Below, one piece after another: positions 1 through 55,592 of a stretch of 55,592 nt of DNA. The stretch comes from Adhaeribacter aerolatus (GTDB taxonomy: Bacteria; Bacteroidota; Bacteroidia; Cytophagales; Hymenobacteraceae), in the NCBI RefSeq assembly GCF_007991635.1, contig NZ_BJYS01000049.1:1-55592 (forward strand). Direction: 5' to 3'. Each line of letters opens with the position of its first letter. The stretch's first letter is position 1. The notes under the pieces were generated by a model. It was not told where the DNA came from. It did not search any database and saw nothing but the letters and a program-made list of their open reading frames with translations. Made by a program: the position numbers and the translations under genes.

Positions 1-104
1 AAGCGCTCGCGCTCGGTGTTATATATAATATCCAGAACTTCACCGATAAAAAATAATCCCACCGGTTTTCTTTTGGTCAGCCCCCTCTTGCGCCGGACAG
101 TAAG
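1..104 (-). pseudogene. Possible C-terminal remnant of an HI0933/YhiN-like flavoprotein
   Basis: One minus-strand frame stays open from about position 104 to the window edge and contains GLFFIGEVLDI, which resembles the GLYFAGEVLD motif near the C-terminus of HI0933/BaiN-like FAD proteins. The residues after it do not look like the usual glycine-rich continuation. No start codon and no other family motif is visible inside the window. It could be a decayed end, the edge of a gene lying outside the window, or chance. The only basis is one short motif. Confidence 0.2.
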
Positions 105-257
105 TTAATTCCGGGGAAATTAGCATCAACCTAAAAATAGTTTCTTTGGGCTTTACCCTGGCAAATACACCCGATCAGATAGATTTAAACCAGCTAATTT
201 TTATTAAATATTCAGCATAAAATACTTATATTTAATTAGATATAAATAGCTGACTGT

Positions 258-1004
258 ATGAAGACAACCTTAACTTCCGAAAACCCGGCTCACATAAAGG
301 TTATCAACCAGACCGATGCCGATTTGATTATTAAAAATATTCAAAAAGAGCTGCAAGCCTGGCGGTTAAAAAACCTGTTATACCATTTGCTGGTAGGGGT
401 ACTCGGCACGGTGGCCATTCTGGGTTCCGTTATTGTTTCGGTTTATTTAGATACCCGCTCCGCTGTTTTAACCGCCGACCGCTTAAAATTAATTGCCATT
501 GCGTCTACGGTTTCTTTATCCATATTATCAGCCTTCAATATTATTTCTAAAACCAACAACTACATTGCCGCCTGCGATTTAATGCAAGTGGCCTTGTTTA
601 AATACAATGCCAAACTTATTAGCCTGGGCACCCTTATCGAAGCGTATGATAAAGCGAATAAAATTATAGGCGGCATTGATTTTAATTTCGATAAAAACTT
701 TACCGGGGCACCCGGCAAAACCGTGGTTTCGGTAGATACGGCCGATGAGCAACCGACCAACGATGAGGAAGCTAAAGCACCAGATAAAGCGAGTCAAAAC
801 CCTGCAACTGAGCCGGCAGCATTTCCGAAGGCGCTTACTCCGCCCGTCAAAAACAAAGCTCCGGAAATTTCAAACCAACCAACCACCGGAAAGCCTGCTC
901 CACCCAATACCGGCAGTGGCGCATCGACCGCTGCAGCCAACCTGGTAACCTCCGAAACCATCATCGATACCAACAATGTATCGGTACTGGTATCGGAAAA
1001 ATAA
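258..1004 (+). CDS. Two-helix membrane protein with Pro/Ala-rich tail, possibly SLATT-like
   Basis: I do not recognise a named family with certainty. A short charged N-terminus (about residues 1-38) is followed by two hydrophobic helices (about 42-65 and 78-98), then an amphipathic helical stretch to about 140. The tail (about 155-248) is rich in Pro, Ala, Thr and Asn and is probably disordered. Two adjacent helices followed by a helical cytoplasmic segment recall SLATT-type membrane proteins, some of which are effectors of nucleotide-signalled defence systems. Here no nucleotidyltransferase or other partner lies next to it, so that reading is weak. It stands alone; the next gene starts about 350 bases downstream. 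Confidence 0.65.
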   Translation: MKTTLTSENPAHIKVINQTDADLIIKNIQKELQAWRLKNLLYHLLVGVLGTVAILGSVIVSVYLDTRSAVLTADRLKLIAIASTVSLSILSAFNIISKTNNYIAACDLMQVALFKYNAKLISLGTLIEAYDKANKIIGGIDFNFDKNFTGAPGKTVVSVDTADEQPTNDEEAKAPDKASQNPATEPAAFPKALTPPVKNKAPEISNQPTTGKPAPPNTGSGASTAAANLVTSETIIDTNNVSVLVSEK

Positions 1005-1357
1005 TGTGGCTAAACTCCCTTTGTTATAAAATATCATCAGGTACGAAGAGGAAAAATAATCAGAGTCTTGTTTTGTGCTGATATCTACTTTATCCCCGAT
1101 TCAGGTAGCGTTTATTTTCCAATTTGCTGGCGTCAGCATCCTCGCTGGCGCTTATTTCAACCAGCTTTTTGCCGAATAGTCTTCTATTCAGCTACCTTAG
1201 CTTATAAGCGCATGCTTTTTACCTAAACTTAATTTAAGTTTAGCGTACCAGGGGTAAGTTCAATGGAAAATTATTTCCGGCTAAATCCTAGATTTTCGTT
1301 TTTGATTTTTTACCAATCCTAAACATTATTCATTATCCGAAATAAAAAATAAAAACT
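1005..1357. other. Intergenic region with one long perfect inverted repeat
   Basis: There is no credible coding frame between the membrane protein and the aldo/keto reductase. The only clear structure is the inverted repeat at 1223-1243, listed separately. A GC-richer patch around 1120-1160 repeats the word GCTGGCG, but no full repeat or RNA gene could be identified. Confidence 0.5.
1223..1243. promoter_or_regulatory. Perfect 10-bp inverted repeat upstream of the aldo/keto reductase
   Basis: The arms CTAAACTTAA and TTAAGTTTAG are perfectly complementary around a single central T. The site lies about 115 bases before the ATG at 1358. No run of T follows it, so a terminator is unlikely; a dimeric regulator operator is the more natural reading. 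No regulator gene is adjacent, so the assignment rests on symmetry and position only. Confidence 0.35.
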
Positions 1358-2398
1358 ATGGAATACAGACAACTTGGTGCCTCGGGGTTATTTGTACCGG
1401 TATTAAGTTTTGGCACAGCTACTTTTGGCGGTGGCACCGAATTCTTTAAAGCTTGGGGCAGCACTCAGGTAACCGAAGCCACCCGGTTAATCGATATTTG
1501 CCTGGAAGCCGGCGTTAATTTCTTCGATACAGCCGATGTTTATTCGCAAGGCTTATCCGAAGAAATATTAGGGAAAGCCATAGCGGGCAAACGGGACAAA
1601 ATGATTATCTCAACCAAGGCTACTTTTCCGTTCGGCGAAGGGCCAAACAATCAAGGCTCTTCCCGGTCGCATTTAATTAAGCAAGTAGAAGGTAGCTTGA
1701 AACGTCTCGGCACCGATTATATTGATATTTTCCACATGCACGGCTTCGACGGCAATACACCCGTGGAAGAAACCCTAAATACCTTAAACGGGCTGGTGCA
1801 AAGTGGCAAGGTGCGCTACCTGGCAGCTTCTAATTTTTCGGGTTGGCATTTAATGAAATCGTTGGCCGTTTCGGAAAAATATGGCTGGAGCCGCTACGTG
1901 GGGCACCAAGTTTATTACTCACTGGCTAACCGGGAGTACGAATGGGAGCTGATGCCGCTAGCCTTGGACCAGGGAGTAGGCGGTATTATCTGGTCGCCGC
2001 TGGCGGCCGGCCGTTTGGGCGGAAAATACCGGCGCAACCAGCCTTTGCCACCCGATAGCCGCGTGGCGCAAGGCGGCAGTCCCGTACCCCAGGCCGTTGT
2101 AAACGAGGAGGTGTTTTATAATACTTTGGATGTAATGGACGCGATAGCCGAAGAAACCGGTAAAACCGTGGCCCAGGTGGCGATAAACTGGCTGTTGCAA
2201 CGCCCTACGGTTTCCAGCATTATTATTGGCGCCCGCAACGAAGAACAACTAAAACAAAACTTAGGTGCTATTGGCTGGAACCTGACGGTAGACCAGGTAA
2301 AAAGACTCGATAAAGCCAGCGAAGTACCACCCATTTACCCCTATTGGCACCAACGGCAAAACACCAAACTAAACCCGCCACCGAATTTTTATAAGTAA
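1358..2398 (+). CDS. Aldo/keto reductase
   Basis: This is a cytosolic NADP(H)-dependent oxidoreductase of the aldo/keto reductase family, which reduces aldehydes and ketones. The length of 346 residues fits the family. The catalytic tetrad is visible as Asp57 and Tyr62 (FFDTADVYSQG), Lys87 (ISTKATF) and a His at about 128 (IFHMHGFD). The C-terminal cofactor-binding region has the typical SSIIIGARNEEQL motif near residues 282-294. The YhdN/Tas-like layout suggests the subfamily often annotated as general stress protein 69-like, but the substrate cannot be read from sequence. It is monocistronic, with a hairpin terminator about 95 bases after the stop codon. Confidence 0.92.
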   Translation: MEYRQLGASGLFVPVLSFGTATFGGGTEFFKAWGSTQVTEATRLIDICLEAGVNFFDTADVYSQGLSEEILGKAIAGKRDKMIISTKATFPFGEGPNNQGSSRSHLIKQVEGSLKRLGTDYIDIFHMHGFDGNTPVEETLNTLNGLVQSGKVRYLAASNFSGWHLMKSLAVSEKYGWSRYVGHQVYYSLANREYEWELMPLALDQGVGGIIWSPLAAGRLGGKYRRNQPLPPDSRVAQGGSPVPQAVVNEEVFYNTLDVMDAIAEETGKTVAQVAINWLLQRPTVSSIIIGARNEEQLKQNLGAIGWNLTVDQVKRLDKASEVPPIYPYWHQRQNTKLNPPPNFYK

Positions 2399-2492
2399 GA
2401 TATTTAACGAATTGATTACTGCAGGCTACCGCGAGCGTCCCGCTCGTGATTATTGCCTCTGACCTCTGAAAATTTTACATCTATAATATTCC

Positions 2493-2521
2493 AAAAGGCC
2501 TGTTTCGCTACAGGCCTTTTT
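2493..2521 (+). terminator. Rho-independent terminator after the aldo/keto reductase
   Basis: AAAAGGCCTG and CAGGCCTTTT form a perfect stem around a TTTCGCTA loop, and a short T run follows. It sits 95 bases after the reductase stop codon. The A run on the left side means it could also work on the minus strand. Confidence 0.75.
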
Positions 2522-2546
2522 AGAAGCATATTAAAATAAATGTAAG

Positions 2547-2706
2547 TCCTCCCCCTACCCCCTCCTAAGGGGGACTTACTGGTAATGCAACTTTTTACGC
2601 AAACACCTTTTAGAAAGGCTATTTCATAAGTCTCAATATTTGCACCATACCTGCGTATTTTTTACCAGCCTGCGAACTTCCCCCTTGGGAGGGGGTAGGG
2701 GGAGGA
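2547..2706. repeat. MITE-like element, family A copy 1
   Basis: This 160-bp element has terminal inverted repeats of about 29 bp: the left end reads TCCTCCCCCTACCCCCTCC and the right end is its imperfect reverse complement, GGAGGGGGTAGGGGGAGGA. The interior is AT-rich and non-coding, and begins with GGTAATGCAACTTTT, a word shared with copy 3. Three more complete copies occur in this window at 5430, 6097 and 17071. No target-site duplication is obvious. Confidence 0.8.
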
Positions 2707-2823
2707 TTTTACTTCCAGTTCCTACTCCCTTTCTCCTGTCTATTGCTGATTAAAATAACTCTTCAAACAAGCATTTTACTTCACACTCCTATTCCCTTTC
2801 TCCGGCCTTTCCTAAGAAAACAG

Positions 2824-5274
2824 CTACTTCCCTCCCTTATCCGGCCAATTCACCTTCGGATATTTCGCTCCTAATTCCGGGAGAAGTACCGGGTAGTCTT
2901 CGCGCCAGAAGCGATTAATATCGGTAACGACGGCCAGGGGCAGCAAATCAGGGGTGAGCAGGTGAAGTTCTACGGTTATTTCGCTGCCGTCTACGCGGGG
3001 GTGCTGTTGCCAGCCGAGTACGTCTTGTAGCCGAATTTCCAGGCGCGGTGGCAGGCCGTTAGGCTGGTACTCCAGTTGCATATCGGAACCGTCGGGCAAC
3101 GCAATGGTAGTCGGAGCCAATCCTTCCAGGCGTTCTTTTTTATCAGTATCTAACTGCTTTTCTAATATTGGCAGCAATTCTATTTCCCTGAGGTCTTCGG
3201 GCACTTCCACGTCTGTCAGGTAGGGTTTGAGCCATTCGGGGTTGGTGAGCAGCAAAGTAGGCGTACTCACGTCGGGCCAGGCTTCCTGGGGGCGCCACTT
3301 ACGTAAACTCAGTACCCGGAGCTGCCATTGGGTTACTTCTTCGGTAAAATTCAGCAGGTGCTCGCCTTCTTTTTTAATTGCTTCCATAATAGCAGGTACC
3401 CGGTGTTTGTCGTCGGGGGGCGGCAGCGGTTTGCTTTGCAGCACAATGGAGCCAATGCGGAGGTCGCGGGTGGCGGTGAGTTCGCCGTCGGTGGTGTCCC
3501 AGGTAATTACGTCCTGCTGTTTCACGAGCGGGGCCAAATCGCGGGGGTTCAGCGGCGAGGCCAGGAATATTTTGCCCAGGCCCTGCCGGGCATCGAGTTG
3601 GGCCACGGCCAGCCAAGGCTCGTGCGCCAGGTCGTCGCGGTGACCGGCCTGCGCGTAGCTGCCGTTGGCCAACTGGAACTGCGCGTTGTTGCCGGGGCGG
3701 GCATAGGCAATGCGTTCGGGGTAGCAATGGGCCAGCAGCACGCCGGTTTCGTAAGGGTCAACGGGGCCGTTCTCCGGCAAAATATTGAATAGCCGGCGGT
3801 ATGAAGCGGCAATCTTTTCTATTTTCTTCAGGGCTTTGGGGCCGCCGTTTTCTTGCCGGTAACGGCGCAAGGCTTCGATTCTTAAATTTAGGTCAATGCC
3901 GGCTTCGCGGGGCAGCGGATCACGTTCTTCCAGCACGGCGGCAATATCGGTAGCTAAGGGCAATTGACCGGTTTCTTCGGCTTTCAGGAGCATGTGGGCG
4001 ATACGCGGGTGTGTGGGCAGCGCGTGCATTTTTTTACCATGTTCCGTGATGCGGCCATTTTCCAGGGCGTGGAGTTGGTGCAGGGTGTCGGAAGCCTGCT
4101 GCAGGGCGGCGCGCGGCGGCGGGTTCAGCCAGGTTAAACTCCGGATATCAATAATACCCCACTGGGCCATGTCCAGCACCAGCGGCGCCAGATCGGCTTC
4201 CATTATTTCGGGGGTGCGGTGGGGTGCCAGGCGTTCGTGAGCAGCGGCAGTCCAGAGGCGGTAACAGGTACCCGGGCCCAGGCGGCCAGCCCGCCCGGCG
4301 CGCTGGTCGGCGGCGTCTTTCGAGATGCGGATGGTTTCGAGGCGCGACAAGCCCGAGTTAGGGTCAAAGCGCGAGGTTTTACCATAGCCCGTATCGACCA
4401 CCACCGTAATGCCCTCGATGGTTAAGCTGGTTTCGGCAATAGAAGTAGCCAGCACTATTTTGCGTTTGCCCTGGCGGTCGGGCATCAGGGCGGCGTATTG
4501 TTTGCCCGGGGGCAGCTTGCCAAACAACGGGTGAATGGCTACGTAACGCACCTGCCGCCGCAAAATACCCTCAACCTTTTTAATGTCGCCTTCGCCAGGC
4601 AGAAACACCAGCACATCGCCGGCTTTTTCGCGTAGGGCCCGCTGCACGGCGCGGGCCGTCATTTCGGGCAACAGCATTTCGTCGAGTTCGCCGGCGTAGA
4701 TAGTCTCCACCGGGTATTGCCGGCCCATGCTCTGCGCTACCGGCGCTTTCAGCAAAGTGGTTAAGGTAGGCATATCCAGCGTAGCTGACATGACCAGGAT
4801 GCGTAAATCGGGCCGCCGGGTAAGCTGGGCTTCGCGGCACAAAGCCATGGCTACATCGGCGTGGATGCTGCGCTCGTGAAATTCATCGAAAATCACCAGG
4901 CCCACGCCCGTCAGGGCATTATCCGAATGAATCATGCGGGTAAGAATGCCTTCGGTTACCACCTCGATGAGGGTTTTAGCGGAAACCTGGTTCTCGAAAC
5001 GAATTCGGTACCCCACGGTTTGGCCTACCTCCTCGCCCAGCAAAAACGCCATGCGCTCGGCAATGGTGCGGGCGGCTAAGCGCCGGGGCTCCAGCATAAT
5101 TATTTTCTGGCCGGCTAACCAGGCTTCTTCAAACAAGGCCAGCGGCAGCAAGGTACTTTTGCCCGCACCCGGCGGCGCGTTTACAATCAGCGTATTTTTA
5201 CTGGCAAGCTGTTCTCTTACTGCGGGTATTATTTCCCGAACGGGTAAGTCTATGTTGAATGGATTGAAAGGCAA
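2824..5274 (-). CDS. hrpB: ATP-dependent helicase HrpB (DExH type)
   Basis: HrpB is a cytosolic DEAH/DExH superfamily 2 helicase, thought to act on RNA; its precise role is poorly known in most bacteria. The 816 residues match the family length of about 800-850. Motifs are seen in order: Walker A APPGAGKST (about 33-41), motif II DEFH (130-133), motif III SAT (about 163), then motifs V/VI with SIAETSLTIEG and DQRAGRAGRLGPG. The C-terminal third has the HrpB-type tail and ends with the lysine-rich KVNWPDKGGK. The gene is transcribed alone, convergent with the reductase upstream in the window. GC content is visibly higher than in the surrounding intergenic DNA. Confidence 0.95.
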   Translation of the reverse strand: MPFNPFNIDLPVREIIPAVREQLASKNTLIVNAPPGAGKSTLLPLALFEEAWLAGQKIIMLEPRRLAARTIAERMAFLLGEEVGQTVGYRIRFENQVSAKTLIEVVTEGILTRMIHSDNALTGVGLVIFDEFHERSIHADVAMALCREAQLTRRPDLRILVMSATLDMPTLTTLLKAPVAQSMGRQYPVETIYAGELDEMLLPEMTARAVQRALREKAGDVLVFLPGEGDIKKVEGILRRQVRYVAIHPLFGKLPPGKQYAALMPDRQGKRKIVLATSIAETSLTIEGITVVVDTGYGKTSRFDPNSGLSRLETIRISKDAADQRAGRAGRLGPGTCYRLWTAAAHERLAPHRTPEIMEADLAPLVLDMAQWGIIDIRSLTWLNPPPRAALQQASDTLHQLHALENGRITEHGKKMHALPTHPRIAHMLLKAEETGQLPLATDIAAVLEERDPLPREAGIDLNLRIEALRRYRQENGGPKALKKIEKIAASYRRLFNILPENGPVDPYETGVLLAHCYPERIAYARPGNNAQFQLANGSYAQAGHRDDLAHEPWLAVAQLDARQGLGKIFLASPLNPRDLAPLVKQQDVITWDTTDGELTATRDLRIGSIVLQSKPLPPPDDKHRVPAIMEAIKKEGEHLLNFTEEVTQWQLRVLSLRKWRPQEAWPDVSTPTLLLTNPEWLKPYLTDVEVPEDLREIELLPILEKQLDTDKKERLEGLAPTTIALPDGSDMQLEYQPNGLPPRLEIRLQDVLGWQQHPRVDGSEITVELHLLTPDLLPLAVVTDINRFWREDYPVLLPELGAKYPKVNWPDKGGK

Positions 5275-5429
5275 GGGAATTAAATTTTATTTCGTAGATA
5301 GTTACGTAAACCGCCGGGGTTTAAACCGGGCAAATATCGGTAATTCTTTTGGGTTTGGGATATTCCTCCTCCTGACACCTCCGAAGAAGGACTTTTAGCA
5401 CAGGCCGCCGGTAAATGTATTGGGAAATA

Positions 5430-5667
5430 TCCTCCCCTACCCCCTCCAAAGGGGGACTTGGGCTATCGGAACTTTTATTGCTTTTGATTTTTATTTCGGC
5501 TTAATCAATTTTTCTGCTTTCTGTTAAGGCTTTTAAATTTACCTATTCCGAGAATCCTCCAGGTAACTTATTTACAAGGTGTCGAACTTTCACCAACTGC
5601 ACACTATAAAACGTCAGCCGTTTTAATACCAGTAGCAGAGTCCCCCTTTGGAGGGGGTAGGGGAGGA
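5430..5667. repeat. MITE-like element, family A copy 2
   Basis: This 238-bp element has 28-bp terminal inverted repeats: TCCTCCCCTACCCCCTCC at the left and its reverse complement at the right. A badly decayed half-copy of the same end lies just to the left at about 5364-5392. The interior is non-coding and AT-rich. The right edge is only three bases from the stop codon of the DUF559 gene. Confidence 0.8.
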
Positions 5668-5670
5668 TAT

Positions 5671-6048
5671 TTACCCCGACGATTTTCCATGCTGTTCAAT
5701 CCAGGCTTCCAGCGTTCGTTGCACATTCGGTAAATCCTGCATTACTTCCGCATCCGAAAATCGCAGCACCGTAAAATCTAAAGCATTTAATTCCGCATCC
5801 CGTTGTATATCGGCTTCTGTTTTAAACTGATGCGAATAGCCATCTACTTCTATAATCAGCTTTAATTCTTTACACATAAAATCTGCAATGTAATTGCCGA
5901 CTGGTCGTTGCCTTCTAAAACCATAACCTGCCAACCGTTTACCCGACAATAACTCGCACCACAATCGGATTTCTGCTTTCGTCGAATCGTTGCGGAGGTT
6001 ACGGGCTAGGGGCTTTAGTTTTCTGTTGTAGTGGTTGTTGGGTTCCAT
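5671..6048 (-). CDS. DUF559 endonuclease-domain protein (Vsr-like fold)
   Basis: DUF559 proteins have a PD-(D/E)XK fold related to the very-short-patch repair nuclease Vsr; the biological substrate is unknown. The family signature is present: NDSTKAEIRLW near the N-terminus, then RRQRPVGNYIADF with a conserved Asp, LIIEVDGYSHQ with the Glu/Asp pair, and VLRFSDAEV near the end. I place the start at 6048 (MEPNNHYNRK), giving 125 residues. The frame is open upstream to 6117, but that extra stretch overlaps repeat DNA and encodes a Pro/Gly-rich sequence unlike the family. The gene sits between two family A repeats, three bases from one and 48 from the other, which suggests movement or insertion as a unit. 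Confidence 0.85.
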   Translation of the reverse strand: MEPNNHYNRKLKPLARNLRNDSTKAEIRLWCELLSGKRLAGYGFRRQRPVGNYIADFMCKELKLIIEVDGYSHQFKTEADIQRDAELNALDFTVLRFSDAEVMQDLPNVQRTLEAWIEQHGKSSG

Positions 6049-6096
6049 GTTAATCCTTCCTCCTCCGAGTGGTGACAGATTAGGAGTTGGTGAAAA

Positions 6097-6355
6097 TCCT
6101 CCCCCTACCCCCTCCAAAGGGGGACTTTCGGGTAATGCAGCTTTATACGAAAATGCTTTTGAAGGAGGTTTTTACAAGTTATCGGCAAGCATATTTTCCC
6201 CAACCTACGCACGGCTCCCTTTGAAAGGATTAAAGGTTATTGCCCGGCCAGCGAACCCCAATAACGGAATATATTTTGGCACGAGCTGATAACGCGAACG
6301 GTTTGAAGGTGCACGGACTGCGAACGTCCCCCTTCGGAGGGGGCTAGGGGGAGGA
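6097..6355. repeat. MITE-like element, family A copy 3
   Basis: This 259-bp element has terminal inverted repeats of about 29 bp; the left is TCCTCCCCCTACCCCCTCC and the right is the complementary GGAGGGGGCTAGGGGGAGGA. The internal start GGGTAATGCAGCTTTATACG matches the internal start of copy 1. The left end overlaps the open but probably untranslated extension of the DUF559 gene. A second decayed half-end lies at about 6056-6074. Confidence 0.8.
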
Positions 6356-6799
6356 CTTTCCGGTAAATACCAATTAATACATTTTAACCGGAGAGCATAT
6401 TTAAACAAGCAGCCAAAAATTATTTTAATAGTAACGGCATGAGGCAACTGCACCAACCACCACCAGAACCACTTCGCCTATTGCCTAAAATATTTAAATT
6501 AAAACCATTATAATACAATTAAAAACATTATATTTATATAAACCACTTTCTTTCTTACCACTAACCTAAATATTCCGCATCTTTCTCCGCCAGAGCCGAC
6601 GAACTGATTCGCCATACTTGCTGATTATTTCTAATAACAAGCATTTAATTGCGGGGACAAATATTGAGGCAACCACTTAAGTATCAACCCCACCAATTCC
6701 TTTTATAAAAAGCGGAAATAATGGGGTGGCACTTAGCAGTTTAGGCACAACCATTTGCTTACCCTTATCCGGTAGTTTAATATTTTAAAACCCATCACC
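6356..6799. other. AT-rich intergenic region
   Basis: I see no gene, RNA or repeat here beyond the flanking family A element. The stretch is mainly A/T with poly-purine and poly-T patches and presumably holds the promoter of the gene at 6800. Confidence 0.5.
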
Positions 6800-8641
6800 A
6801 TGAATAAGCTACTGTTTATTGTTAATGCCAACGGGGGTTTTTACTACGACTTGTTTTATTTGCTGGCTTTTTTGGTAGGGTATGTTTTACTGATTTGGAT
6901 TGGGGTTAAACGGCATTACAACCTGGCGGTGTGGCTGCTGGTATTGGCGGCTACGCGGGTGCTGTTTATTCTGGGCACCAAATTGTTTTCGTTTTCGGGG
7001 CAAGAGTGGCAGGTGCTGCTCAACCAGTATTATTTACCGCCGGCTACGGGCAAAACTTTGCTGGGTGGTTTGCTGCTGGTAAGTTTGGGGTACTTTGCTA
7101 TTAAAAAACTGCTGCGGCTTAAAACCGAAACCCTCGATGCTTTTGCCCTGGTTATTCCGTTGTCGATTGCGATGCAGCGGCCGGGCTGTTTGCTGGCGGG
7201 CTGTTGTTACGGTAACATTACGGGGGTGCCCTGGGGCGTGCAATATTTACCCGGCACGCTGCCGCATTACCACCAGTTTCAGGCCGGGCTGATACAAGCG
7301 CCGGAATTATATTCGTTGCCAGTACACCCTACGCAATTGTACGAAGCCCTGAATGGACTGCTGGTGGTGGGCATTTTATTGTTGGTGCGGCGGTATATTA
7401 AAGCGCCCGGCAATTATTTAACCCTTTCGTTTATACTGTACTGTTTCTTCCGGTTCTTCAGCGAGTTTATGCGGTCGCCGCTGGCCCATGCTACCGGGGG
7501 CACGGTAGTGGGCGGACTGATAAAAATACAATGGTGTTTGCTGGCGGTTATTCTGGGGTTGAGCGTTTTATTTATCTATCGCGAAAAATATACAAAACCG
7601 GCTCCGGCCGCCGACCAGCCGCCGGCTATGGCGGTTATGCTTTTGCTGTTAGCGGGCCTGGTAGGTATTACCTGGGGGTTGCGGCACTGGCTTACGTTTA
7701 TCGAGCTGCTGGCCATAAACATGGCCCTGGTGCCGGCCGTGGTTTTTGTGAGCACTTATTTTTTCCGGCATATATTTTTACCGCCGTTCCGCTGGCTGGC
7801 GCTGGGCATCCTGGTGTTGCCTTTGTTACTCATGAGCCAGACCTTGCCCACCGACCAGGACGGCGCTAAACCCGATAAAAATAAAATCAGTTCGTTTAGT
7901 TCTTTTAAAGTAGGGTTTGCCAATGGTAAGTACCAGAACGACCACTCCGTAATTCTGAGCCGGGGCACCGACCCCAACAGTTCCTGCGATGACCAAAGTA
8001 TTACCAAATATTACGAGCAAAAATATACCTTGCAAGGGGCCGGCTACGCTTATACCAAAAAAAGAGAGGATACCGAAATTACCTATGGCCTGAATGCTTT
8101 TGCCGGCAAACACCAGGAAACAGACGTTACCGACAACACCACCATTAGGCAGCCGGTAAAAACCTACTTGTTTGGGGTAAATCCTTACTTTAATTATAAT
8201 GCCAAATGGGTTGGTTTGGGCGGCGGTTTGGTGGCCGGCAACTTACTTATCTCCCGCGAAAACCAGGACAAAGAAGACAATAGCCCGCCCACCTCGGCCA
8301 ATTTTAAAACACCTTTTTACCCGCAGGCCTCTATACGGGTGGGCCCTATCCGGTATTTATTTATGGATTATCAACTGGCCCAGCAGTTTCCTTCGGCTTT
8401 ACCGGGTTTGCGGCACCAGGTAGGTGTGGGCAGCGGCTTTGGCCTCCGGAACGGCAGCTTTTTACGGGCTGGCCTCACTGGCATGGAAGACATATTCGTG
8501 AGCGGCCAAATTATAGTGCAAAACCGCATAGTGCTGGAACCGCTTTACCTGTGGGGCACCTCCCAAACCCCTTACCAGGTGCGCCAACGCCAATTTTCGT
8601 TGGGTTTGCATTACCGGTTTAATTACCAGGAAGCGAAGTAA
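6800..8641 (+). CDS. Lgt-like (prolipoprotein diacylglyceryl transferase family) membrane protein with beta-rich C-terminal domain
   Basis: Residues 1-265 are a polytopic membrane domain of the Lgt family. GGLLL (about 89-93), QRPGCLLAGCCYGNITGVPWG (in two parts, 126-146), HPTQLYEAL (176-184) and RFFSEFMR (218-225) align with the conserved Lgt blocks. In enzymatic Lgt the GGL block is preceded by a catalytic His; here that position is Leu, so diacylglyceryl transfer is doubtful. Residues 275-345 hold two or three more membrane helices. Residues 355-613 have no helices but alternating aromatic/polar strands (KYTLQGAGYAYTKKRE, RYLFMDYQLAQQF, LHYRFNYQ), like an outer-membrane or porin-like barrel. 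A true lgt gene is expected elsewhere. The role is unknown. Confidence 0.75.
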   Translation: MNKLLFIVNANGGFYYDLFYLLAFLVGYVLLIWIGVKRHYNLAVWLLVLAATRVLFILGTKLFSFSGQEWQVLLNQYYLPPATGKTLLGGLLLVSLGYFAIKKLLRLKTETLDAFALVIPLSIAMQRPGCLLAGCCYGNITGVPWGVQYLPGTLPHYHQFQAGLIQAPELYSLPVHPTQLYEALNGLLVVGILLLVRRYIKAPGNYLTLSFILYCFFRFFSEFMRSPLAHATGGTVVGGLIKIQWCLLAVILGLSVLFIYREKYTKPAPAADQPPAMAVMLLLLAGLVGITWGLRHWLTFIELLAINMALVPAVVFVSTYFFRHIFLPPFRWLALGILVLPLLLMSQTLPTDQDGAKPDKNKISSFSSFKVGFANGKYQNDHSVILSRGTDPNSSCDDQSITKYYEQKYTLQGAGYAYTKKREDTEITYGLNAFAGKHQETDVTDNTTIRQPVKTYLFGVNPYFNYNAKWVGLGGGLVAGNLLISRENQDKEDNSPPTSANFKTPFYPQASIRVGPIRYLFMDYQLAQQFPSALPGLRHQVGVGSGFGLRNGSFLRAGLTGMEDIFVSGQIIVQNRIVLEPLYLWGTSQTPYQVRQRQFSLGLHYRFNYQEAK

Positions 8642-8985
8642 TTTTGTGCTTTGAATTTACCAACCTCTTACCTCTAGTAATCTTAGCTTATAACACAAAA
8701 ACATCGGTCTGGCTTACTTCCTCACATAGCTTTGTGCCATACACTCGTTTAAGAAGCTGGCAGCTAAGCGGCTAGATTCCAGCATATTAATTTTTTGACC
8801 AGATTAAAAGGCTTTTCCAAATATTTAAGCGACTGCAAAGTAATTATACAAGCTCCTTAAGGTGCATTTATAATCAGCATGTTTTTTAACCACAACCTGT
8901 TCTTTATATGTTATAATTATCTACGGAACGTGTAAGTTTATATTGTTTTTTGTATTGCATTAGAACTGTTAATTAATAATTCTAT
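8642..8985. other. Intergenic region at the island boundary
   Basis: No gene is seen. Base composition drops to AT-rich across this stretch, marking the change from the Lgt-like gene to the McrBC-like operon. No direct repeat, tRNA or integrase that would mark an attachment site was found. Confidence 0.45.
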
Positions 8986-10020
8986 TTAAACTAGTAAATC
9001 AACAATCTCTAACTTTTCGTTAATAAATTCAAATTCAGCTATTTCTAACATCCTAGATGATGTATAATTAATCTTCGCATCGTAAACTCTACCAATTCCA
9101 ATTTTAGGAAGTATTGACAAAGTAAAAGGAACTTCACTTTTCTCCCTAGATGTATAGAAATGTACCTTTATTTTGCATCTACCTTGCGGCATAATTGGCC
9201 AAAATACATTTTCTTGAGGTTGGCTATCAAAAGGCGACTGAGCGTTTTTATCTATATCTAGTTCTCCAATTATTCCTTTATGTTCTATTATCTTAGAATT
9301 ATAGGAAATTGTACCGCTTGGTGTTTCAACATGCAAATCCAAATCATCAGCAGATTCCCAAGCAAGATTGATCTGCAAAAATCCAGATTCACCAACAACC
9401 ATTTCATTTTTAAGATTATTAAGTCTCGTGATATCTTGAGTTAACTTAAATCTTGTTTCCTCATCAACTTCGGAAGAAACTTCTTCTTTCTGCCTAATAA
9501 TTTGATCAAGCTGCCGGTTGCGCTTTTGTTCTTGTGTTTCTACATTCTTAACAAGTACTGGCTCAATTTCTCCATGTACATTTATCAGTTTTTCTTTTAA
9601 TTTTATAAACCGAATTAATGATTGTAAGTTTATTTTTATATAATAAAGAATTGGAGAATTACCTAGTTTTAATGCACCATAAATACCGTCCTCTTCTGTA
9701 GTCAAATCTTCATCAAAGGTTATAACATATCGAGGCTTGAAACAAACCACTCCTTCTTGGCTTTTTGTTATTGTATTTATAATTTCTTTATATACATAAT
9801 CTTGAACAAAGCTTTCCTCTAAATTCCCAAATTCAATTTCAGTTTTAAGTTTATCAGTATCCAAAGGTTCGAAGTTAACTATACCTCCTTTATCAGAAAA
9901 GAATTGCTCGATAATTGGAATTAAGAATTCATCGTTTACTAATTTCCTTACTCTAGGCTTGAGAGTCATAACAGGATTAAATTGGCTTAAAACACTTTCT
10001 GCCGCATTATGTTTAAACAT
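8986..10020 (-). CDS. McrBC-linked protein with YfaP/DUF2135-like domain
   Basis: This is the third and last gene of the AT-rich operon; its start overlaps the end of the McrC-like gene by eight bases, implying coupled translation. Residues 1-150 are a globular alpha/beta region that I do not recognise. Residues about 155-205 are charged and probably coiled coil. Residues about 212-305 contain LAWESADDLDLHVETPSG, followed by GELDID and a KIKVHFY strand, matching the YfaP/DUF2135 beta-sandwich pattern of W-x(n)-DxDLHV-x-PxG. The acidic DDLDLH loop could bind a metal. No enzyme motif is seen. In this context it may be a structural or sensing subunit of the defence complex. The function is inferred from linkage only. 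Confidence 0.7.
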   Translation of the reverse strand: MFKHNAAESVLSQFNPVMTLKPRVRKLVNDEFLIPIIEQFFSDKGGIVNFEPLDTDKLKTEIEFGNLEESFVQDYVYKEIINTITKSQEGVVCFKPRYVITFDEDLTTEEDGIYGALKLGNSPILYYIKINLQSLIRFIKLKEKLINVHGEIEPVLVKNVETQEQKRNRQLDQIIRQKEEVSSEVDEETRFKLTQDITRLNNLKNEMVVGESGFLQINLAWESADDLDLHVETPSGTISYNSKIIEHKGIIGELDIDKNAQSPFDSQPQENVFWPIMPQGRCKIKVHFYTSREKSEVPFTLSILPKIGIGRVYDAKINYTSSRMLEIAEFEFINEKLEIVDLLV

Positions 10021-11680
10021 ATATTCCCTTCTTTATGTAAAAGTTTTGAACTATGTTAAAATTTATCTTTACCACCTTAATTTGACTTTCATTAAATTTA
10101 CAATTGCTAATCTCTATGTATTTTTTACATGTTTCAAAACTTAAACTATCTGTAAAGCTTGGAATCCAAAATTCACTTTTAGTTTTAACTTTATTGAAAT
10201 TATTTTGAATGGACCACTCATAAACTAGCTGTTTCTTTATATCTTCTTTTATTTTGTTATTACCGTCCTCATCTATAGAGAATTCATTGTACTCATGAAA
10301 AGAACCTTCAGATAGATATTTGTAATCTATAATATAGACCTCACTATTTTTATCCATTAAATCCTTTATATCCGTTATCGGTATAACAGAACTTAATAAG
10401 TAGCTTTCTACTAAATCATTGAACTTATGAAGGCTTTCTTCAGTGAGGTAGTGCACCATTCTACCATCTTCTTGCTTGATTTTAGTTAATAAGTTAAGGT
10501 AATAATTTCTAATTTTCGGATGTATAGATTTAATATAACTATAATCGTTAAATTTCACTTTAAACGTTTTCTCTTTAGTAATCCTATTAAATTTAGGTAG
10601 GACGGAATACAAGTTTCTCTTAACCTTTTCGGTTGATACTGTAGTGAGTAATACTAAATCAGGTCTAAGAGTACGTTTAGCAACTTCTTTATTAAGGGTA
10701 AGTTCAAAAGGATTAATAGTTGATCTTTTATAGGATTTTAAAACTCCCCGTATATCTGCGTACCATTTTAATTCCGAATAAGGATAATTATTTAAGGCAT
10801 AAAATTGACACATATCTTCCCATACATCATAAAAGTTATTCATACCCCAATAAATATCATCCTCATTATCATTTTTCTCTGAATACAAGAAAGCCTCAAC
10901 TGCATTGTAAAAATGCCAATAATCTTCATCCTTATAAATTGTAAATAAATCTATATCATTTAGAATTTCTTTTAAAGTACAAATAGTTGCATTTAGGGTT
11001 TCTTCACTTTCAAATAGTTTGGTTCCAGTATTTAAAAATACTTCTTTAAAGTTTTCTGCTAGTTCAAAAGCTTTCAAAGGAATAGTTGCTAATTCTTCTA
11101 ATTCTTCTTTGATTTCTGTATATATAAAACAAAAGAGTTGTACAAGAGGCGGGCTTTGTTGAATAATCATATTTTTTGAAATATTCATATCATCCAGATA
11201 TACCACATCATCTTCTAGAAAAAATGATTTATGTAAATATAGATGAATTTTAGAGTAGTCTATATCATTACTCTTAACTTGCTTTTTCTCTAATGAACCA
11301 ATCCTAAGTTCATCATAACCCTCAATTATTTTATCTAGTGCATTAATTTTAGAGTATAAAACAATTTCATTTTTATCTTCATTTGAAAAACCAAAACCAT
11401 TAACACTTTCATAAAACCCATCTTTACTTTTAGATATTCCTTGATTTTGGATAAGTTTTTCATACTCTTTTCTTTTAATATACACGCTAAAAGTTCGATA
11501 CATTTTAAAGAAGAAAGATTTTAGATTTATAAAATCTTCTGGAAAATCTTCAAAACCTAATGGAAGCCAAAATTCTAGTTCTTCATTTACCTTATTCCGC
11601 TGTATTCCTACAAACGAATAATGGCTTCTATCCCTTTCAATTCCTTTAATTAGTTTTATATTAGATAGGAGCATAATCAT
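10013..11680 (-). CDS. McrC/LlaJI-like putative nuclease subunit
   Basis: The 555-residue second gene starts inside the end of the McrB-like gene (20-base overlap). The N-terminal half is not recognisable. From about residue 284, YDVWEDMCQFYAL resembles the helix that precedes the nuclease core in McrC, LlaJI and DUF2357 proteins. RPDLVLL (339-345) and YIIDYKYLS (449-457) look like the D and (D/E)xK strands of a PD-(D/E)XK nuclease, and QLVYEWSIQ (484-492) fits the following Gln helix. About 110 residues separate the two catalytic strands, much more than usual, so an insertion domain is likely. Family known: McrC-type subunits cut DNA when driven by McrB. The assignment here is by motif plus neighbour. 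Confidence 0.65.
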   Translation of the reverse strand: MIMLLSNIKLIKGIERDRSHYSFVGIQRNKVNEELEFWLPLGFEDFPEDFINLKSFFFKMYRTFSVYIKRKEYEKLIQNQGISKSKDGFYESVNGFGFSNEDKNEIVLYSKINALDKIIEGYDELRIGSLEKKQVKSNDIDYSKIHLYLHKSFFLEDDVVYLDDMNISKNMIIQQSPPLVQLFCFIYTEIKEELEELATIPLKAFELAENFKEVFLNTGTKLFESEETLNATICTLKEILNDIDLFTIYKDEDYWHFYNAVEAFLYSEKNDNEDDIYWGMNNFYDVWEDMCQFYALNNYPYSELKWYADIRGVLKSYKRSTINPFELTLNKEVAKRTLRPDLVLLTTVSTEKVKRNLYSVLPKFNRITKEKTFKVKFNDYSYIKSIHPKIRNYYLNLLTKIKQEDGRMVHYLTEESLHKFNDLVESYLLSSVIPITDIKDLMDKNSEVYIIDYKYLSEGSFHEYNEFSIDEDGNNKIKEDIKKQLVYEWSIQNNFNKVKTKSEFWIPSFTDSLSFETCKKYIEISNCKFNESQIKVVKINFNIVQNFYIKKGIYV

Positions 11681-12719
11681 TAATAGCCATAACCTTTTCT
11701 ACGAATTTTTTTGCTTGTAATGCTAATTGCCCAAATGTTACTAATTCGCTCTCATGAATTTCAAGAAGTTCATAAAGCGGCTTCTTATTATTTGAAAACA
11801 CACTATCCCAAATGAAGAATAACAACTTATTTTTAATATGTTCTTCTGTTACTTTATCTTCATTTATAAAAAAATAACCAATTTGTTTATCCTCAATTTT
11901 CCTTACTTCTCGGTATTTACTTCTAATAAAAAAATTCAGGTTATCAACAAAATCTGCCCAATTAAACTCTGCTCCATCTATATTTATAACTCTATTTTGA
12001 ACAAAACCTCGTTGATTATCCTCTTCTACATTAATAAATTCCCAATCCCATCTTCGTTTAAAAGCATTATCCATAAAATATATTGAGTTATCAGAGGTAT
12101 TCATGGAAGCTATTAATGACAAATTAGGAGGAAGTGAAATCCGGTGATATTCTAAATCTAATTTTAAGCAATCGACTCTATTTTGAAAAACTAAATAATC
12201 TTGTACTTCATGGGCCTCACCAGGAAACTTATATTCAAACTTATTATCAGCTAACCCTTTAAACTTTACTCCAATTAATTTAAGGATTGCTAGTATTTCA
12301 AGTTCAGTTATATTAATACTATATGACGACCAACCATCAGGTGAACGATCAAGTAATTGAAATACAGTTCCAAATATAGCAGCAGAATTACCTCGATTTA
12401 TTTCATCTATAACAAAGGCAACTCGATCTGCTTCGTATTCCGATTTACCATTTTTTACAGCATCTAAAATATTTTTATATGCTTGTGATAAGGCTTTTAG
12501 AAAATGGCCAGGATAGAAATTATATTCAACTTTCCCTGCTTTAGTATGAGGCACTAATTTACCTACGAAATCACCATATGTATATTCAGGGTGGAATACA
12601 GTTTTTATGATATTAGTTTTTTCTCTAATTTCTAAAATTTCTGGAATGATTTTCTTTTCAATTTTAAAACTCTTTCCAGTACCTGGGCTGCCAAATAATA
12701 TTTTTTGAATTGGACGCAT
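11661..12719 (-). CDS. McrB-type AAA+ NTPase
   Basis: This is the first gene of a three-gene operon. In 352 residues it has Walker A GSPGTGKS (10-17), Walker B VAFVIDEINRGN (100-111) and the McrB hallmark MNTSDNSIYFMDNAFKRRW (206-224), which matches MNTADRS...D.ALRRRF with Arg replaced by Asn. McrB subunits form GTP-driven hexameric rings that power DNA translocation and cleavage by McrC. The Walker A begins at residue 10, so there is no N-terminal DNA- or base-recognition domain; recognition must lie in another subunit or be absent. The bases are much more AT-rich than in neighbouring genes, suggesting transfer. An AT-rich leader lies upstream at 12720-12840. Confidence 0.85.
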   Translation of the reverse strand: MRPIQKILFGSPGTGKSFKIEKKIIPEILEIREKTNIIKTVFHPEYTYGDFVGKLVPHTKAGKVEYNFYPGHFLKALSQAYKNILDAVKNGKSEYEADRVAFVIDEINRGNSAAIFGTVFQLLDRSPDGWSSYSINITELEILAILKLIGVKFKGLADNKFEYKFPGEAHEVQDYLVFQNRVDCLKLDLEYHRISLPPNLSLIASMNTSDNSIYFMDNAFKRRWDWEFINVEEDNQRGFVQNRVINIDGAEFNWADFVDNLNFFIRSKYREVRKIEDKQIGYFFINEDKVTEEHIKNKLLFFIWDSVFSNNKKPLYELLEIHESELVTFGQLALQAKKFVEKVMAINDYAPI

Positions 12720-12981
12720 ATTTTTAATAATTATATATGATTCTAAATATATTATAGCAATATATTTATTTATGCTACATTTATTTAATTTTAAGAATAA
12801 TATATTTTATTAATATTAAACACATGCTGCAAGTTTAAGCACAATGGCAACTTGTGGCTTTTTCTACCAATCTGTAATTGGTGCAAATTGAAAACTTACT
12901 TTCATTTCTACTCCAAGTAAACACTGCGCTGAAACTTGAAGTATAGTTAAAAAGCTAATTACACTATACAATGCTCAGAAA

Positions 12982-13022
12982 AAAATAGCAGCCAAAACAG
13001 GAGTTGTTCTGGCTGCTATTTT
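12982..13022 (-). terminator. Terminator of the AhpD-like gene
   Basis: AAAATAGCAGCC and GGCTGCTATTTT form a 12-bp perfect stem around a 17-base loop. On the minus strand it lies about 20 bases after the stop codon of the AhpD-like gene and ends in a T run. Confidence 0.75.
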
Positions 13023-13042
13023 AGCGTTACCTAATAGTATGC

Positions 13043-13483
13043 CTATCGCGGTACTGCTTTGTGGGTACTAATGGCAATGCGGTTCCAGGCATTTATAGCT
13101 ATTACGGCCATAATTAATTGGGCCAGGTAACTTTCGTCAAAAATGGCCTTGGCCTGTTGGTAGGTTTGCTCGGTTAAACCCTGCTGCTGAATAAGGGTAA
13201 CTTCTTCAGTAATGGCCAGCAATACTTTTTCCTCGGGCGTAAATAAATCGGTTTCTTTCCAGGCATTTAATAAAAAAAGCCGCTGGGCGGTTTCGCCGTG
13301 TTTCAGGGCATCTTTGGTGTGCATATCAATGCAAAAGGCGCAGCCGTTAATTTGCGAAGCTCTTATTTTTATAAGCTCTTTGTGAGTTTTAGATAATTGG
13401 GTACCGGCCAGGTAGGTTTCCAGTCCCAACAATGCTTTGCCCGCCAGGGGCTGGGTTGCCAGAATATCGATGCGCTTTTCCAT
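13043..13483 (-). CDS. Carboxymuconolactone decarboxylase/AhpD-like protein
   Basis: This small all-helical protein belongs to the AhpD/CMD superfamily, whose members reduce peroxides through a CxxC pair. The core motif GCAFCIDMHTKDALKHGE (about residues 47-64) holds the CxxC and the following His, as in AhpD-like peroxidases, rather than the decarboxylase variant. The 146-residue length is normal. It lies 79 bases after the Crp/Fnr-type regulator on the same strand, so the two are probably co-transcribed or co-regulated. A redox or peroxide stress role is inferred. Confidence 0.9.
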   Translation of the reverse strand: MEKRIDILATQPLAGKALLGLETYLAGTQLSKTHKELIKIRASQINGCAFCIDMHTKDALKHGETAQRLFLLNAWKETDLFTPEEKVLLAITEEVTLIQQQGLTEQTYQQAKAIFDESYLAQLIMAVIAINAWNRIAISTHKAVPR

Positions 13484-13562
13484 TTGTTTTAAGTTTTATG
13501 GGTATGAATTATTATGCTGTACCAAAGGTCGGCAACGCGCCCCCAAAAAAACTTAAACTGGT

Positions 13563-14138
13563 TTAAGAACGCTTTTTACTTCTGATTTCGCTCAGGTATT
13601 CGGGGGTAAAACCTAAAAAGGAGGCGAGTAAATATTGCGGAATGCGCTGCACAAATTCCGGGTAATGGTCCAGGAAATGGTAAAACAATTCTTCGCGCGA
13701 TAAATCGTATAAATATTTGATGCGCATTTGCGAGGCGGCAAAGGCGCGTTGGTAAACCATCCGGAAATACCGCTCCAGTTTGGGATGCTGGTGCAGCAAG
13801 GCTTCCTGCGCCTGAAAATTAATACACAATAGCTCTGTGGGTTCCACGGACTGAATAAAAAACGCGGTAGGTTGCTGCTTTTCGTATGCCAGGTTATCGG
13901 TGAGCCACCAGTTTTCAATGGCAAATTCGGTGGTTTGTTCTACGCCTTTATCGTTAATAAAAAATTTGCGGAGGCACCCTTTTAAAACAAAATAATGGTG
14001 CTTGCAAATTTGTCCGGCCGTTAGCAGGTTTTCTTTCTTGGGCACCCTAACTTGTTCAAAATAACCGCAAACGTCCGCAAACTCTTCCGGGCTTATCGTT
14101 ATAAATTTATCTAGGTGGTTTTTAAATACTGCTGACAT
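13563..14138 (-). CDS. Crp/Fnr-family transcriptional regulator
   Basis: Residues about 15-125 form a cyclic-nucleotide-binding-type beta-roll (VPKKENLLTAGQ, HHYFVLKGCLRKFF, TEFAIENWWLTD). The C-terminus has a short winged-helix region (YLLASFLGFTPEYLSEIRSKK) with a recognition helix. The 191-residue length matches the many Bacteroidota Crp-like regulators that lack the Fnr iron-sulfur cysteines. The effector is unknown. It is followed at 79 bases by the AhpD-like gene, which is its likely target or partner. Confidence 0.9.
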   Translation of the reverse strand: MSAVFKNHLDKFITISPEEFADVCGYFEQVRVPKKENLLTAGQICKHHYFVLKGCLRKFFINDKGVEQTTEFAIENWWLTDNLAYEKQQPTAFFIQSVEPTELLCINFQAQEALLHQHPKLERYFRMVYQRAFAASQMRIKYLYDLSREELFYHFLDHYPEFVQRIPQYLLASFLGFTPEYLSEIRSKKRS

Positions 14139-14209
14139 GGCAATTGGCTTAAGCTACCTAAAGCTAGAAATTAAAAGCACCCGATAAAATATTTATTAGG
14201 CGTTCCAGG

Positions 14210-14734
14210 CTAGATTACCGCTGGTCGGCACAAACGGTTTACTAATTCAACTTGCTCCGGGTAAAGCTGCCCCAACTCATCTGCTTTAGCCATTTGGAAA
14301 TCAGCAAAATCAAAACCCGGCGCAACCGTACAGCCCACCAGCGCAAAATTTGTTCCGGGTGCCGGCTCCGAAGCAAACCAGGCACCTGCCGGTACCACCG
14401 CCTGAAAGGTTTCGCCGTTAGCCAGGTTCGCGCCCAGTTGCAGGCGGGTGTAATTGCCGCTTGAGTCCAGCACATGAATATACAGCGATCCGCCGGCGTA
14501 AAAATGCCAGCACTCGTCGCTTTTAATCCGGTGGAATGCCGAGAACTCCCCGGCCGGCAACAAGAAATAGATGGCCGTGGCAAAACTCCGGTCGCCGGTG
14601 GCTGGCGCAAAACGCGCGGGTAAACTAACGTGGGGTATATTTTCGGCGGCCCGGTAAGTTTCTTTGTAAAAGCCGCCTTCGGGGTGCGGGGCTAAATTTA
14701 AATAACGAATATAATTCTGGGCAGTCATCGGCAA
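14210..14734 (-). CDS. DUF985 cupin-domain protein
   Basis: This 174-residue single-domain cupin belongs to the DUF985/YML079w-like family. Typical family blocks are seen: HPEGGFYKETYR near residue 17, IYFLLPAGEFSAFHRIKSDECWHFYAG in the middle (two cupin strands with His), and WFASEPAPGTNFALVGCTVAPGFDF near the end. These proteins have a beta-barrel fold and may bind sugar nucleotides or small ligands, but no reaction is established. It stands alone, 72 bases upstream (on the minus strand) of the Crp-like gene, so read-through is possible. Confidence 0.88.
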   Translation of the reverse strand: MPMTAQNYIRYLNLAPHPEGGFYKETYRAAENIPHVSLPARFAPATGDRSFATAIYFLLPAGEFSAFHRIKSDECWHFYAGGSLYIHVLDSSGNYTRLQLGANLANGETFQAVVPAGAWFASEPAPGTNFALVGCTVAPGFDFADFQMAKADELGQLYPEQVELVNRLCRPAVI

Positions 14735-15021
14735 AAGCGCTGGGTAAAGTTTTAGCTCCTAAGAAAGCATTATTCTTCCAGTTTTTTAATAATCTCAGAA
14801 AAAATAACGCTGCTCCGGCCAGGCGCTATACCGGCGTGGCAACCGGTAAATTTAACAGGAAGCGCTAAATATTTATACCGCTATTCCGGCTGCCTGTTGC
14901 TGGCTGCCGGCTACGTACCACAATGAAGCAGCATAACCGGGGGCCAACTGCAACTTTTACCGCTATTATCGGGGCAGTAGCCTTAATCAAAGCGCAGCGT
15001 TCGTTTTTAGTTAGAATTACC

Positions 15022-16671
15022 TCAGGGCTTTTCGGAAAAGAAATTATCTATAATATACCGGGCTTCCTGCACCTGAATACCTTTGGTTACTAATTCCTGT
15101 AAATCTGCCCGGGCTCCTTCTTCGATTACGTACCCCGATTTTTTACAAAGCTGGATAAATTGGCTATACAAGGCTTTTGCTTTCTCGAACTCGCCCAGGC
15201 GCAAGGTGGCCAGGGCAATATTAAACATGGCATAAGTGGCGTCGGGCTCGTACTTAAGGGCCTGGTAAGAGTAATCGATGCACTTTTTAAATTCGTCCGT
15301 ACAGTAGTAAGTCCAGCCCAGGTTGCCCAAAGCGCCGGCGTAGGTGCTGTCTATTTTAAGGGCCCGCTGGTAGGTTTGTTCGGCCAGGGTATGTTGCTGC
15401 CGGCGCGTATAACTTAAGGCCAGGCGCATGTAGGCACTTAAATATTCGGGGTCTAATTGCAGGGCCTCCTGGCAGTACGCAATGGCTTTCTCGTATTGGC
15501 GAAGGTCGTAATAACAATCGCCTAATCTTTTTATGACGTATTCTTTTTTATTGTTCAGGCGGTAGGCTTGCATAAAGTCTTCTATCGCATAATCTAAAGT
15601 ACCGGCATAATAATACGCATCGGCCCGGTCTACGTAAAAAGCTCTTTCTTTGGGGTCCAGGGCAATGGCCTGCGAATAATCCTGAATGGCTAAACTGTAT
15701 TTATCTTTACCGTAATTTAAATCGCCTTTTAAGTTATAAGCCCAGGCGTCATCGGGTTTCCGGGCAATAGCCTTTTCAACGTAATACAGGGCACTATCGG
15801 GTTGTTTCAGGGCCTTGAAACACAGCGCCAGGTCGTATAAAGCCGCCTCGGGGTTTAGGCCGGATAGTTGCTTAAAACTCGCCAGCGCCTGCTGGTATTG
15901 GTCTGAATCGTAATACACATCGCCCAGGTTTTTAAAAGCCGGGGCAAACTGCGGATACAACCGGATGGTTTGGTTATAATCCACGATAGCTTTTTCGGGC
16001 TGGTTTAGGTGGTAATAACCGTAGCCCCGCAAATTATACGCATAGGCATAGGCCGGCGCTAACCGGATTACCCGGCTTAGGTGTTTAATACCCGGGGCGT
16101 ATTGCTGCTGGTTAAAGAACTGCTCGGCCTGCAATACATTGGCATTTACCAGCAGCGAGTCCAGGGTTAAGAGTTTGGCCAAAGCTGCGTTTAAGGCCTT
16201 ACCGGGGCTATACGAAAGGGTGTAAACTTTTAACCGGTTGGTAAAAACAGAACCCGGATTTCTTTTGATATAAGTGGCAATCTTCTTTTGAATACTTTTA
16301 TCTCTTGTCACAAAAATGGCTTCCAGAAAGGCACTGCCCAAAGCTTTTTCGGAGGGGCTAAGCTGATTTTTGTGCAGGAGATCAAAAAAAGAAATCAATT
16401 CCAGCACGTGATAATTACCGGTTTGCAAAAGCTTTTTCTCTTCCTGAACCAGTTTTAAAGCGGTGGCCATTACGTTTATGCCCTTTTCAACGCTATCCTG
16501 TTCCATATAAGCCATGCCTTGCCGAAAAAGATGCGCTTTGTCGCTGAACTGCTGCTGCAAATTGTTGTTGCCAAAGGGGCTGCGCGGCACCGTATCGGCA
16601 GGCATCGCGGCTTTTACCTCTCCGAAAAAGTATAAAGAAATAATAAATAGAAGGGTAATCGTTTTAAGCAT
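15022..16671 (-). CDS. Secreted or periplasmic TPR-repeat protein
   Basis: The N-terminus (MLKTITLLFIISLYFFGEVKA) is a signal peptide, so the 549-residue protein is exported. From about residue 185 onward it is a run of some nine or ten tetratricopeptide repeats, visible as AYAYNLRGYGYYHLNQPEKAI, AFKNLGDVYYDSDQYQQAL, AYNLKGDLNYGKDKYSLAI and similar 34-residue units. TPR arrays act as protein-binding scaffolds. The region before the repeats (about 30-180) is helical and unassigned. No catalytic domain and no operon partner is visible, so the binding partner is unknown. Confidence 0.85.
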   Translation of the reverse strand: MLKTITLLFIISLYFFGEVKAAMPADTVPRSPFGNNNLQQQFSDKAHLFRQGMAYMEQDSVEKGINVMATALKLVQEEKKLLQTGNYHVLELISFFDLLHKNQLSPSEKALGSAFLEAIFVTRDKSIQKKIATYIKRNPGSVFTNRLKVYTLSYSPGKALNAALAKLLTLDSLLVNANVLQAEQFFNQQQYAPGIKHLSRVIRLAPAYAYAYNLRGYGYYHLNQPEKAIVDYNQTIRLYPQFAPAFKNLGDVYYDSDQYQQALASFKQLSGLNPEAALYDLALCFKALKQPDSALYYVEKAIARKPDDAWAYNLKGDLNYGKDKYSLAIQDYSQAIALDPKERAFYVDRADAYYYAGTLDYAIEDFMQAYRLNNKKEYVIKRLGDCYYDLRQYEKAIAYCQEALQLDPEYLSAYMRLALSYTRRQQHTLAEQTYQRALKIDSTYAGALGNLGWTYYCTDEFKKCIDYSYQALKYEPDATYAMFNIALATLRLGEFEKAKALYSQFIQLCKKSGYVIEEGARADLQELVTKGIQVQEARYIIDNFFSEKP

Positions 16672-17070
16672 AAACAGCGAATAGAAACAGGCTTGTGGCC
16701 ACTATATATTTTAATTTTCGAATATATAATATTTTTTTATTATTATGGCTGATAGGCGTAAGCAGCTAAAACAAAATATTAAAATAGCTTATCTGTCCGG
16801 TTATTTGCTGCCTTTGTGGTTAATGGACTCGCAACCGCTTAGCCCAACTTTTGGTCTGAATAAGTTTAAATAGGCGATAGCGCTTTACCCTGCCGGCTTA
16901 GCCTGAATTCGAATTGAATAGGCCTGTAGGTAATTGGCTTCTATTTTACCACCGCCCATAAAGGCTAGTAGTTAAATGGCTAAATGTTGGGTTAGCCGGG
17001 ACATGGTGGAGCAGGTAAGGGCGGTTGTTTAAGTGATTGGGTTGCGGTTATCCGTGGAGTCGCCGTTTTT
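16672..17070. other. Non-coding stretch
   Basis: No gene or RNA is recognised in this stretch, which lies between the TPR gene and MITE copy 4. Its composition is ordinary for intergenic DNA here. Confidence 0.5.
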
Positions 17071-17364
17071 TCCTCCCCCTACCCCCTCCCAAGGGGGACA
17101 GCTTCGAGCCGGCAATTTTGGAGCTTTAACGGGTATTGCCCTGTAACTACTTTTACTCAGAGGTGTTTAAATTTAGTTGATTGAGGCAGCCACTATTAAG
17201 CCATTAATATTTAGCAACTTTATTTAAGTGTGTTTAATTTAGGTTAACAGTATCAATATTAAACCTATTCCCATACAATTTTTTACAAAATAATTTGCTA
17301 CAAAACCACAGCCGGTAATATAGGAGTAGCCCTAAGTCCCCCTTTGGAGGGGGTAGGGGGAGGA
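17071..17364. repeat. MITE-like element, family A copy 4
   Basis: This 294-bp element has 29-bp terminal inverted repeats (left TCCTCCCCCTACCCCCTCCC, right GGAGGGGGTAGGGGGAGGA). It is the longest of the four copies, and its interior differs from the others. It is non-coding. It lies in a 1.2-kb gene-free region, far from the copies at 2.5-6.4 kb. Confidence 0.8.
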
Positions 17365-17848
17365 TTACTTATTTTGCTCCCAGTTTCCCTCAGTCCGGAA
17401 TCAATTCAATGAATTGCACTCAATTCGTGCCTATAAAATTACTACCAATAAGACCCTTGCTGTAATCCCCAGCGAATACAAATAATTATATCTACTTACT
17501 TATTATCACTATACAATCAAGAGATTACATCATTATAAATTTAACTAATATTTTTAGTACTAAAGTTTGGTTTAAAAATTCAATTTACTGCTTTTGAAAG
17601 CAATTAAGTCTTTAATCCTAAAAATGGTTGTGTTTACGGGTATTTATCTCATAAATATATCCAACTTCCGACAATAAAACTAATTTAATTAGCTGCTAAA
17701 TATTAAGAAAATAGAAGGTTTAAATAGCCTTAACAGCCTATCTCGAAGACTAGGCAAATGCAATTACTCCTAAAAATCACATTCGGATTAAAAAGGACAT
17801 AGCTAATGAAAATGCCCTTAGAATGAAAGCTTAAAATTTTAATTATTC
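17365..17848. other. AT-rich non-coding stretch upstream of the 2H gene
   Basis: No gene, repeat or RNA structure could be recognised. Long A/T runs dominate. It presumably contains the promoter for the gene at 17849. Confidence 0.5.
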
Positions 17849-18355
17849 ATGTATAACCCTAAATGTATAAATGCTTATGTAGCAGTGTATTTACTCGTTA
17901 TTTCACCTTCATCTTCTGTTAAAAATGTAGTACTTCGTTTGAGGGCTAAACTGGGCAATAAAATTGGTATTTATCCAGCCCGTTACTCTCAACCCCACAT
18001 AACCATTTTATCAGTTGTCATAGATGATAGCCTGGAGCATAAATTATTCAATTCATTACGGAAGATAATAGCTCAGGAAAGTCCAATATCTATGACTGCA
18101 CATGGTATAGAATGCTTCCCATCCAACAAAACAATATATGTTGGAATTAGAGAAACTAACTTATTTTCTACTCTGAGCAAGAATATCTGGAGAAGTCCCT
18201 TTGTTTCTGGCTTACCAAAAGAGTTCAAAACTTCATCTTATGTGCCGCACCTTACAATTGGTCGGAGTTTAAATTATAACTTTGACTCTGCCCAAAATTG
18301 TTTTAAAGAATATTCTTACGAAGAAAGCTTCATGGCTGATTCTGCTCTTTATTGA
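17849..18355 (+). CDS. 2'-5' RNA ligase-like 2H phosphoesterase, C-terminus frameshifted
   Basis: The two HxT signatures of the 2H family are present as PHITIL (about residues 50-55) and PHLTIG (about 133-138), so the catalytic pair is complete. These enzymes act on 2'-5' or cyclic phosphodiesters of RNA or nucleotides. The frame stops at 18353-18355 after FMADSALY. In the -1 frame, from about 18349 to the stop at 18442-18444, the reading continues LLKKYFGNEGRFVPVQEFPF, which is the usual C-terminal strand of this family. A single-base indel near 18345-18355 therefore truncated the protein by about 30 residues, or the sequence has an error there. A neighbouring run of A could favour slippage. 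Confidence 0.75.
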   Translation: MYNPKCINAYVAVYLLVISPSSSVKNVVLRLRAKLGNKIGIYPARYSQPHITILSVVIDDSLEHKLFNSLRKIIAQESPISMTAHGIECFPSNKTIYVGIRETNLFSTLSKNIWRSPFVSGLPKEFKTSSYVPHLTIGRSLNYNFDSAQNCFKEYSYEESFMADSALY

Positions 18356-18715
18356 AAAAATATTTTGGAAATGAAGGAAGATTTGTCCCGGTGCAAGAAT
18401 TTCCATTTTGCTCGATACCTTCTGGTCAGCTTTCCTTATTTTAAATACTGATAGCTTTTGAGCACGGCAGTAACTTGTGTTTTCATGCAGTCCTCTTTCA
18501 ATCGCTAAAGGTTGATAAAGGGCTGTTCCACCTCAAATTACTATTGTACCGTTATAGAGTTATTCTAAACGGTAAAATTGCCTCTCCCGAAAAGCAACCC
18601 TTATTTGTTAATCAAAAAGCCACTCCCTAACTTGCCGCCCGGCCGTGGCGGGCAAAAACCGTTAAGCCAACTTAATCCCAGAAATTAAGTATCTGCTTAA
18701 AACAAAAACTAACTA

Positions 18716-19648
18716 ATGGCTTCCGGACTCCTTGCTTTATTAGATGATATATCGGCCCTTGTGAAAGTAAGCGCGGCCAGCCTCGACGATGTGCCCACGC
18801 AGGTGGCCAAAACCACGGGCAAGGTATCGGGTATTGTAATCGACGATACTGCCGTTACGCCTAAGTACGTGGTGGGCCTGGATCCTTCGCGCGAACTGTC
18901 GATTATCTGGCAGATTGCGAAAAAATCGCTCATCAACAAACTGTTAATTTTAAGCCCGGCAGCGCTCTTGCTCGGGTTCTTTGCGCCCTGGGCCATCCAG
19001 CCAATTTTAATGCTGGGTGGGGCCTACTTGTGTTTCGAAGGCTACGAAAAGGTACATTCTATGTTTAGCCACCACAGCGAGGAGCACCAGGAAAACGAGG
19101 AAATGAAAGTAATTACGCCGGAGGAACTGGAAAAAGAGCGGGTTACCAGCGCCGTCCGTACCGATATTATTCTGTCGGCGGAAATAATGGCAATTGCTTA
19201 CAGCCAGGTAGCCACCAGTCCGTTGGTAAACCAGATTATTGTGATGCTGGCGGTGGCGGTATTTATTACAGCGGCCGTTTACGGGTTTGTGGGCTTAATT
19301 GTAAAAGCCGATGATTTTGGGGTACACCTGGCCAAAGGAAATAATAATGCAACTGTGCAGAATATTGGGCGCGGTATTGTAAGGTTTATGCCTAAATTTT
19401 TAAAAATACTGGGTTATGTGGGCACGGCCGCCATGTTGTGGGTGGGTTTTGAGATTATTACCCACGGCGTGCCGTTTTTGCACCACTTGCTCGAAAATAT
19501 TGAACACGCCCTGGCCGGTGCGCCTATTCTGGCCTGGTTAGCCGTGGTCCTGATTTGTTTGGTAGGCGGCTTAATGCTGGGCTTTATTATTGAAAAGATA
19601 GTGGTGCTGGTGCGCAAGGTGTTTAAGAAGCAACCGCAGGAAGTATAA
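18716..19648 (+). CDS. DUF808 family inner-membrane protein
   Basis: The protein begins MASGLLALLDDISALVKVSA and continues with DDVPTQVAKTTGKVSGIVIDDTAVTP, the hallmark start of DUF808 (YedI-like). Several hydrophobic helices follow (about residues 78-110, 157-172, 176-200, 226-248, 272-300). The length of 310 residues is typical. A role in the inner membrane is certain only at the level of topology; no biochemical function is known. It is single, with a hairpin terminator about 45 bases after the stop. Confidence 0.93.
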   Translation: MASGLLALLDDISALVKVSAASLDDVPTQVAKTTGKVSGIVIDDTAVTPKYVVGLDPSRELSIIWQIAKKSLINKLLILSPAALLLGFFAPWAIQPILMLGGAYLCFEGYEKVHSMFSHHSEEHQENEEMKVITPEELEKERVTSAVRTDIILSAEIMAIAYSQVATSPLVNQIIVMLAVAVFITAAVYGFVGLIVKADDFGVHLAKGNNNATVQNIGRGIVRFMPKFLKILGYVGTAAMLWVGFEIITHGVPFLHHLLENIEHALAGAPILAWLAVVLICLVGGLMLGFIIEKIVVLVRKVFKKQPQEV

Positions 19649-19693
19649 GCAGCCTTGGCGGCAAGTTTGTTATTTCAGTCCGGGTTTGGGCAA

Positions 19694-19727
19694 GAGGAAA
19701 GGCGCCGCATGAGCGCCTTTCTTTTCT
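19694..19727 (+). terminator. Terminator after the DUF808 gene
   Basis: AAAGGCGC and GCGCCTTT pair around a CGCATGA loop, and a CTTTTCTT tract follows. It lies 45-80 bases after the stop codon at 19648. The purine-rich left flank allows it to serve the minus strand too. Confidence 0.65.
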
Positions 19728-19831
19728 TATACGGGTATTTGCTGCGCTTTTCTCTACTGGCCAGCTTGTAACATTTGCCGGATAAGCCAGCTGGCGTGAA
19801 TGCGTTTGCACCAACGCCATTTGCTACCGCA

Positions 19832-22381
19832 TTAATTATTCCGGAAATATATTTTAAAGGTAGAACCTTCATTCAGGCTGCTTTCTACGGTTATCTTGCC
19901 CCCGGCATTGTCCACTATCCGTTTTACCATATACAAGCCTACGCCCGAACCTTCTACGTGGTCGTGGAAGCGCCGGAACATAGAAAACAATTTGGTTTGG
20001 TTGGCCGGGCTTAATCCCAGGCCATTGTCCTGCACGGCAAGTACCCGGTATTTGTCTTCGGCAAAAAAGCTGATTTGTACTTCGGGCACCCGCTCCGGGT
20101 GGCGGTATTTAATTGCGTTGGAAAGCAGGTTATACACGATGCTGCGTAAATTTTTCGGGGAGAAAGATATCCGTTCTTCCAGGCCGATGCTGGTTATTAT
20201 TTGGGCGCCGGCCGCCAAGATAAGCCCCTCCAGGTCTAGCTGCACTTCCTTTACCACGGCGGCTACGTTAACTAGGCTGAGCTCGGTATCATCACCTTTG
20301 GGCAATTTCGATATTTCGGTCAGGTCGAATATTGTTTTCTTAAACCGGTAGATGGCATCTTTTATAAACCGGATTATCTGGGCTGCATCGCCGGTGTTCA
20401 GGGCTTCGGCGGGCAGTTCCAGTCGTAATTCTTCCAGCAGCATTTCGATGTTGGAGATAGGCGCTTTTAAATCGTGGGAAGCGGCATAAATAAAATTATC
20501 CAGGTCGACGTTGGTATGCGTGAGCTGCTCGTTGGCGCGGCTTAACTCCAGGTTGGCAATGCGTAAATCTTCGTTAACCTGGGCCAGTTCTTTGGCCATG
20601 TTCTGGTTTTCGAGGGCACTTAGCTCTACCCGCCGGCGTGCCTCTACCGGTTCGGTTACATCCGTTACCAGGGTATAAAAACCTACTACCTGACCGTCGT
20701 GAATATTGGGCACATAGCTGGTGCGGATATGTTTGGTAAATCCTTCGCGGTAAGGCATAGTCGCTTCAAAATCAAAAGCTTCCCCGGCTAAGGCCCGGTT
20801 TATATAACCTTTCACATTCCGGTAAGCTTTTTCGCCAACTACGTCCTGTAATTTTTTCCCCAGCAAATCCTGCGCTTTCATCGGGAACCAGCTTTCGTAG
20901 GCCCGGTTGGCAAACTGGTAGCGCTCTTCTTTGTCGATGTACCCAATGAGTACCGGCAGCGAATCGGTAATCAGCCGTAGTTCCCGGGCGTGCGCTTCGA
21001 TGGCTTTGCGGGCGGTTACCTGGTCGGTAACTTCGTAGGCAAAAGCCATAACGCCATCGATGGTACCTTCGCTGTTGCGGCGGGGCAGGGTGGTAAAGGT
21101 CCAGTATATTTCTTCCAGGGGCTTCCCTTCGTGCCGGGCCAGCATAAGGGGCATTTCTTGCGCTACGTACGGCTCGCCGGTACGGTAAACCTGCTGCAAC
21201 ATATCCGGTAGGGGCGTATCGGCCAGTTCGGGTAAGGCTTCTAACAAGGGTTTACCCTTTAAAACCCGGCCCGGAAAAATTTGCTGGTAAACCGGGTTAA
21301 TTAAGCCAAAGGTTAAATGGGGGCCTTCCAGAATTACAATGGCCGCCGGTGCCCGCATAAATAAATCCTCGAGCTGCTGCCATTGTTGTTTAGTTTCAGC
21401 CTGGGCCTGCCGCAGGGCAGTAGTTCTTTTTTCTACCCGTTTTTCCAGTTCCTGGTTCAGTTGCCGCAGGGCTTCGGCATTTTGCTCCGCCTGCCGGCGG
21501 GTTAATACAAAACCGGTTACATCCAGGGCAAAAATCAGGATGCCGTTAATTTTTCCTTCTTTGTCGTAAAGGGCCTGGTAAATAAAATTCCAGTAAATAT
21601 CTTCCGGGGCCTGATCTTTAAAACGGGCTACCGGAATTAATATCTCTTTGCCTTCAAACGTTTCGCCGGTGTTATAAACCTTATAAATAATTTCGTAAAC
21701 CAGTGAATCTCTTAACTCGGGCAGCGCCCCAAACAAGGGTAACTCCAGCAGGTCGCGCCCCGGAAATAATTGCTGATAGGCCTCATTTATAACTTTGTAT
21801 ACCAGATCGGGGCCTTCCAGAATGGCTAATGCCGCGGGGGCTTGTTCAAAAAGGCGCTCCAACCTGATTCTTTGCTGCTCAGCCTGAGCCCTGGCTAGCT
21901 GTTCCCGGGCCTGACTTTCTTTAAGCTGCCGCCGCGCCTTTTCGCTCTCGGTTACATTAGCGGTTTCGTGCACCATACAAATGGTTTCGCCCTGGTCATT
22001 CTGCACCGGCGTATTAATGGTGCGCCAGTAACGCTCTATGAATTCTCCCGGATTTTTCGGGTCCGGAATATCGTACCGGTAAACCGGCATGTGGTGGGTT
22101 TCACCAGAAGTTAGCACCTGCCGCAAAGAGGCTTCCAGGTTGGCGGTAGGAGAAGTGCCGGTCGTGGCCGGATTATCCGGAAAAACCTCGAATACCTTTT
22201 TGCCGATAATTTCTGCTCTTACGGTTAAGGTTTCGCGCAGGTAAGAATTTGTAGCCGCCTGTATAACCAGGTCCGGCGAAAGCACGATAGCCGGGTTAGC
22301 CTGCTTCTCAAAAATTTTATAAAATAAAAACGCCGCTTCGGGGGTGTTGGTCCCCGGATTAGCAGATGATTTATCTATCAT
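19832..22381 (-). CDS. Soluble multi-PAS sensor histidine kinase
   Basis: The 849-residue protein has no signal peptide or membrane helix and is therefore cytosolic. Four PAS-like modules can be traced, at about 20-150, 180-300, 345-460 and 475-595; two carry the repeated block RLFEQAPAALAILEGP / DLFMRAPAAIVILEGP. A coiled coil (about 595-632) leads to the HisKA phospho-acceptor ASHDLKAPISN with His636. The ATPase domain shows NLLSNAIKY (N box), QDNGLGL (G1) and GSGVGLYMVKRIV (G2). PAS domains usually sense ligand, redox or light; which applies is not visible. No response regulator gene is adjacent. Confidence 0.93.
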   Translation of the reverse strand: MIDKSSANPGTNTPEAAFLFYKIFEKQANPAIVLSPDLVIQAATNSYLRETLTVRAEIIGKKVFEVFPDNPATTGTSPTANLEASLRQVLTSGETHHMPVYRYDIPDPKNPGEFIERYWRTINTPVQNDQGETICMVHETANVTESEKARRQLKESQAREQLARAQAEQQRIRLERLFEQAPAALAILEGPDLVYKVINEAYQQLFPGRDLLELPLFGALPELRDSLVYEIIYKVYNTGETFEGKEILIPVARFKDQAPEDIYWNFIYQALYDKEGKINGILIFALDVTGFVLTRRQAEQNAEALRQLNQELEKRVEKRTTALRQAQAETKQQWQQLEDLFMRAPAAIVILEGPHLTFGLINPVYQQIFPGRVLKGKPLLEALPELADTPLPDMLQQVYRTGEPYVAQEMPLMLARHEGKPLEEIYWTFTTLPRRNSEGTIDGVMAFAYEVTDQVTARKAIEAHARELRLITDSLPVLIGYIDKEERYQFANRAYESWFPMKAQDLLGKKLQDVVGEKAYRNVKGYINRALAGEAFDFEATMPYREGFTKHIRTSYVPNIHDGQVVGFYTLVTDVTEPVEARRRVELSALENQNMAKELAQVNEDLRIANLELSRANEQLTHTNVDLDNFIYAASHDLKAPISNIEMLLEELRLELPAEALNTGDAAQIIRFIKDAIYRFKKTIFDLTEISKLPKGDDTELSLVNVAAVVKEVQLDLEGLILAAGAQIITSIGLEERISFSPKNLRSIVYNLLSNAIKYRHPERVPEVQISFFAEDKYRVLAVQDNGLGLSPANQTKLFSMFRRFHDHVEGSGVGLYMVKRIVDNAGGKITVESSLNEGSTFKIYFRNN

Positions 22382-22522
22382 GCAATATTTAACACTAGGT
22401 AGGTAAACAAGCCTACGTAAATTAAAAAGATTGGCTAAAGAGCAGAACTGAATATTTTAGGTAATGCCGGTAGTAAAGCCATAAGAAAGTTTCGGTTTAA
22501 AGTGCAGCCGTGCCCGCACCGT

Positions 22523-23551
22523 TTATTCAGCTGGTTTTACTACCACTTTGCCGATGGTTTTGCCGCGCTGAAACAGGTGAATTGCCTCCTGCATTTGGTT
22601 GAAATGATAAACGTGACCAATATGCTGCGGCTTTAGTTCCAGCGCCTGAAGCCCGTTCAGCATTTGGTGCATTAAATCGGTTTGCTCGTACAAGTAAATC
22701 AGGTTAAACCCCATCAGCGATTTATTCTGGGTAGGTAGTCGCAACGGATCTATTTTGGGGCGCCGCAGAAACTTCCAGATAAGCCGGGGATAATTGGGTT
22801 TTGCATTGTGGCTGGAGAAACTGGCGTTGCCGTATACCACCATCCGCCCCATTGGCGCCATTGCTTTCCAGCCTTGCATCAGAATTTCACCCCCAATACA
22901 TTCCATAATTAAGCGCAAGGGCCGGTCGCCCAAGGCATTTAGCAGATTCTGGCAAAAATTATTATCGCGCAAAATCAGGGCATCGTAAGCTTCCTGCTCT
23001 TGCAGAAAATTTATTTTATTTGCCTGCCCCACTGTGCCAATGGTATAAGCGCCTATTTTTTTACAGATGCGGTTGGCCAGAATACCCACCCCGCCGGCGG
23101 CACTGTGAATGAGCACCGTCATGCCGGGCTGCAAATTGCCCAGTTCGGTTAGGGCATAGTAAGCGGTGAGCCCCTGCACCAGAAATCCGGCTCCTTCTTC
23201 AAAGGTCCAACCGGCGGGCAGCGGAATAACGTAGCGATGGTGAATATTCAGGTGCGAAACATAGCCACCAAACTTGGTGGCACCCATTACCTTATCCCCC
23301 ACTTTCCACTCGGTTACTCCCGTTCCCACAGATATAATTTCTCCGGAGAATTCCAGGCCCGGAATAAAAGAACCTTTCGGCGTGGCACTGTATAAGCCCT
23401 GCATGGCAAAAATATCGGCAAAATTAAGCCCGATGGCATTTACCTGCACGCCTACTTCTCCGGCCAAGGGCGGGGCCAGGTCTTCGGTTTGCAGCTTTAA
23501 GTTTTTAATCGAGCCGGCCTGGGGCATGCGGTAAACCTGGCGTTGGATCAT
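22523..23551 (-). CDS. VAT1/quinone-oxidoreductase-like medium-chain dehydrogenase
   Basis: This is a zinc-independent medium-chain dehydrogenase/reductase. The N-terminal GroES-like domain shows GLNFADIFAMQGLY and PGLEFSGEI; the Rossmann domain has HSAAGGVGILANRICK (NADPH-binding). The closing part (LIWKFLRRPKIDPLRLPTQNKSL in two pieces) resembles VAT1-type proteins. I start at 23551 (MIQRQVYRMPQAG), since the frame's additional 35 residues upstream lack homology features and carry several Cys, Asn and Thr of intergenic character. No zinc ligands are seen. The substrate is probably a quinone or enone but cannot be deduced. Confidence 0.88.
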   Translation of the reverse strand: MIQRQVYRMPQAGSIKNLKLQTEDLAPPLAGEVGVQVNAIGLNFADIFAMQGLYSATPKGSFIPGLEFSGEIISVGTGVTEWKVGDKVMGATKFGGYVSHLNIHHRYVIPLPAGWTFEEGAGFLVQGLTAYYALTELGNLQPGMTVLIHSAAGGVGILANRICKKIGAYTIGTVGQANKINFLQEQEAYDALILRDNNFCQNLLNALGDRPLRLIMECIGGEILMQGWKAMAPMGRMVVYGNASFSSHNAKPNYPRLIWKFLRRPKIDPLRLPTQNKSLMGFNLIYLYEQTDLMHQMLNGLQALELKPQHIGHVYHFNQMQEAIHLFQRGKTIGKVVVKPAE

Positions 23552-23736
23552 AAGGTAATTATCTGGCTTATTCTGGTCTGTTTTATTAGGGCAAAACGTG
23601 GGCGTAAAGTTCCTGGTTTTCGTACAGACTTTTCCCGCCGCTAATATTTGTCGCAAAGTACCCGGTTATTGTCGTTTTTATACCGTCTTTTTTTGGATTA
23701 TTCCTGTATACTTGTAAAAAAATAAATGTAACCGAA

Positions 23737-24049
23737 ATGAAAAAGGTTCAGCCCAGCCGCCTTTAAATTACCGCCTTCCTGTGGTTCGATAACCATGCTG
23801 AAGAAGCAATGGGGTTATACTTATCCGTATTTAAAAATTCCTGAAAAAAATCAACCGGTACGGTGCGGCTGGCTAAAAGGTAAATTCGGTTTGCAGGGGC
23901 GAATAGTTCCAGCTAATTTAAGCCATTTGTTGCAACCAACTGATGCCGGCCTCGCCCAACGCTTTATAACCACCCTGATGCAAATAGACAATATAGACAT
24001 GAATCAACTGCAACCGGCGGCAGCAGCGGAACACCCGGCACCTCCCTAA
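23737..24049 (+). pseudogene. Decayed VOC/PhnB-like (3-demethylubiquinone methyltransferase-like) gene
   Basis: The remnant starts with ATG at 23737, meets a TAA within nine codons, and then reads ITAFLWFDNHAEEAMGLYLS, which matches the start of PhnB-type VOC proteins. After a second stop the frame changes. CGWLKGKFGLQGRIVPANL and a helix ending MQIDNIDMNQL, which match the C-terminal third of the same family, follow from about 23870. About 80 residues of the middle are missing. Nonsense, internal deletion and frame change together argue for a dead gene. A short open frame from 23795 would only encode the tail. Confidence 0.75.
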
Positions 24050-24118
24050 TCGTTATAAAATCTATGTCTAAATATTTAATCGCAAACTTTTACCCACCTT
24101 TATTAACTGAAAGCACTC

Positions 24119-24532
24119 ATGAAAAATTACCAGGTCACTGATGTAGACAGCTATCTGCAGGCCGTTCCAGAAAATGTACGCCTGGCCTTGGCCAACTTAC
24201 GAGCGACTATTAAGGCAGCCGCACCCCAGGCCGAAGAATCTATCAGTTATATGATGCCCGGTTATAAATACCTGGGGCCACTGGTATATTTTGCCGCCTT
24301 AAAAAACCATTTGGCCTTGTACGGGGCTACCAAAAATATGCTGGAATTATTTAAAACGGAGCTGCGTCCCTACAAAATATCCGGCACGGCTATTCATTTT
24401 ACCCCGGAACAGCCGCTCCCCGACAGTCTGATACAAAAAATAGTTACCGCAAGAATCCGGGAGAACGAAGAAAGAAAAGCGGCCAAGGTGCGGGATGTCC
24501 AGGTTAAAGAGCCGCTTAAATCCGCAAACTAA
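24119..24532 (+). CDS. DUF1801 (YdhG-like) family protein
   Basis: This 137-residue protein contains the DUF1801 pattern: VDSYLQAVPENVRLALANLR, then EESISYMMPGYKYLGPLVYFAALKNHLALYG and IHFTPEQPLPDSLIQKIV. The last residues (NEERKAAKVRDVQVKEPLK) are charged and helical. The fold is small alpha/beta; a general function is not known, although members are common near glyoxalase-type genes, as here next to a VOC remnant. It is transcribed singly, about 70 bases after the remnant. Confidence 0.9.
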   Translation: MKNYQVTDVDSYLQAVPENVRLALANLRATIKAAAPQAEESISYMMPGYKYLGPLVYFAALKNHLALYGATKNMLELFKTELRPYKISGTAIHFTPEQPLPDSLIQKIVTARIRENEERKAAKVRDVQVKEPLKSAN

Positions 24533-24660
24533 AATTAATATTCCGCCGGAAAGCTAAAATAAACAGCCGGCAATTAAACCGGCTGGTTAATAAAGGTTAA
24601 ACGCTATTTGCTGTTTTTGCGCTGGTTTTGGGTTATTATTTTACCGCACTTGTTGGTGTA

Positions 24661-24885
24661 TTACCTGTTTTTCCGGTTCAGCACAATGCCATATATAATC
24701 AGGCCGATACCAGCAGCAAAAGCCAGGTTCTGTTTATCTTTATTAGATAAGGCCTTTAGGTAGGCCAGACCGTTCTTGCCCGGATCCGAAACAATATCCG
24801 TTAGTTCGGAAGGATTGGTAAATAAACCTTTTAAGGTTTTAGTAGCCTGGTCAATAGTTTGATTTGTTGATTCGGTTGATTCCAT
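24661..24885 (-). CDS. Small protein with one C-terminal membrane helix
   Basis: The 74-residue product has a polar, Thr/Ser/Asp-rich N-terminal half and one hydrophobic segment near the C-terminus (NLAFAAGIGLIIYGIVL), followed by NRKNR. That is the layout of a tail-anchored inner-membrane protein. I do not recognise a family. The codon pattern is like neighbouring genes and the ATG is well placed, so it is probably real. Confidence 0.6.
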   Translation of the reverse strand: MESTESTNQTIDQATKTLKGLFTNPSELTDIVSDPGKNGLAYLKALSNKDKQNLAFAAGIGLIIYGIVLNRKNR

Positions 24886-25077
24886 GATTATTTTATAGTA
24901 AAATCAAGTAGTACGCAGGCTGGGCATTTAAGATGTTTACCGTAAGTATTTATATCCGGCAAAAGCTCAAAATTCCGTAATAATTGCACTATTTACTTTG
25001 GCTTACCTATTTTGGTTTACGGTTTAGCCCGGAATTCATTCCCGTTATATAACAAGTCTTTTTAACTACCCGCACAT

Positions 25078-27519
25078 CTAATTTGTAACCCTTTGCCGCT
25101 CTTCTTCCGAACCGGTGCTCCTTCTTTTTATTACTTTCAGGCTTTTGTTGCCAAAGTTGCGGGTATACGTAAGCCGGAAAACCCGGGGCTCGCGCCGCAA
25201 AACTACTGATACATCCTGGTTTAAAGCCGGGTTTTTATTTACGACAGAGAACCGCATTGTCCACAATAAATCGGTGCCCGTTAGCCGTAGCGTACCGTTA
25301 TCGTTCTTGAGTTTCTTTTGTATGCCAAAATTTAAAAAACCATACGGTTTGCTGTATCCAATGCCGTATAAAGAACGGGTTTGGTATAAATAAGCCAATT
25401 CAACCGAATAATCGTTGGGCAAGGTAAAATTATTGGTTGCATTTAACCGGCCATACCGACCGCTAAGATTGATTGCCTCGCCTTGGTATTCGGTTTTATT
25501 TTGCTGCCAGTTAGCCATCAGGTTATTTTGCATTTGCCACCACGCAGTAACCGTAACCGGAATAGTTAAATTAATGGAGTAAGTATCGCTGCTGCGTATA
25601 TTTTCTTTCGTGGTTACTTGTTCATTCTTCTCCGGATCAACCTTTATTACATTGGCTATGGCGTTATAATCGCGGCTGTATTGAAAGGCGAGCAAATATT
25701 TTTTCTGTAACTGATAAGTGGTGCCCCAGGCATTGGTAAAAGTTGGTTTCAGGGCCGGATTACCAAATATAAAAGTGTAGGGGTCCCAGAAATTAAATAT
25801 AGGCGCTAAATCATTAAAGGTGGGGCGGGTAATGCGGCGGCTGTAAGATAATTGCAGGTCGTGGTTTTTACTTAATTCCTGCGAAACAAATGCACTCGGA
25901 AAAAGATTATTGTACTGGCGTTTAATCAGGTTTTCCCCGTTGATAATATTGGTTAAGTTGGTATAAGTAGATTCCCAGCGCAAACCGGTTTGCAGTTTGG
26001 TACCGGTACTTAGCTGGTGCTGAAAGTTTATATAGGCAGCCCCAATATCTTCCTGTAGCTTTACATTCTGGCTATATTTTGGGTCCGGTTGGGGCAAGTT
26101 GTTTTCGTAACGATACAGCACCACATCATTCTTTAACAAAGATAAGGTGCCTTTTACGCCTGTTTCCAGTTTAGTATTCTTACTAATTTGTTTGGTGTAA
26201 TCGGCTTTGCCTACGCCCATGGTAATAGGCGTTAACTTGGTGTTATTTAATATTTCCTGCTCCTGGGCATTGTCTTGCACATATTCATAATCATTTACAT
26301 ACCAATGCGGGTTGTTATGATGATAATATAAATAATCCAGATCCAGGTTTATTTCCTGATTATTCCGGAAGGCATGCCGCAGGTTAAGGTTGCCCATGAT
26401 ATTACGCCAGTGGTTTATTTCGTGGTCCTGGGTAAATATTTGGGTAACAATTTCTTTATTATACTGTATACCGGCATTGTTCTTACAATATTGCTCCCAA
26501 AAATTGTTAAACCCACTTACCTGACCACCCAGCGTTGTTCTGGCACTCAGTAAATAATCAAATCCTATTCTGGCATTTAATATATTCCGGTCGGTGTAGC
26601 GTTTAGATATCGTACTGCTCTCTATTAACCGGCCTTGGTTAAGTATTTTCCGGTTGCTTTCTACCTGAAACATAAATTTATCATAAGAAAAGGAGCCATC
26701 GGTAAACAAGTTAAGCTTAGCCGTACGGTGGTTCAGGTTGGCCGCAGCACCGGCTTTTTCGTACTGACCATAGCCAATATTACCCGAATAGGAGCCATTG
26801 GTACCCATATCGGTATTCTTTATTAAAATAATATTTATGATACCGCCGTTGCCTTCGGCATCGTAGCGGGCCGAAGGATTCGTGATTAATTCTATTTTCT
26901 GAATATTTCCGGCATCCATGCTACTCAGCATTTGCATAACCGCCTCGGTGGGCAAACGGGTTAATTTACCATTTATCATGACTACTACGCCTTCTTTGCC
27001 ACTCATAGCCAAGGAATTATTCTGGCGGTTTACACTTATTCCCGGCGATCGCTCCAGCACATCCAGCGCGGTGGAACCAGCCGCCGTAATACTATTTTGC
27101 ACATTTACTACCAATCGGTCCAGGTGTTGTTCAAATAAGGGTTTGGCGCCTACTACCGATACTTCCTGTAATTCTTTGTTGCTCCCCGTTAATACCAAAG
27201 TATTTAGCTGTACGGTGGGTTTCCCGGCCTCAACAGAAAAATTTTTACTGAATATTTGTTTATGTCCCACTGCCGAAATAGAGACCCGGTAAGCTCCGGG
27301 TTTAACATTCTCGAAGCGGAACGAGCCGTTTTCACCGGACAACATACCTTTTACCAAAGCCGAATCCGGGGCATTCAATAACAGTACATTTGCAAAAGGA
27401 AATGGCTTACCCGTATCGTCCAGAATATTGCCATTAACCAAGGATTGTCCGGATACCTGTAAACCAAACAAGAAACAAAATCCGAGTAAATGCAGGGTAA
27501 AGTTTGTAAAAACAGGCAT
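25078..27519 (-). CDS. Outer-membrane beta-barrel receptor (OMP_b-brl_3 type)
   Basis: The 813-residue protein starts with a signal peptide (MPVFTNFTLHLLGFCFLFG to about residue 24). A carboxypeptidase-regulatory-like beta-sandwich (about 28-115: GNILDDTGKPFPFANVLLL) precedes a plug domain (about 120-235: DVLERSPGISVNRQNNSL, KIELITNPSARYDAEGNGGIINI). A long beta-barrel follows with girdle aromatics and a C-terminal LTYTRNFGNK-like strand. It belongs to the TonB-receptor-like family of Bacteroidota that lacks a SusD partner. The ligand is not known. It is single. Confidence 0.9.
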   Translation of the reverse strand: MPVFTNFTLHLLGFCFLFGLQVSGQSLVNGNILDDTGKPFPFANVLLLNAPDSALVKGMLSGENGSFRFENVKPGAYRVSISAVGHKQIFSKNFSVEAGKPTVQLNTLVLTGSNKELQEVSVVGAKPLFEQHLDRLVVNVQNSITAAGSTALDVLERSPGISVNRQNNSLAMSGKEGVVVMINGKLTRLPTEAVMQMLSSMDAGNIQKIELITNPSARYDAEGNGGIINIILIKNTDMGTNGSYSGNIGYGQYEKAGAAANLNHRTAKLNLFTDGSFSYDKFMFQVESNRKILNQGRLIESSTISKRYTDRNILNARIGFDYLLSARTTLGGQVSGFNNFWEQYCKNNAGIQYNKEIVTQIFTQDHEINHWRNIMGNLNLRHAFRNNQEINLDLDYLYYHHNNPHWYVNDYEYVQDNAQEQEILNNTKLTPITMGVGKADYTKQISKNTKLETGVKGTLSLLKNDVVLYRYENNLPQPDPKYSQNVKLQEDIGAAYINFQHQLSTGTKLQTGLRWESTYTNLTNIINGENLIKRQYNNLFPSAFVSQELSKNHDLQLSYSRRITRPTFNDLAPIFNFWDPYTFIFGNPALKPTFTNAWGTTYQLQKKYLLAFQYSRDYNAIANVIKVDPEKNEQVTTKENIRSSDTYSINLTIPVTVTAWWQMQNNLMANWQQNKTEYQGEAINLSGRYGRLNATNNFTLPNDYSVELAYLYQTRSLYGIGYSKPYGFLNFGIQKKLKNDNGTLRLTGTDLLWTMRFSVVNKNPALNQDVSVVLRREPRVFRLTYTRNFGNKSLKVIKRRSTGSEEERQRVTN

Positions 27520-27925
27520 GTAAACAGCTAAGAGGTAGTAAAGAATAAGCAGGACAGCAGCAACAGGAAATGATATTGTTTAAACCAATATACCGGGAGG
27601 TAACGCGAAGAAATTATCCTTAATTACTTGCAGCAAAGCCTCATAAGCTAAGCGCAAGGGATTAAATTTGATTTTTTATATAAATATTATAGATATACCA
27701 AGATAGTATTAATAGATTAAATATTCCAATTTTTTGAAAAAAAATTTTAGTTAAAACTATTTGAAATGCGGTGGGTAGACGCACAGGAATGAGTCTGTTA
27801 TTCCTGCTTATCTAAATGCCGATAATTAGAACGGAATACTGGCTGCTAATTTGGAAATTAATGCTTTATTAGGAGCATTATTTTACCAAACTGCCGAATA
27901 CTCCTGAACTTAAAAGCCATCACCA
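27520..27925. other. Divergent promoter region with a small inverted repeat
   Basis: This is the gap between the divergent receptor and carboxylesterase genes. TAATGCT and AGCATTA (27859-27880, eight-base spacer) form a perfect seven-bp inverted repeat 45 bases before the esterase ATG, a plausible operator or leader hairpin. Otherwise it is AT-rich with no gene. Confidence 0.4.
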
Positions 27926-29500
27926 ATGCATCGCCCGCTGAAATTGTATACTTGTTTATTCCTGCTGATATTAATCGCTGCGCTGTGCTATCCGGCTTTT
28001 AGCCAGGTTCATGCTCAAAATGCTGGTGCGGCCTTAGCCAATAATGTAAAAGTAACGGGCGGCACTATCTCGGGAAGCCAGGTGGCCAACGGCATCCGGG
28101 TTTATAAAGGCATTCCGTTTGCGGCGGCGCCGGTTGGCGAATTGCGGTGGAAAGAGCCGCAACCGGTAAAGCCCTGGTCGGGTGTGCGTCCGTGTACCAC
28201 ATTCGGCCCTAGTCCGATGCAAAGAGAACCAGCCCCTTTTAGTATGTGGAGTGCAGAATTTCTAATCCAAAAAGAACCTATCAGCGAAGATTGTTTGTAC
28301 CTAAACGTTTGGACGGGTGCTAAATCGGCGCGGGAAAAACGGCCGGTTATCGTTTGGATTTACGGTGGCGGTTTTAACAGCGGCGGCACCAACGTACCTA
28401 TTTACGACGGCGAAGCCATGGCGCAGAAAGGCGTGGTGTTCGTAAGCCTGAATTACCGCGTTGGCATTTTTGGCTTTTTTGCACATCCGGCGCTTACCCG
28501 CGAATCGGGCCGGAATGCCTCGGGTAACTATGGTTTACTCGATCAGGTAGCAGGTTTGCGGTGGGTACAGCAAAATATTAGCGCTTTTGGCGGCGATCCC
28601 CAGAATGTAACCATTGCCGGCCAATCGGCGGGTTCGATGAGTGTTAACTGTTTGGTGGCTTCACCGCTAGCTAAAAATTTATTTAAGAAAGCCATTGCCC
28701 AGAGCGGCGCCAGCTTTATCCGGAAAAGCCTTTCACTGGCGCAAGCCGAACAGGAAGGCGTAGAAATGGCCGGGAAGTTGAACGCTCCTACCCTGGTTCA
28801 ATTACGCAACCTTCCGGCTGCCGAACTGCAACAAAAAGGCCAAGGCTCCCGCCCTATTGTAGATGGTTACTTTCTACCCGCCGATATTGCCGATATTTTT
28901 GCCGCCGGTAAAGCCAATGCGGTTGCCTTACTAACGGGCTGGAACGAAAACGAAGGCTTATCGGGACCAATCAGAAATGCCGCTGATTTCCGGAAACAGC
29001 TAGAAACGGAATATAGTACTAATGCCAAAACTTTCCTGCAATATTACCCGGCAGCCAACGATCAGGAAGCAGAAATTGCCCAACAGAACTTATCGCGGGA
29101 TTTAATTTTTGGTTTACAAAACTATACCTGGGCCAATGTGCAGGCACAACAAGGAAAACAGCCGGTTTTTGTGTATCGGTTTACGCGCCTGGTACCAGCC
29201 ACCGGCGAATATAAAAAGTACGGCGCTTTTCATACCGGCGAAGTGCCCTACGCCTACGATAACCTGAAATTTGTAGACCGCCCCTGGGAACCTGCCGACC
29301 ACTACTTAGCCAAGCTGATGTCAGGTTATTGGGTAAACTTTGCCACTAAAGGCAATCCCAACGGCCCGGGTTTACCCGAATGGCCCGTCTATACCCTCCC
29401 GAGCAAAAAGATTATGATCCTGGACCAAAAGCCGGTTACCCAGGAAATCCCGGATCGGGCCGCGCTGGATTTTCTGTATAAAGCAACTGTAAAAAATTAA
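27926..29500 (+). CDS. Secreted type-B carboxylesterase
   Basis: A signal peptide (about residues 1-30) sends this 524-residue enzyme to the periplasm or outside. It is a carboxylesterase/cholinesterase-fold alpha/beta hydrolase, acting on ester bonds. The oxyanion-hole motif WIYGGGFNSGG is near 148-158; the nucleophile lies in AGQSAGS with Ser234. The acid is in NENEGL and the His in AFHTGEVPY. EDCLYLNVW, typical of the family, is seen at about 120. The exact ester is unknown. It is divergent from the receptor gene and probably monocistronic. Confidence 0.93.
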   Translation: MHRPLKLYTCLFLLILIAALCYPAFSQVHAQNAGAALANNVKVTGGTISGSQVANGIRVYKGIPFAAAPVGELRWKEPQPVKPWSGVRPCTTFGPSPMQREPAPFSMWSAEFLIQKEPISEDCLYLNVWTGAKSAREKRPVIVWIYGGGFNSGGTNVPIYDGEAMAQKGVVFVSLNYRVGIFGFFAHPALTRESGRNASGNYGLLDQVAGLRWVQQNISAFGGDPQNVTIAGQSAGSMSVNCLVASPLAKNLFKKAIAQSGASFIRKSLSLAQAEQEGVEMAGKLNAPTLVQLRNLPAAELQQKGQGSRPIVDGYFLPADIADIFAAGKANAVALLTGWNENEGLSGPIRNAADFRKQLETEYSTNAKTFLQYYPAANDQEAEIAQQNLSRDLIFGLQNYTWANVQAQQGKQPVFVYRFTRLVPATGEYKKYGAFHTGEVPYAYDNLKFVDRPWEPADHYLAKLMSGYWVNFATKGNPNGPGLPEWPVYTLPSKKIMILDQKPVTQEIPDRAALDFLYKATVKN

Positions 29501-29558
29501 AGTAAACGCTTCTAAAAAGCGAGCTGATAGGTTATATGCCGAAGTTAGGCGGAGAAGG

Positions 29559-29790
29559 GACCTCATCCCCCAACCCCTTCTCCTCTGGGCGAAGGGGAGT
29601 TCCGGTAATGCTTCTTTTAAGGAAAACGCTTTTAACAACTGGTGAAATTTAGTATTGTAATATTTCACAAGAATTAGTTATTCATTCTCTTTATTAACTT
29701 CGTTAAGAAACCAAACAGCATTATTGCACTTGTTGCAATACTAATCAAAGTCCCTCTCCTTTTTCAGGAGAGGGATTTAAGGTGAGGTCC
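29559..29790. repeat. MITE-like element, family B copy 1
   Basis: The left end GGACCTCATCCCCCAACCCC and the right end GATTTAAGGTGAGGTCC are imperfect inverted repeats about 25 bp long. The element is 232 bp and non-coding. The word TCCGGTAATGC just inside the left end also occurs in family A elements, so the families are probably related. The second copy is at 42276. Confidence 0.7.
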
Positions 29791-29965
29791 TCGCCTAACA
29801 TCCACTTATTAAATATACCGCCTCTTCCAGCCGCTCCTCACTGGAAATAACAGCTATTAATATATTCAGTATTAATACGTAGCCGGCAACCCGTAAAGTA
29901 CCTGATTTTTAAAACAGCTTAAACCCCGTAAAAAAACTTTCGTTGCGGTGATTAAAAGCTGTAAC

Positions 29966-30871
29966 ATGATACTTCCTCCTTTTCTGCAGGCCGGCGATAA
30001 AGTAGGTGTAGTGAGCACCAGCAACTTTACCGAACAAAAGTACATTGATGAATTGGTAAAGATTTTGCAAGCATGGCACCTGGAGCCGGTACTGGGTAAA
30101 ACCATTGGGCCCCGGAAAGGCAGTTTTGCCGGCTCCGATAAGCTCCGGAAAACTGATTTACAGGAAATGCTGGACAACGACGAAATAAAAGCTGTGCTGG
30201 AAACCATGGGAGGTTACGGCATTATCCGGGTAATAGATCAGGTAAACTTTAACAAATTCAAATACAAACCCAAGTGGCTGGTAGGCTACTCCGATACCAC
30301 CTTTCTACACAGCCATGTGCAGGGCATGCTCAGTACGGCCTCCATCCATGGCACTATGGCCGCCGATCTGGAAGATGGATACCAGCCCGAATCCTGGGAA
30401 AGTTTGCGCAAAGCTTTGTTCGGCGAGAAGCTGAACTATAAAATAAAAGCACACCCCTTAAACCGGCCAGGCCAAGCCGAAGCCATGCTGGTAGGCGGCA
30501 CCATTAGTGTTTTGTGCAATGCTAAAGGCACCATGTCGGAGGTAAACACCAATGGCAAAATCTTGTTTCTGGAAGAAATAGGCGAAAAACATTTCCGCCT
30601 GGATAGCTATCTTACCTCGCTGAAGCATGCCGGAAAATTTGACTACGTACGGGGATTATTAATTGGCGAACTGGAAGACATGCAAGAAGACGATCCGCCT
30701 TTCGGGAAGACACCCGAAGAAATTATTCTGGATGCAGTGCAGGATTATGACTTTCCGGTTTGTTTTGGTTTCCCGGCTGGTCACGGCAAAGTTAACCAGG
30801 CTTTAATATTTGGAGCACCCGTGCAAATGGTTGTTTCACCAAAAGGTACTACCGTTACGTTTAAACACTAA
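29966..30871 (+). CDS. LD-carboxypeptidase (peptidase family S66)
   Basis: This enzyme removes terminal D-alanine from murein tetrapeptides and works in peptidoglycan recycling in the cytosol; other S66 members clear microcin-type peptides. The N-terminus PPFLQAGDKVGVVSTSNF fits the family start, so I use the ATG at 29966; the frame is open from 29948 (six extra residues). Motifs: WLVGYSDTT with the Ser nucleophile, FLEEIGEKHFRLD with the catalytic Glu, and GFPAGHGKVNQ with the His. The size is normal (301 residues). It is followed by the N-formylglutamate amidohydrolase gene at about 80 bases, so the two are possibly co-transcribed. Confidence 0.92.
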   Translation: MILPPFLQAGDKVGVVSTSNFTEQKYIDELVKILQAWHLEPVLGKTIGPRKGSFAGSDKLRKTDLQEMLDNDEIKAVLETMGGYGIIRVIDQVNFNKFKYKPKWLVGYSDTTFLHSHVQGMLSTASIHGTMAADLEDGYQPESWESLRKALFGEKLNYKIKAHPLNRPGQAEAMLVGGTISVLCNAKGTMSEVNTNGKILFLEEIGEKHFRLDSYLTSLKHAGKFDYVRGLLIGELEDMQEDDPPFGKTPEEIILDAVQDYDFPVCFGFPAGHGKVNQALIFGAPVQMVVSPKGTTVTFKH

Positions 30872-30953
30872 ACAACGGTCTACTCCTTAAAAATTAGGCA
30901 AAGGCCGGCTAGACCTCTAAGAAATAAATTGAGAAAATAGCAAAGAACAATAA

Positions 30954-31670
30954 ATGGCGGCTACCTTTATACTTACCTGCGAACATGCTGGCAACATCAT
31001 ACCGCCAGCCTATGCCCATCTTTTTAAAGCGCAAGAAGAACTACTTTATTCGCACCAGGCTATCGATTTTGGTGCCTTGCGGCTGGCTAAACACCTTGCG
31101 GCCGCTACCAACCTTCCTTTGTATTACACCACTATTTCCCGCTTGTTAGTAGAAGCCAACCGTTCTCTAGATAACGAAGAACTCTTCTCAGCGTTCACGA
31201 AAGACCTGCCCGAAAAAGAAAAACAACAGGTGCTGAACAACTATTATTTTCCGCATCGGGAGCAGGTTACCCAAAAAATTACCGAAGTAGTTAAAGCCGG
31301 CAACCAGGTGTATCATTTGGCAGTGCATACCTTTACGCCTGTAAAAGACAAAGAAGTACGCGAAGCAGAAATCGGCATATTATTCGACCCGGCGCGACTA
31401 TTGGAAGTACATTTTGCCAACCTACTTCAAAAAGAACTGCTCGCCCAAAACCCTAACCGGAAAGTGCTGTACAACTCACCCTACCCCGGCATTGCCGATG
31501 GGCTGCCCACTTACCTGCGCAAGCAATTTTCCCCGCATCATTACGTCGGCTTTGAACTGGAAGTAAACCAGAAATTTTTCCTGAACGGTGAGCCCGAAGT
31601 TTGGCATACGCTGGCAACCGACATAACCAGCGCCATTAAAAGAACAATTGAAACACTGCCCAAAGCCTGA
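30954..31670 (+). CDS. N-formylglutamate amidohydrolase family protein
   Basis: The 238-residue product carries TCEHAGNIIPP near the N-terminus, the zinc-site motif of the HutG/FGase family, then LAVHTFTPV and YNSPYPGIADGLPTYLR. Members hydrolyse N-formyl-L-glutamate to glutamate and formate in histidine breakdown, but many FGase-like proteins in Bacteroidota are not next to hut genes and may act on other N-formyl or amide compounds. No hut genes are nearby, so the exact substrate is open. It lies 82 bases downstream of the S66 peptidase gene. Confidence 0.88.
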   Translation: MAATFILTCEHAGNIIPPAYAHLFKAQEELLYSHQAIDFGALRLAKHLAAATNLPLYYTTISRLLVEANRSLDNEELFSAFTKDLPEKEKQQVLNNYYFPHREQVTQKITEVVKAGNQVYHLAVHTFTPVKDKEVREAEIGILFDPARLLEVHFANLLQKELLAQNPNRKVLYNSPYPGIADGLPTYLRKQFSPHHYVGFELEVNQKFFLNGEPEVWHTLATDITSAIKRTIETLPKA

Positions 31671-31755
31671 TAAGCGCCGTAACAAGTACGCTAAGCAGGA
31701 AGCGCACGCAGCACCTGGCTTGATACGCTAATATTTTCTGTGTTTAAACTATATT

Positions 31756-31992
31756 TTACAGCATCAGCGGAATGAGCTGTAGGACCTCCCGTGGCAAAAT
31801 AACCCAGGTCTGAAATTGAGGTTCTTTCGCCTCTGACAAGAGGTAGCAAAGGAATATATCGTCTTGGGTAGCTTTATCAAAATCCGGATTCCGGTCTACC
31901 TCTATGGCGTAATACATTTCGGTGGTTTTGTGCTGCACCGGAAAAAACCTGGTAAAATCTAATGCTGAAAATAAATCCTGTCCCTCCTTCAT
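31756..31992 (-). CDS. Small hypothetical protein
   Basis: This 78-residue protein (MKEGQDLFSALDFTRFFPV at the start) has no membrane segment or recognised motif. It is acidic in the middle (EVDRNPDFDKATQDDIF) and hydrophobic at the C-terminus (VLQLIPLML). It is followed upstream by AT-rich leader DNA. It is convergent with the amidohydrolase gene. It is probably real because of the sensible composition and start, but no family is known to me. Confidence 0.55.
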   Translation of the reverse strand: MKEGQDLFSALDFTRFFPVQHKTTEMYYAIEVDRNPDFDKATQDDIFLCYLLSEAKEPQFQTWVILPREVLQLIPLML

Positions 31993-32352
31993 TATAATTA
32001 AAAGTTAAAGTTATTTAACAGACAAGTCATGAATAATCTGCAACAATAAATATAATTATTCCTGCTTAATATTTTAACTTATATTATAATACAGGTTTAT
32101 TAGCCAGTAAGAACTTATTATATTACTAGAATACCTGCAATCCTATTCTTTTACCAAGATACAAAACGTGTTATATTTCTGATTCTATATACCTAATAAA
32201 TTAAGTATAAATATCTTTAATTTAAGTATTTGTGCGTCCAACCTTAGCTAAAAAACAATTATATTCCGGCCTTAGAGGCCTACCATATTCCGAAGGACGC
32301 GTATGCGAACTTAATAGCTGAACATCAAGCAGAAACGTAAACCGCCCAGTAA
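31993..32352. other. AT-rich non-coding stretch
   Basis: No gene was found. In the frame of the following hydrolase, stop codons occur at 32338-32340 and 32350-32352, so this stretch cannot supply an in-frame start for that gene. Confidence 0.5.
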
Positions 32353-33195
32353 CTACAAGGAGAAAACGACGGATATTTAAATTCGGATGCCGACTTTTAT
32401 ACCACCATTGTTGAAAACAGCGGCAAAGAAACTATTATTTTACTGCACGGCGGCCCGGGTGTTCCCGATGGCTTAACTTTTATAACAAAGTATTTAAGCC
32501 GGGACTTTCAGGTTATTCATTTTCACCAGCGCGGCACTTTAAAATCGCCTTGCCGGAGTAATAATTATTCGCTGGATAGCTATATCTCGGATATTAACTG
32601 CATAGCCGATTATCTGGGAGTACCAAAATTCCATTTATTTGGGCACTCCTGGGGCGGATTGTATGCGCAAATTTACGTCCAGCACCATCCCGACCGGTTG
32701 TTGAGTTTGTTTTTGTGCAGTCCTGGTTCTGGTACCGGCCGGCAATGGAAAGATGCCATGCTGGAAGTTGCCCGTTATACCAAAAACCGAAGCAGCTTAG
32801 TAGAGTGGCTTAACCTGAATATTTATTCTGCGCTAGGTCTACTGGGCAGCGACCGCGCTTATCAAAAATTTTACTGCTTGGTCCTCACCAATTTTAACCG
32901 TGGCTTCCGCGAAGATCAGCCGGAACATTTCCGTTTCCACTGCATCAAGGCCAAAGTCATTAACCAAACCACCAAAAATATACTTACTGCCCCGGTACTC
33001 CCGGTTTTAACCGACCCAGGATTCAGGATAACCATAGTGTACGGCAACAGTGACATATTTGGGGAGAGTAATAAATATATTATCCAGCGGCACCCCTCGG
33101 CTGCTGTTCTTTATATTCCGGAAAGCGGTCATCTGTCGTGGTCGCACAACCTACGGGTATTTGAGCCCATTTTGCAGACACACTTTAACCTATAA
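32353..33195 (+). pseudogene. Alpha/beta hydrolase without usable start codon
   Basis: From 32353 to 33195 one frame reads as a complete alpha/beta hydrolase: ILLHGGPGVPDG (oxyanion region), GHSWGGLYAQ with the Ser nucleophile, VYGNSDIFG with the Asp, and PESGHLSWSH with the His. It resembles the proline iminopeptidase group. Between the in-frame TAA at 32350 and the HGGPG motif there is no ATG, GTG or TTG. The 5' end has therefore been lost or shifted by a nearby mutation, or an unusual start is used. A TTG at 32659 would give only the C-terminal half, after the nucleophile. The body shows no other damage, so the change looks recent. Confidence 0.6.
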
Positions 33196-33906
33196 GATAG
33201 AGGCTCTCGTTAAATATTAATAATCTCTAGTATTTATAAATTTAATTATAATATATATTTAAATAATATATTAATTAGATTAATCAATATGAGTATATTT
33301 AAATAAAATATAAATTTATTTAAATTTAAATTTGCTTTCTGAATTAAAGTATTTTATATTTATAGCAAATAAAAACCCCTGATATTTCGGATATTTTTTT
33401 CAGAAAGGGCAGATCGACACTGCGGGAAAGTAGTATTATTCTGCATAAACACAACCTCTTACCTAAAATATTTATACAAATAAAAAATGGCTTATGTTTT
33501 TTTAGCAAATTTAATTTAGTAGCCTATGACTAAAATTTAACTACTTTTTTAATTATTTTCTGTATATACCATGTGGCTTAGTGCTTCTAAGCCCAAGTAC
33601 GATTACGTGATATTACCATTGCCCATATTGCATTTTTTTTATTCTACAAAAAAAAGATCCTAACAAATTCTTAAGGTTAATTTTCTATACAGGAATTTTC
33701 TGGAGTAAAGCACGCCTTTTTTAAGGTATTAGGTTGGATATTGCTTCAACTTCAAAGCTATTTTAAGATCAAAACTTCGTTTTAATTAGTATTATCATAT
33801 AATTTATAGGAAATTTTATAAAATACAAATCACACCTATTCTCAATTAGTACTTCAACTTATCTCAAAAATTTAAATCTTTTTTCAAACCTTTTTTATTT
33901 ATTATC
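33196..33906. other. Very AT-rich 0.7-kb leader region
   Basis: This is the most AT-rich stretch of the window, with long runs such as TATATTTAAATAATATATT. No gene is seen. It separates the damaged hydrolase from the tandem secreted-protein genes and presumably carries their promoter and possibly a long leader. No riboswitch or clear terminator was recognised. Confidence 0.5.
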
Positions 33907-34323
33907 ATGAAAACTAAAATTCTTTCTCTCGCCACCCTCCTCATCACCCTCTTAAGTGTTGTAAATGTCTCTGCGCAAAATATACACTTTGTTGGCACAC
34001 CATGCTATGATGCTGCAACCAATACTGTTTCCGGTAAAGTAGCAGGCTTAGGAAATAATGCCAGCGGCCTTACCATAACCATAACCGGACAATATGGCTG
34101 TGATAACCCGGCGGGCAATAAACCACCTGCCTGGCAAAATTTCACCATAAATAATATTCCCCTAGCTAATTCTGGTAAATCCGGGCAGTATACATTTTCA
34201 GCTACTTTAGGAAGTCTGCAAAGACCTTGTCCTAACTCAAATTGGGAGGTTGTGTTCCGAAGCTTTGTAGCAAAAGTAGCCACCACAAATTTATCAAGTC
34301 CGGTTTCTATGACTTGTCCATAA
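33907..34323 (+). CDS. Secreted protein, tandem paralogue 1
   Basis: This 138-residue product has a clear signal peptide (MKTKILSLATLLITLLSVVNVSA, about 1-23), so it is exported. The mature part is about 115 residues, rich in Gly, Asn, Thr and beta-branched residues, suggesting a small beta-sandwich. It shares with the next gene the QNxHF start, a CxNPxGNxxP block (CDNPAGNKPP) and a PCPNxxW block (PCPNSNWEV), and has paired cysteines that may form disulfides. I know no named family. The pair may be surface or matrix proteins, or ligands for the receptor encoded downstream; that is inference from position only. Confidence 0.7.
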   Translation: MKTKILSLATLLITLLSVVNVSAQNIHFVGTPCYDAATNTVSGKVAGLGNNASGLTITITGQYGCDNPAGNKPPAWQNFTINNIPLANSGKSGQYTFSATLGSLQRPCPNSNWEVVFRSFVAKVATTNLSSPVSMTCP

Positions 34324-34526
34324 TTAAATATTTGGGAAGATAAAAAAGATTAATCAGGCTGCGGGCATTAATATCCTGCTTGCATCCTGAAGCACTGGAT
34401 ACGCATTCAAGGAATACTTAACTCTCCCTCCCTGATTTATTTTATGCATTGATAAATATAATATTTTCTTCTACCTCAATTTTCACTTTAATCCTTATCC
34501 ATTTTAACCTTTAAAAATTAATTATT

Positions 34527-34940
34527 ATGAAAACAAAAATGATTTTTCTCGCCCTAACACTTGTAGCGCTATTTAGTGTTAATAGCGCCTTTTCACAAAA
34601 TCCTCACTTTCTTAAACCACCTGTATTCACCGATAATGGAACTACACTAACTGCTACTGGTTCTATTGTTGGTCTGGGAGCGAACATAACGATTACCGTT
34701 ATACTAACTACAACGGGTACAGCCACCACAGAATGTACTAACCCAGGAGGTAACGTAGCTCCGGGTCAGACAAAGACAGGGGCTATAACTGTTTCGGGTG
34801 ATTTTACATCTGACAAGAACGGTAGGGTTAATTATACTTTGACTACAAATGCTCCGGCACCAGGTCCGTGCCCTAATGGACAGTGGACTGGAAGGGTAAC
34901 CGGAGTGACTTTCGTTAACAGTAGCGTTACATTTGAGTAG
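34527..34940 (+). CDS. Secreted protein, tandem paralogue 2
   Basis: The 137-residue product has a signal peptide (MKTKMIFLALTLVALFSVNSA) nearly matching that of the previous gene. The mature part shares CTNPGGNVAP and GPCPNGQWTGRVT with paralogue 1, and the spacing between the blocks is about equal. It lacks a recognisable enzyme motif. The two genes are 203 bases apart, so the arrangement looks like a local duplication followed by divergence. A long hairpin terminator lies after the stop codon, separating it from the receptor gene. Confidence 0.7.
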   Translation: MKTKMIFLALTLVALFSVNSAFSQNPHFLKPPVFTDNGTTLTATGSIVGLGANITITVILTTTGTATTECTNPGGNVAPGQTKTGAITVSGDFTSDKNGRVNYTLTTNAPAPGPCPNGQWTGRVTGVTFVNSSVTFE

Positions 34941-34962
34941 TGATTTAATAAAATAAACCCTA

Positions 34963-35028
34963 TTAAATGAAGTAACAGGTCAAAGTACCGAAGCTCAGAA
35001 AGCCGGTACTTTGACCTCCTTCATTTAA
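34963..35028 (+). terminator. Long hairpin terminator after the secreted paralogues
   Basis: AGGTCAAAGTACCG and CGGTACTTTGACCT form a perfect 14-bp stem around a 13-base loop. Flanking TTAAATGAAG and CTTCATTTAA extend it after a small mismatch. The T-rich 3' side gives a normal terminator look. It lies about 25 bases after the stop codon. Confidence 0.75.
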
Positions 35029-35108
35029 TTTCTCTGGTAACCAAGTTCTCCTGTTTTAAAGGTAAATATTAAGTAGGTAATAATATTCTTTCGATACTTC
35101 ATTACTAC

Positions 35109-37532
35109 ATGCTGGTTTCACCAAAAATACCAAAGAGATGGAAGCAAATATTATTACTTGCCCTGCTTTGCTATTTTCAATATTCCGTTTTATATGCAAA
35201 AGCTGCTGCTACAGTTAACACCTTTATCAGCACCATAACTATAAAAGGAGAAGTACGGGACTCTGCCACCCAAGCTACACTAAGTTATGTTACAGTAGTA
35301 ATACAGGAGGTCGGGAACAATCAGGCTTTTAAAACAACCCTGACTAATGAAAACGGCTTGTTTGAATTTAGGGAGCTGCCCAAAAATCAGTACCAGCTGG
35401 TCCTGACTTATATAGGCTATAAAGCCAAAACAATTCCTCTTCCTGCTTCCACTTCACCTTCAATAAACATGGGTAAAGTAATGCTAGGCGCCACCGTAAA
35501 ACAGTTAAAAGAAGCGGAGATAGTCACTGAAAAGCTTTTGGTGGAGCAGGATATTGATAAAATAACCTATAACGTAGCATTCGATCCGGAAAGTAATTTT
35601 CTGAATACCCTGGATATGCTGCGAAAAGTACCTTTACTTACTTTTGATGCAGACGATAACCTGCAACTGAATGGCAATAATAATTACTTAATCCTGGTTA
35701 ACGGCAAGAGGTCATCCTTATTTTCGGGTAAACCGAGCGAGGTACTTTCGGGTTTACCCGCCAGCGCCATTAAAAAAGTAGAAATAATTACCAACCCTTC
35801 TGCTGCCTATGAAGCGACTGGCGTGGGTGGTATCATTAATATTATTACGCAAAAAAGTAGTATTGGTGGTTATAGTGGTTCTGGTAACCTAAGCGTAAAA
35901 AACCCGAGGGGCCTTACATTAGGCGGCTATTTAACTGCTAAAACGGGAAAGTTCGGGCTTTCTAACCGGTTCAACCACAACGCTAATAATAGTCCGGTAA
36001 ACAGCAGTAATTTTTTCAGAGAAGACAGAATCCGGCAGATTAGACTCGAACAGACCGGAAAAAGCAACAGCAACAGCCAATCCTGGAACATGGGCAGCGA
36101 GTTGAGTTATGACCTGACTCCGCAGGACCTTATTTCAGCCAGCTTTAGCCATAACATAAGTAATGGTAGAAATAGCAATGTTCAGGAAGTAAACCAGCGG
36201 AATGCCGTTGCCGAGTTAACTGAAGCCTACCAAAATCTGAATACAGGCAAGAACATTGCAAGAGGCAGCGATTTTAGCCTGAATTACCAGCATAGTTCCA
36301 GGAAGACTGGTCAGCAATTGCTCGCCCTCTCTTTTAACCTTATTAATAGCCCCAATAAAAGTACCTCTGACTTTACGCTGCAACCGGTGCTAAACTATTC
36401 AGGGCGGGTAAGCACCACCCAAAGTATGGATGAAACCCGGGAATTTACCGCCCAGGCAGATTATGTTCAGCCCATCGGAAAACAAGCGCTGGAATTAGGT
36501 ATAAAATCGAGCCTGGAACAAAACAGCAGCGACTACTTCTACAAAAACCGCCAACCCGAAACAGGTATATTTCTGCTTGACTCCAGCCAGAGTAATAATT
36601 TTGGTTATCACCAGGCTATACATGCGGCTTATGTTTCCCTTAACCTGCGGAAAGGTGCCTGGGGACTGAGAACCGGCGCCCGGTTAGAAGCAGCAAGACT
36701 GTATGCTGATTTCACTTCATCCGGTACCCGGGCCACCCCGCAATACCACAACCTGTTTCCTACTATTTCCTTATCTCGCCTGCTGAAAGGCAGCAGCACC
36801 TTAAAGTTATCGTACAGTCAACGCATACAGCGCCCCGGGTTATACTACCTGAACCCCTACGTAGATCAGACCGACCCCTTGAATATCAGCTTCGGCAATC
36901 CGGATCTGAATCCCGCTACCAGTCATATTTTTCAGCTCGATTATAACCTATTTGTAAAGGACATATCGGCCAATGCCAGTATTTTTCACAACTTCACCAA
37001 CAATTCTATCCAGGAATTTACAATTCTGGGAGCAGATTCGGTAGCCCAAACTACCTACAGCAACCTGGGCCAAGACCAGCATTACGGCTTCTCCCTCAGC
37101 ACCAACACTACCTTATTCCGGAAGCTAAGCCTAAACCTGAACAGCAGAACCCAATACGTAACCTTTACCAGCCTTATTGAAGGCAAACCTCAGCGTAATG
37201 AGGGTTTTACTTACAATTTACAAGGCTCTGCCAGTTACCGCTTTGGTAAAAACTGGCGGGTCAGCGGTACGCTGGGTTATAATTCACCTAATGTATTGTT
37301 ACAAGGAAGAACCGGTGGCTATACTTTAAGCAGCCTTTCGGTAAATAAGGAGTTCCTGAAAAGTAAAAAAGCCAGTATTGCCCTTGCCGTAAGAAGCCCA
37401 GACCGGAAATACCGCCGTGCTGTTAGCGAAGTCAATAGTGCCACCTTTTATCAACAACGAACATCCTACTCCGTTACCCGGCAATTTCAATTATCCTTGA
37501 ATTACCGGTTCAGCCAACTGCAAGGTCGGTAA
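35109..37532 (+). CDS. Outer-membrane beta-barrel receptor (OMP_b-brl_3 type)
   Basis: The 807-residue protein has an N-terminal signal/anchor (about 12-32), a carboxypeptidase-regulatory-like domain (about 48-130: IKGEVRDSATQATLSYVTVVIQ), a plug domain (LDMLRKVPLLTFDADDNLQL, KVEIITNPSAAYEATGVGGIINI) and a large beta-barrel ending with QLSLNYRFSQLQ. It is the same family as the receptor at 25078 but clearly diverged. It follows the two secreted paralogues, so it may bind or export something related to them; there is no SusD partner. A TonB-dependent mechanism is assumed, not shown. Confidence 0.88.
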   Translation: MLVSPKIPKRWKQILLLALLCYFQYSVLYAKAAATVNTFISTITIKGEVRDSATQATLSYVTVVIQEVGNNQAFKTTLTNENGLFEFRELPKNQYQLVLTYIGYKAKTIPLPASTSPSINMGKVMLGATVKQLKEAEIVTEKLLVEQDIDKITYNVAFDPESNFLNTLDMLRKVPLLTFDADDNLQLNGNNNYLILVNGKRSSLFSGKPSEVLSGLPASAIKKVEIITNPSAAYEATGVGGIINIITQKSSIGGYSGSGNLSVKNPRGLTLGGYLTAKTGKFGLSNRFNHNANNSPVNSSNFFREDRIRQIRLEQTGKSNSNSQSWNMGSELSYDLTPQDLISASFSHNISNGRNSNVQEVNQRNAVAELTEAYQNLNTGKNIARGSDFSLNYQHSSRKTGQQLLALSFNLINSPNKSTSDFTLQPVLNYSGRVSTTQSMDETREFTAQADYVQPIGKQALELGIKSSLEQNSSDYFYKNRQPETGIFLLDSSQSNNFGYHQAIHAAYVSLNLRKGAWGLRTGARLEAARLYADFTSSGTRATPQYHNLFPTISLSRLLKGSSTLKLSYSQRIQRPGLYYLNPYVDQTDPLNISFGNPDLNPATSHIFQLDYNLFVKDISANASIFHNFTNNSIQEFTILGADSVAQTTYSNLGQDQHYGFSLSTNTTLFRKLSLNLNSRTQYVTFTSLIEGKPQRNEGFTYNLQGSASYRFGKNWRVSGTLGYNSPNVLLQGRTGGYTLSSLSVNKEFLKSKKASIALAVRSPDRKYRRAVSEVNSATFYQQRTSYSVTRQFQLSLNYRFSQLQGR

Positions 37533-37547
37533 CGACATTAACCCGAT

Positions 37548-37826
37548 CTACTTTTTTATTAAATAATCATACTCCAGATGCTTCTGCAGGTAGCTTTGCA
37601 TGAACGGGCACAACGGAACCAGTTTCAGTTTTTCAGAAGAGATATATTCCAACGCAAACTTAGATAAGGCTCCGGCTATACCGCGGCCCTCCAGCTCTTT
37701 GGGTACTTCGGTATGCAGCACCGTCATAATGCCCGGACGCAATTTGTAATCTACAAAGGCGGTGTTGCCATCAACAGTGGTTTCGAACCGATGCGCGACC
37801 AGGTTGTTTTTTATTTCTAGTTCCAT
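37548..37826 (-). CDS. GNAT-fold N-acetyltransferase (YidJ-like)
   Basis: This short 92-residue protein has the acetyl-CoA loop as ELEGRGIAGALSKFAL (about 47-62) and the last strands typical of the small Gcn5-like YidJ/PF14542 proteins. The substrate is unknown. It is the last gene of a minus-strand group and lies 26 bases downstream of the hydrolase, so co-transcription is very likely. Confidence 0.85.
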   Translation of the reverse strand: MELEIKNNLVAHRFETTVDGNTAFVDYKLRPGIMTVLHTEVPKELEGRGIAGALSKFALEYISSEKLKLVPLCPFMQSYLQKHLEYDYLIKK

Positions 37827-37852
37827 CTGTACTCCGGTAAAATTTAAGAGGG

Positions 37853-38491
37853 TTATTTATTTACAGAGGCTTTGCTTAATATTTGCTTGGCCAGGTTAAT
37901 TTCTTCCTGCAAAATAGTGTGGGGCCGGCCTGGGTAAATGTGCTTCGATACCATGGCGCCGTGCTCTTCCATAATTTTAACAGTTTCGTTTACCCGGCTC
38001 ACCGGTACGTGCGGATCCGGGTCGCCGGTGGTAATTAAAACGGGCGTACCGGCAAAATTGCCCTGGTAGTTACTGGTATCGAGTTGCTGACCAATTAAAC
38101 CCCCGGTGAAAATAAAGAGCCCGCCGTAAGGTTGTGCATGGCGGGTGGCATACTCCGACGTGAGGCAAGCGCCCTGCGAAAAACCAGCCAGGTAAATTTG
38201 CTGGCTGCTGAGGCCCTGTTCCAGAATAGATTTCACAATCGCATCAATGGTTTCCAGGGCCGAGTCCAGGGCAGGTTGGTTTTGCGTAGCCGGAGCCATG
38301 AAACTATAGGGGTACCAGCTATGATTGGTGGCTTGCGGGGCAAAAAGCGTAAAATCGTTAGCCCCCAAGGGACTGGCTAAACTCAAAATACTTTCGGCGG
38401 TAGCACCCCGGCCATGCACCAGAATTAAGGCTTTCTGGGTTTCGGCTAAAGGTGCGCCCTGCGTTATTACTTTTTTTTGGTGGGTATACAT
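37853..38491 (-). CDS. Phospholipase/carboxylesterase-family alpha/beta hydrolase (MhqD-like)
   Basis: In this 212-residue hydrolase LVHGRGATAESI is the oxyanion region, AGFSQGACLTSEYA has the Ser nucleophile (about residue 114), TTGDPDPHVPVSRV contains the Asp, and YPGRPHTI the His. The size and layout match the MhqD/acyl-protein-thioesterase-like branch. In Bacillus such enzymes sit with ring-cleaving dioxygenases in the quinone-responsive mhq operon; here a dioxygenase of that type lies two genes upstream. It is co-oriented with the cupin (105-base gap) and GNAT (26-base gap). Confidence 0.88.
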   Translation of the reverse strand: MYTHQKKVITQGAPLAETQKALILVHGRGATAESILSLASPLGANDFTLFAPQATNHSWYPYSFMAPATQNQPALDSALETIDAIVKSILEQGLSSQQIYLAGFSQGACLTSEYATRHAQPYGGLFIFTGGLIGQQLDTSNYQGNFAGTPVLITTGDPDPHVPVSRVNETVKIMEEHGAMVSKHIYPGRPHTILQEEINLAKQILSKASVNK

Positions 38492-38595
38492 AAATGAGAA
38501 ATTTAGTAATCAGTAATTAGATTTTAACATTTATCCTCGCAGCAGAAGTTAAACAGCTTGTTCCTTTTCCGGTAGTTGTAATTAACTAAGCAGAT

Positions 38596-38964
38596 TTAAG
38601 GGTTTTCCGGTAACGTAACGAAAATAGAATTACGGACCGCGGGTAATAAATTGCGGGTGCGGTGTCCTTTACCGGTGGTATCTTCTACGAGTAAAATATC
38701 GCCCGCTTTAAAGCTGCGTTTCTCCCCCAGCGAAGTCTGGATTTCTATTTCGCCATCGAGTAAGATTATAAATTGCCGGGCGGGCGCGCAGTGAAAGTCA
38801 TAATCGTAAGCAGGCAGCACCTTACGGAAAATAATTTGCGCTACCGCTTCGGGCTCCGACAAAAAACCAATCTCGCCGGCTGCCTGCAAAGGTTTGGCTA
38901 TTTCTTCAAAATGGCTTTCACCATGCTGGTCGGCGAATATGCGGGTTATGTTAAATTCCTCCAT
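38596..38964 (-). CDS. Cupin-domain protein
   Basis: A single small cupin barrel of 122 residues. HCAPARQFIILLDGEIEIQT is the first motif (about 65-84), and DILLVEDTTGKGHRTR is the second, with a metal-ligand-like His. The N-terminus (NITRIFADQHGESHFEEI) is typical of small stress-linked cupins. No reaction is known. It lies between the dioxygenase and the MhqD-like hydrolase on the same strand, which suggests a role in the same pathway. Confidence 0.85.
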   Translation of the reverse strand: MEEFNITRIFADQHGESHFEEIAKPLQAAGEIGFLSEPEAVAQIIFRKVLPAYDYDFHCAPARQFIILLDGEIEIQTSLGEKRSFKAGDILLVEDTTGKGHRTRNLLPAVRNSIFVTLPENP

Positions 38965-39170
38965 GCCAGGTAAATGAGAAGTTTTAAGTTGTAAGTAATA
39001 ATATGCTGTTTAGTCTTTAAGCTACATGCAGCGTTGATCGGCGTTACTGGTATTATCACCGCCCATTCGAAAGCTTCTGCTAGGAAAGTGCCTAAGCAGC
39101 TTGCCGGCGCGATTACTGGCAGGCCCATGCTTAAACAGGTTTAAAAATTCCTGGCCGCAACTCTTAAATA

Positions 39171-40106
39171 TTAATCCAGGTTCGGCAATACCGATTCTAT
39201 CTGGGCACGGCGCGGCTCGTATTGCGGCGGTAATAATAATCCTGAGCCTAATTTATCCCAGGGTTCATCAATGCCAAAGCCCGGATTATCGGTAGCAATT
39301 TCAAACAAAACGCCGCCCGGCTCCCGGAAATACAACGAATAAAAATAATTGCGGTCGATTTTGTTCGTGATGCTGTGGCCCGCCGCACTTACTTTCCGCT
39401 GAAACTGCATCAGCGTTTCTTCGTCTTTTACCCGGAAAGCAATATGGTGGTTGGTACCCGCACCGCCAATACCCCGCGCTTCGTTGGGCAACTGCACCAA
39501 ATCAATTATAGATGCCGCCTCAACAGCATCGGTAATATAGCGGTAACGATTGCCGCTTTGCTCCAGCAGTTTATAGCCAAAAATATCGGTCAGGATGGCG
39601 GCCGTAGCCTGGATATCTTTCAGGGTTAAGGTAACCCCGTGAAAGCCCCGCGTAGCCAAACTGGCCTTAATTGCGTCGGTTACCCAGGGCTGCCGGTTAT
39701 CCGGGTTTTTCGAAACTACTAATTCTAGCTTTAAGCCGTCCGGGTCCAGGAAAGTTAAATAAGGCTCCCCAAATTTCTCGGAAGGCTTGTTATAGATAAC
39801 ATTGTGCTTTTCAAAACGATCGATCCAGAAATCGAAGCTGCCGGCGGGTACGGAGTAGGCAATATTCGTAGCCATACCGGTACCAGCGCTGCCCCGGCGG
39901 GCGCCTTCGTACGGAAAAAACGTTAAAACAGTGCCGGCACTGCCCTTTTCGTCGCCGTAATATAAATGGTAAGTGCCGGGGTCGTCGAAGTTAACGGTTT
40001 TTTTGAGCAGCCGCAGCCCCAGTACTTTGGTATAAAAATCGAGGTTTCGTTTGGCCTGATCGGCAATCGCCGTAATATGATGCAGGCCTAATATTTTATT
40101 TTCCAT
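39171..40106 (-). CDS. Ring-cleaving dioxygenase, VOC family (MhqO/LinE-like)
   Basis: This is a two-domain VOC protein of about 311 residues. Each half begins with a metal-ligand His: ILGLHHITAI (about residues 4-13) and ATRGFHGVTLTL at about 140; NHHIAFRV and VLFEIATDNPGF supply the remaining ligand region in the second half. I start at 40106 (MENKILGLHH), not at an upstream ATG that would add nine residues. MhqO-type enzymes cleave hydroquinone-like rings. The YceI stop lies 27 bases upstream, so the two form an operon. Confidence 0.9.
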   Translation of the reverse strand: MENKILGLHHITAIADQAKRNLDFYTKVLGLRLLKKTVNFDDPGTYHLYYGDEKGSAGTVLTFFPYEGARRGSAGTGMATNIAYSVPAGSFDFWIDRFEKHNVIYNKPSEKFGEPYLTFLDPDGLKLELVVSKNPDNRQPWVTDAIKASLATRGFHGVTLTLKDIQATAAILTDIFGYKLLEQSGNRYRYITDAVEAASIIDLVQLPNEARGIGGAGTNHHIAFRVKDEETLMQFQRKVSAAGHSITNKIDRNYFYSLYFREPGGVLFEIATDNPGFGIDEPWDKLGSGLLLPPQYEPRRAQIESVLPNLD

Positions 40107-40133
40107 GATTTTATTTTTTAATCCATTAAGCAA

Positions 40134-40670
40134 TCAACCTTGTTTTACGAGCTGAATTTCGGCCTGTAACTTAATCTCGTCGCTTACGACTACGCTGCCG
40201 GCTTCGGTAACGGCGTTCCAGGTTAAGCCAAACTCTTTGCGGCTGATTTTTCCGCTCACCGTAAAACCCGCTTTCGTCTGGCCGTAAGGGTCTACTACAA
40301 TCCCGCCAAATTCCACCTTTACCGCTACCGGTTTGGTTGTTCCTCTTATGGTTAAATCGCCGTGAAGGGCATAATCGTCGCCGCTTACTTTCTCGTACTT
40401 GGTTCCCACAAAATGAATCTCACTGTGGTTCTCCGCATCAAAAAAATCCGCCGATTTTAAGTGCGTATCGCGTTGCTCGTTGTTGGTACTAATGCTGTTT
40501 ACGTCGGCGGTAAATATTACGCTATCGGCGCTGGTAAACTGATCATTGGCCGTTAGGGCTTCAACATTAAATTTCTGGAAATAACCGGTAACGGTGGTTA
40601 TCATCAGGTGTTTTACTTTAAACTGAATTTCGCTGTGCATTGGGTCTGCTACCCATTTTATATTAGCCAT
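40134..40670 (-). CDS. YceI family protein (cytosolic form)
   Basis: This 178-residue lipocalin-like protein of the YceI family binds polyisoprenoid or other amphiphiles. Motifs: WVADPMHSEIQFKVKHLMIT at the N-terminus, FDAENHSEIHFVGTKYE, LTIRGTTKPVAVKVEF and SGKISRKEFGLTWN. There is no signal peptide, so this is the cytosolic form common in Bacteroidota redox clusters. It is the first gene of the group that continues with the dioxygenase. Two tandem palindromes 41-70 bases upstream of the ATG suggest a regulator-controlled promoter. Confidence 0.93.
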   Translation of the reverse strand: MANIKWVADPMHSEIQFKVKHLMITTVTGYFQKFNVEALTANDQFTSADSVIFTADVNSISTNNEQRDTHLKSADFFDAENHSEIHFVGTKYEKVSGDDYALHGDLTIRGTTKPVAVKVEFGGIVVDPYGQTKAGFTVSGKISRKEFGLTWNAVTEAGSVVVSDEIKLQAEIQLVKQG

Positions 40671-40710
40671 GGTTTTAAACTTTTAAATTTTCGTTTTCTT
40701 TAATTTAAAC

Positions 40711-40739
40711 AAATGTATAAACATTTAATGTATATACAT
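40711..40739 (-). promoter_or_regulatory. Two tandem palindromes upstream of the YceI operon
   Basis: AAATGT-ATAA-ACATTT (40711-40726) and ATGTATATACAT (40728-40739) are two palindromes with the same half-site (ATGT/ACAT) and centres 15 bases apart. They lie 41-70 bases upstream of the YceI ATG (read on the minus strand). Tandem similar palindromes like these are typical for operators of MarR, HxlR or similar dimeric repressors. No regulator gene lies next to them. Confidence 0.5.
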
Positions 40740-40822
40740 ATAATTAAACAAAAAAGTTTAAAAATAATTTTTATGCTGCTGAAGGAGGTTTTAGACTGTA
40801 TATTTATATCGACGGCATTTAT

Positions 40823-41806
40823 TTAAATATACCACAGGTCCGCCGGTGTAACCGCTATAGAAACCAAGTCACCGGGCGTAACCTCGGCCTGATTAGTTTT
40901 TACCTTTAGCTGGTTGCCGGAGAGCTGCACGGCTATTTCGTAATAGGCGCCAAAATAAGTTACGCGGGTTACCTGCCCAATAGGATTGCCGTTGTTGACA
41001 GAAGCTATTTTAATATTTTCGGGACGGATGAGCAGGTCTTTTCCGTTTGGCTTTAAGTTGTGTAAACCGGCAAATAGATGCGCTTGCAGGGTCGGCACCA
41101 GGTTGCACTCCCCGAATAAGGCCGCTACGTACTGATTTATTGGTTGGCCGTAAATTTCCGGCGGCGTACCTTTTTGCACCAAAGCTCCTTCTTTCAGCAC
41201 CAATATTTCGTCGGCCCACGATAAAGTATCCAGTGGGTCGTGCGAAATTAAGATCAGCGTAATTCCTAGCTTTTCGCCAATATTCCGGATAACTTTTTTC
41301 AGCAAGTTTTTATGGCCCATATCTAAATTAGAGAAAGGCTCATCGAGTAATAAGAATTTGGGTGCGCCCAACAATAATTTGGCCAGAGCAATCCGCTGCC
41401 GCTCGCCGCCCGATAACTGGTTTGTTTTCCGGTCTAATAAATAATCGATGTGGCATAGTTCGTAGAGGGCGCCGGCTTCGGCACCCGATAGCGTATTGGC
41501 ATAGCTCAGCACCTGCTCTACGCGCAAAAAAGGCGGTAATTCAAACTGCTGCGATAAATAAGCAATACCCGCATGGCCCGGCACCAGCGTATCGGCCGGC
41601 CCAATTACTTTTTTACCCTGGAAGCGCACTTCGCCGGTATCGGGCTGCACCAAACCCGCAATTATTTGCAGCAAAGTACTTTTACCCGAGCCAGTTTCGC
41701 CGGCAATGGCAATTTTCTGCAAGGGTTCCTGGCTGAAGCTAATATTTTTTAAGGCAAAACTTCTTTCTTCGCGGATGCTGATTTGGGATACTTGTAGTAA
41801 ACTCAT
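40823..41806 (-). CDS. Orphan ABC transporter ATPase with TOBE domain
   Basis: This 327-residue ATPase has Walker A GETGSGKST (about 36-44), signature LSGGERQRIALAKLLL (about 135-150), Walker B FLLLDEPFSNLD and the H-loop LISHDP. The last 90 residues (LLIRPENIKIASV, YEIAVQLSGNQLKVKT) look like the TOBE domain of PotA/FbpC/MalK-type import ATPases. No permease or binding-protein gene is near, so its partner must be elsewhere, or it works alone. The substrate is unknown. It is single. Confidence 0.88.
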   Translation of the reverse strand: MSLLQVSQISIREERSFALKNISFSQEPLQKIAIAGETGSGKSTLLQIIAGLVQPDTGEVRFQGKKVIGPADTLVPGHAGIAYLSQQFELPPFLRVEQVLSYANTLSGAEAGALYELCHIDYLLDRKTNQLSGGERQRIALAKLLLGAPKFLLLDEPFSNLDMGHKNLLKKVIRNIGEKLGITLILISHDPLDTLSWADEILVLKEGALVQKGTPPEIYGQPINQYVAALFGECNLVPTLQAHLFAGLHNLKPNGKDLLIRPENIKIASVNNGNPIGQVTRVTYFGAYYEIAVQLSGNQLKVKTNQAEVTPGDLVSIAVTPADLWYI

Positions 41807-41952
41807 AAGGCAGTGTCAACGTGGCAATCATTTTTTACCAGCGCCGAAATTACGTAAATCCATCAGGAAATTTTTTATTTAAATTTTTCGATATTCCAGT
41901 TTCCGGCGTAACAGCTTACCTGGAAATTGAACAGCTGGTAACCTAAGAAAAA

Positions 41953-42160
41953 GCCCCGAAGGGGCGCCATATATCAGCGATGGGTGAAGCCCATCGGAAG
42001 AATAATCGATATTTTACAAGCGCTGAAAGCGCAAAACACCCAGCTACTAGAGAATAGAAATAAATATTAAGAATTATTTCGCCTTTAGGGCTTTGTAGTA
42101 TATTTATTCCCAGAGCTGCACCCTGGGCTAGTGTATTAGGCCCCTTCAGGCTGTGCTTTA
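41953..42160. repeat. Array of short hairpins (palindromic element)
   Basis: This gene-free stretch contains a series of small perfect hairpins: GCCCCGAAGGGGC (41953-41965), CGATGGGTGAAGCCCATCG (41978-41996), GCGCTGAAAGCGC (42020-42032) and CCCAGAGCTGCACCCTGGG (42109-42127), with a weaker one near 42081. Such GAA-loop hairpin arrays remind me of dispersed palindromic elements in Bacteroidota genomes. No second copy is in this window. An open minus-strand frame over it (41943-42197) is not believed to be coding. Confidence 0.5.
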
Positions 42161-42275
42161 GGTAAGGTAAATTTGGTAGTGCTAAATATTGTAACACGGC
42201 CGAAATTTATTACCTAAAAACTTGAAAAATATTACTTTACTAGATTTACGCAGATTGTAAAGGCGGCATAAGGAA

Positions 42276-42575
42276 GGACCTCATCCCCCAACCCCTTCTC
42301 CCTGGGAGAAGAGGAGTTCCGGTAAAGCATTTATCAAGGGAAACGCTTTTAACAGGGGTATAAATATTGTTCTGTAAAAAAGTATCAATTAGTGGATGCA
42401 GTAAATTCCTTTAAAACTACTTTGTCCTTTAGTGATGCTATCTAAATACCAGAAATATCTATTCAATTCTCTTATTAAAATTTCAAAAGAAGGCCTTAAA
42501 CACCATAATTGTAATGACTGAAAGACTAATCAAAGTACCTCTCCTTTTTAAGGAGAGGGATTTAGGGTGAGGTCC
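42276..42575. repeat. MITE-like element, family B copy 2
   Basis: This 300-bp element has the left end GGACCTCATCCCCCAACCCC and the right end GGATTTAGGGTGAGGTCC, almost identical to the ends of copy 1 at 29559. The first internal words match too (AGTTCCGGTAA, AACGCTTTTAACA). The middle is longer and AT-rich, and no frame codes. It ends just before the stop codon of the ABC exporter gene. Confidence 0.7.
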
Positions 42576-42580
42576 TCGCA

Positions 42581-44338
42581 TTATTTTATCAACTCCGGCT
42601 TTCGTTCACCAATCTGCTGGCGCCACATGGCGTAATACAAACCTTTTTGGGTAAGCAGATATTCATGGCTGCCCTGTTCCACAATTTTTCCTTTCTCCAG
42701 TACGTAAATGGTGTCTGCGTGCATAATGGTAGATAAGCGGTGAGCAATCAGGATGGTAATTTGCTCGCGGAAGGCAGATATTTCCCGGACGGTAGCGGTT
42801 ATTTCTTCTTCGGTTAAAGAATCCAGAGCCGAGGTGGCTTCGTCGAATATAAGCAGACGCGGGTTGCGGATGAGGGCGCGGGCAATGGAAAGCCGTTGCT
42901 TTTCGCCGCCCGACATTTTAAGGCCGCCCTCCCCTATCTGGGTGTTAATGCCGTTTTCAGAACGAGCCAACAAGTTGGTACACGAAGCTTTCTGCATGGC
43001 CGCTACAATTTCTTCGTCGGTCGCATCGGGTTTAACATACAGCAGGTTTTCTTTTATAGTACCCGAAAACAAGTTTGTTTCCTGCGTTACAAAGCCCAGT
43101 TGCCGCCTAGCCTCGTTCAGCCAGATGGCTTTCGCCGAAACGTTGTTGTAGTACACCTCGCCTTGCACCGGCACGTATAAGCCCACCAATAATTTTACCA
43201 GCGTAGATTTTCCCGAACCCGATGGCCCCACAAAGGCCAATGTGTCGCCGGTATTAGCCTCGAATGAAATACCATCCAGCGCATTTTGAGCAGCATCTTT
43301 GTGCCGGAATATCACTTCTTCAAACCGCAATTGCTGCAGCGGGCCAATATCAATTGCCGACTCGGGGCGCTTCTCAATGGGTTTTTGCATTAATTCATCG
43401 AAATTCAGCAGCGCCGCTTCGGCTTCGCGATAAGCCAGAATAATGGTGCCCAAATCTTGCAGTGGTCCGAAAATACTAACCGAAATAAACTGCATCGAAA
43501 TCAATTCACCGGTGGTAAGCACATCCCGAAAAATAAGCCAAAGCAAGGTAAACAGGATAGATTGTTTCAGTAGGTTCAGGGCCGTGCCTTGCAAAAAAGA
43601 CAAGGTGCGCACCCGTTTTACCTTCACCATTTCCAGTTGAAATATTTGCTCGGTATGCTGGCGCAGCCGCCGGATTTCCTGAAAAGTAAGGCCTAAACTT
43701 TTCACCAACTCAATGTTGCGCAGCGATTCGGTAATAACCCCGGACATTTTATTCGTGGCCCGGTTGATAGAACGTTGCATGGTTTTAATTTTGGCGCTCA
43801 GCAAACTTGTAAGTCCGCCTAGCACTACCATACCCACCAAGAAAACCGGCACCAGGTCCCAGTGTTTGGTTATGGCATACCACACCAGAAAGCCCACGCC
43901 TACCACAGAAGAAAACAAAATATTGATAAAAGCAGTGATAAACCGCTCGGTATCGCGGCGTACGCGCTGCAGAATAGATAAGGTCTCGCCGCTGTTCTGG
44001 TCGGCGTATTCCTGGTACGACAGCCGCAGCGTTTGTTTCAGGCCATCGTTAAATATTTGCACCCCAAATTTTTGTACAATTAAATTCGTAAGATACTCCT
44101 GAAAAGCTTTGGCCAGCCGCGAGAGCAAAGCAATAATTACCGCCAGCAACATTAGCCCCAGGGCTCCTTTTACCCGCTCATCCGGCTTTAGCGTAAAAGG
44201 CGGCGTGGCATAATTATCAATAATTTTTCCGAAGATAACCGGATCGTACAGGGCCAGCACCTGGCTAATACCGGCCAGCAGCAACGATAAAAAAATTAAA
44301 CCCCGGTGGGGTTTCAGATAATTCAGAAGTACGCGCAT
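42581..44338 (-). CDS. ABC exporter half-transporter (MsbA-like)
   Basis: The 585-residue protein has six membrane helices in the first 320 residues, followed by an ATPase domain: Walker A VGPSGSGKST (about 364-373), Q-loop VTQETNLFSGTIKENL, signature MSGGEKQRLSIARAL, Walker B LLIFDEATSALD and H-loop IAHRLSTI. That is a fused exporter half, active as a dimer. Substrates of this group include lipids, drugs and peptides; none can be named here. The 3' end touches repeat family B. Confidence 0.92.
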   Translation of the reverse strand: MRVLLNYLKPHRGLIFLSLLLAGISQVLALYDPVIFGKIIDNYATPPFTLKPDERVKGALGLMLLAVIIALLSRLAKAFQEYLTNLIVQKFGVQIFNDGLKQTLRLSYQEYADQNSGETLSILQRVRRDTERFITAFINILFSSVVGVGFLVWYAITKHWDLVPVFLVGMVVLGGLTSLLSAKIKTMQRSINRATNKMSGVITESLRNIELVKSLGLTFQEIRRLRQHTEQIFQLEMVKVKRVRTLSFLQGTALNLLKQSILFTLLWLIFRDVLTTGELISMQFISVSIFGPLQDLGTIILAYREAEAALLNFDELMQKPIEKRPESAIDIGPLQQLRFEEVIFRHKDAAQNALDGISFEANTGDTLAFVGPSGSGKSTLVKLLVGLYVPVQGEVYYNNVSAKAIWLNEARRQLGFVTQETNLFSGTIKENLLYVKPDATDEEIVAAMQKASCTNLLARSENGINTQIGEGGLKMSGGEKQRLSIARALIRNPRLLIFDEATSALDSLTEEEITATVREISAFREQITILIAHRLSTIMHADTIYVLEKGKIVEQGSHEYLLTQKGLYYAMWRQQIGERKPELIK

Positions 44339-44678
44339 GTAAGCATTATTCTTAAAGTTTTATGCTTACGAAAGATTAGAACTACAAGTAACAGGACTTT
44401 CGCAAAGTTGTCTTTTTAATCTTTAAATCCTTTCCTAAACCGCCTAAGCCTTTTGAATAGCATGGAAGAAGTCCTGGGTTAAAGCACAAAAGGTTTATTC
44501 AGGATACTATAGTACCAGAAAAAGGGTACTTTGGAGAGGTTTGTATAATTTGTTATGCGGTAATATTTTGGATAGTACTGCCATGGATTTTCGAATTGCA
44601 GAGACCTATAACTTGCTTCTAACCAGAAAATAGGTAATTTTCTACTTTCAATTAAGTTAATATTTAAAATTTAAAACG
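44339..44678. other. Divergent intergenic region
   Basis: This is the gap between the divergent exporter and GlcG-like genes. It is A/T-rich with no coding frame, RNA or repeat that I could recognise. Confidence 0.5.
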
Positions 44679-45080
44679 ATGAACATAACCTTAGACCAAG
44701 CCAAAAACGCTATTAAAGCCGCTTTAGCAAAAGCCGGCGAACTGGGCGTTAAAATGAATATTGCCGTAGTAGATTCGGGCGCTAACCTGACTGCCTTTGC
44801 CCGTATGGATGGTGCCTGGCTGGGTTCGGTTGATATTTCTATAAAAAAGGCCAGAACGGCCCGCTTCTTCGATATGAACACCGGCGAGATTGGTAAACTT
44901 TCGCAACCGGGCGGTTCTTTATACAACATTGAGCATTCCAACAACGGCCTGATTACTTTTCCGGGCGGTATTCCTATCAGGGATAATTCTGGCCAGATAA
45001 TTGGCGCTATCGGCGTTTCGGGCAGTACCGTTGAAGATGATCATGCGGTAGCGGAGGCCGGGGTGCAGGCAATTAGTTAA
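44679..45080 (+). CDS. GlcG/HbpS-like heme-binding family protein
   Basis: This 133-residue protein of the GlcG/HbpS (DUF336) family is an alpha/beta fold; one member binds heme and others act in glycolate and corrinoid-related pathways. The sequence shows [29 protein letters not shown], then [20 protein letters not shown] and [13 protein letters not shown], the usual family features. There is no signal peptide, so it is cytosolic. A strong bidirectional terminator follows the stop codon. Confidence 0.9.
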
Positions 45081-45095
45081 ATAATATTCCCCTGC

Positions 45096-45148
45096 AAAAA
45101 AGGCGCTGTTCGGTTTGGAAATTTACCAAACCGAACAGCGCCTTTTTT
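45096..45148. terminator. Bidirectional terminator between convergent genes
   Basis: A 23-bp perfect stem: six A, then GGCGCTGTTCGGTTTGG, pairs with CCAAACCGAACAGCGCC followed by six T, around a seven-base AT loop. It lies between the stops of the GlcG-like gene (+) and the helicase gene (-), and the symmetric A/T tails allow both strands to be terminated. It is the strongest terminator seen in the window. Confidence 0.92.
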
Positions 45149-45165
45149 GTACGAGGGTATATTGG

Positions 45166-46464
45166 TTACTTGGCGCGGCCGATCTTTACTTTTTTATTTT
45201 TAAGCTTTTCGTTGCTTAATTGCTGCACCAGGGCATCGGCTTTGGCACGGCTGACGGCCGCGAAAGTGACATAGTCCTGCAAATAAATTAAACCCAGTTC
45301 GTCTTTTTGCAAATGGCCTTTCTGCAACAGGAAGCCCGCCACATCGCCCTTGCTGATTTTATCTTTTTTGCCGGCACTCAGGTACAGGGTTTCCCAAGAG
45401 CTGGGCGGCGGTAAAGCCGGGCGCACCGGCAAGGTTTCGGTGGGCAGCGAGGTAGGCAAATAATCTGGTTTATCGCCGGGTGGCAATAATACGTAAGCGG
45501 TGCCTTTGGCTTGCATGCGGGCAGTGCGGCCATTGCGGTGCAGATAAATTTCGGCAGTAGCCAACTCGTAATGAATGACGTTTTCTATTTCGGGAATATC
45601 CAGGCCACGGGCTGCTAAATCGGTGCTCAGAAGCAAATGGTAAGTACCGTTCCGAAATTTAAGTAAAGCCCGCTCCCGGTCGGGCTGCTCCAATCCACCG
45701 TGGAAAATGCCGTGCGCCAGCCGCTTTTGGGTCAGATACTGGCTAAGTTCTTCTACGGCATCGCGTTGGTTACAGAATACCAGCGTGGGCGTATTGCCCA
45801 GTTTACACAACAGCCGGAACAAGGCCGTAGCTTTGTCACCATCGCTTACGGGCACTGCTCTTACTTCTAAATCAGGGGTACTGGGTACATCCTGCAAGAA
45901 GTTAACCGTAGCCTGATTTTGCAACCTGGTAAATGCCGGTATCTTAGTCATGGCTGTAGCCGAAGTTAAGAGGCGCCGCTGCACCTGGGGCAACTGCCGG
46001 ATGATATATTCCATATCGGCCTCAAACCCAAACTCCAGCGATTTATCAAACTCATCGAGCACCAGGGTATGAACAGTGTTGCCATCAATATTCCCTTCGC
46101 GTAAATGAAACGCTATACGGCCGGGCGTACCTACCAATACCGCTGGCGGTGTGGTTAAACTGCTGCGTTCGGAGCGGGTGGCATGGCCGCCATAAAAGCA
46201 TTTCACCCCAAAGCCGGTACTCATTTGCCGGAATACCTGCTCAATCTGCAAGGCTAGTTCCCGGGCCGGCACCAGCACCAGCGCCTGAATACCGGGCACA
46301 TCAGGCTGCAACCGCGACAATAAAGGCAATAGAAAGCCCAACGTTTTGCCCGAGCCGGTAGGTGCCAGCAAGACCAGATCCTGCTGTGCCGCGGCAGTCA
46401 TGACCGCTTCCTGCATGGGGTTCAATTCCGTAATATTCAGTTTTTCCAGCGCCTGTTCCAGCAT
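45166..46464 (-). CDS. DEAD-box family RNA helicase with DbpA-like RNA-binding tail
   Basis: This is a 432-residue SF2 RNA helicase. Walker A is APTGSGKT (34-41), motif Ia VPARELALQ, motif II LVLDEFDKS, motif III TSATA and motif VI HRNGRTARM. Motif II reads DEFD rather than DEAD. The C-terminal 70 residues (DKISKGDVAGFLLQKGHL, DYVTFAAVSRAKADALVQQL, KKVKIGR) match the DbpA-type RNA-binding domain that guides DbpA to 23S rRNA, so a ribosome-assembly role is likely. The gene is single and ends at a strong terminator. Confidence 0.92.
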   Translation of the reverse strand: MLEQALEKLNITELNPMQEAVMTAAAQQDLVLLAPTGSGKTLGFLLPLLSRLQPDVPGIQALVLVPARELALQIEQVFRQMSTGFGVKCFYGGHATRSERSSLTTPPAVLVGTPGRIAFHLREGNIDGNTVHTLVLDEFDKSLEFGFEADMEYIIRQLPQVQRRLLTSATAMTKIPAFTRLQNQATVNFLQDVPSTPDLEVRAVPVSDGDKATALFRLLCKLGNTPTLVFCNQRDAVEELSQYLTQKRLAHGIFHGGLEQPDRERALLKFRNGTYHLLLSTDLAARGLDIPEIENVIHYELATAEIYLHRNGRTARMQAKGTAYVLLPPGDKPDYLPTSLPTETLPVRPALPPPSSWETLYLSAGKKDKISKGDVAGFLLQKGHLQKDELGLIYLQDYVTFAAVSRAKADALVQQLSNEKLKNKKVKIGRAK

Positions 46465-46802
46465 CTTTTATAGGGTTTATACCGGGTAAAGGTACAGGAA
46501 AATATGGGTAGTTCCGTGCCGCTTACTACCGGGCTTTTCTGATTGCACTTTTTATGTATAGCGCTCAAGTCCATTAACCATTTTAGAACCTAATTTTATT
46601 ATAAGGCGAGTAAAGCTTCCTTAATCTAAGTTCTAATACATTAAATTTAATTTTTTTAATAATATTTGTTGCTTTTTCAATTTAAAGTAATTAATTTAAA
46701 TTATTCATTCGAAGCTTACAGCATTCAAATAACATTTCCGCTTTAAAATATCCAAAATTTTTTAGCCCTAATTCCTTTATAAACCTTTAAAATTTAAAGT
46801 GT
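46465..46802. other. AT-rich divergent intergenic region
   Basis: This gap separates the divergent helicase and SDR genes. It is very AT-rich and contains no gene, repeat or RNA that I recognise. Confidence 0.5.
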
Positions 46803-47696
46803 ATGACTAATGTACTTATTACTGGTTGCAGTACCGGGATTGGTTTTGTTACAGCCGAGCTCCTGGCCCGGAAAGGCTATCATGTATATGCTACCATGCG
46901 CAATCCACAAGGCTCTCCCGAATTGGCTCAACTAGCCGAACGAGATAATCTGCCTATTACTATCGCGCCTTTGGACGTAGATTCTGATGAATCGGTAAAA
47001 ACAGCAATAGAGCAAGTGTTGGCACAAGCAGGTCATATAGATGTATTAATCAATAATGCTGGTATTGCGCCTTTGAGTGTAGTTGAAGAAACACCGATAG
47101 ACGTGTACCAACAGGTTATGCAAACAAATTATTTTGGCACCCTGCGTTGTATACAGGCGGTTTTACCTGCTATGCGCGAACGCCGGAGCGGAATGATTGT
47201 TAACATTTCCTCCATATCCGGAAAAGTTTACGCTCCCTATTTCGGCGCTTATTCTGCAACCAAAGCCGCTGTAGAAGCATTAAGCGAATCATTGGCGGGT
47301 GAAGTAGAACCCTTGGGCATTCGGGTGGCAGTGGTTGTGCCTGGAATTATTTACACACCGTTAATGAATAAATTAGACCAAGTAGCGCCTGATACCAACT
47401 ACCCCAACATGGCACGGATGAGGGCGCTTTTACTTTCATCAAAGGAAAATAATATACCTGTTTCGTTAATTAGTAATACTATTTACGAAGTTATAGCTGG
47501 CGAGCGTACTGGTTTCCGGCACGTGGCATCGCCCGACGCCGAGCTATTTTTAAGTTTCCGGGCATCCCTATCAGATGAAGATTGGATTGCTTCGGCGGGC
47601 ATGGATGAAGAAACCTGGATTGCCGGGATGGCCCAAATGGGTATAAATGTTCGGCCTTACCTAAAAACTCCAGTAAATTCACCTGCCACACTCTAA
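46803..47696 (+). CDS. Short-chain dehydrogenase/reductase (SDR)
   Basis: The 297-residue NAD(P)-dependent oxidoreductase begins with the nucleotide motif ITGCSTGIGF (about 6-15). NNAG is at about 88-91. The catalytic Ser lies in NISSISGK (about 140) and the Tyr/Lys pair in YSATKAAVEAL (about 156-160). The layout is that of a classical SDR with an extended C-terminus (about 40 residues). Substrate and direction are not apparent. It is monocistronic; a long REP-like hairpin lies just after the stop codon and may serve as terminator. Confidence 0.92.
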   Translation: MTNVLITGCSTGIGFVTAELLARKGYHVYATMRNPQGSPELAQLAERDNLPITIAPLDVDSDESVKTAIEQVLAQAGHIDVLINNAGIAPLSVVEETPIDVYQQVMQTNYFGTLRCIQAVLPAMRERRSGMIVNISSISGKVYAPYFGAYSATKAAVEALSESLAGEVEPLGIRVAVVVPGIIYTPLMNKLDQVAPDTNYPNMARMRALLLSSKENNIPVSLISNTIYEVIAGERTGFRHVASPDAELFLSFRASLSDEDWIASAGMDEETWIAGMAQMGINVRPYLKTPVNSPATL

Positions 47697-47717
47697 AACC
47701 AGGAAGTTGTCGCTTGT

Positions 47718-47762
47718 TTTCGTTGTGCGTAGAGCGCTTCGTTAACGCCACGCACAACGAAA
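47718..47762. repeat. REP-like hairpin after the SDR gene
   Basis: TTTCGTTGTGCGT and ACGCACAACGAAA form a perfect 13-bp stem around a 19-base spacer. A GCCAGTCTCCGATTGAC stretch follows, which is a degenerate version of the GCCAATC/GATTGGC hairpin found in the other REP copies. It could double as the SDR terminator. Confidence 0.65.
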
Positions 47763-47821
47763 GCCAGTCTCCGATTGACATATTCAGGATTGCAAAGGCC
47801 CTTTATGATTATAATTTGCCA

Positions 47822-48172
47822 TTACTTTCTTACCCAATAATCCCAGACCGTAAACGCTTCCAAAGTTTCCGGGGAGGCTCTTAAATTACTCAATTGGGAG
47901 TAAGCAACAGGGAAGATGTAATCGCCGCTTTGCATCTGAAGGTTAAAATCTTTGCCTGTAAAATCTTCTGGCCGACTAGCAAGCCCCAGTATCTCCACTT
48001 CCTGTAATTCTGTGCTGCCAGCGCGTTTTTTAAGCTGGGCAGTAGCTTTAAACGGGAAAAGGAGGTTTTCTTCCAAATAATTGTACCAACCTGCGCTCGC
48101 CTCTAATTCGTCGTAGCAGTCAACTATAATTTCGTCGTATATCTTTTGTTCTATTTCTTCTTCCGAAAGCAT
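47822..48172 (-). CDS. CcbP-like calcium-binding protein (PF11535 type)
   Basis: This 116-residue acidic protein resembles the cyanobacterial calcium-binding protein CcbP: EEEIEQKIYDEIIVDCYDELEASAGWYNYLEENLLFPF at the N-terminus, EVEILGLASRPEDF in the middle, and a C-terminal AVWDYW-like end (FTVWDYWVRK). CcbP binds Ca2+ at low affinity and tunes calcium during heterocyst development; here the role is unknown. Its ATG is only five bases after the SWIM gene's stop codon, so they are one operon, with the SWIM gene first. Confidence 0.8.
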   Translation of the reverse strand: MLSEEEIEQKIYDEIIVDCYDELEASAGWYNYLEENLLFPFKATAQLKKRAGSTELQEVEILGLASRPEDFTGKDFNLQMQSGDYIFPVAYSQLSNLRASPETLEAFTVWDYWVRK

Positions 48173-48177
48173 GGCCC

Positions 48178-49923
48178 TTATTTTAGAATCTTATTTAATT
48201 CTTCCTGCATGGCCGGGCGGCGCGGATACTTCTCTTTCAGGTACTGCGTCAGCTTTATTATTTTTTCTTTCCCGGCCGGAATATCCTTCATTACTTGCTT
48301 CATTCTTGCAGCCAAATCGGCATAGTCTCTCCGGTCGCTGGCTTTATTTCCGTACTGTTCCAGCGCGGGCAGATATATTTCCAGTAATTCGGCAGGGTAA
48401 CGTGGCGCTAAATAATTGTGGTATGAGAAGGTAGTTTCTAAATTGTTTTCCTGCTGAACCAGTGCTAAAAGCCTATCCCAATACCCCTCCTGAATAAACA
48501 CTGGACCAAGCTGGTACAGCAAAGGCGGATGGGCGGGCTGCCAGTATTTCCCTTTATTTATTTTCCATTCGTGGTTTATCTTCGCTTCGATTTCCCGGAT
48601 GTATTTTTCAATTTCGTTTGGCCATTCCGCCGAGGTAAAAGTTTCTTTCCACAATTTATAATACTCCAGCGTAAATCCCCGGTCGAAAGCAAAGTGGCGG
48701 GCTAAGCGCCGGAGGGTTTCGGTGTCTTTTTCTAAAACGGCTATCCGTAACAATTCTTTTTGCCAGGCGGCTACCGTGCCCGGATGATCTTTTCTTTCGG
48801 CCACCTGAATACCGCCATTAATCAAGTTTTTAGCCGCAATATATTTTTGTTCCGCAATGGCTTTGTTTACTTCGCCCTGCCGCACACTCACAATATCTAA
48901 GTTTTGCTGCACCAGGTCGGCTGCCTCTTTTGTTTTGCCGGTGGCTTCTAAAAAATCTATTTTTCGTTTTAGAAAATATTCTTTCTGGTAACTCTCATAT
49001 TCCCCGGTGAGGCGACGAAGCTGTGTATCTATAAAAGTTAAAAATTCGGCGGGGTGGTTAAGCTGTAGGGCCAGCATCTGGAAGAGGTCGAATAAATCGT
49101 AACCGTAGTCGCCGTAATTAAAATAAACCGGATTATCGAGTTCCGTTTTTAAGAAAATAAATATGCTTTCTTTTAGTTCCGGAGCGGCTTGGCCGGCACC
49201 GGCAATGTTTTGAATAAGTTGTACGGCCTGGTAAATGGTGCTGCCGATATTGCCATTCGAATCATCGCTATTGGTGGAGGCTTCCATCAGGGCTTTTAAA
49301 ACCACACGGGCTAAAGCAAATGCATCGCGAAAGTTATTTTTCCGGATAAATTCTTCGCCGCCAGCCAGTATTTTATCTGCCTCTTTAGCTAAACCATAGG
49401 TGGCCCGGTAATGAATAAAGCCCCGGTCGGTGTATTTCCGGATGAGTTTCTTCATTAAATCTTCGTACTTCCGGCCTACATCTATGCGGTCGTCTTTTTC
49501 GGCAAAATAAAGCTCAAATTCAGTTTTAAAGTTTTTGTCTTTGGCCGCATACCGACGAATAAACTCCTGGTATTCGGACTGGCTGATATTTTGCAGCAAC
49601 TTCTCGAAAACATTTTTCGAGGCGCTTGTTTTGGCTTTCTGGCTTTTTGCTTTTTTAACTTCTTTCTGCAAGGCCAAAAATACGGCCACTGCATGTTTGC
49701 AGATGCGGCCATCGTACGGGCAACTGCAGGAAATTTCAGTTATTTCGTCTTGGCTGGCGAGTGTTACAGTAACCTGGTAGGTGTCGGTGCCCTCCACTTC
49801 GGCCTCCCAGGTGTTCGGTGCGGTTTCTTCGAGCCAGGTTATTGCTTTATTACTATAATATTGTTTTCCCCGCTGCAAAATAGCTGCGTCTATTTGGGTT
49901 TCAAAATTCTGTAGCGTAAGCAT
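48178..49923 (-). CDS. SWIM zinc-finger protein
   Basis: The 581-residue protein has a SWIM motif near the N-terminus: ISCSCPYDGRICKHAVAV with Cys66, Cys68, Cys75 and His77 (CxCx6CxH), which binds zinc and probably nucleic acid or protein. The rest is a long helical, repeat-like region (about 100-575) of TPR-like appearance, with many charged residues. Such SWIM proteins of Bacteroidota have no assigned function. It is the first gene of an operon whose second gene is the CcbP-like protein, five bases apart. Confidence 0.88.
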   Translation of the reverse strand: MLTLQNFETQIDAAILQRGKQYYSNKAITWLEETAPNTWEAEVEGTDTYQVTVTLASQDEITEISCSCPYDGRICKHAVAVFLALQKEVKKAKSQKAKTSASKNVFEKLLQNISQSEYQEFIRRYAAKDKNFKTEFELYFAEKDDRIDVGRKYEDLMKKLIRKYTDRGFIHYRATYGLAKEADKILAGGEEFIRKNNFRDAFALARVVLKALMEASTNSDDSNGNIGSTIYQAVQLIQNIAGAGQAAPELKESIFIFLKTELDNPVYFNYGDYGYDLFDLFQMLALQLNHPAEFLTFIDTQLRRLTGEYESYQKEYFLKRKIDFLEATGKTKEAADLVQQNLDIVSVRQGEVNKAIAEQKYIAAKNLINGGIQVAERKDHPGTVAAWQKELLRIAVLEKDTETLRRLARHFAFDRGFTLEYYKLWKETFTSAEWPNEIEKYIREIEAKINHEWKINKGKYWQPAHPPLLYQLGPVFIQEGYWDRLLALVQQENNLETTFSYHNYLAPRYPAELLEIYLPALEQYGNKASDRRDYADLAARMKQVMKDIPAGKEKIIKLTQYLKEKYPRRPAMQEELNKILK

Positions 49924-50050
49924 GGCTATTTTTACTTAGTAAGTTAAAAACAGTTGTAAGCGACAAGGAGCCTAATTTAAATATTATGGATTGGAATAAA
50001 TGAATATACGCCTACTATTTAACCATTGTTAAAATGAGTCAGCTGCATGG

Positions 50051-50136
50051 AAGAGGTAGGCAAATGGTCTGTTTGTGGTACGCATTACGCCAATCAGAGA
50101 TTGGCTTTCTGAAACGCTAACTCTACGCAAAGCTAA
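50051..50136. repeat. REP-like element, 64 bp identical to 51819-51882
   Basis: The first 64 bases (50051-50114) are identical to 51819-51882. Inside is the hairpin GCCAATC-AGA-GATTGGC. The copy is followed by CGCTAACTCTACGC, a half of the second hairpin that occurs in the other REP elements. It lies between the SWIM gene and the oxidoreductase gene. Confidence 0.85.
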
Positions 50137-50273
50137 GCATAACTAAATAACTAAGAATTTCAATATTTAAATATGCGCTAAAGACTAAATAACCAGAGAA
50201 TATTAGCTGTCTTAAATTTGGCGCTTTTGTCCGGGACAGATAACTTACGCCGCTATTAATAATAAACATTTGT

Positions 50274-51341
50274 ATGCCTGAGACAGTACGCGTCGGATTG
50301 ATTGGCTATGGCATGGCCGGTCAGGTTTTTCATGCTCCCATTATTAGCAGTGTGCCGGGGCTGCACCTGGTTAAAATCCGGGAAACCAAACCCGCCAATA
50401 TCCACCTGGCCAATCAGCGTTACCCCTTCGCCGAGGTAGTAGCCGAAACCAAAGCGATACTGAACGACGAGACCATTAATCTGGTGGTCATTGCCACCCC
50501 CAACCACACCCATTATACGCTGGCCGAAGCGGCGTTGCTGGCCGGAAAACACGTAGTAGTGGATAAGCCTTTTACGGTTACTTCTGCCGAAGCGGATGCG
50601 TTGATTGCCTTGGCTACCCGCCAGAATCTCTTGCTAACGGTACACCACAACCGCCGCTGGGACAGTAATGCCAAAACCCTCCGCCGGGTTATAGCCAGTC
50701 AATTGCTGGGCCGCCTGGCAGAGCTGGAAATCCACTTCGACCGTTTCCGGAATTTCTTTAGGCCGGGAGCCTGGCGCGAAGAAAATATTCCGGGGTCCGG
50801 CATCTTCTACGATTTAGGGCCCCACCTGATAGACGAAGCCCAGGTTTTATTTGGCTTGCCCCTCGCCATAACCGCCGACGAACGGATACAGCGCACCGAT
50901 GGTAAAACCATCGATAATTTTACGGTGATGCTGGATTACGACGCGCTGAAAGTAACTTTAAAAGGCGGCATGCTGGTACGGGAACCCGGGCCTACTTACC
51001 AATTGCTGGGCGAGCAGGGTAGTTATGTAAAATACGGCACCGATGTGCAGGAAGAAGCCCTCAAGGCCGGTTTAACGCCAGTAAATACGCCAGACTGGGG
51101 CATTGAACCGGAATCGCGCTGGGGTAAAATAAACACCGAGTACCAGGGGCAGCACCTGGTGGGTACTATCCAAAGCGAACCCGGCGACTACCGGGAATTT
51201 TATGCCAATGTTTATGCCGCCGTGACCGGGCAGGGACCGTTGGCCGTTACCCCGGAGCAGGCCCGCAACACCATCCGGATTTTAGAATTAGCCCGGCAAA
51301 GCAGTGCCGAGAAAAGGACTATCCCGTGGAGTTATTCGTAA
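50274..51341 (+). CDS. Gfo/Idh/MocA-family oxidoreductase
   Basis: This 355-residue NAD(P)-dependent oxidoreductase has the N-terminal Rossmann motif GLIGYGMAGQVFHAPI (about 8-23). The cofactor loop ATPNHTHY (about 74-81) and VDKPFTVT (about 98-105, usual EKP replaced by DKP) follow. The C-terminal substrate domain carries the YDLGPHLIDEA block with a conserved His. Such enzymes oxidise or reduce sugars, inositols and related compounds. It stands alone between two copies of a REP element. The substrate is unknown. Confidence 0.92.
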   Translation: MPETVRVGLIGYGMAGQVFHAPIISSVPGLHLVKIRETKPANIHLANQRYPFAEVVAETKAILNDETINLVVIATPNHTHYTLAEAALLAGKHVVVDKPFTVTSAEADALIALATRQNLLLTVHHNRRWDSNAKTLRRVIASQLLGRLAELEIHFDRFRNFFRPGAWREENIPGSGIFYDLGPHLIDEAQVLFGLPLAITADERIQRTDGKTIDNFTVMLDYDALKVTLKGGMLVREPGPTYQLLGEQGSYVKYGTDVQEEALKAGLTPVNTPDWGIEPESRWGKINTEYQGQHLVGTIQSEPGDYREFYANVYAAVTGQGPLAVTPEQARNTIRILELARQSSAEKRTIPWSYS

Positions 51342-51440
51342 AATGGGTACTGGTTTAAGATAGTGGCCACCAGGTTATATTTGGTTTCCTCAACCCGCAC
51401 TAACGTACAAGTCAAACCCCGCAATCCCGCCTCAGTTGTC

Positions 51441-51506
51441 AGTTGTGCGGAGAGTTAGCGCAGCGCTCTCCGCACTTTTGGAAAGCCAATCTCTGATTGG
51501 CGTAAT
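51441..51506. repeat. REP-like element between oxidoreductase and RAYT remnant
   Basis: Two hairpins in tandem: GTGCGGAGAG pairs with CTCTCCGCAC (10-bp stem, about 11-base loop), then GCCAATC-TCT-GATTGGC. The element is inverted relative to 51819. It may also act as terminator of the oxidoreductase gene. Confidence 0.8.
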
Positions 51507-51513
51507 AAAAGAT

Positions 51514-51831
51514 TCAGTCAATAAAAGTAATCGGTACCAACCCCGGCAAGCCGCTGTAAGCGCGGGCACTGCTGTACAGGTAGCAGTTAGCTTCCTCTAC
51601 CCAACCTTCCTGCACCGAACTCTGGTGAATATATTCCAGCTTTTGATCAGTGAAATGATTCGTTAGTAATTCCTCGGCGTGGTTATTTTGCTGCCAGAAC
51701 TGGTACTGGGTATTGCGGCTATTTTTACTTGCCGCAAACCAAAACGTATCTAACAGCCTTACAAAATAACTGCCTGCGGGATTGTTTAAGCGGTAAGGCC
51801 TTGGCGTCAGTTGCTTGAAAGAGGTAGGCAA
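51514..51831 (-). pseudogene. RAYT (REP-associated tyrosine transposase) C-terminal remnant
   Basis: The reading frame encodes SFKQLT, then QYQFWQQNNHAEEL, DQKLEYIHQSSVQEGWVEE and YLYSSARAYSGLPGL, the C-terminal half of the RAYT/IS200-like TnpA_REP family. The N-terminal part, which carries the HUH catalytic motif, is missing: the frame breaks off where a REP element (51819-51882) begins. The remnant cannot be active. Its presence explains the REP-like palindromes in the surrounding 8 kb, which RAYTs are known to mobilise. An intact source copy must be elsewhere. Confidence 0.85.
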
Positions 51832-51900
51832 ATGGTCTGTTTGTGGTACGCATTACGCCAATCAGAGATTGGCTTTCTGAAAATGCGGAGAGCGCTGCGC
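51819..51900. repeat. REP-like element at the 5' breakpoint of the RAYT remnant
   Basis: The first 64 bases equal 50051-50114, including GCCAATC-AGA-GATTGGC (about 51857-51873). It continues with ATGCGGAGAGCGCTGCGC, part of the second hairpin. The RAYT frame runs into it, so the insertion or recombination that produced the truncation used this repeat. Confidence 0.85.
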
Positions 51901-51947
51901 ATCACGGGACTTTACCTACGGACAAATTATCAAAATACAAGCCCTAA

Positions 51948-52112
51948 CTAAGCCTTGGTTTTGTCTATCTCGTTCGGCGCATCGCCACTTTTAGGTGTTT
52001 CGCGGTTAGCTTTTTTGGCAGCTAGAAGGCGCTCCTGGTGTTCTTTTTTTTCTTTGAATTCCTTCTGACGCTGCTTCTTCTGTTGATTTTCCGATCTGGT
52101 TCTGGTTGCCAT
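51948..52112 (-). CDS. Small lysine-rich protein
   Basis: A short 54-residue gene starts at 52112 with MATRTRSENQQKKQRQKEF and ends KTKA. It is strongly basic and Glu/Lys/Gln-rich, and predicted as one long helix; there is no membrane segment. I do not recognise a family. The composition and the lack of rare codons make it a plausible small gene, and it lies in a different frame from a longer open stretch (52006-52191) that is less convincing. It could be nucleic-acid binding; that is a guess from charge alone. Confidence 0.5.
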   Translation of the reverse strand: MATRTRSENQQKKQRQKEFKEKKEHQERLLAAKKANRETPKSGDAPNEIDKTKA

Positions 52113-52220
52113 TTCCTGGTTTTATTTTGTTATATGCAGATACTTCGTTTACCCATTCGTTATTTTCAAAGTTACTAAACGGGCCGGGCATTTTGCCATA
52201 GGTATAATTAGGTATAATTG

Positions 52221-52264
52221 TCCCCTGTTGTGCGCAGCGTTAGCACAGTAGCCTACGCACTTTT
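52221..52264. repeat. Degenerate REP-like element
   Basis: The GTTGTGCGCAGCGTTAGCAC block and TACGCAC at the end form an imperfect version of the second REP hairpin. The first hairpin (GCCAATC) is missing. Confidence 0.5.
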
Positions 52265-52380
52265 CACTATTTTACGATTGGCGCTACTAACAAACAGGAA
52301 TATTTAGGCAAGCTCATAGCAGCCGCAGTAAACGTAGCAAAATATTACTTGCTCCAATTCTAACAGATTGATTTTGCGTT

Positions 52381-52509
52381 TTCCTGCCAAAGCGTTTGGT
52401 ACGCTAGAAGTTAATCTAGCAGAATAGTTTGTATATTTTTTCTTACGCCAATCAGAAATTCGCTTTTCTAAAAATGCGTAGCGCGCTGCGCTAATTCTAC
52501 GCATAACAG
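52381..52509. repeat. Long direct repeat with REP, left copy
   Basis: Begins TTCCTGCCAAAGCGTTTGG, continues through an AT-rich middle and ends with the REP part TACGCCAATCAG...GCGTAGCGCGCTGCG...CGCATAACAG. It resembles 53535-53666 over its whole length, in the same orientation. The two copies flank the secreted esterase gene. Confidence 0.75.
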
Positions 52510-52547
52510 GTATATCAGGGGTTAAACATGCCCTGATATATTTTACA

Positions 52548-53414
52548 TTATTTTTGTCTTTTAAAAAATTGCCACGATTCGGTAAAACCATTCACATCTT
52601 CGGGAAAAGCATGCTCCCCGCCGATAACTTTAAGCAGTACGACTTCGGGCTTTCTACCTTTTTTGAAAGTATATTTGGTAATCGTTTGTTTATTGCCCGA
52701 ATTCGAATCCGGCAAAGTTTCTACTTTGGGCTTACCCTTATATCCTGCTAAAGAAGCCCAATAGGTAAAGGTATTTTCCGTGGAAAGCACGCGGCCAAAC
52801 GAACTGCCATTTACCTTCATTTCGCCGCCGGTATAAGGGTTAACAGCATCATTGGTACCGTTAATAATCATAACGGGTACCGGCTTTTTTGCTTCTTCAC
52901 AATCTAAATTGGTCTGGTCCGGCAAATTGGCCACAATGGCGCTTATCCCTTTGCATTTATCGGGCATGGTTAAGGCCAACTTATAAGCCATGTGGCCCCC
53001 ACCCGACAAACCAATGGCATAAAAATGCTTACCGTTTACCCCGTAATTTTTATTAAAGTAGTGCAGCATGGCTTCGAAAAAGGCCTGCTCGTTAATATTT
53101 TCCTGGTTAGCAACACTGGTAGCCGATTTACGGCACTCATTCCAGTAGCGCTTGTAACCATCCGGATAAACCAATAGAAATGGTTCTTTGCCGGCTTCCT
53201 TTTCCAAATTCTCGGCGGGTTTCATCATGCCTTGCCCATTTCCACCGGACCCGTGCAGGACAAATATCAGATTAAAATTCTGAGTAGTATGGTTCGGCTT
53301 TTGGAAGTGAAACGTGCGATAGTGGTTTTCAATTAAAACTGAATCGGTAAGTACCTGACTTGTGGCGGTAAGAAAGCAAAAAACAAATAATAGCAAGCAG
53401 GCACATTTCTTCAT
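52548..53414 (-). CDS. Secreted LpqC/PHB-depolymerase-like esterase
   Basis: I start at 53414 (MKKCACLLLFVFCFLTATS), which gives a clean signal peptide; the frame is open 29 residues upstream, but that stretch is not signal-like. The mature enzyme is an alpha/beta hydrolase: FVLHGSGGNGQGM is the oxyanion region, GLSGGGHMAY holds the Ser nucleophile, INGTNDAVNPY the Asp, and GGEHAFPED the His. The closest family is LpqC/feruloyl-esterase-like PHB depolymerases. It acts outside the cytoplasm, but the substrate is unknown. It is flanked on both sides by about 130-bp direct repeats, like a cassette. Confidence 0.88.
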   Translation of the reverse strand: MKKCACLLLFVFCFLTATSQVLTDSVLIENHYRTFHFQKPNHTTQNFNLIFVLHGSGGNGQGMMKPAENLEKEAGKEPFLLVYPDGYKRYWNECRKSATSVANQENINEQAFFEAMLHYFNKNYGVNGKHFYAIGLSGGGHMAYKLALTMPDKCKGISAIVANLPDQTNLDCEEAKKPVPVMIINGTNDAVNPYTGGEMKVNGSSFGRVLSTENTFTYWASLAGYKGKPKVETLPDSNSGNKQTITKYTFKKGRKPEVVLLKVIGGEHAFPEDVNGFTESWQFFKRQK

Positions 53415-53534
53415 GAACAACTGATTAAGATAATTTGGGCTGAATATAATAATTTTTTCCTGCTCGTATAACCAACTAAAGTTAACCGAAGCAGCAAACA
53501 ATAAACTGGAATTTAAACAGCCAAGCCTTGAGAA

Positions 53535-53666
53535 TTCCTACCAAAGCGTTTGGTACGCCAGATGCTAAAAGAATAGAACAGAATAGTTGATATATTTCTT
53601 ATTACACCAATCAGCGATTGGCTTTCCGGAAAATGCGTAGAGCAAAGCGCTAACTCTCCGCATAGC
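53535..53666. repeat. Long direct repeat with REP, right copy
   Basis: TTCCTACCAAAGCGTTTGG starts the repeat, ACACCAATCAGCGATTGGC is the first REP hairpin, and ATGCGTAGAGC...GCTAACTCTCCGCAT the second. It matches 52381-52509 in order and orientation with scattered differences. Open minus-strand frames over it (53565-53987) are not considered genes. Confidence 0.75.
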
Positions 53667-53693
53667 TACGAATCTAAACTTACAAACTAATTT

Positions 53694-53735
53694 ACGACAA
53701 ATGTCGTTAATATAACGACAAAGGTTGTATATTTG
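53694..53735 (+). promoter_or_regulatory. Operator/promoter of the Xre-RES toxin-antitoxin operon
   Basis: ACGACA-AA-TGTCGT (53694-53707) and TGTCGTTA-ATA-TAACGACA (53702-53720) are two perfect palindromes that share a half-site, giving three half-sites in alternating orientation. TATATTTG (53728-53735) just downstream fits the Bacteroidota -7 element TAnnTTTG, and the ATG at 53751 follows at a short distance. This is the layout expected for an auto-repressed toxin-antitoxin promoter, where the antitoxin binds the operator and covers the -33 region. Confidence 0.75.
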
Positions 53736-53750
53736 GATAAAGGCAGTTAA

Positions 53751-54338
53751 ATGGATAGCAAAACAAAACATAGTTCCGGGCAAAAAATAGATAAAGTGCA
53801 GGACCTCTCCACAACAGCAACTACCTTTAAAACCAGGAAAGGGAAAGCCGATAATAAATATAATAAAGTTAACGAGCTTCATGCTCCTGGTCAAGTTAGT
53901 AAATCTATGCAGGGCGCGCCGGCTAAAAAACTTACTAGGACTAACCTGGCAGAAATCGCCGACCAAGATGTATATACCCTCATTCAAACGGTTCGGGCCG
54001 GATTGCCTTTTGATTTGTATCAGGAATTAGTGAAAGCTATGCCTTTTACCCCGGCCGATTGGGCGGCTTACCTCCATTTGTCCGACCGTACCCTGCAGCG
54101 ATATAAGAAAGAGGCAGCCACTTTTGATGCGCTTCAATCGGAGAAAATACTAGAGATTTTGCTTGTGTTTAAAAAGGGAACGGAAGTTTTTGAAGATAAA
54201 GAAAATTTTGCTGCCTGGCTGGAAGCTACTAATGTAGCTTTGGGCCACGTTAAACCCAAAGATTTGCTCGATAGCAGTTTCGGAATAAATTTACTGCGGG
54301 ATGAATTAATCCGGATTGAACACGGCGTGCTGGCATGA
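53751..54338 (+). CDS. Xre/MbcA/ParS-family antitoxin
   Basis: The 195-residue protein is the antitoxin of a Xre-RES system. A disordered, Lys/Thr/Ser-rich N-terminus (about 1-60) is followed by a Xre-like helix-turn-helix (FTPADWAAYLHLSDRTLQRY, about 100-120) and the MbcA/ParS toxin-binding domain (ILLVFKKGTEVFEDKENFAAWLEATNVALGHVKPKDLL, about 140-180). The C-terminus LIRIEHGVLA probably enters the toxin active site, as in known pairs. It overlaps the toxin gene by four bases (ATGA), implying coupled translation. It is likely to repress its own promoter through the palindromes directly upstream. Confidence 0.93.
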   Translation: MDSKTKHSSGQKIDKVQDLSTTATTFKTRKGKADNKYNKVNELHAPGQVSKSMQGAPAKKLTRTNLAEIADQDVYTLIQTVRAGLPFDLYQELVKAMPFTPADWAAYLHLSDRTLQRYKKEAATFDALQSEKILEILLVFKKGTEVFEDKENFAAWLEATNVALGHVKPKDLLDSSFGINLLRDELIRIEHGVLA

Positions 54339-54796
54339 TTGTTTTCCGGCTGAGTAAAAAACAATATTGTACCGCCCTCTCCGGCACCGGCGCGTATTTA
54401 GCCGGCGGGCGCTGGAACAGCAAAGGAACAGCCTTGCTTTACACCGCCGAATCGCGGGCGCTTTGTATGGCCGAAGTAGCGGTACACCTGCCCATTGGGA
54501 TTGTGCCCAAAGATTACTTTTTAGTAACCCTCGAAATTCCGGACGAAGATACCGAAACCGTAGAACTCAGCAGCCTGGCGCCCGACTGGCATACTTTCCC
54601 GCATTTAACCGCTACACAACAAATTGGTGATAATTTTGTAAAAGCCGGCCAGTTTCTGGCTTTGAAAGTACCCTCCGCGGTAGTACCCGGCGATTTTAAT
54701 TATTTGCTCAATCCGCAACATCCCAATTGGGCTAAGATAACCCTGGTCGGGGAGCCAACGCCTTTTCCTTTCGACAGTCGCCTGTTCAGAAGTTAA
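54335..54796 (+). CDS. RES-domain toxin (NAD+ phosphorylase family)
   Basis: RES toxins degrade NAD+ by phosphorolysis and stop growth or kill the cell; the antitoxin blocks the active site. This 153-residue protein shows the conserved RES features: FRLSKKQYCTALSGTGAYLAGGRWNSKGTALLYTAESRALCMAEVAVHL in three blocks near the N-terminus (Arg, GGRWN and the Glu in AEVAVH), and VPSAVVPGDFNYLLNPQHP near the C-terminus. It is normal in length. It is co-translated with the antitoxin gene upstream. REP-like DNA follows the stop codon. Confidence 0.93.
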   Translation: MIVFRLSKKQYCTALSGTGAYLAGGRWNSKGTALLYTAESRALCMAEVAVHLPIGIVPKDYFLVTLEIPDEDTETVELSSLAPDWHTFPHLTATQQIGDNFVKAGQFLALKVPSAVVPGDFNYLLNPQHPNWAKITLVGEPTPFPFDSRLFRS

Positions 54797-54844
54797 TTCC
54801 CTTCTTTCGGTTAGGAACCAGCGCAGCATTAAACCCAGTTGACC

Positions 54845-54959
54845 AGTTGTGCGGAGCTTTAGCGTAACGCGTTAGTTTCGTTGTGCCACTCCCTGTTGTG
54901 CGGAGAGTTAGCGGAGCGCTCTGCGCAATTCTCGGATAGCCAATCTCTGATTGGCGTAG
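54845..54959. repeat. Compound REP-like element after the toxin gene
   Basis: Two second-hairpin units in tandem (AGTTGTGCGGAG...TTGTGCC, then GTTGTGCGGAGAGTTAGCG...GCTCTGCGCA) are followed by GCCAATCTCTGATTGGC. The order is that of the element at 51441, inverted relative to the others. It may terminate the toxin-antitoxin transcript. Confidence 0.75.
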
Positions 54960-55120
54960 CTAGCAAATATAAGAATTAGGTACAGACCAGGTAAGTCGCA
55001 GTTAAAGTGGCAAAAGAAAGTGGACTTTAAACCAGTTATAGCTATTGCTAAACGGTTTTTTCTATTATTTAAATTATGGCATGAAAAATTTTTACTATAT
55101 CTGAAAATTTAGGTGCTTTA

Positions 55121-55192
55121 TGGATTAGACCAACCGGGAGATTGGCTTTCCATATAATGCGTAGCGCGCTGCACTAATTTTACGCATAACAG
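55121..55192. repeat. REP-like element near the right edge
   Basis: TGGATTAGACCAACCGGGAG and GATTGGC form a degenerate first hairpin, and ATGCGTAGCGCGCTGCAC...TACGCATAACAG the second, very like the end of 52381-52509. Confidence 0.7.
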
Positions 55193-55592
55193 TGTCAAGC
55201 CCCTATCAGCGAGTACGCCTTCTGGCTGAAACGTATCCGGAAATGCTGCCACCTCACAACCTACCTAAATCATTATTTTAGGTGGATACTAAACAAGTAA
55301 GCGAATAGTATTTCTACACTTGGGAAGGAGTATAACTATACGATAAACTGCTAAAGCCAGGGCCAATATCCTCTTAGTGCGGTAAGGTAGGCACTTATAT
55401 TTTAAGTGGCAGCCTGCATAAAAACCAGTAGTATAAAATAATGTGCTCGAACACACTATTTTGCTAAATGCTTGAATATTTAAAATTAAACTTTTAGTTT
55501 TAGGCAACTATCGGGGTGGTAAATATTAGAAGATACCGGATCAGCTGTTTTGTTATTACTGGCTGATTGGCAGAATTATTAATGCTAAAACT
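55193..55592. other. Non-coding right end
   Basis: No convincing gene or RNA lies in the last 400 bases. A 72-residue minus-strand frame (55289-55507) is open but has many Cys, Tyr and Leu residues without a domain, and is not called. Confidence 0.45.

Follow-up and report, generated by a model that had tools for sequence, protein, structure and literature searches.

What do the three overlapping genes in an AT-rich part of an Adhaeribacter aerolatus contig encode, and which of their products would choose the target? The window, i.e. the whole stretch of DNA analysed, comprises 55,592 nucleotides of contig NZ_BJYS01000049.1. The three open reading frames are on its minus strand, at 11661-12719 (352 aa), 10013-11680 (555 aa) and 8986-10020 (344 aa), in agreement with a preliminary description that had proposed a transferred McrBC-like anti-phage operon with a non-standard third subunit. 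As read from the ORF list, successive frames overlap by 20 and 8 bases; because most relatives of the second protein begin with M-F-D-[LIF], its gene probably starts two codons further in, and the first overlap would then be 14 bases. The features are located as follows.

8687..12890, no strand: variable slot, unmatched by blastn in the syntenic region of a same-genus relative
11661..12719, minus strand: gene 1, McrB-type AAA+ NTPase, without N-terminal DNA-reading domain
12669..12692, minus strand: Walker A motif GSPGTGKS, residue 10 of gene 1
12390..12413, minus strand: Walker B motif VIDEINRG, residue 103 of gene 1
12144..12329, minus strand: variable AAA+ insert, residues 131-192 of gene 1
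12090..12104, minus strand: MNTSD, residue 206 of gene 1, NxxD motif as in McrB
10013..11680, minus strand: gene 2, McrC/LlaJI-type nuclease subunit
10646..10666, minus strand: RPDLVLL, residue 339 of gene 2, first PD-(D/E)xK half
10340..10645, minus strand: hypervariable insert from PD to DxK, residues 346-447 of gene 2, candidate recognition module
10316..10333, minus strand: IIDYKY, residue 450 of gene 2, second half of the nuclease site
8986..10020, minus strand: gene 3, conserved third subunit
9574..10020, minus strand: gene 3 N-terminal domain, present in 19/19 loci and fused to gene 2 in two (L024, L025)
9397..9573, minus strand: gene 3 helical linker, modelled with helices at 163-182 and 187-204
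8989..9396, minus strand: gene 3 optional C-terminal beta-sandwich with the DDLDLHV motif

The GC fraction per kb across 9-13 kb is 0.27-0.31, compared with 0.43-0.44 in the adjoining kb on each side, which confirms the AT-rich island, and the slot as a whole has a GC content of 29.0% versus 45.3% for the remaining window. In the same-genus relative, the same slot is occupied by Type I restriction-modification and Septu-like genes; this different content, together with the low GC, upholds the horizontal transfer that had been suggested. Homologues of all three proteins are found in the identical order in 18 further loci (19 with the window), and the GC of the operon is below that of its flanks in 17/17 relatives measured; the arrangement is therefore not due to chance. 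The element TAnnTTTG, which we take to be the Bacteroidota-type promoter element, does not occur within 323 bases upstream of gene 1.

The product of gene 1 matches the McrB of T. gammatolerans with an E value of 4.8e-27 and carries the NxxD motif, in support of its assignment as a McrB-type AAA+ NTPase, and the four motifs first read from the sequence (GSPGTGKS, MNTSD, RPDLVLL and IIDYKY) are all located in the predicted proteins. The NCBIfam McrB model scores 38.9 bits, far under its cut-off of 637. The AAA+ domain begins at residue 3, so that the N-terminal DNA-reading domain of McrB is absent, and an N-terminal extension of about 75-80 residues is seen in 3 of the 18 gene 1 rows. Between Walker B and MNTSD, residues 131-192 show a mean pairwise identity of 29% in clade I, compared with 64-66% around them. 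The protein is predicted to form an NTP-driven AAA+ ring.

Gene 2 presents WEDMC at residue 287, and its residues D452 and K454 are invariant in 18/18 alignment rows. In the profile comparison with the LlaJI nuclease subunit it reaches a score of 38.8, while 100 shuffles reach at most 26.5; the hhalign probability is 26%, and the VWE, D-x-K and DI.KQ motifs of LlaJI align with it; Pfam RE_LlaJI does not match gene 2, though it matches R2.LlaJI at 3.8e-31. When a weak model of a gene 2 relative was compared with known folds, YdjA ranked first (the YdjA-YdiS model 9a5m), followed by four McrBC entries. The profile match and the McrC-type fold, the latter from this weak model, both point to the McrC/LlaJI-like nuclease of the preliminary description, which could have failed had the second protein no nuclease fold. 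As in McrBC, the operon thus includes a McrC partner with a PD-(D/E)xK nuclease, and this subunit would dock on the AAA+ ring. No relatives of gene 2 were found among viral contigs (IMG/VR) or phage records, nor any of gene 3 among the viral contigs.

Gene 3 accompanies the other two genes in 19/19 loci of the branch, in constant order; this count excludes the plasmid loci L041 and L043-L048, known by annotation alone. Within this branch, the survey gave no locus without the third gene, and several with defence neighbours. The protein stays below the cut-off of every curated family, which agrees with its earlier description as an unknown protein, and the Pfam and PADLOC libraries used recognise nothing of the operon beyond the AAA+ protein. 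Its C-terminal beta-sandwich looks weakly TerD-like; the fold matches cover residues 161-340, and there is none to the N-terminal domain. Since this domain was not detected in 11 of the 19 loci, with the locus cut off in 1 more, it is optional and not part of the core. An assignment to YfaP/DUF2135, to which the DDLDLHV motif presumably points, is not claimed, as Pfam gives only an E of 0.17 in one of four domains, and no homology to R1.LlaJI was found. TerD genes beside the operon are not a general link either (Pfam TerD in just 2/112 neighbour ORFs), and the sequence of L012:4571-5167 does not bear out a TerD gene. Separately, L023:2221-2799 contains a TerD-like motif, and relatives of the gene 3 C-terminal domain were also found elsewhere, including in some proteins whose starts resemble signal peptides.

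Across ten related nucleases, mean identity over the approximately 100 residues between PD and DxK is 16.5%, compared with 55-63% elsewhere, and in one pair the insert is 8% identical versus 81-83% for the remaining parts. At the sequence level this insert looks like an exchanged recognition module. We consider it rather unlikely that its variability reflects relaxed constraint, or a misaligned surface loop, and not recognition: the insert is unmodelled (pLDDT under 50), has a gap fraction of 0.25 and shows low identities that depend on a multiple alignment, as would fit such an explanation, whereas its 85-119 residues, 35-46% of them hydrophobic, are not typical of disordered sequence, and the DNA identity falls and returns within one or two 90-base windows in genes otherwise 79-91% alike. 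It is also conceivable, if unlikely, that gene 3 is a detached DNA-reading subunit, giving specificity in trans as the N-terminus of McrB or R1.LlaJI does, with the inserts being structural. The absence of the N-terminal domain from gene 1 (the short extension of a few rows apart), the constant presence of gene 3 and the role of R1.LlaJI, unique in its N-terminal half, as the specificity subunit of LlaJI (in passages of PMC1459862) would fit. Changing targets should, however, make the reader the most variable part, and the gene 3 N-domain has 51% mean identity in clade I, among the better-conserved parts and in contrast to the nuclease insert. Moreover, L013 and L017 are 81-90% alike in DNA at the gene 3 start, to about position 9938, and 63-76% beyond, while their nuclease inserts are not alike. 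This closely similar pair of loci with dissimilar inserts constitutes a natural experiment on specificity inside a McrBC-like nuclease domain. The variation of the gene 1 insert correlates weakly with that of the gene 2 insert (rho 0.30, with pairs that are not independent), and joint evolution of the two is not claimed.

The mode of action raises two further alternatives. A classical methylation-sensitive (Type II-like) system, protected by a methyltransferase encoded elsewhere in the genome, seems quite improbable to us. It would account for the methyltransferase genes or fragments annotated beside the AAA+ gene in six (L041-L046) of the eight plasmid loci inspected, which are more distantly related, and for the N6 methyltransferase matches on other host contigs. 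Against it, Pfam assigns none of the 10 neighbouring ORFs (2.8-22.4 kb of the window) to a methyltransferase family, neither the C5 family PF00145 nor PF01555 is matched in the host genome, and the gene tables for the L005-L007 stretches, which are incomplete, contain no methyltransferase. A methyltransferase motif scan picked out candidates in L006 and L020 among 17 relatives and nothing in the window; as it also overlooked the two enzymes annotated in the control L041, we do not rely on it. As in McrBC, no cognate methyltransferase was found, although an N6 enzyme could act in trans. Very improbable is a stress or abortive-type effector, in which the McrBC motor would act on another substrate, such as RNA, with the TerD-like domain as a sensor of ions or of a small ligand. 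Against this, MNTSD follows the NxxD pattern, whereas CoCoNuTs carry NxD (passages of PMC11090510), D452 and K454 are kept in all 18 rows, and the TerD-like domain is not core.

We therefore return to the three-subunit, McrBC-like and modification-dependent restriction system that the operon, judged from its sequence, probably encodes. A horizontally acquired nuclease of the McrBC/LlaJI lineage, with an AAA+ ring, a docked nuclease, an obligatory gene 3 product, recognition in the inserts and modified foreign DNA as its target, is in our opinion the reasonably probable explanation. The nuclease subunit would have the gene 3 product as its obligatory partner. With the N-terminal DNA-reading domain of McrB and R1.LlaJI missing from gene 1, recognition would most likely reside in the fast-evolving inserts of the catalytic subunits, of about 100 residues in gene 2 and about 60 in gene 1, and Type IV-like cutting of modified foreign DNA, presumably in defence against phages, would be most likely since no methyltransferase is linked and the host has no C5 family match. 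More tentatively, the operons may represent a new McrBC-type branch, in which an exchangeable cassette around and between the halves of the nuclease active site, together with the second insert in the AAA+ protein, chooses the target, while the machine and the third subunit are conserved. If so, one conserved machine would be re-aimed by swapping about a hundred residues inside the nuclease.

In the literature searched, from which a further McrBC publication announced in PMC11090510 is absent, we found no published description of this operon. It shares with the McrBC systems of E. coli and T. gammatolerans the NxxD AAA+ motor, the McrC-type fold and the lack of a linked methyltransferase, and differs from them by gene 1 being devoid of the N-terminal reading domain, by the third gene and by the approximately 100 residues from PD to DxK; inserts in the GTPase domains are described for McrBC systems generally (in part of PMC11090510). 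CoCoNuTs likewise combine a McrB/McrC core with extra components, but with NxD in place of the NxxD of gene 1. LlaJI (pNP40) has a comparable McrB-like and McrC-like pair, with the VWE, D-x-K and DI.KQ motifs, in two genes, of which R1 is long with an N-terminal specificity region (PMC1459862, in part). Two cytosine methyltransferases are linked to LlaJI, whereas no C5 enzyme is linked to the window operon.

The locus L042, which we take from size and order to be the LlaI cassette of Lactococcus, presents the same order as the window, i.e. an AAA+ protein of 337 aa, a LlaJI-family nuclease and a third gene. LlaI is described with three ORFs and a LlaIB of 337 aa (sections of PMC1459862). The third protein of L042 differs by a HExxH motif; hhalign gives it a probability of 0.5% against gene 3, so that homology of the two was rejected. 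Adenine methylase fragments are near this cassette. BsuMI of Bacillus subtilis, whose restriction genes are presumably YdiR, YdiS and YdjA, has its own methyltransferases, while none is linked to the window operon. It resembles the latter in its three ORFs and short McrB-like protein (343 aa; from sections of PMC1459862), and in YdjA being the top fold match of the nuclease subunit. The short AAA+ protein, nuclease and third ORF of the LlaI and BsuMI cassettes are all present in the window. A third ORF is not new in itself, as three-ORF McrBC-like restriction cassettes had been described (parts of PMC1459862). The window operon is a new form of this known kind of cassette, and with it the widespread DNA-cutting defences gain a rare branch in which the third subunit is a constant companion.

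The three minus-strand reading frames of the preliminary description, overlapping by 20 and 8 bases, were recovered at the same coordinates in the ORF listing, and the motifs quoted for their proteins were found at the places given:

11661-12719, minus strand: gene 1, AAA+ protein
10013-11680, minus strand: gene 2, McrC/LlaJI-type nuclease
8986-10020, minus strand: gene 3, third subunit
8687-12890: slot, the variable AT-rich stretch that holds the operon

The slot has a GC content of 29.0% and the remainder of the window one of 45.3%, and in 17 of 17 relatives the operon is likewise lower in GC than its flanks. As most relatives of the nuclease begin with M-F-D-[LIF] in the alignment, its gene probably starts two codons 3' of the listed ATG.

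Gene 1 encodes a McrB-type AAA+ NTPase of 352 residues. Searched by profile against the PDB, it matched the McrB proteins of T. gammatolerans (E 4.8e-27) and E. coli (9.5e-15), while Pfam gave AAA_5 only, PADLOC gave two REase_II models and the NCBIfam McrB model matched far under its cut-off. Unlike McrB and R1.LlaJI, gene 1 has no N-terminal DNA-reading domain, since its Walker A motif starts at residue 10; 3 of 18 rows (L020, L024 and L025) are extended at the N-terminus by about 75-80 residues.

Gene 3 matched no family of Pfam, NCBIfam or PADLOC at its cut-off. In plasmid records, tblastn retrieved the whole operon from Hymenobacter canadensis (gene 3 with 99% coverage and 40% identity) and an AAA+/nuclease pair from Geminocystis and Nostoc; in these two the pair is followed by a gene for a short homologue of the gene 3 N-terminal part. 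A pattern-based scan of 84,980 species, one genome per species, with the nuclease alignment as query, gave 14 loci. Using profiles built on four seed operons, the order AAA+, nuclease, third gene was found in all 14 and in the three plasmid loci, the third domain being fused to the nuclease end in L024 (Anabaena) and L025 (a Rickettsiales MAG). A further locus, L054 of genome G547, which a separate genome search with the nuclease alignment gave, has all three genes as well. Counting the window, all 19 loci thus have the third gene, which the contig end truncates in L013. The queries were the nuclease and not gene 3, but because every seed operon carried gene 3, the searches may have missed pairs of greater distance that lack it. 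Eight plasmid loci of greater distance (L041-L048), of 50 records matched by gene 1, were opened and have a different layout. Going by their annotation, no third subunit was evident in L041 and L043-L048. In L042, the LlaI-like cassette has at 7432-8673 a third protein that is unrelated to gene 3, has no Pfam match and contains an HExxH motif, which we take to be of the ImmA/IrrE type.

Gene 3 has an optional C-terminal domain. It is fused in 6 of the 19 loci (window, L005, L012, L014, L015 and L016), encoded apart from the N-terminal domain as a second ORF in L019 (9568-10663), not found in 11, and not scorable in the truncated gene of L013. In the predicted model of gene 3 (pLDDT 69.2, pTM 0.40), the C-terminal part lies near TerD-type structures, with scores of 6.9 for 9a6r_B, whose SCP2 we assume to be a TerD relative, 6.7 for 3ibz, 6.4 for 2qng and 2qz7, and 6.2 for 2kxt; DUF4425 and other beta-sandwiches score 5-6.2, none of all these reaches 8, and Foldseek alone gave no match below 0.001. 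The model thus suggests a domain that would be TerD-like in fold only. Proteins whose starts resemble signal peptides (L055:2891-3961 and L056:4841-5893) also contain relatives of this DDLDLHV domain, which is therefore used in further settings too.

The nuclease relatives form two groups, clade I (10 sequences) and clade II (8 sequences). In clade I, residues 346-447, from RPDLVLL (PD half of the nuclease site) to IIDYKY (DxK half), show a mean pairwise identity of 16.5%, compared to 63% for the first 312 residues, 44% for 313-345 and 55% for 448-550, and in each of the 45 pairs this insert is less identical than the flank on either side, all figures coming from one multiple alignment. For L013 and L017 the nucleases are 83% and 81% identical in the flanks and 8% in the insert. 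In a separate pairwise alignment of their operon DNA, in 90-base windows, identity is 79-91% over about 8156-8876 of L013, in the nuclease gene, 50-67% over 8876-9398, 81-90% over 9398-9938 (nuclease gene end and gene 3 start) and 63-76% beyond; the AAA+ gene gives 46-80% over full windows. The dissimilar block begins directly after the WEDMC codons, takes in the PD motif and exceeds the insert somewhat in length. The distance between the two motifs, start to start, is 87-121 residues in clade I versus 13-18 in clade II (n = 8), where the variable stretch precedes PD: identity is 37% in residues 313-447, compared to 69% and 51% in the other parts. The AAA+ protein has a second variable insert, from Walker B to MNTSD (29% identity against 64-66%), of which one type is common to the window, L012 and L013 (56-79%). 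Neither insert follows the core of its protein in identity (rho 0.08 in each case), whereas the nuclease and AAA+ cores are correlated with each other (rho 0.61), the pairs not being independent. Such a pattern would be expected of an exchanged recognition module, and the boldest reading would place exchangeable specificity modules within both motor and nuclease. According to Bell et al. (PMC11090510), the GTPase domains of McrB often hold inserts that likely encode specificity domains.

No methyltransferase was found among the 10 ORFs around the operon, nor any match to PF00145 or PF01555 in the host genome, which is complete by estimate. For the window, these results speak for cutting that depends on modification, as by McrBC, rather than for a Type II enzyme with self-protection. 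Protection by an N6 methyltransferase acting in trans is possible, and the host genome has four matches to PF02384 and one to PF02086, all on contigs other than the window's. Among 13 genomes searched, PF00145 and PF01555 each occur in 11, anywhere in the genome, which counts against modification-dependent cutting as a general rule, and in 6 of the 8 opened plasmid loci of LlaJI type, which are more distant, methyltransferase genes or parts of such genes are annotated next to the AAA+ gene.

The operon is rare. In overlapping genome samples, gene 2 was found in 1 of 395 genomes of the phylum (the window's own), the nuclease profile in 2 of 395 of the class (the window's own among them), gene 1 in 1 of 296 at E 1e-60 (G547, the centre of that sample), and a four-row gene 3 profile in 3 of 395, of which one is the window's genome and the other two have just the C-terminal domain. 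In the nuclease tree, several inner forks of which are weak, cyanobacterial L014, L015 and L018 fall within the otherwise Bacteroidota clade I, and the Rickettsiales MAG, which may be misbinned, stands beside Anabaena in clade II, a placement in keeping with horizontal transfer.

The slot was compared with G395, of the same genus, the sole informative relative; in the four other stretches retrieved, the LGT gene was not near. The flanks share 83% nucleotide identity at 6094-8686, 70% in a stretch from 12891 and 89% at 13257-14194; between them G395 has about 7.5 kb of different DNA, likewise AT-rich (33.0% GC). This counterpart (L036:6801-13707) carries Septu-like PtuA (8e-157) and PtuB (5e-69) genes between Type I-like methyltransferase (E 1e-180) and specificity subunit (9e-82) genes, together with the candidate system PDC-M21A/B; no HsdR-sized ORF was seen in it. 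Adjoining it, a carboxymuconolactone decarboxylase-like gene (L036:6356-6609) looks broken, since its matches, in two overlapping pieces, cover only residues 1-85 of 146.

The plasmid locus L005 has DruA, an SspH-like protein (7e-72), an AbiEii-type gene and an integrase, and L007 has HerA- and DEAD-helicase-type matches and ArdA. Also in L007, which is on a plasmid of Nostoc, two DEAD/DEAH helicases enclose a gene for tRNA-guanine transglycosylase (15009-18867). One of the helicases has a DpdF match (E 2.3e-19) among stronger HamB matches, and the arrangement may mark a cluster for 7-deazaguanine modification of DNA close to the operon. Ten neighbours tested singly gave two AbiLi/PDC-M38A ATPases (in L021 and L023, close relatives), one GlgB-type protein taken as a housekeeping enzyme and seven without match. 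The 112 neighbour ORFs of 12 loci, many of them housekeeping genes, matched 41 PADLOC families at 1e-10, many of those listed being overlapping matches of the same few ATPases. A defence context is thus present in several loci, not in all. Elsewhere in the window, we observed a DUF559 (endonuclease-like) protein at 5671-6117 (Pfam E 1.3e-31), near which some stretches match G395 at more than one place and may be repeats, a second AT-rich dip at 33001-34000 (GC 0.294) and an Acido-Lenti-1 RNA at 41952-41996 (39.6 bits, E 1.5e-5).

The operon probably encodes a machine of the McrBC/LlaJI lineage with a short AAA+ subunit and a third subunit in every locus found. LlaI and BsuMI (PMC1459862) are three-ORF cassettes too, so that three genes as such are less novel.
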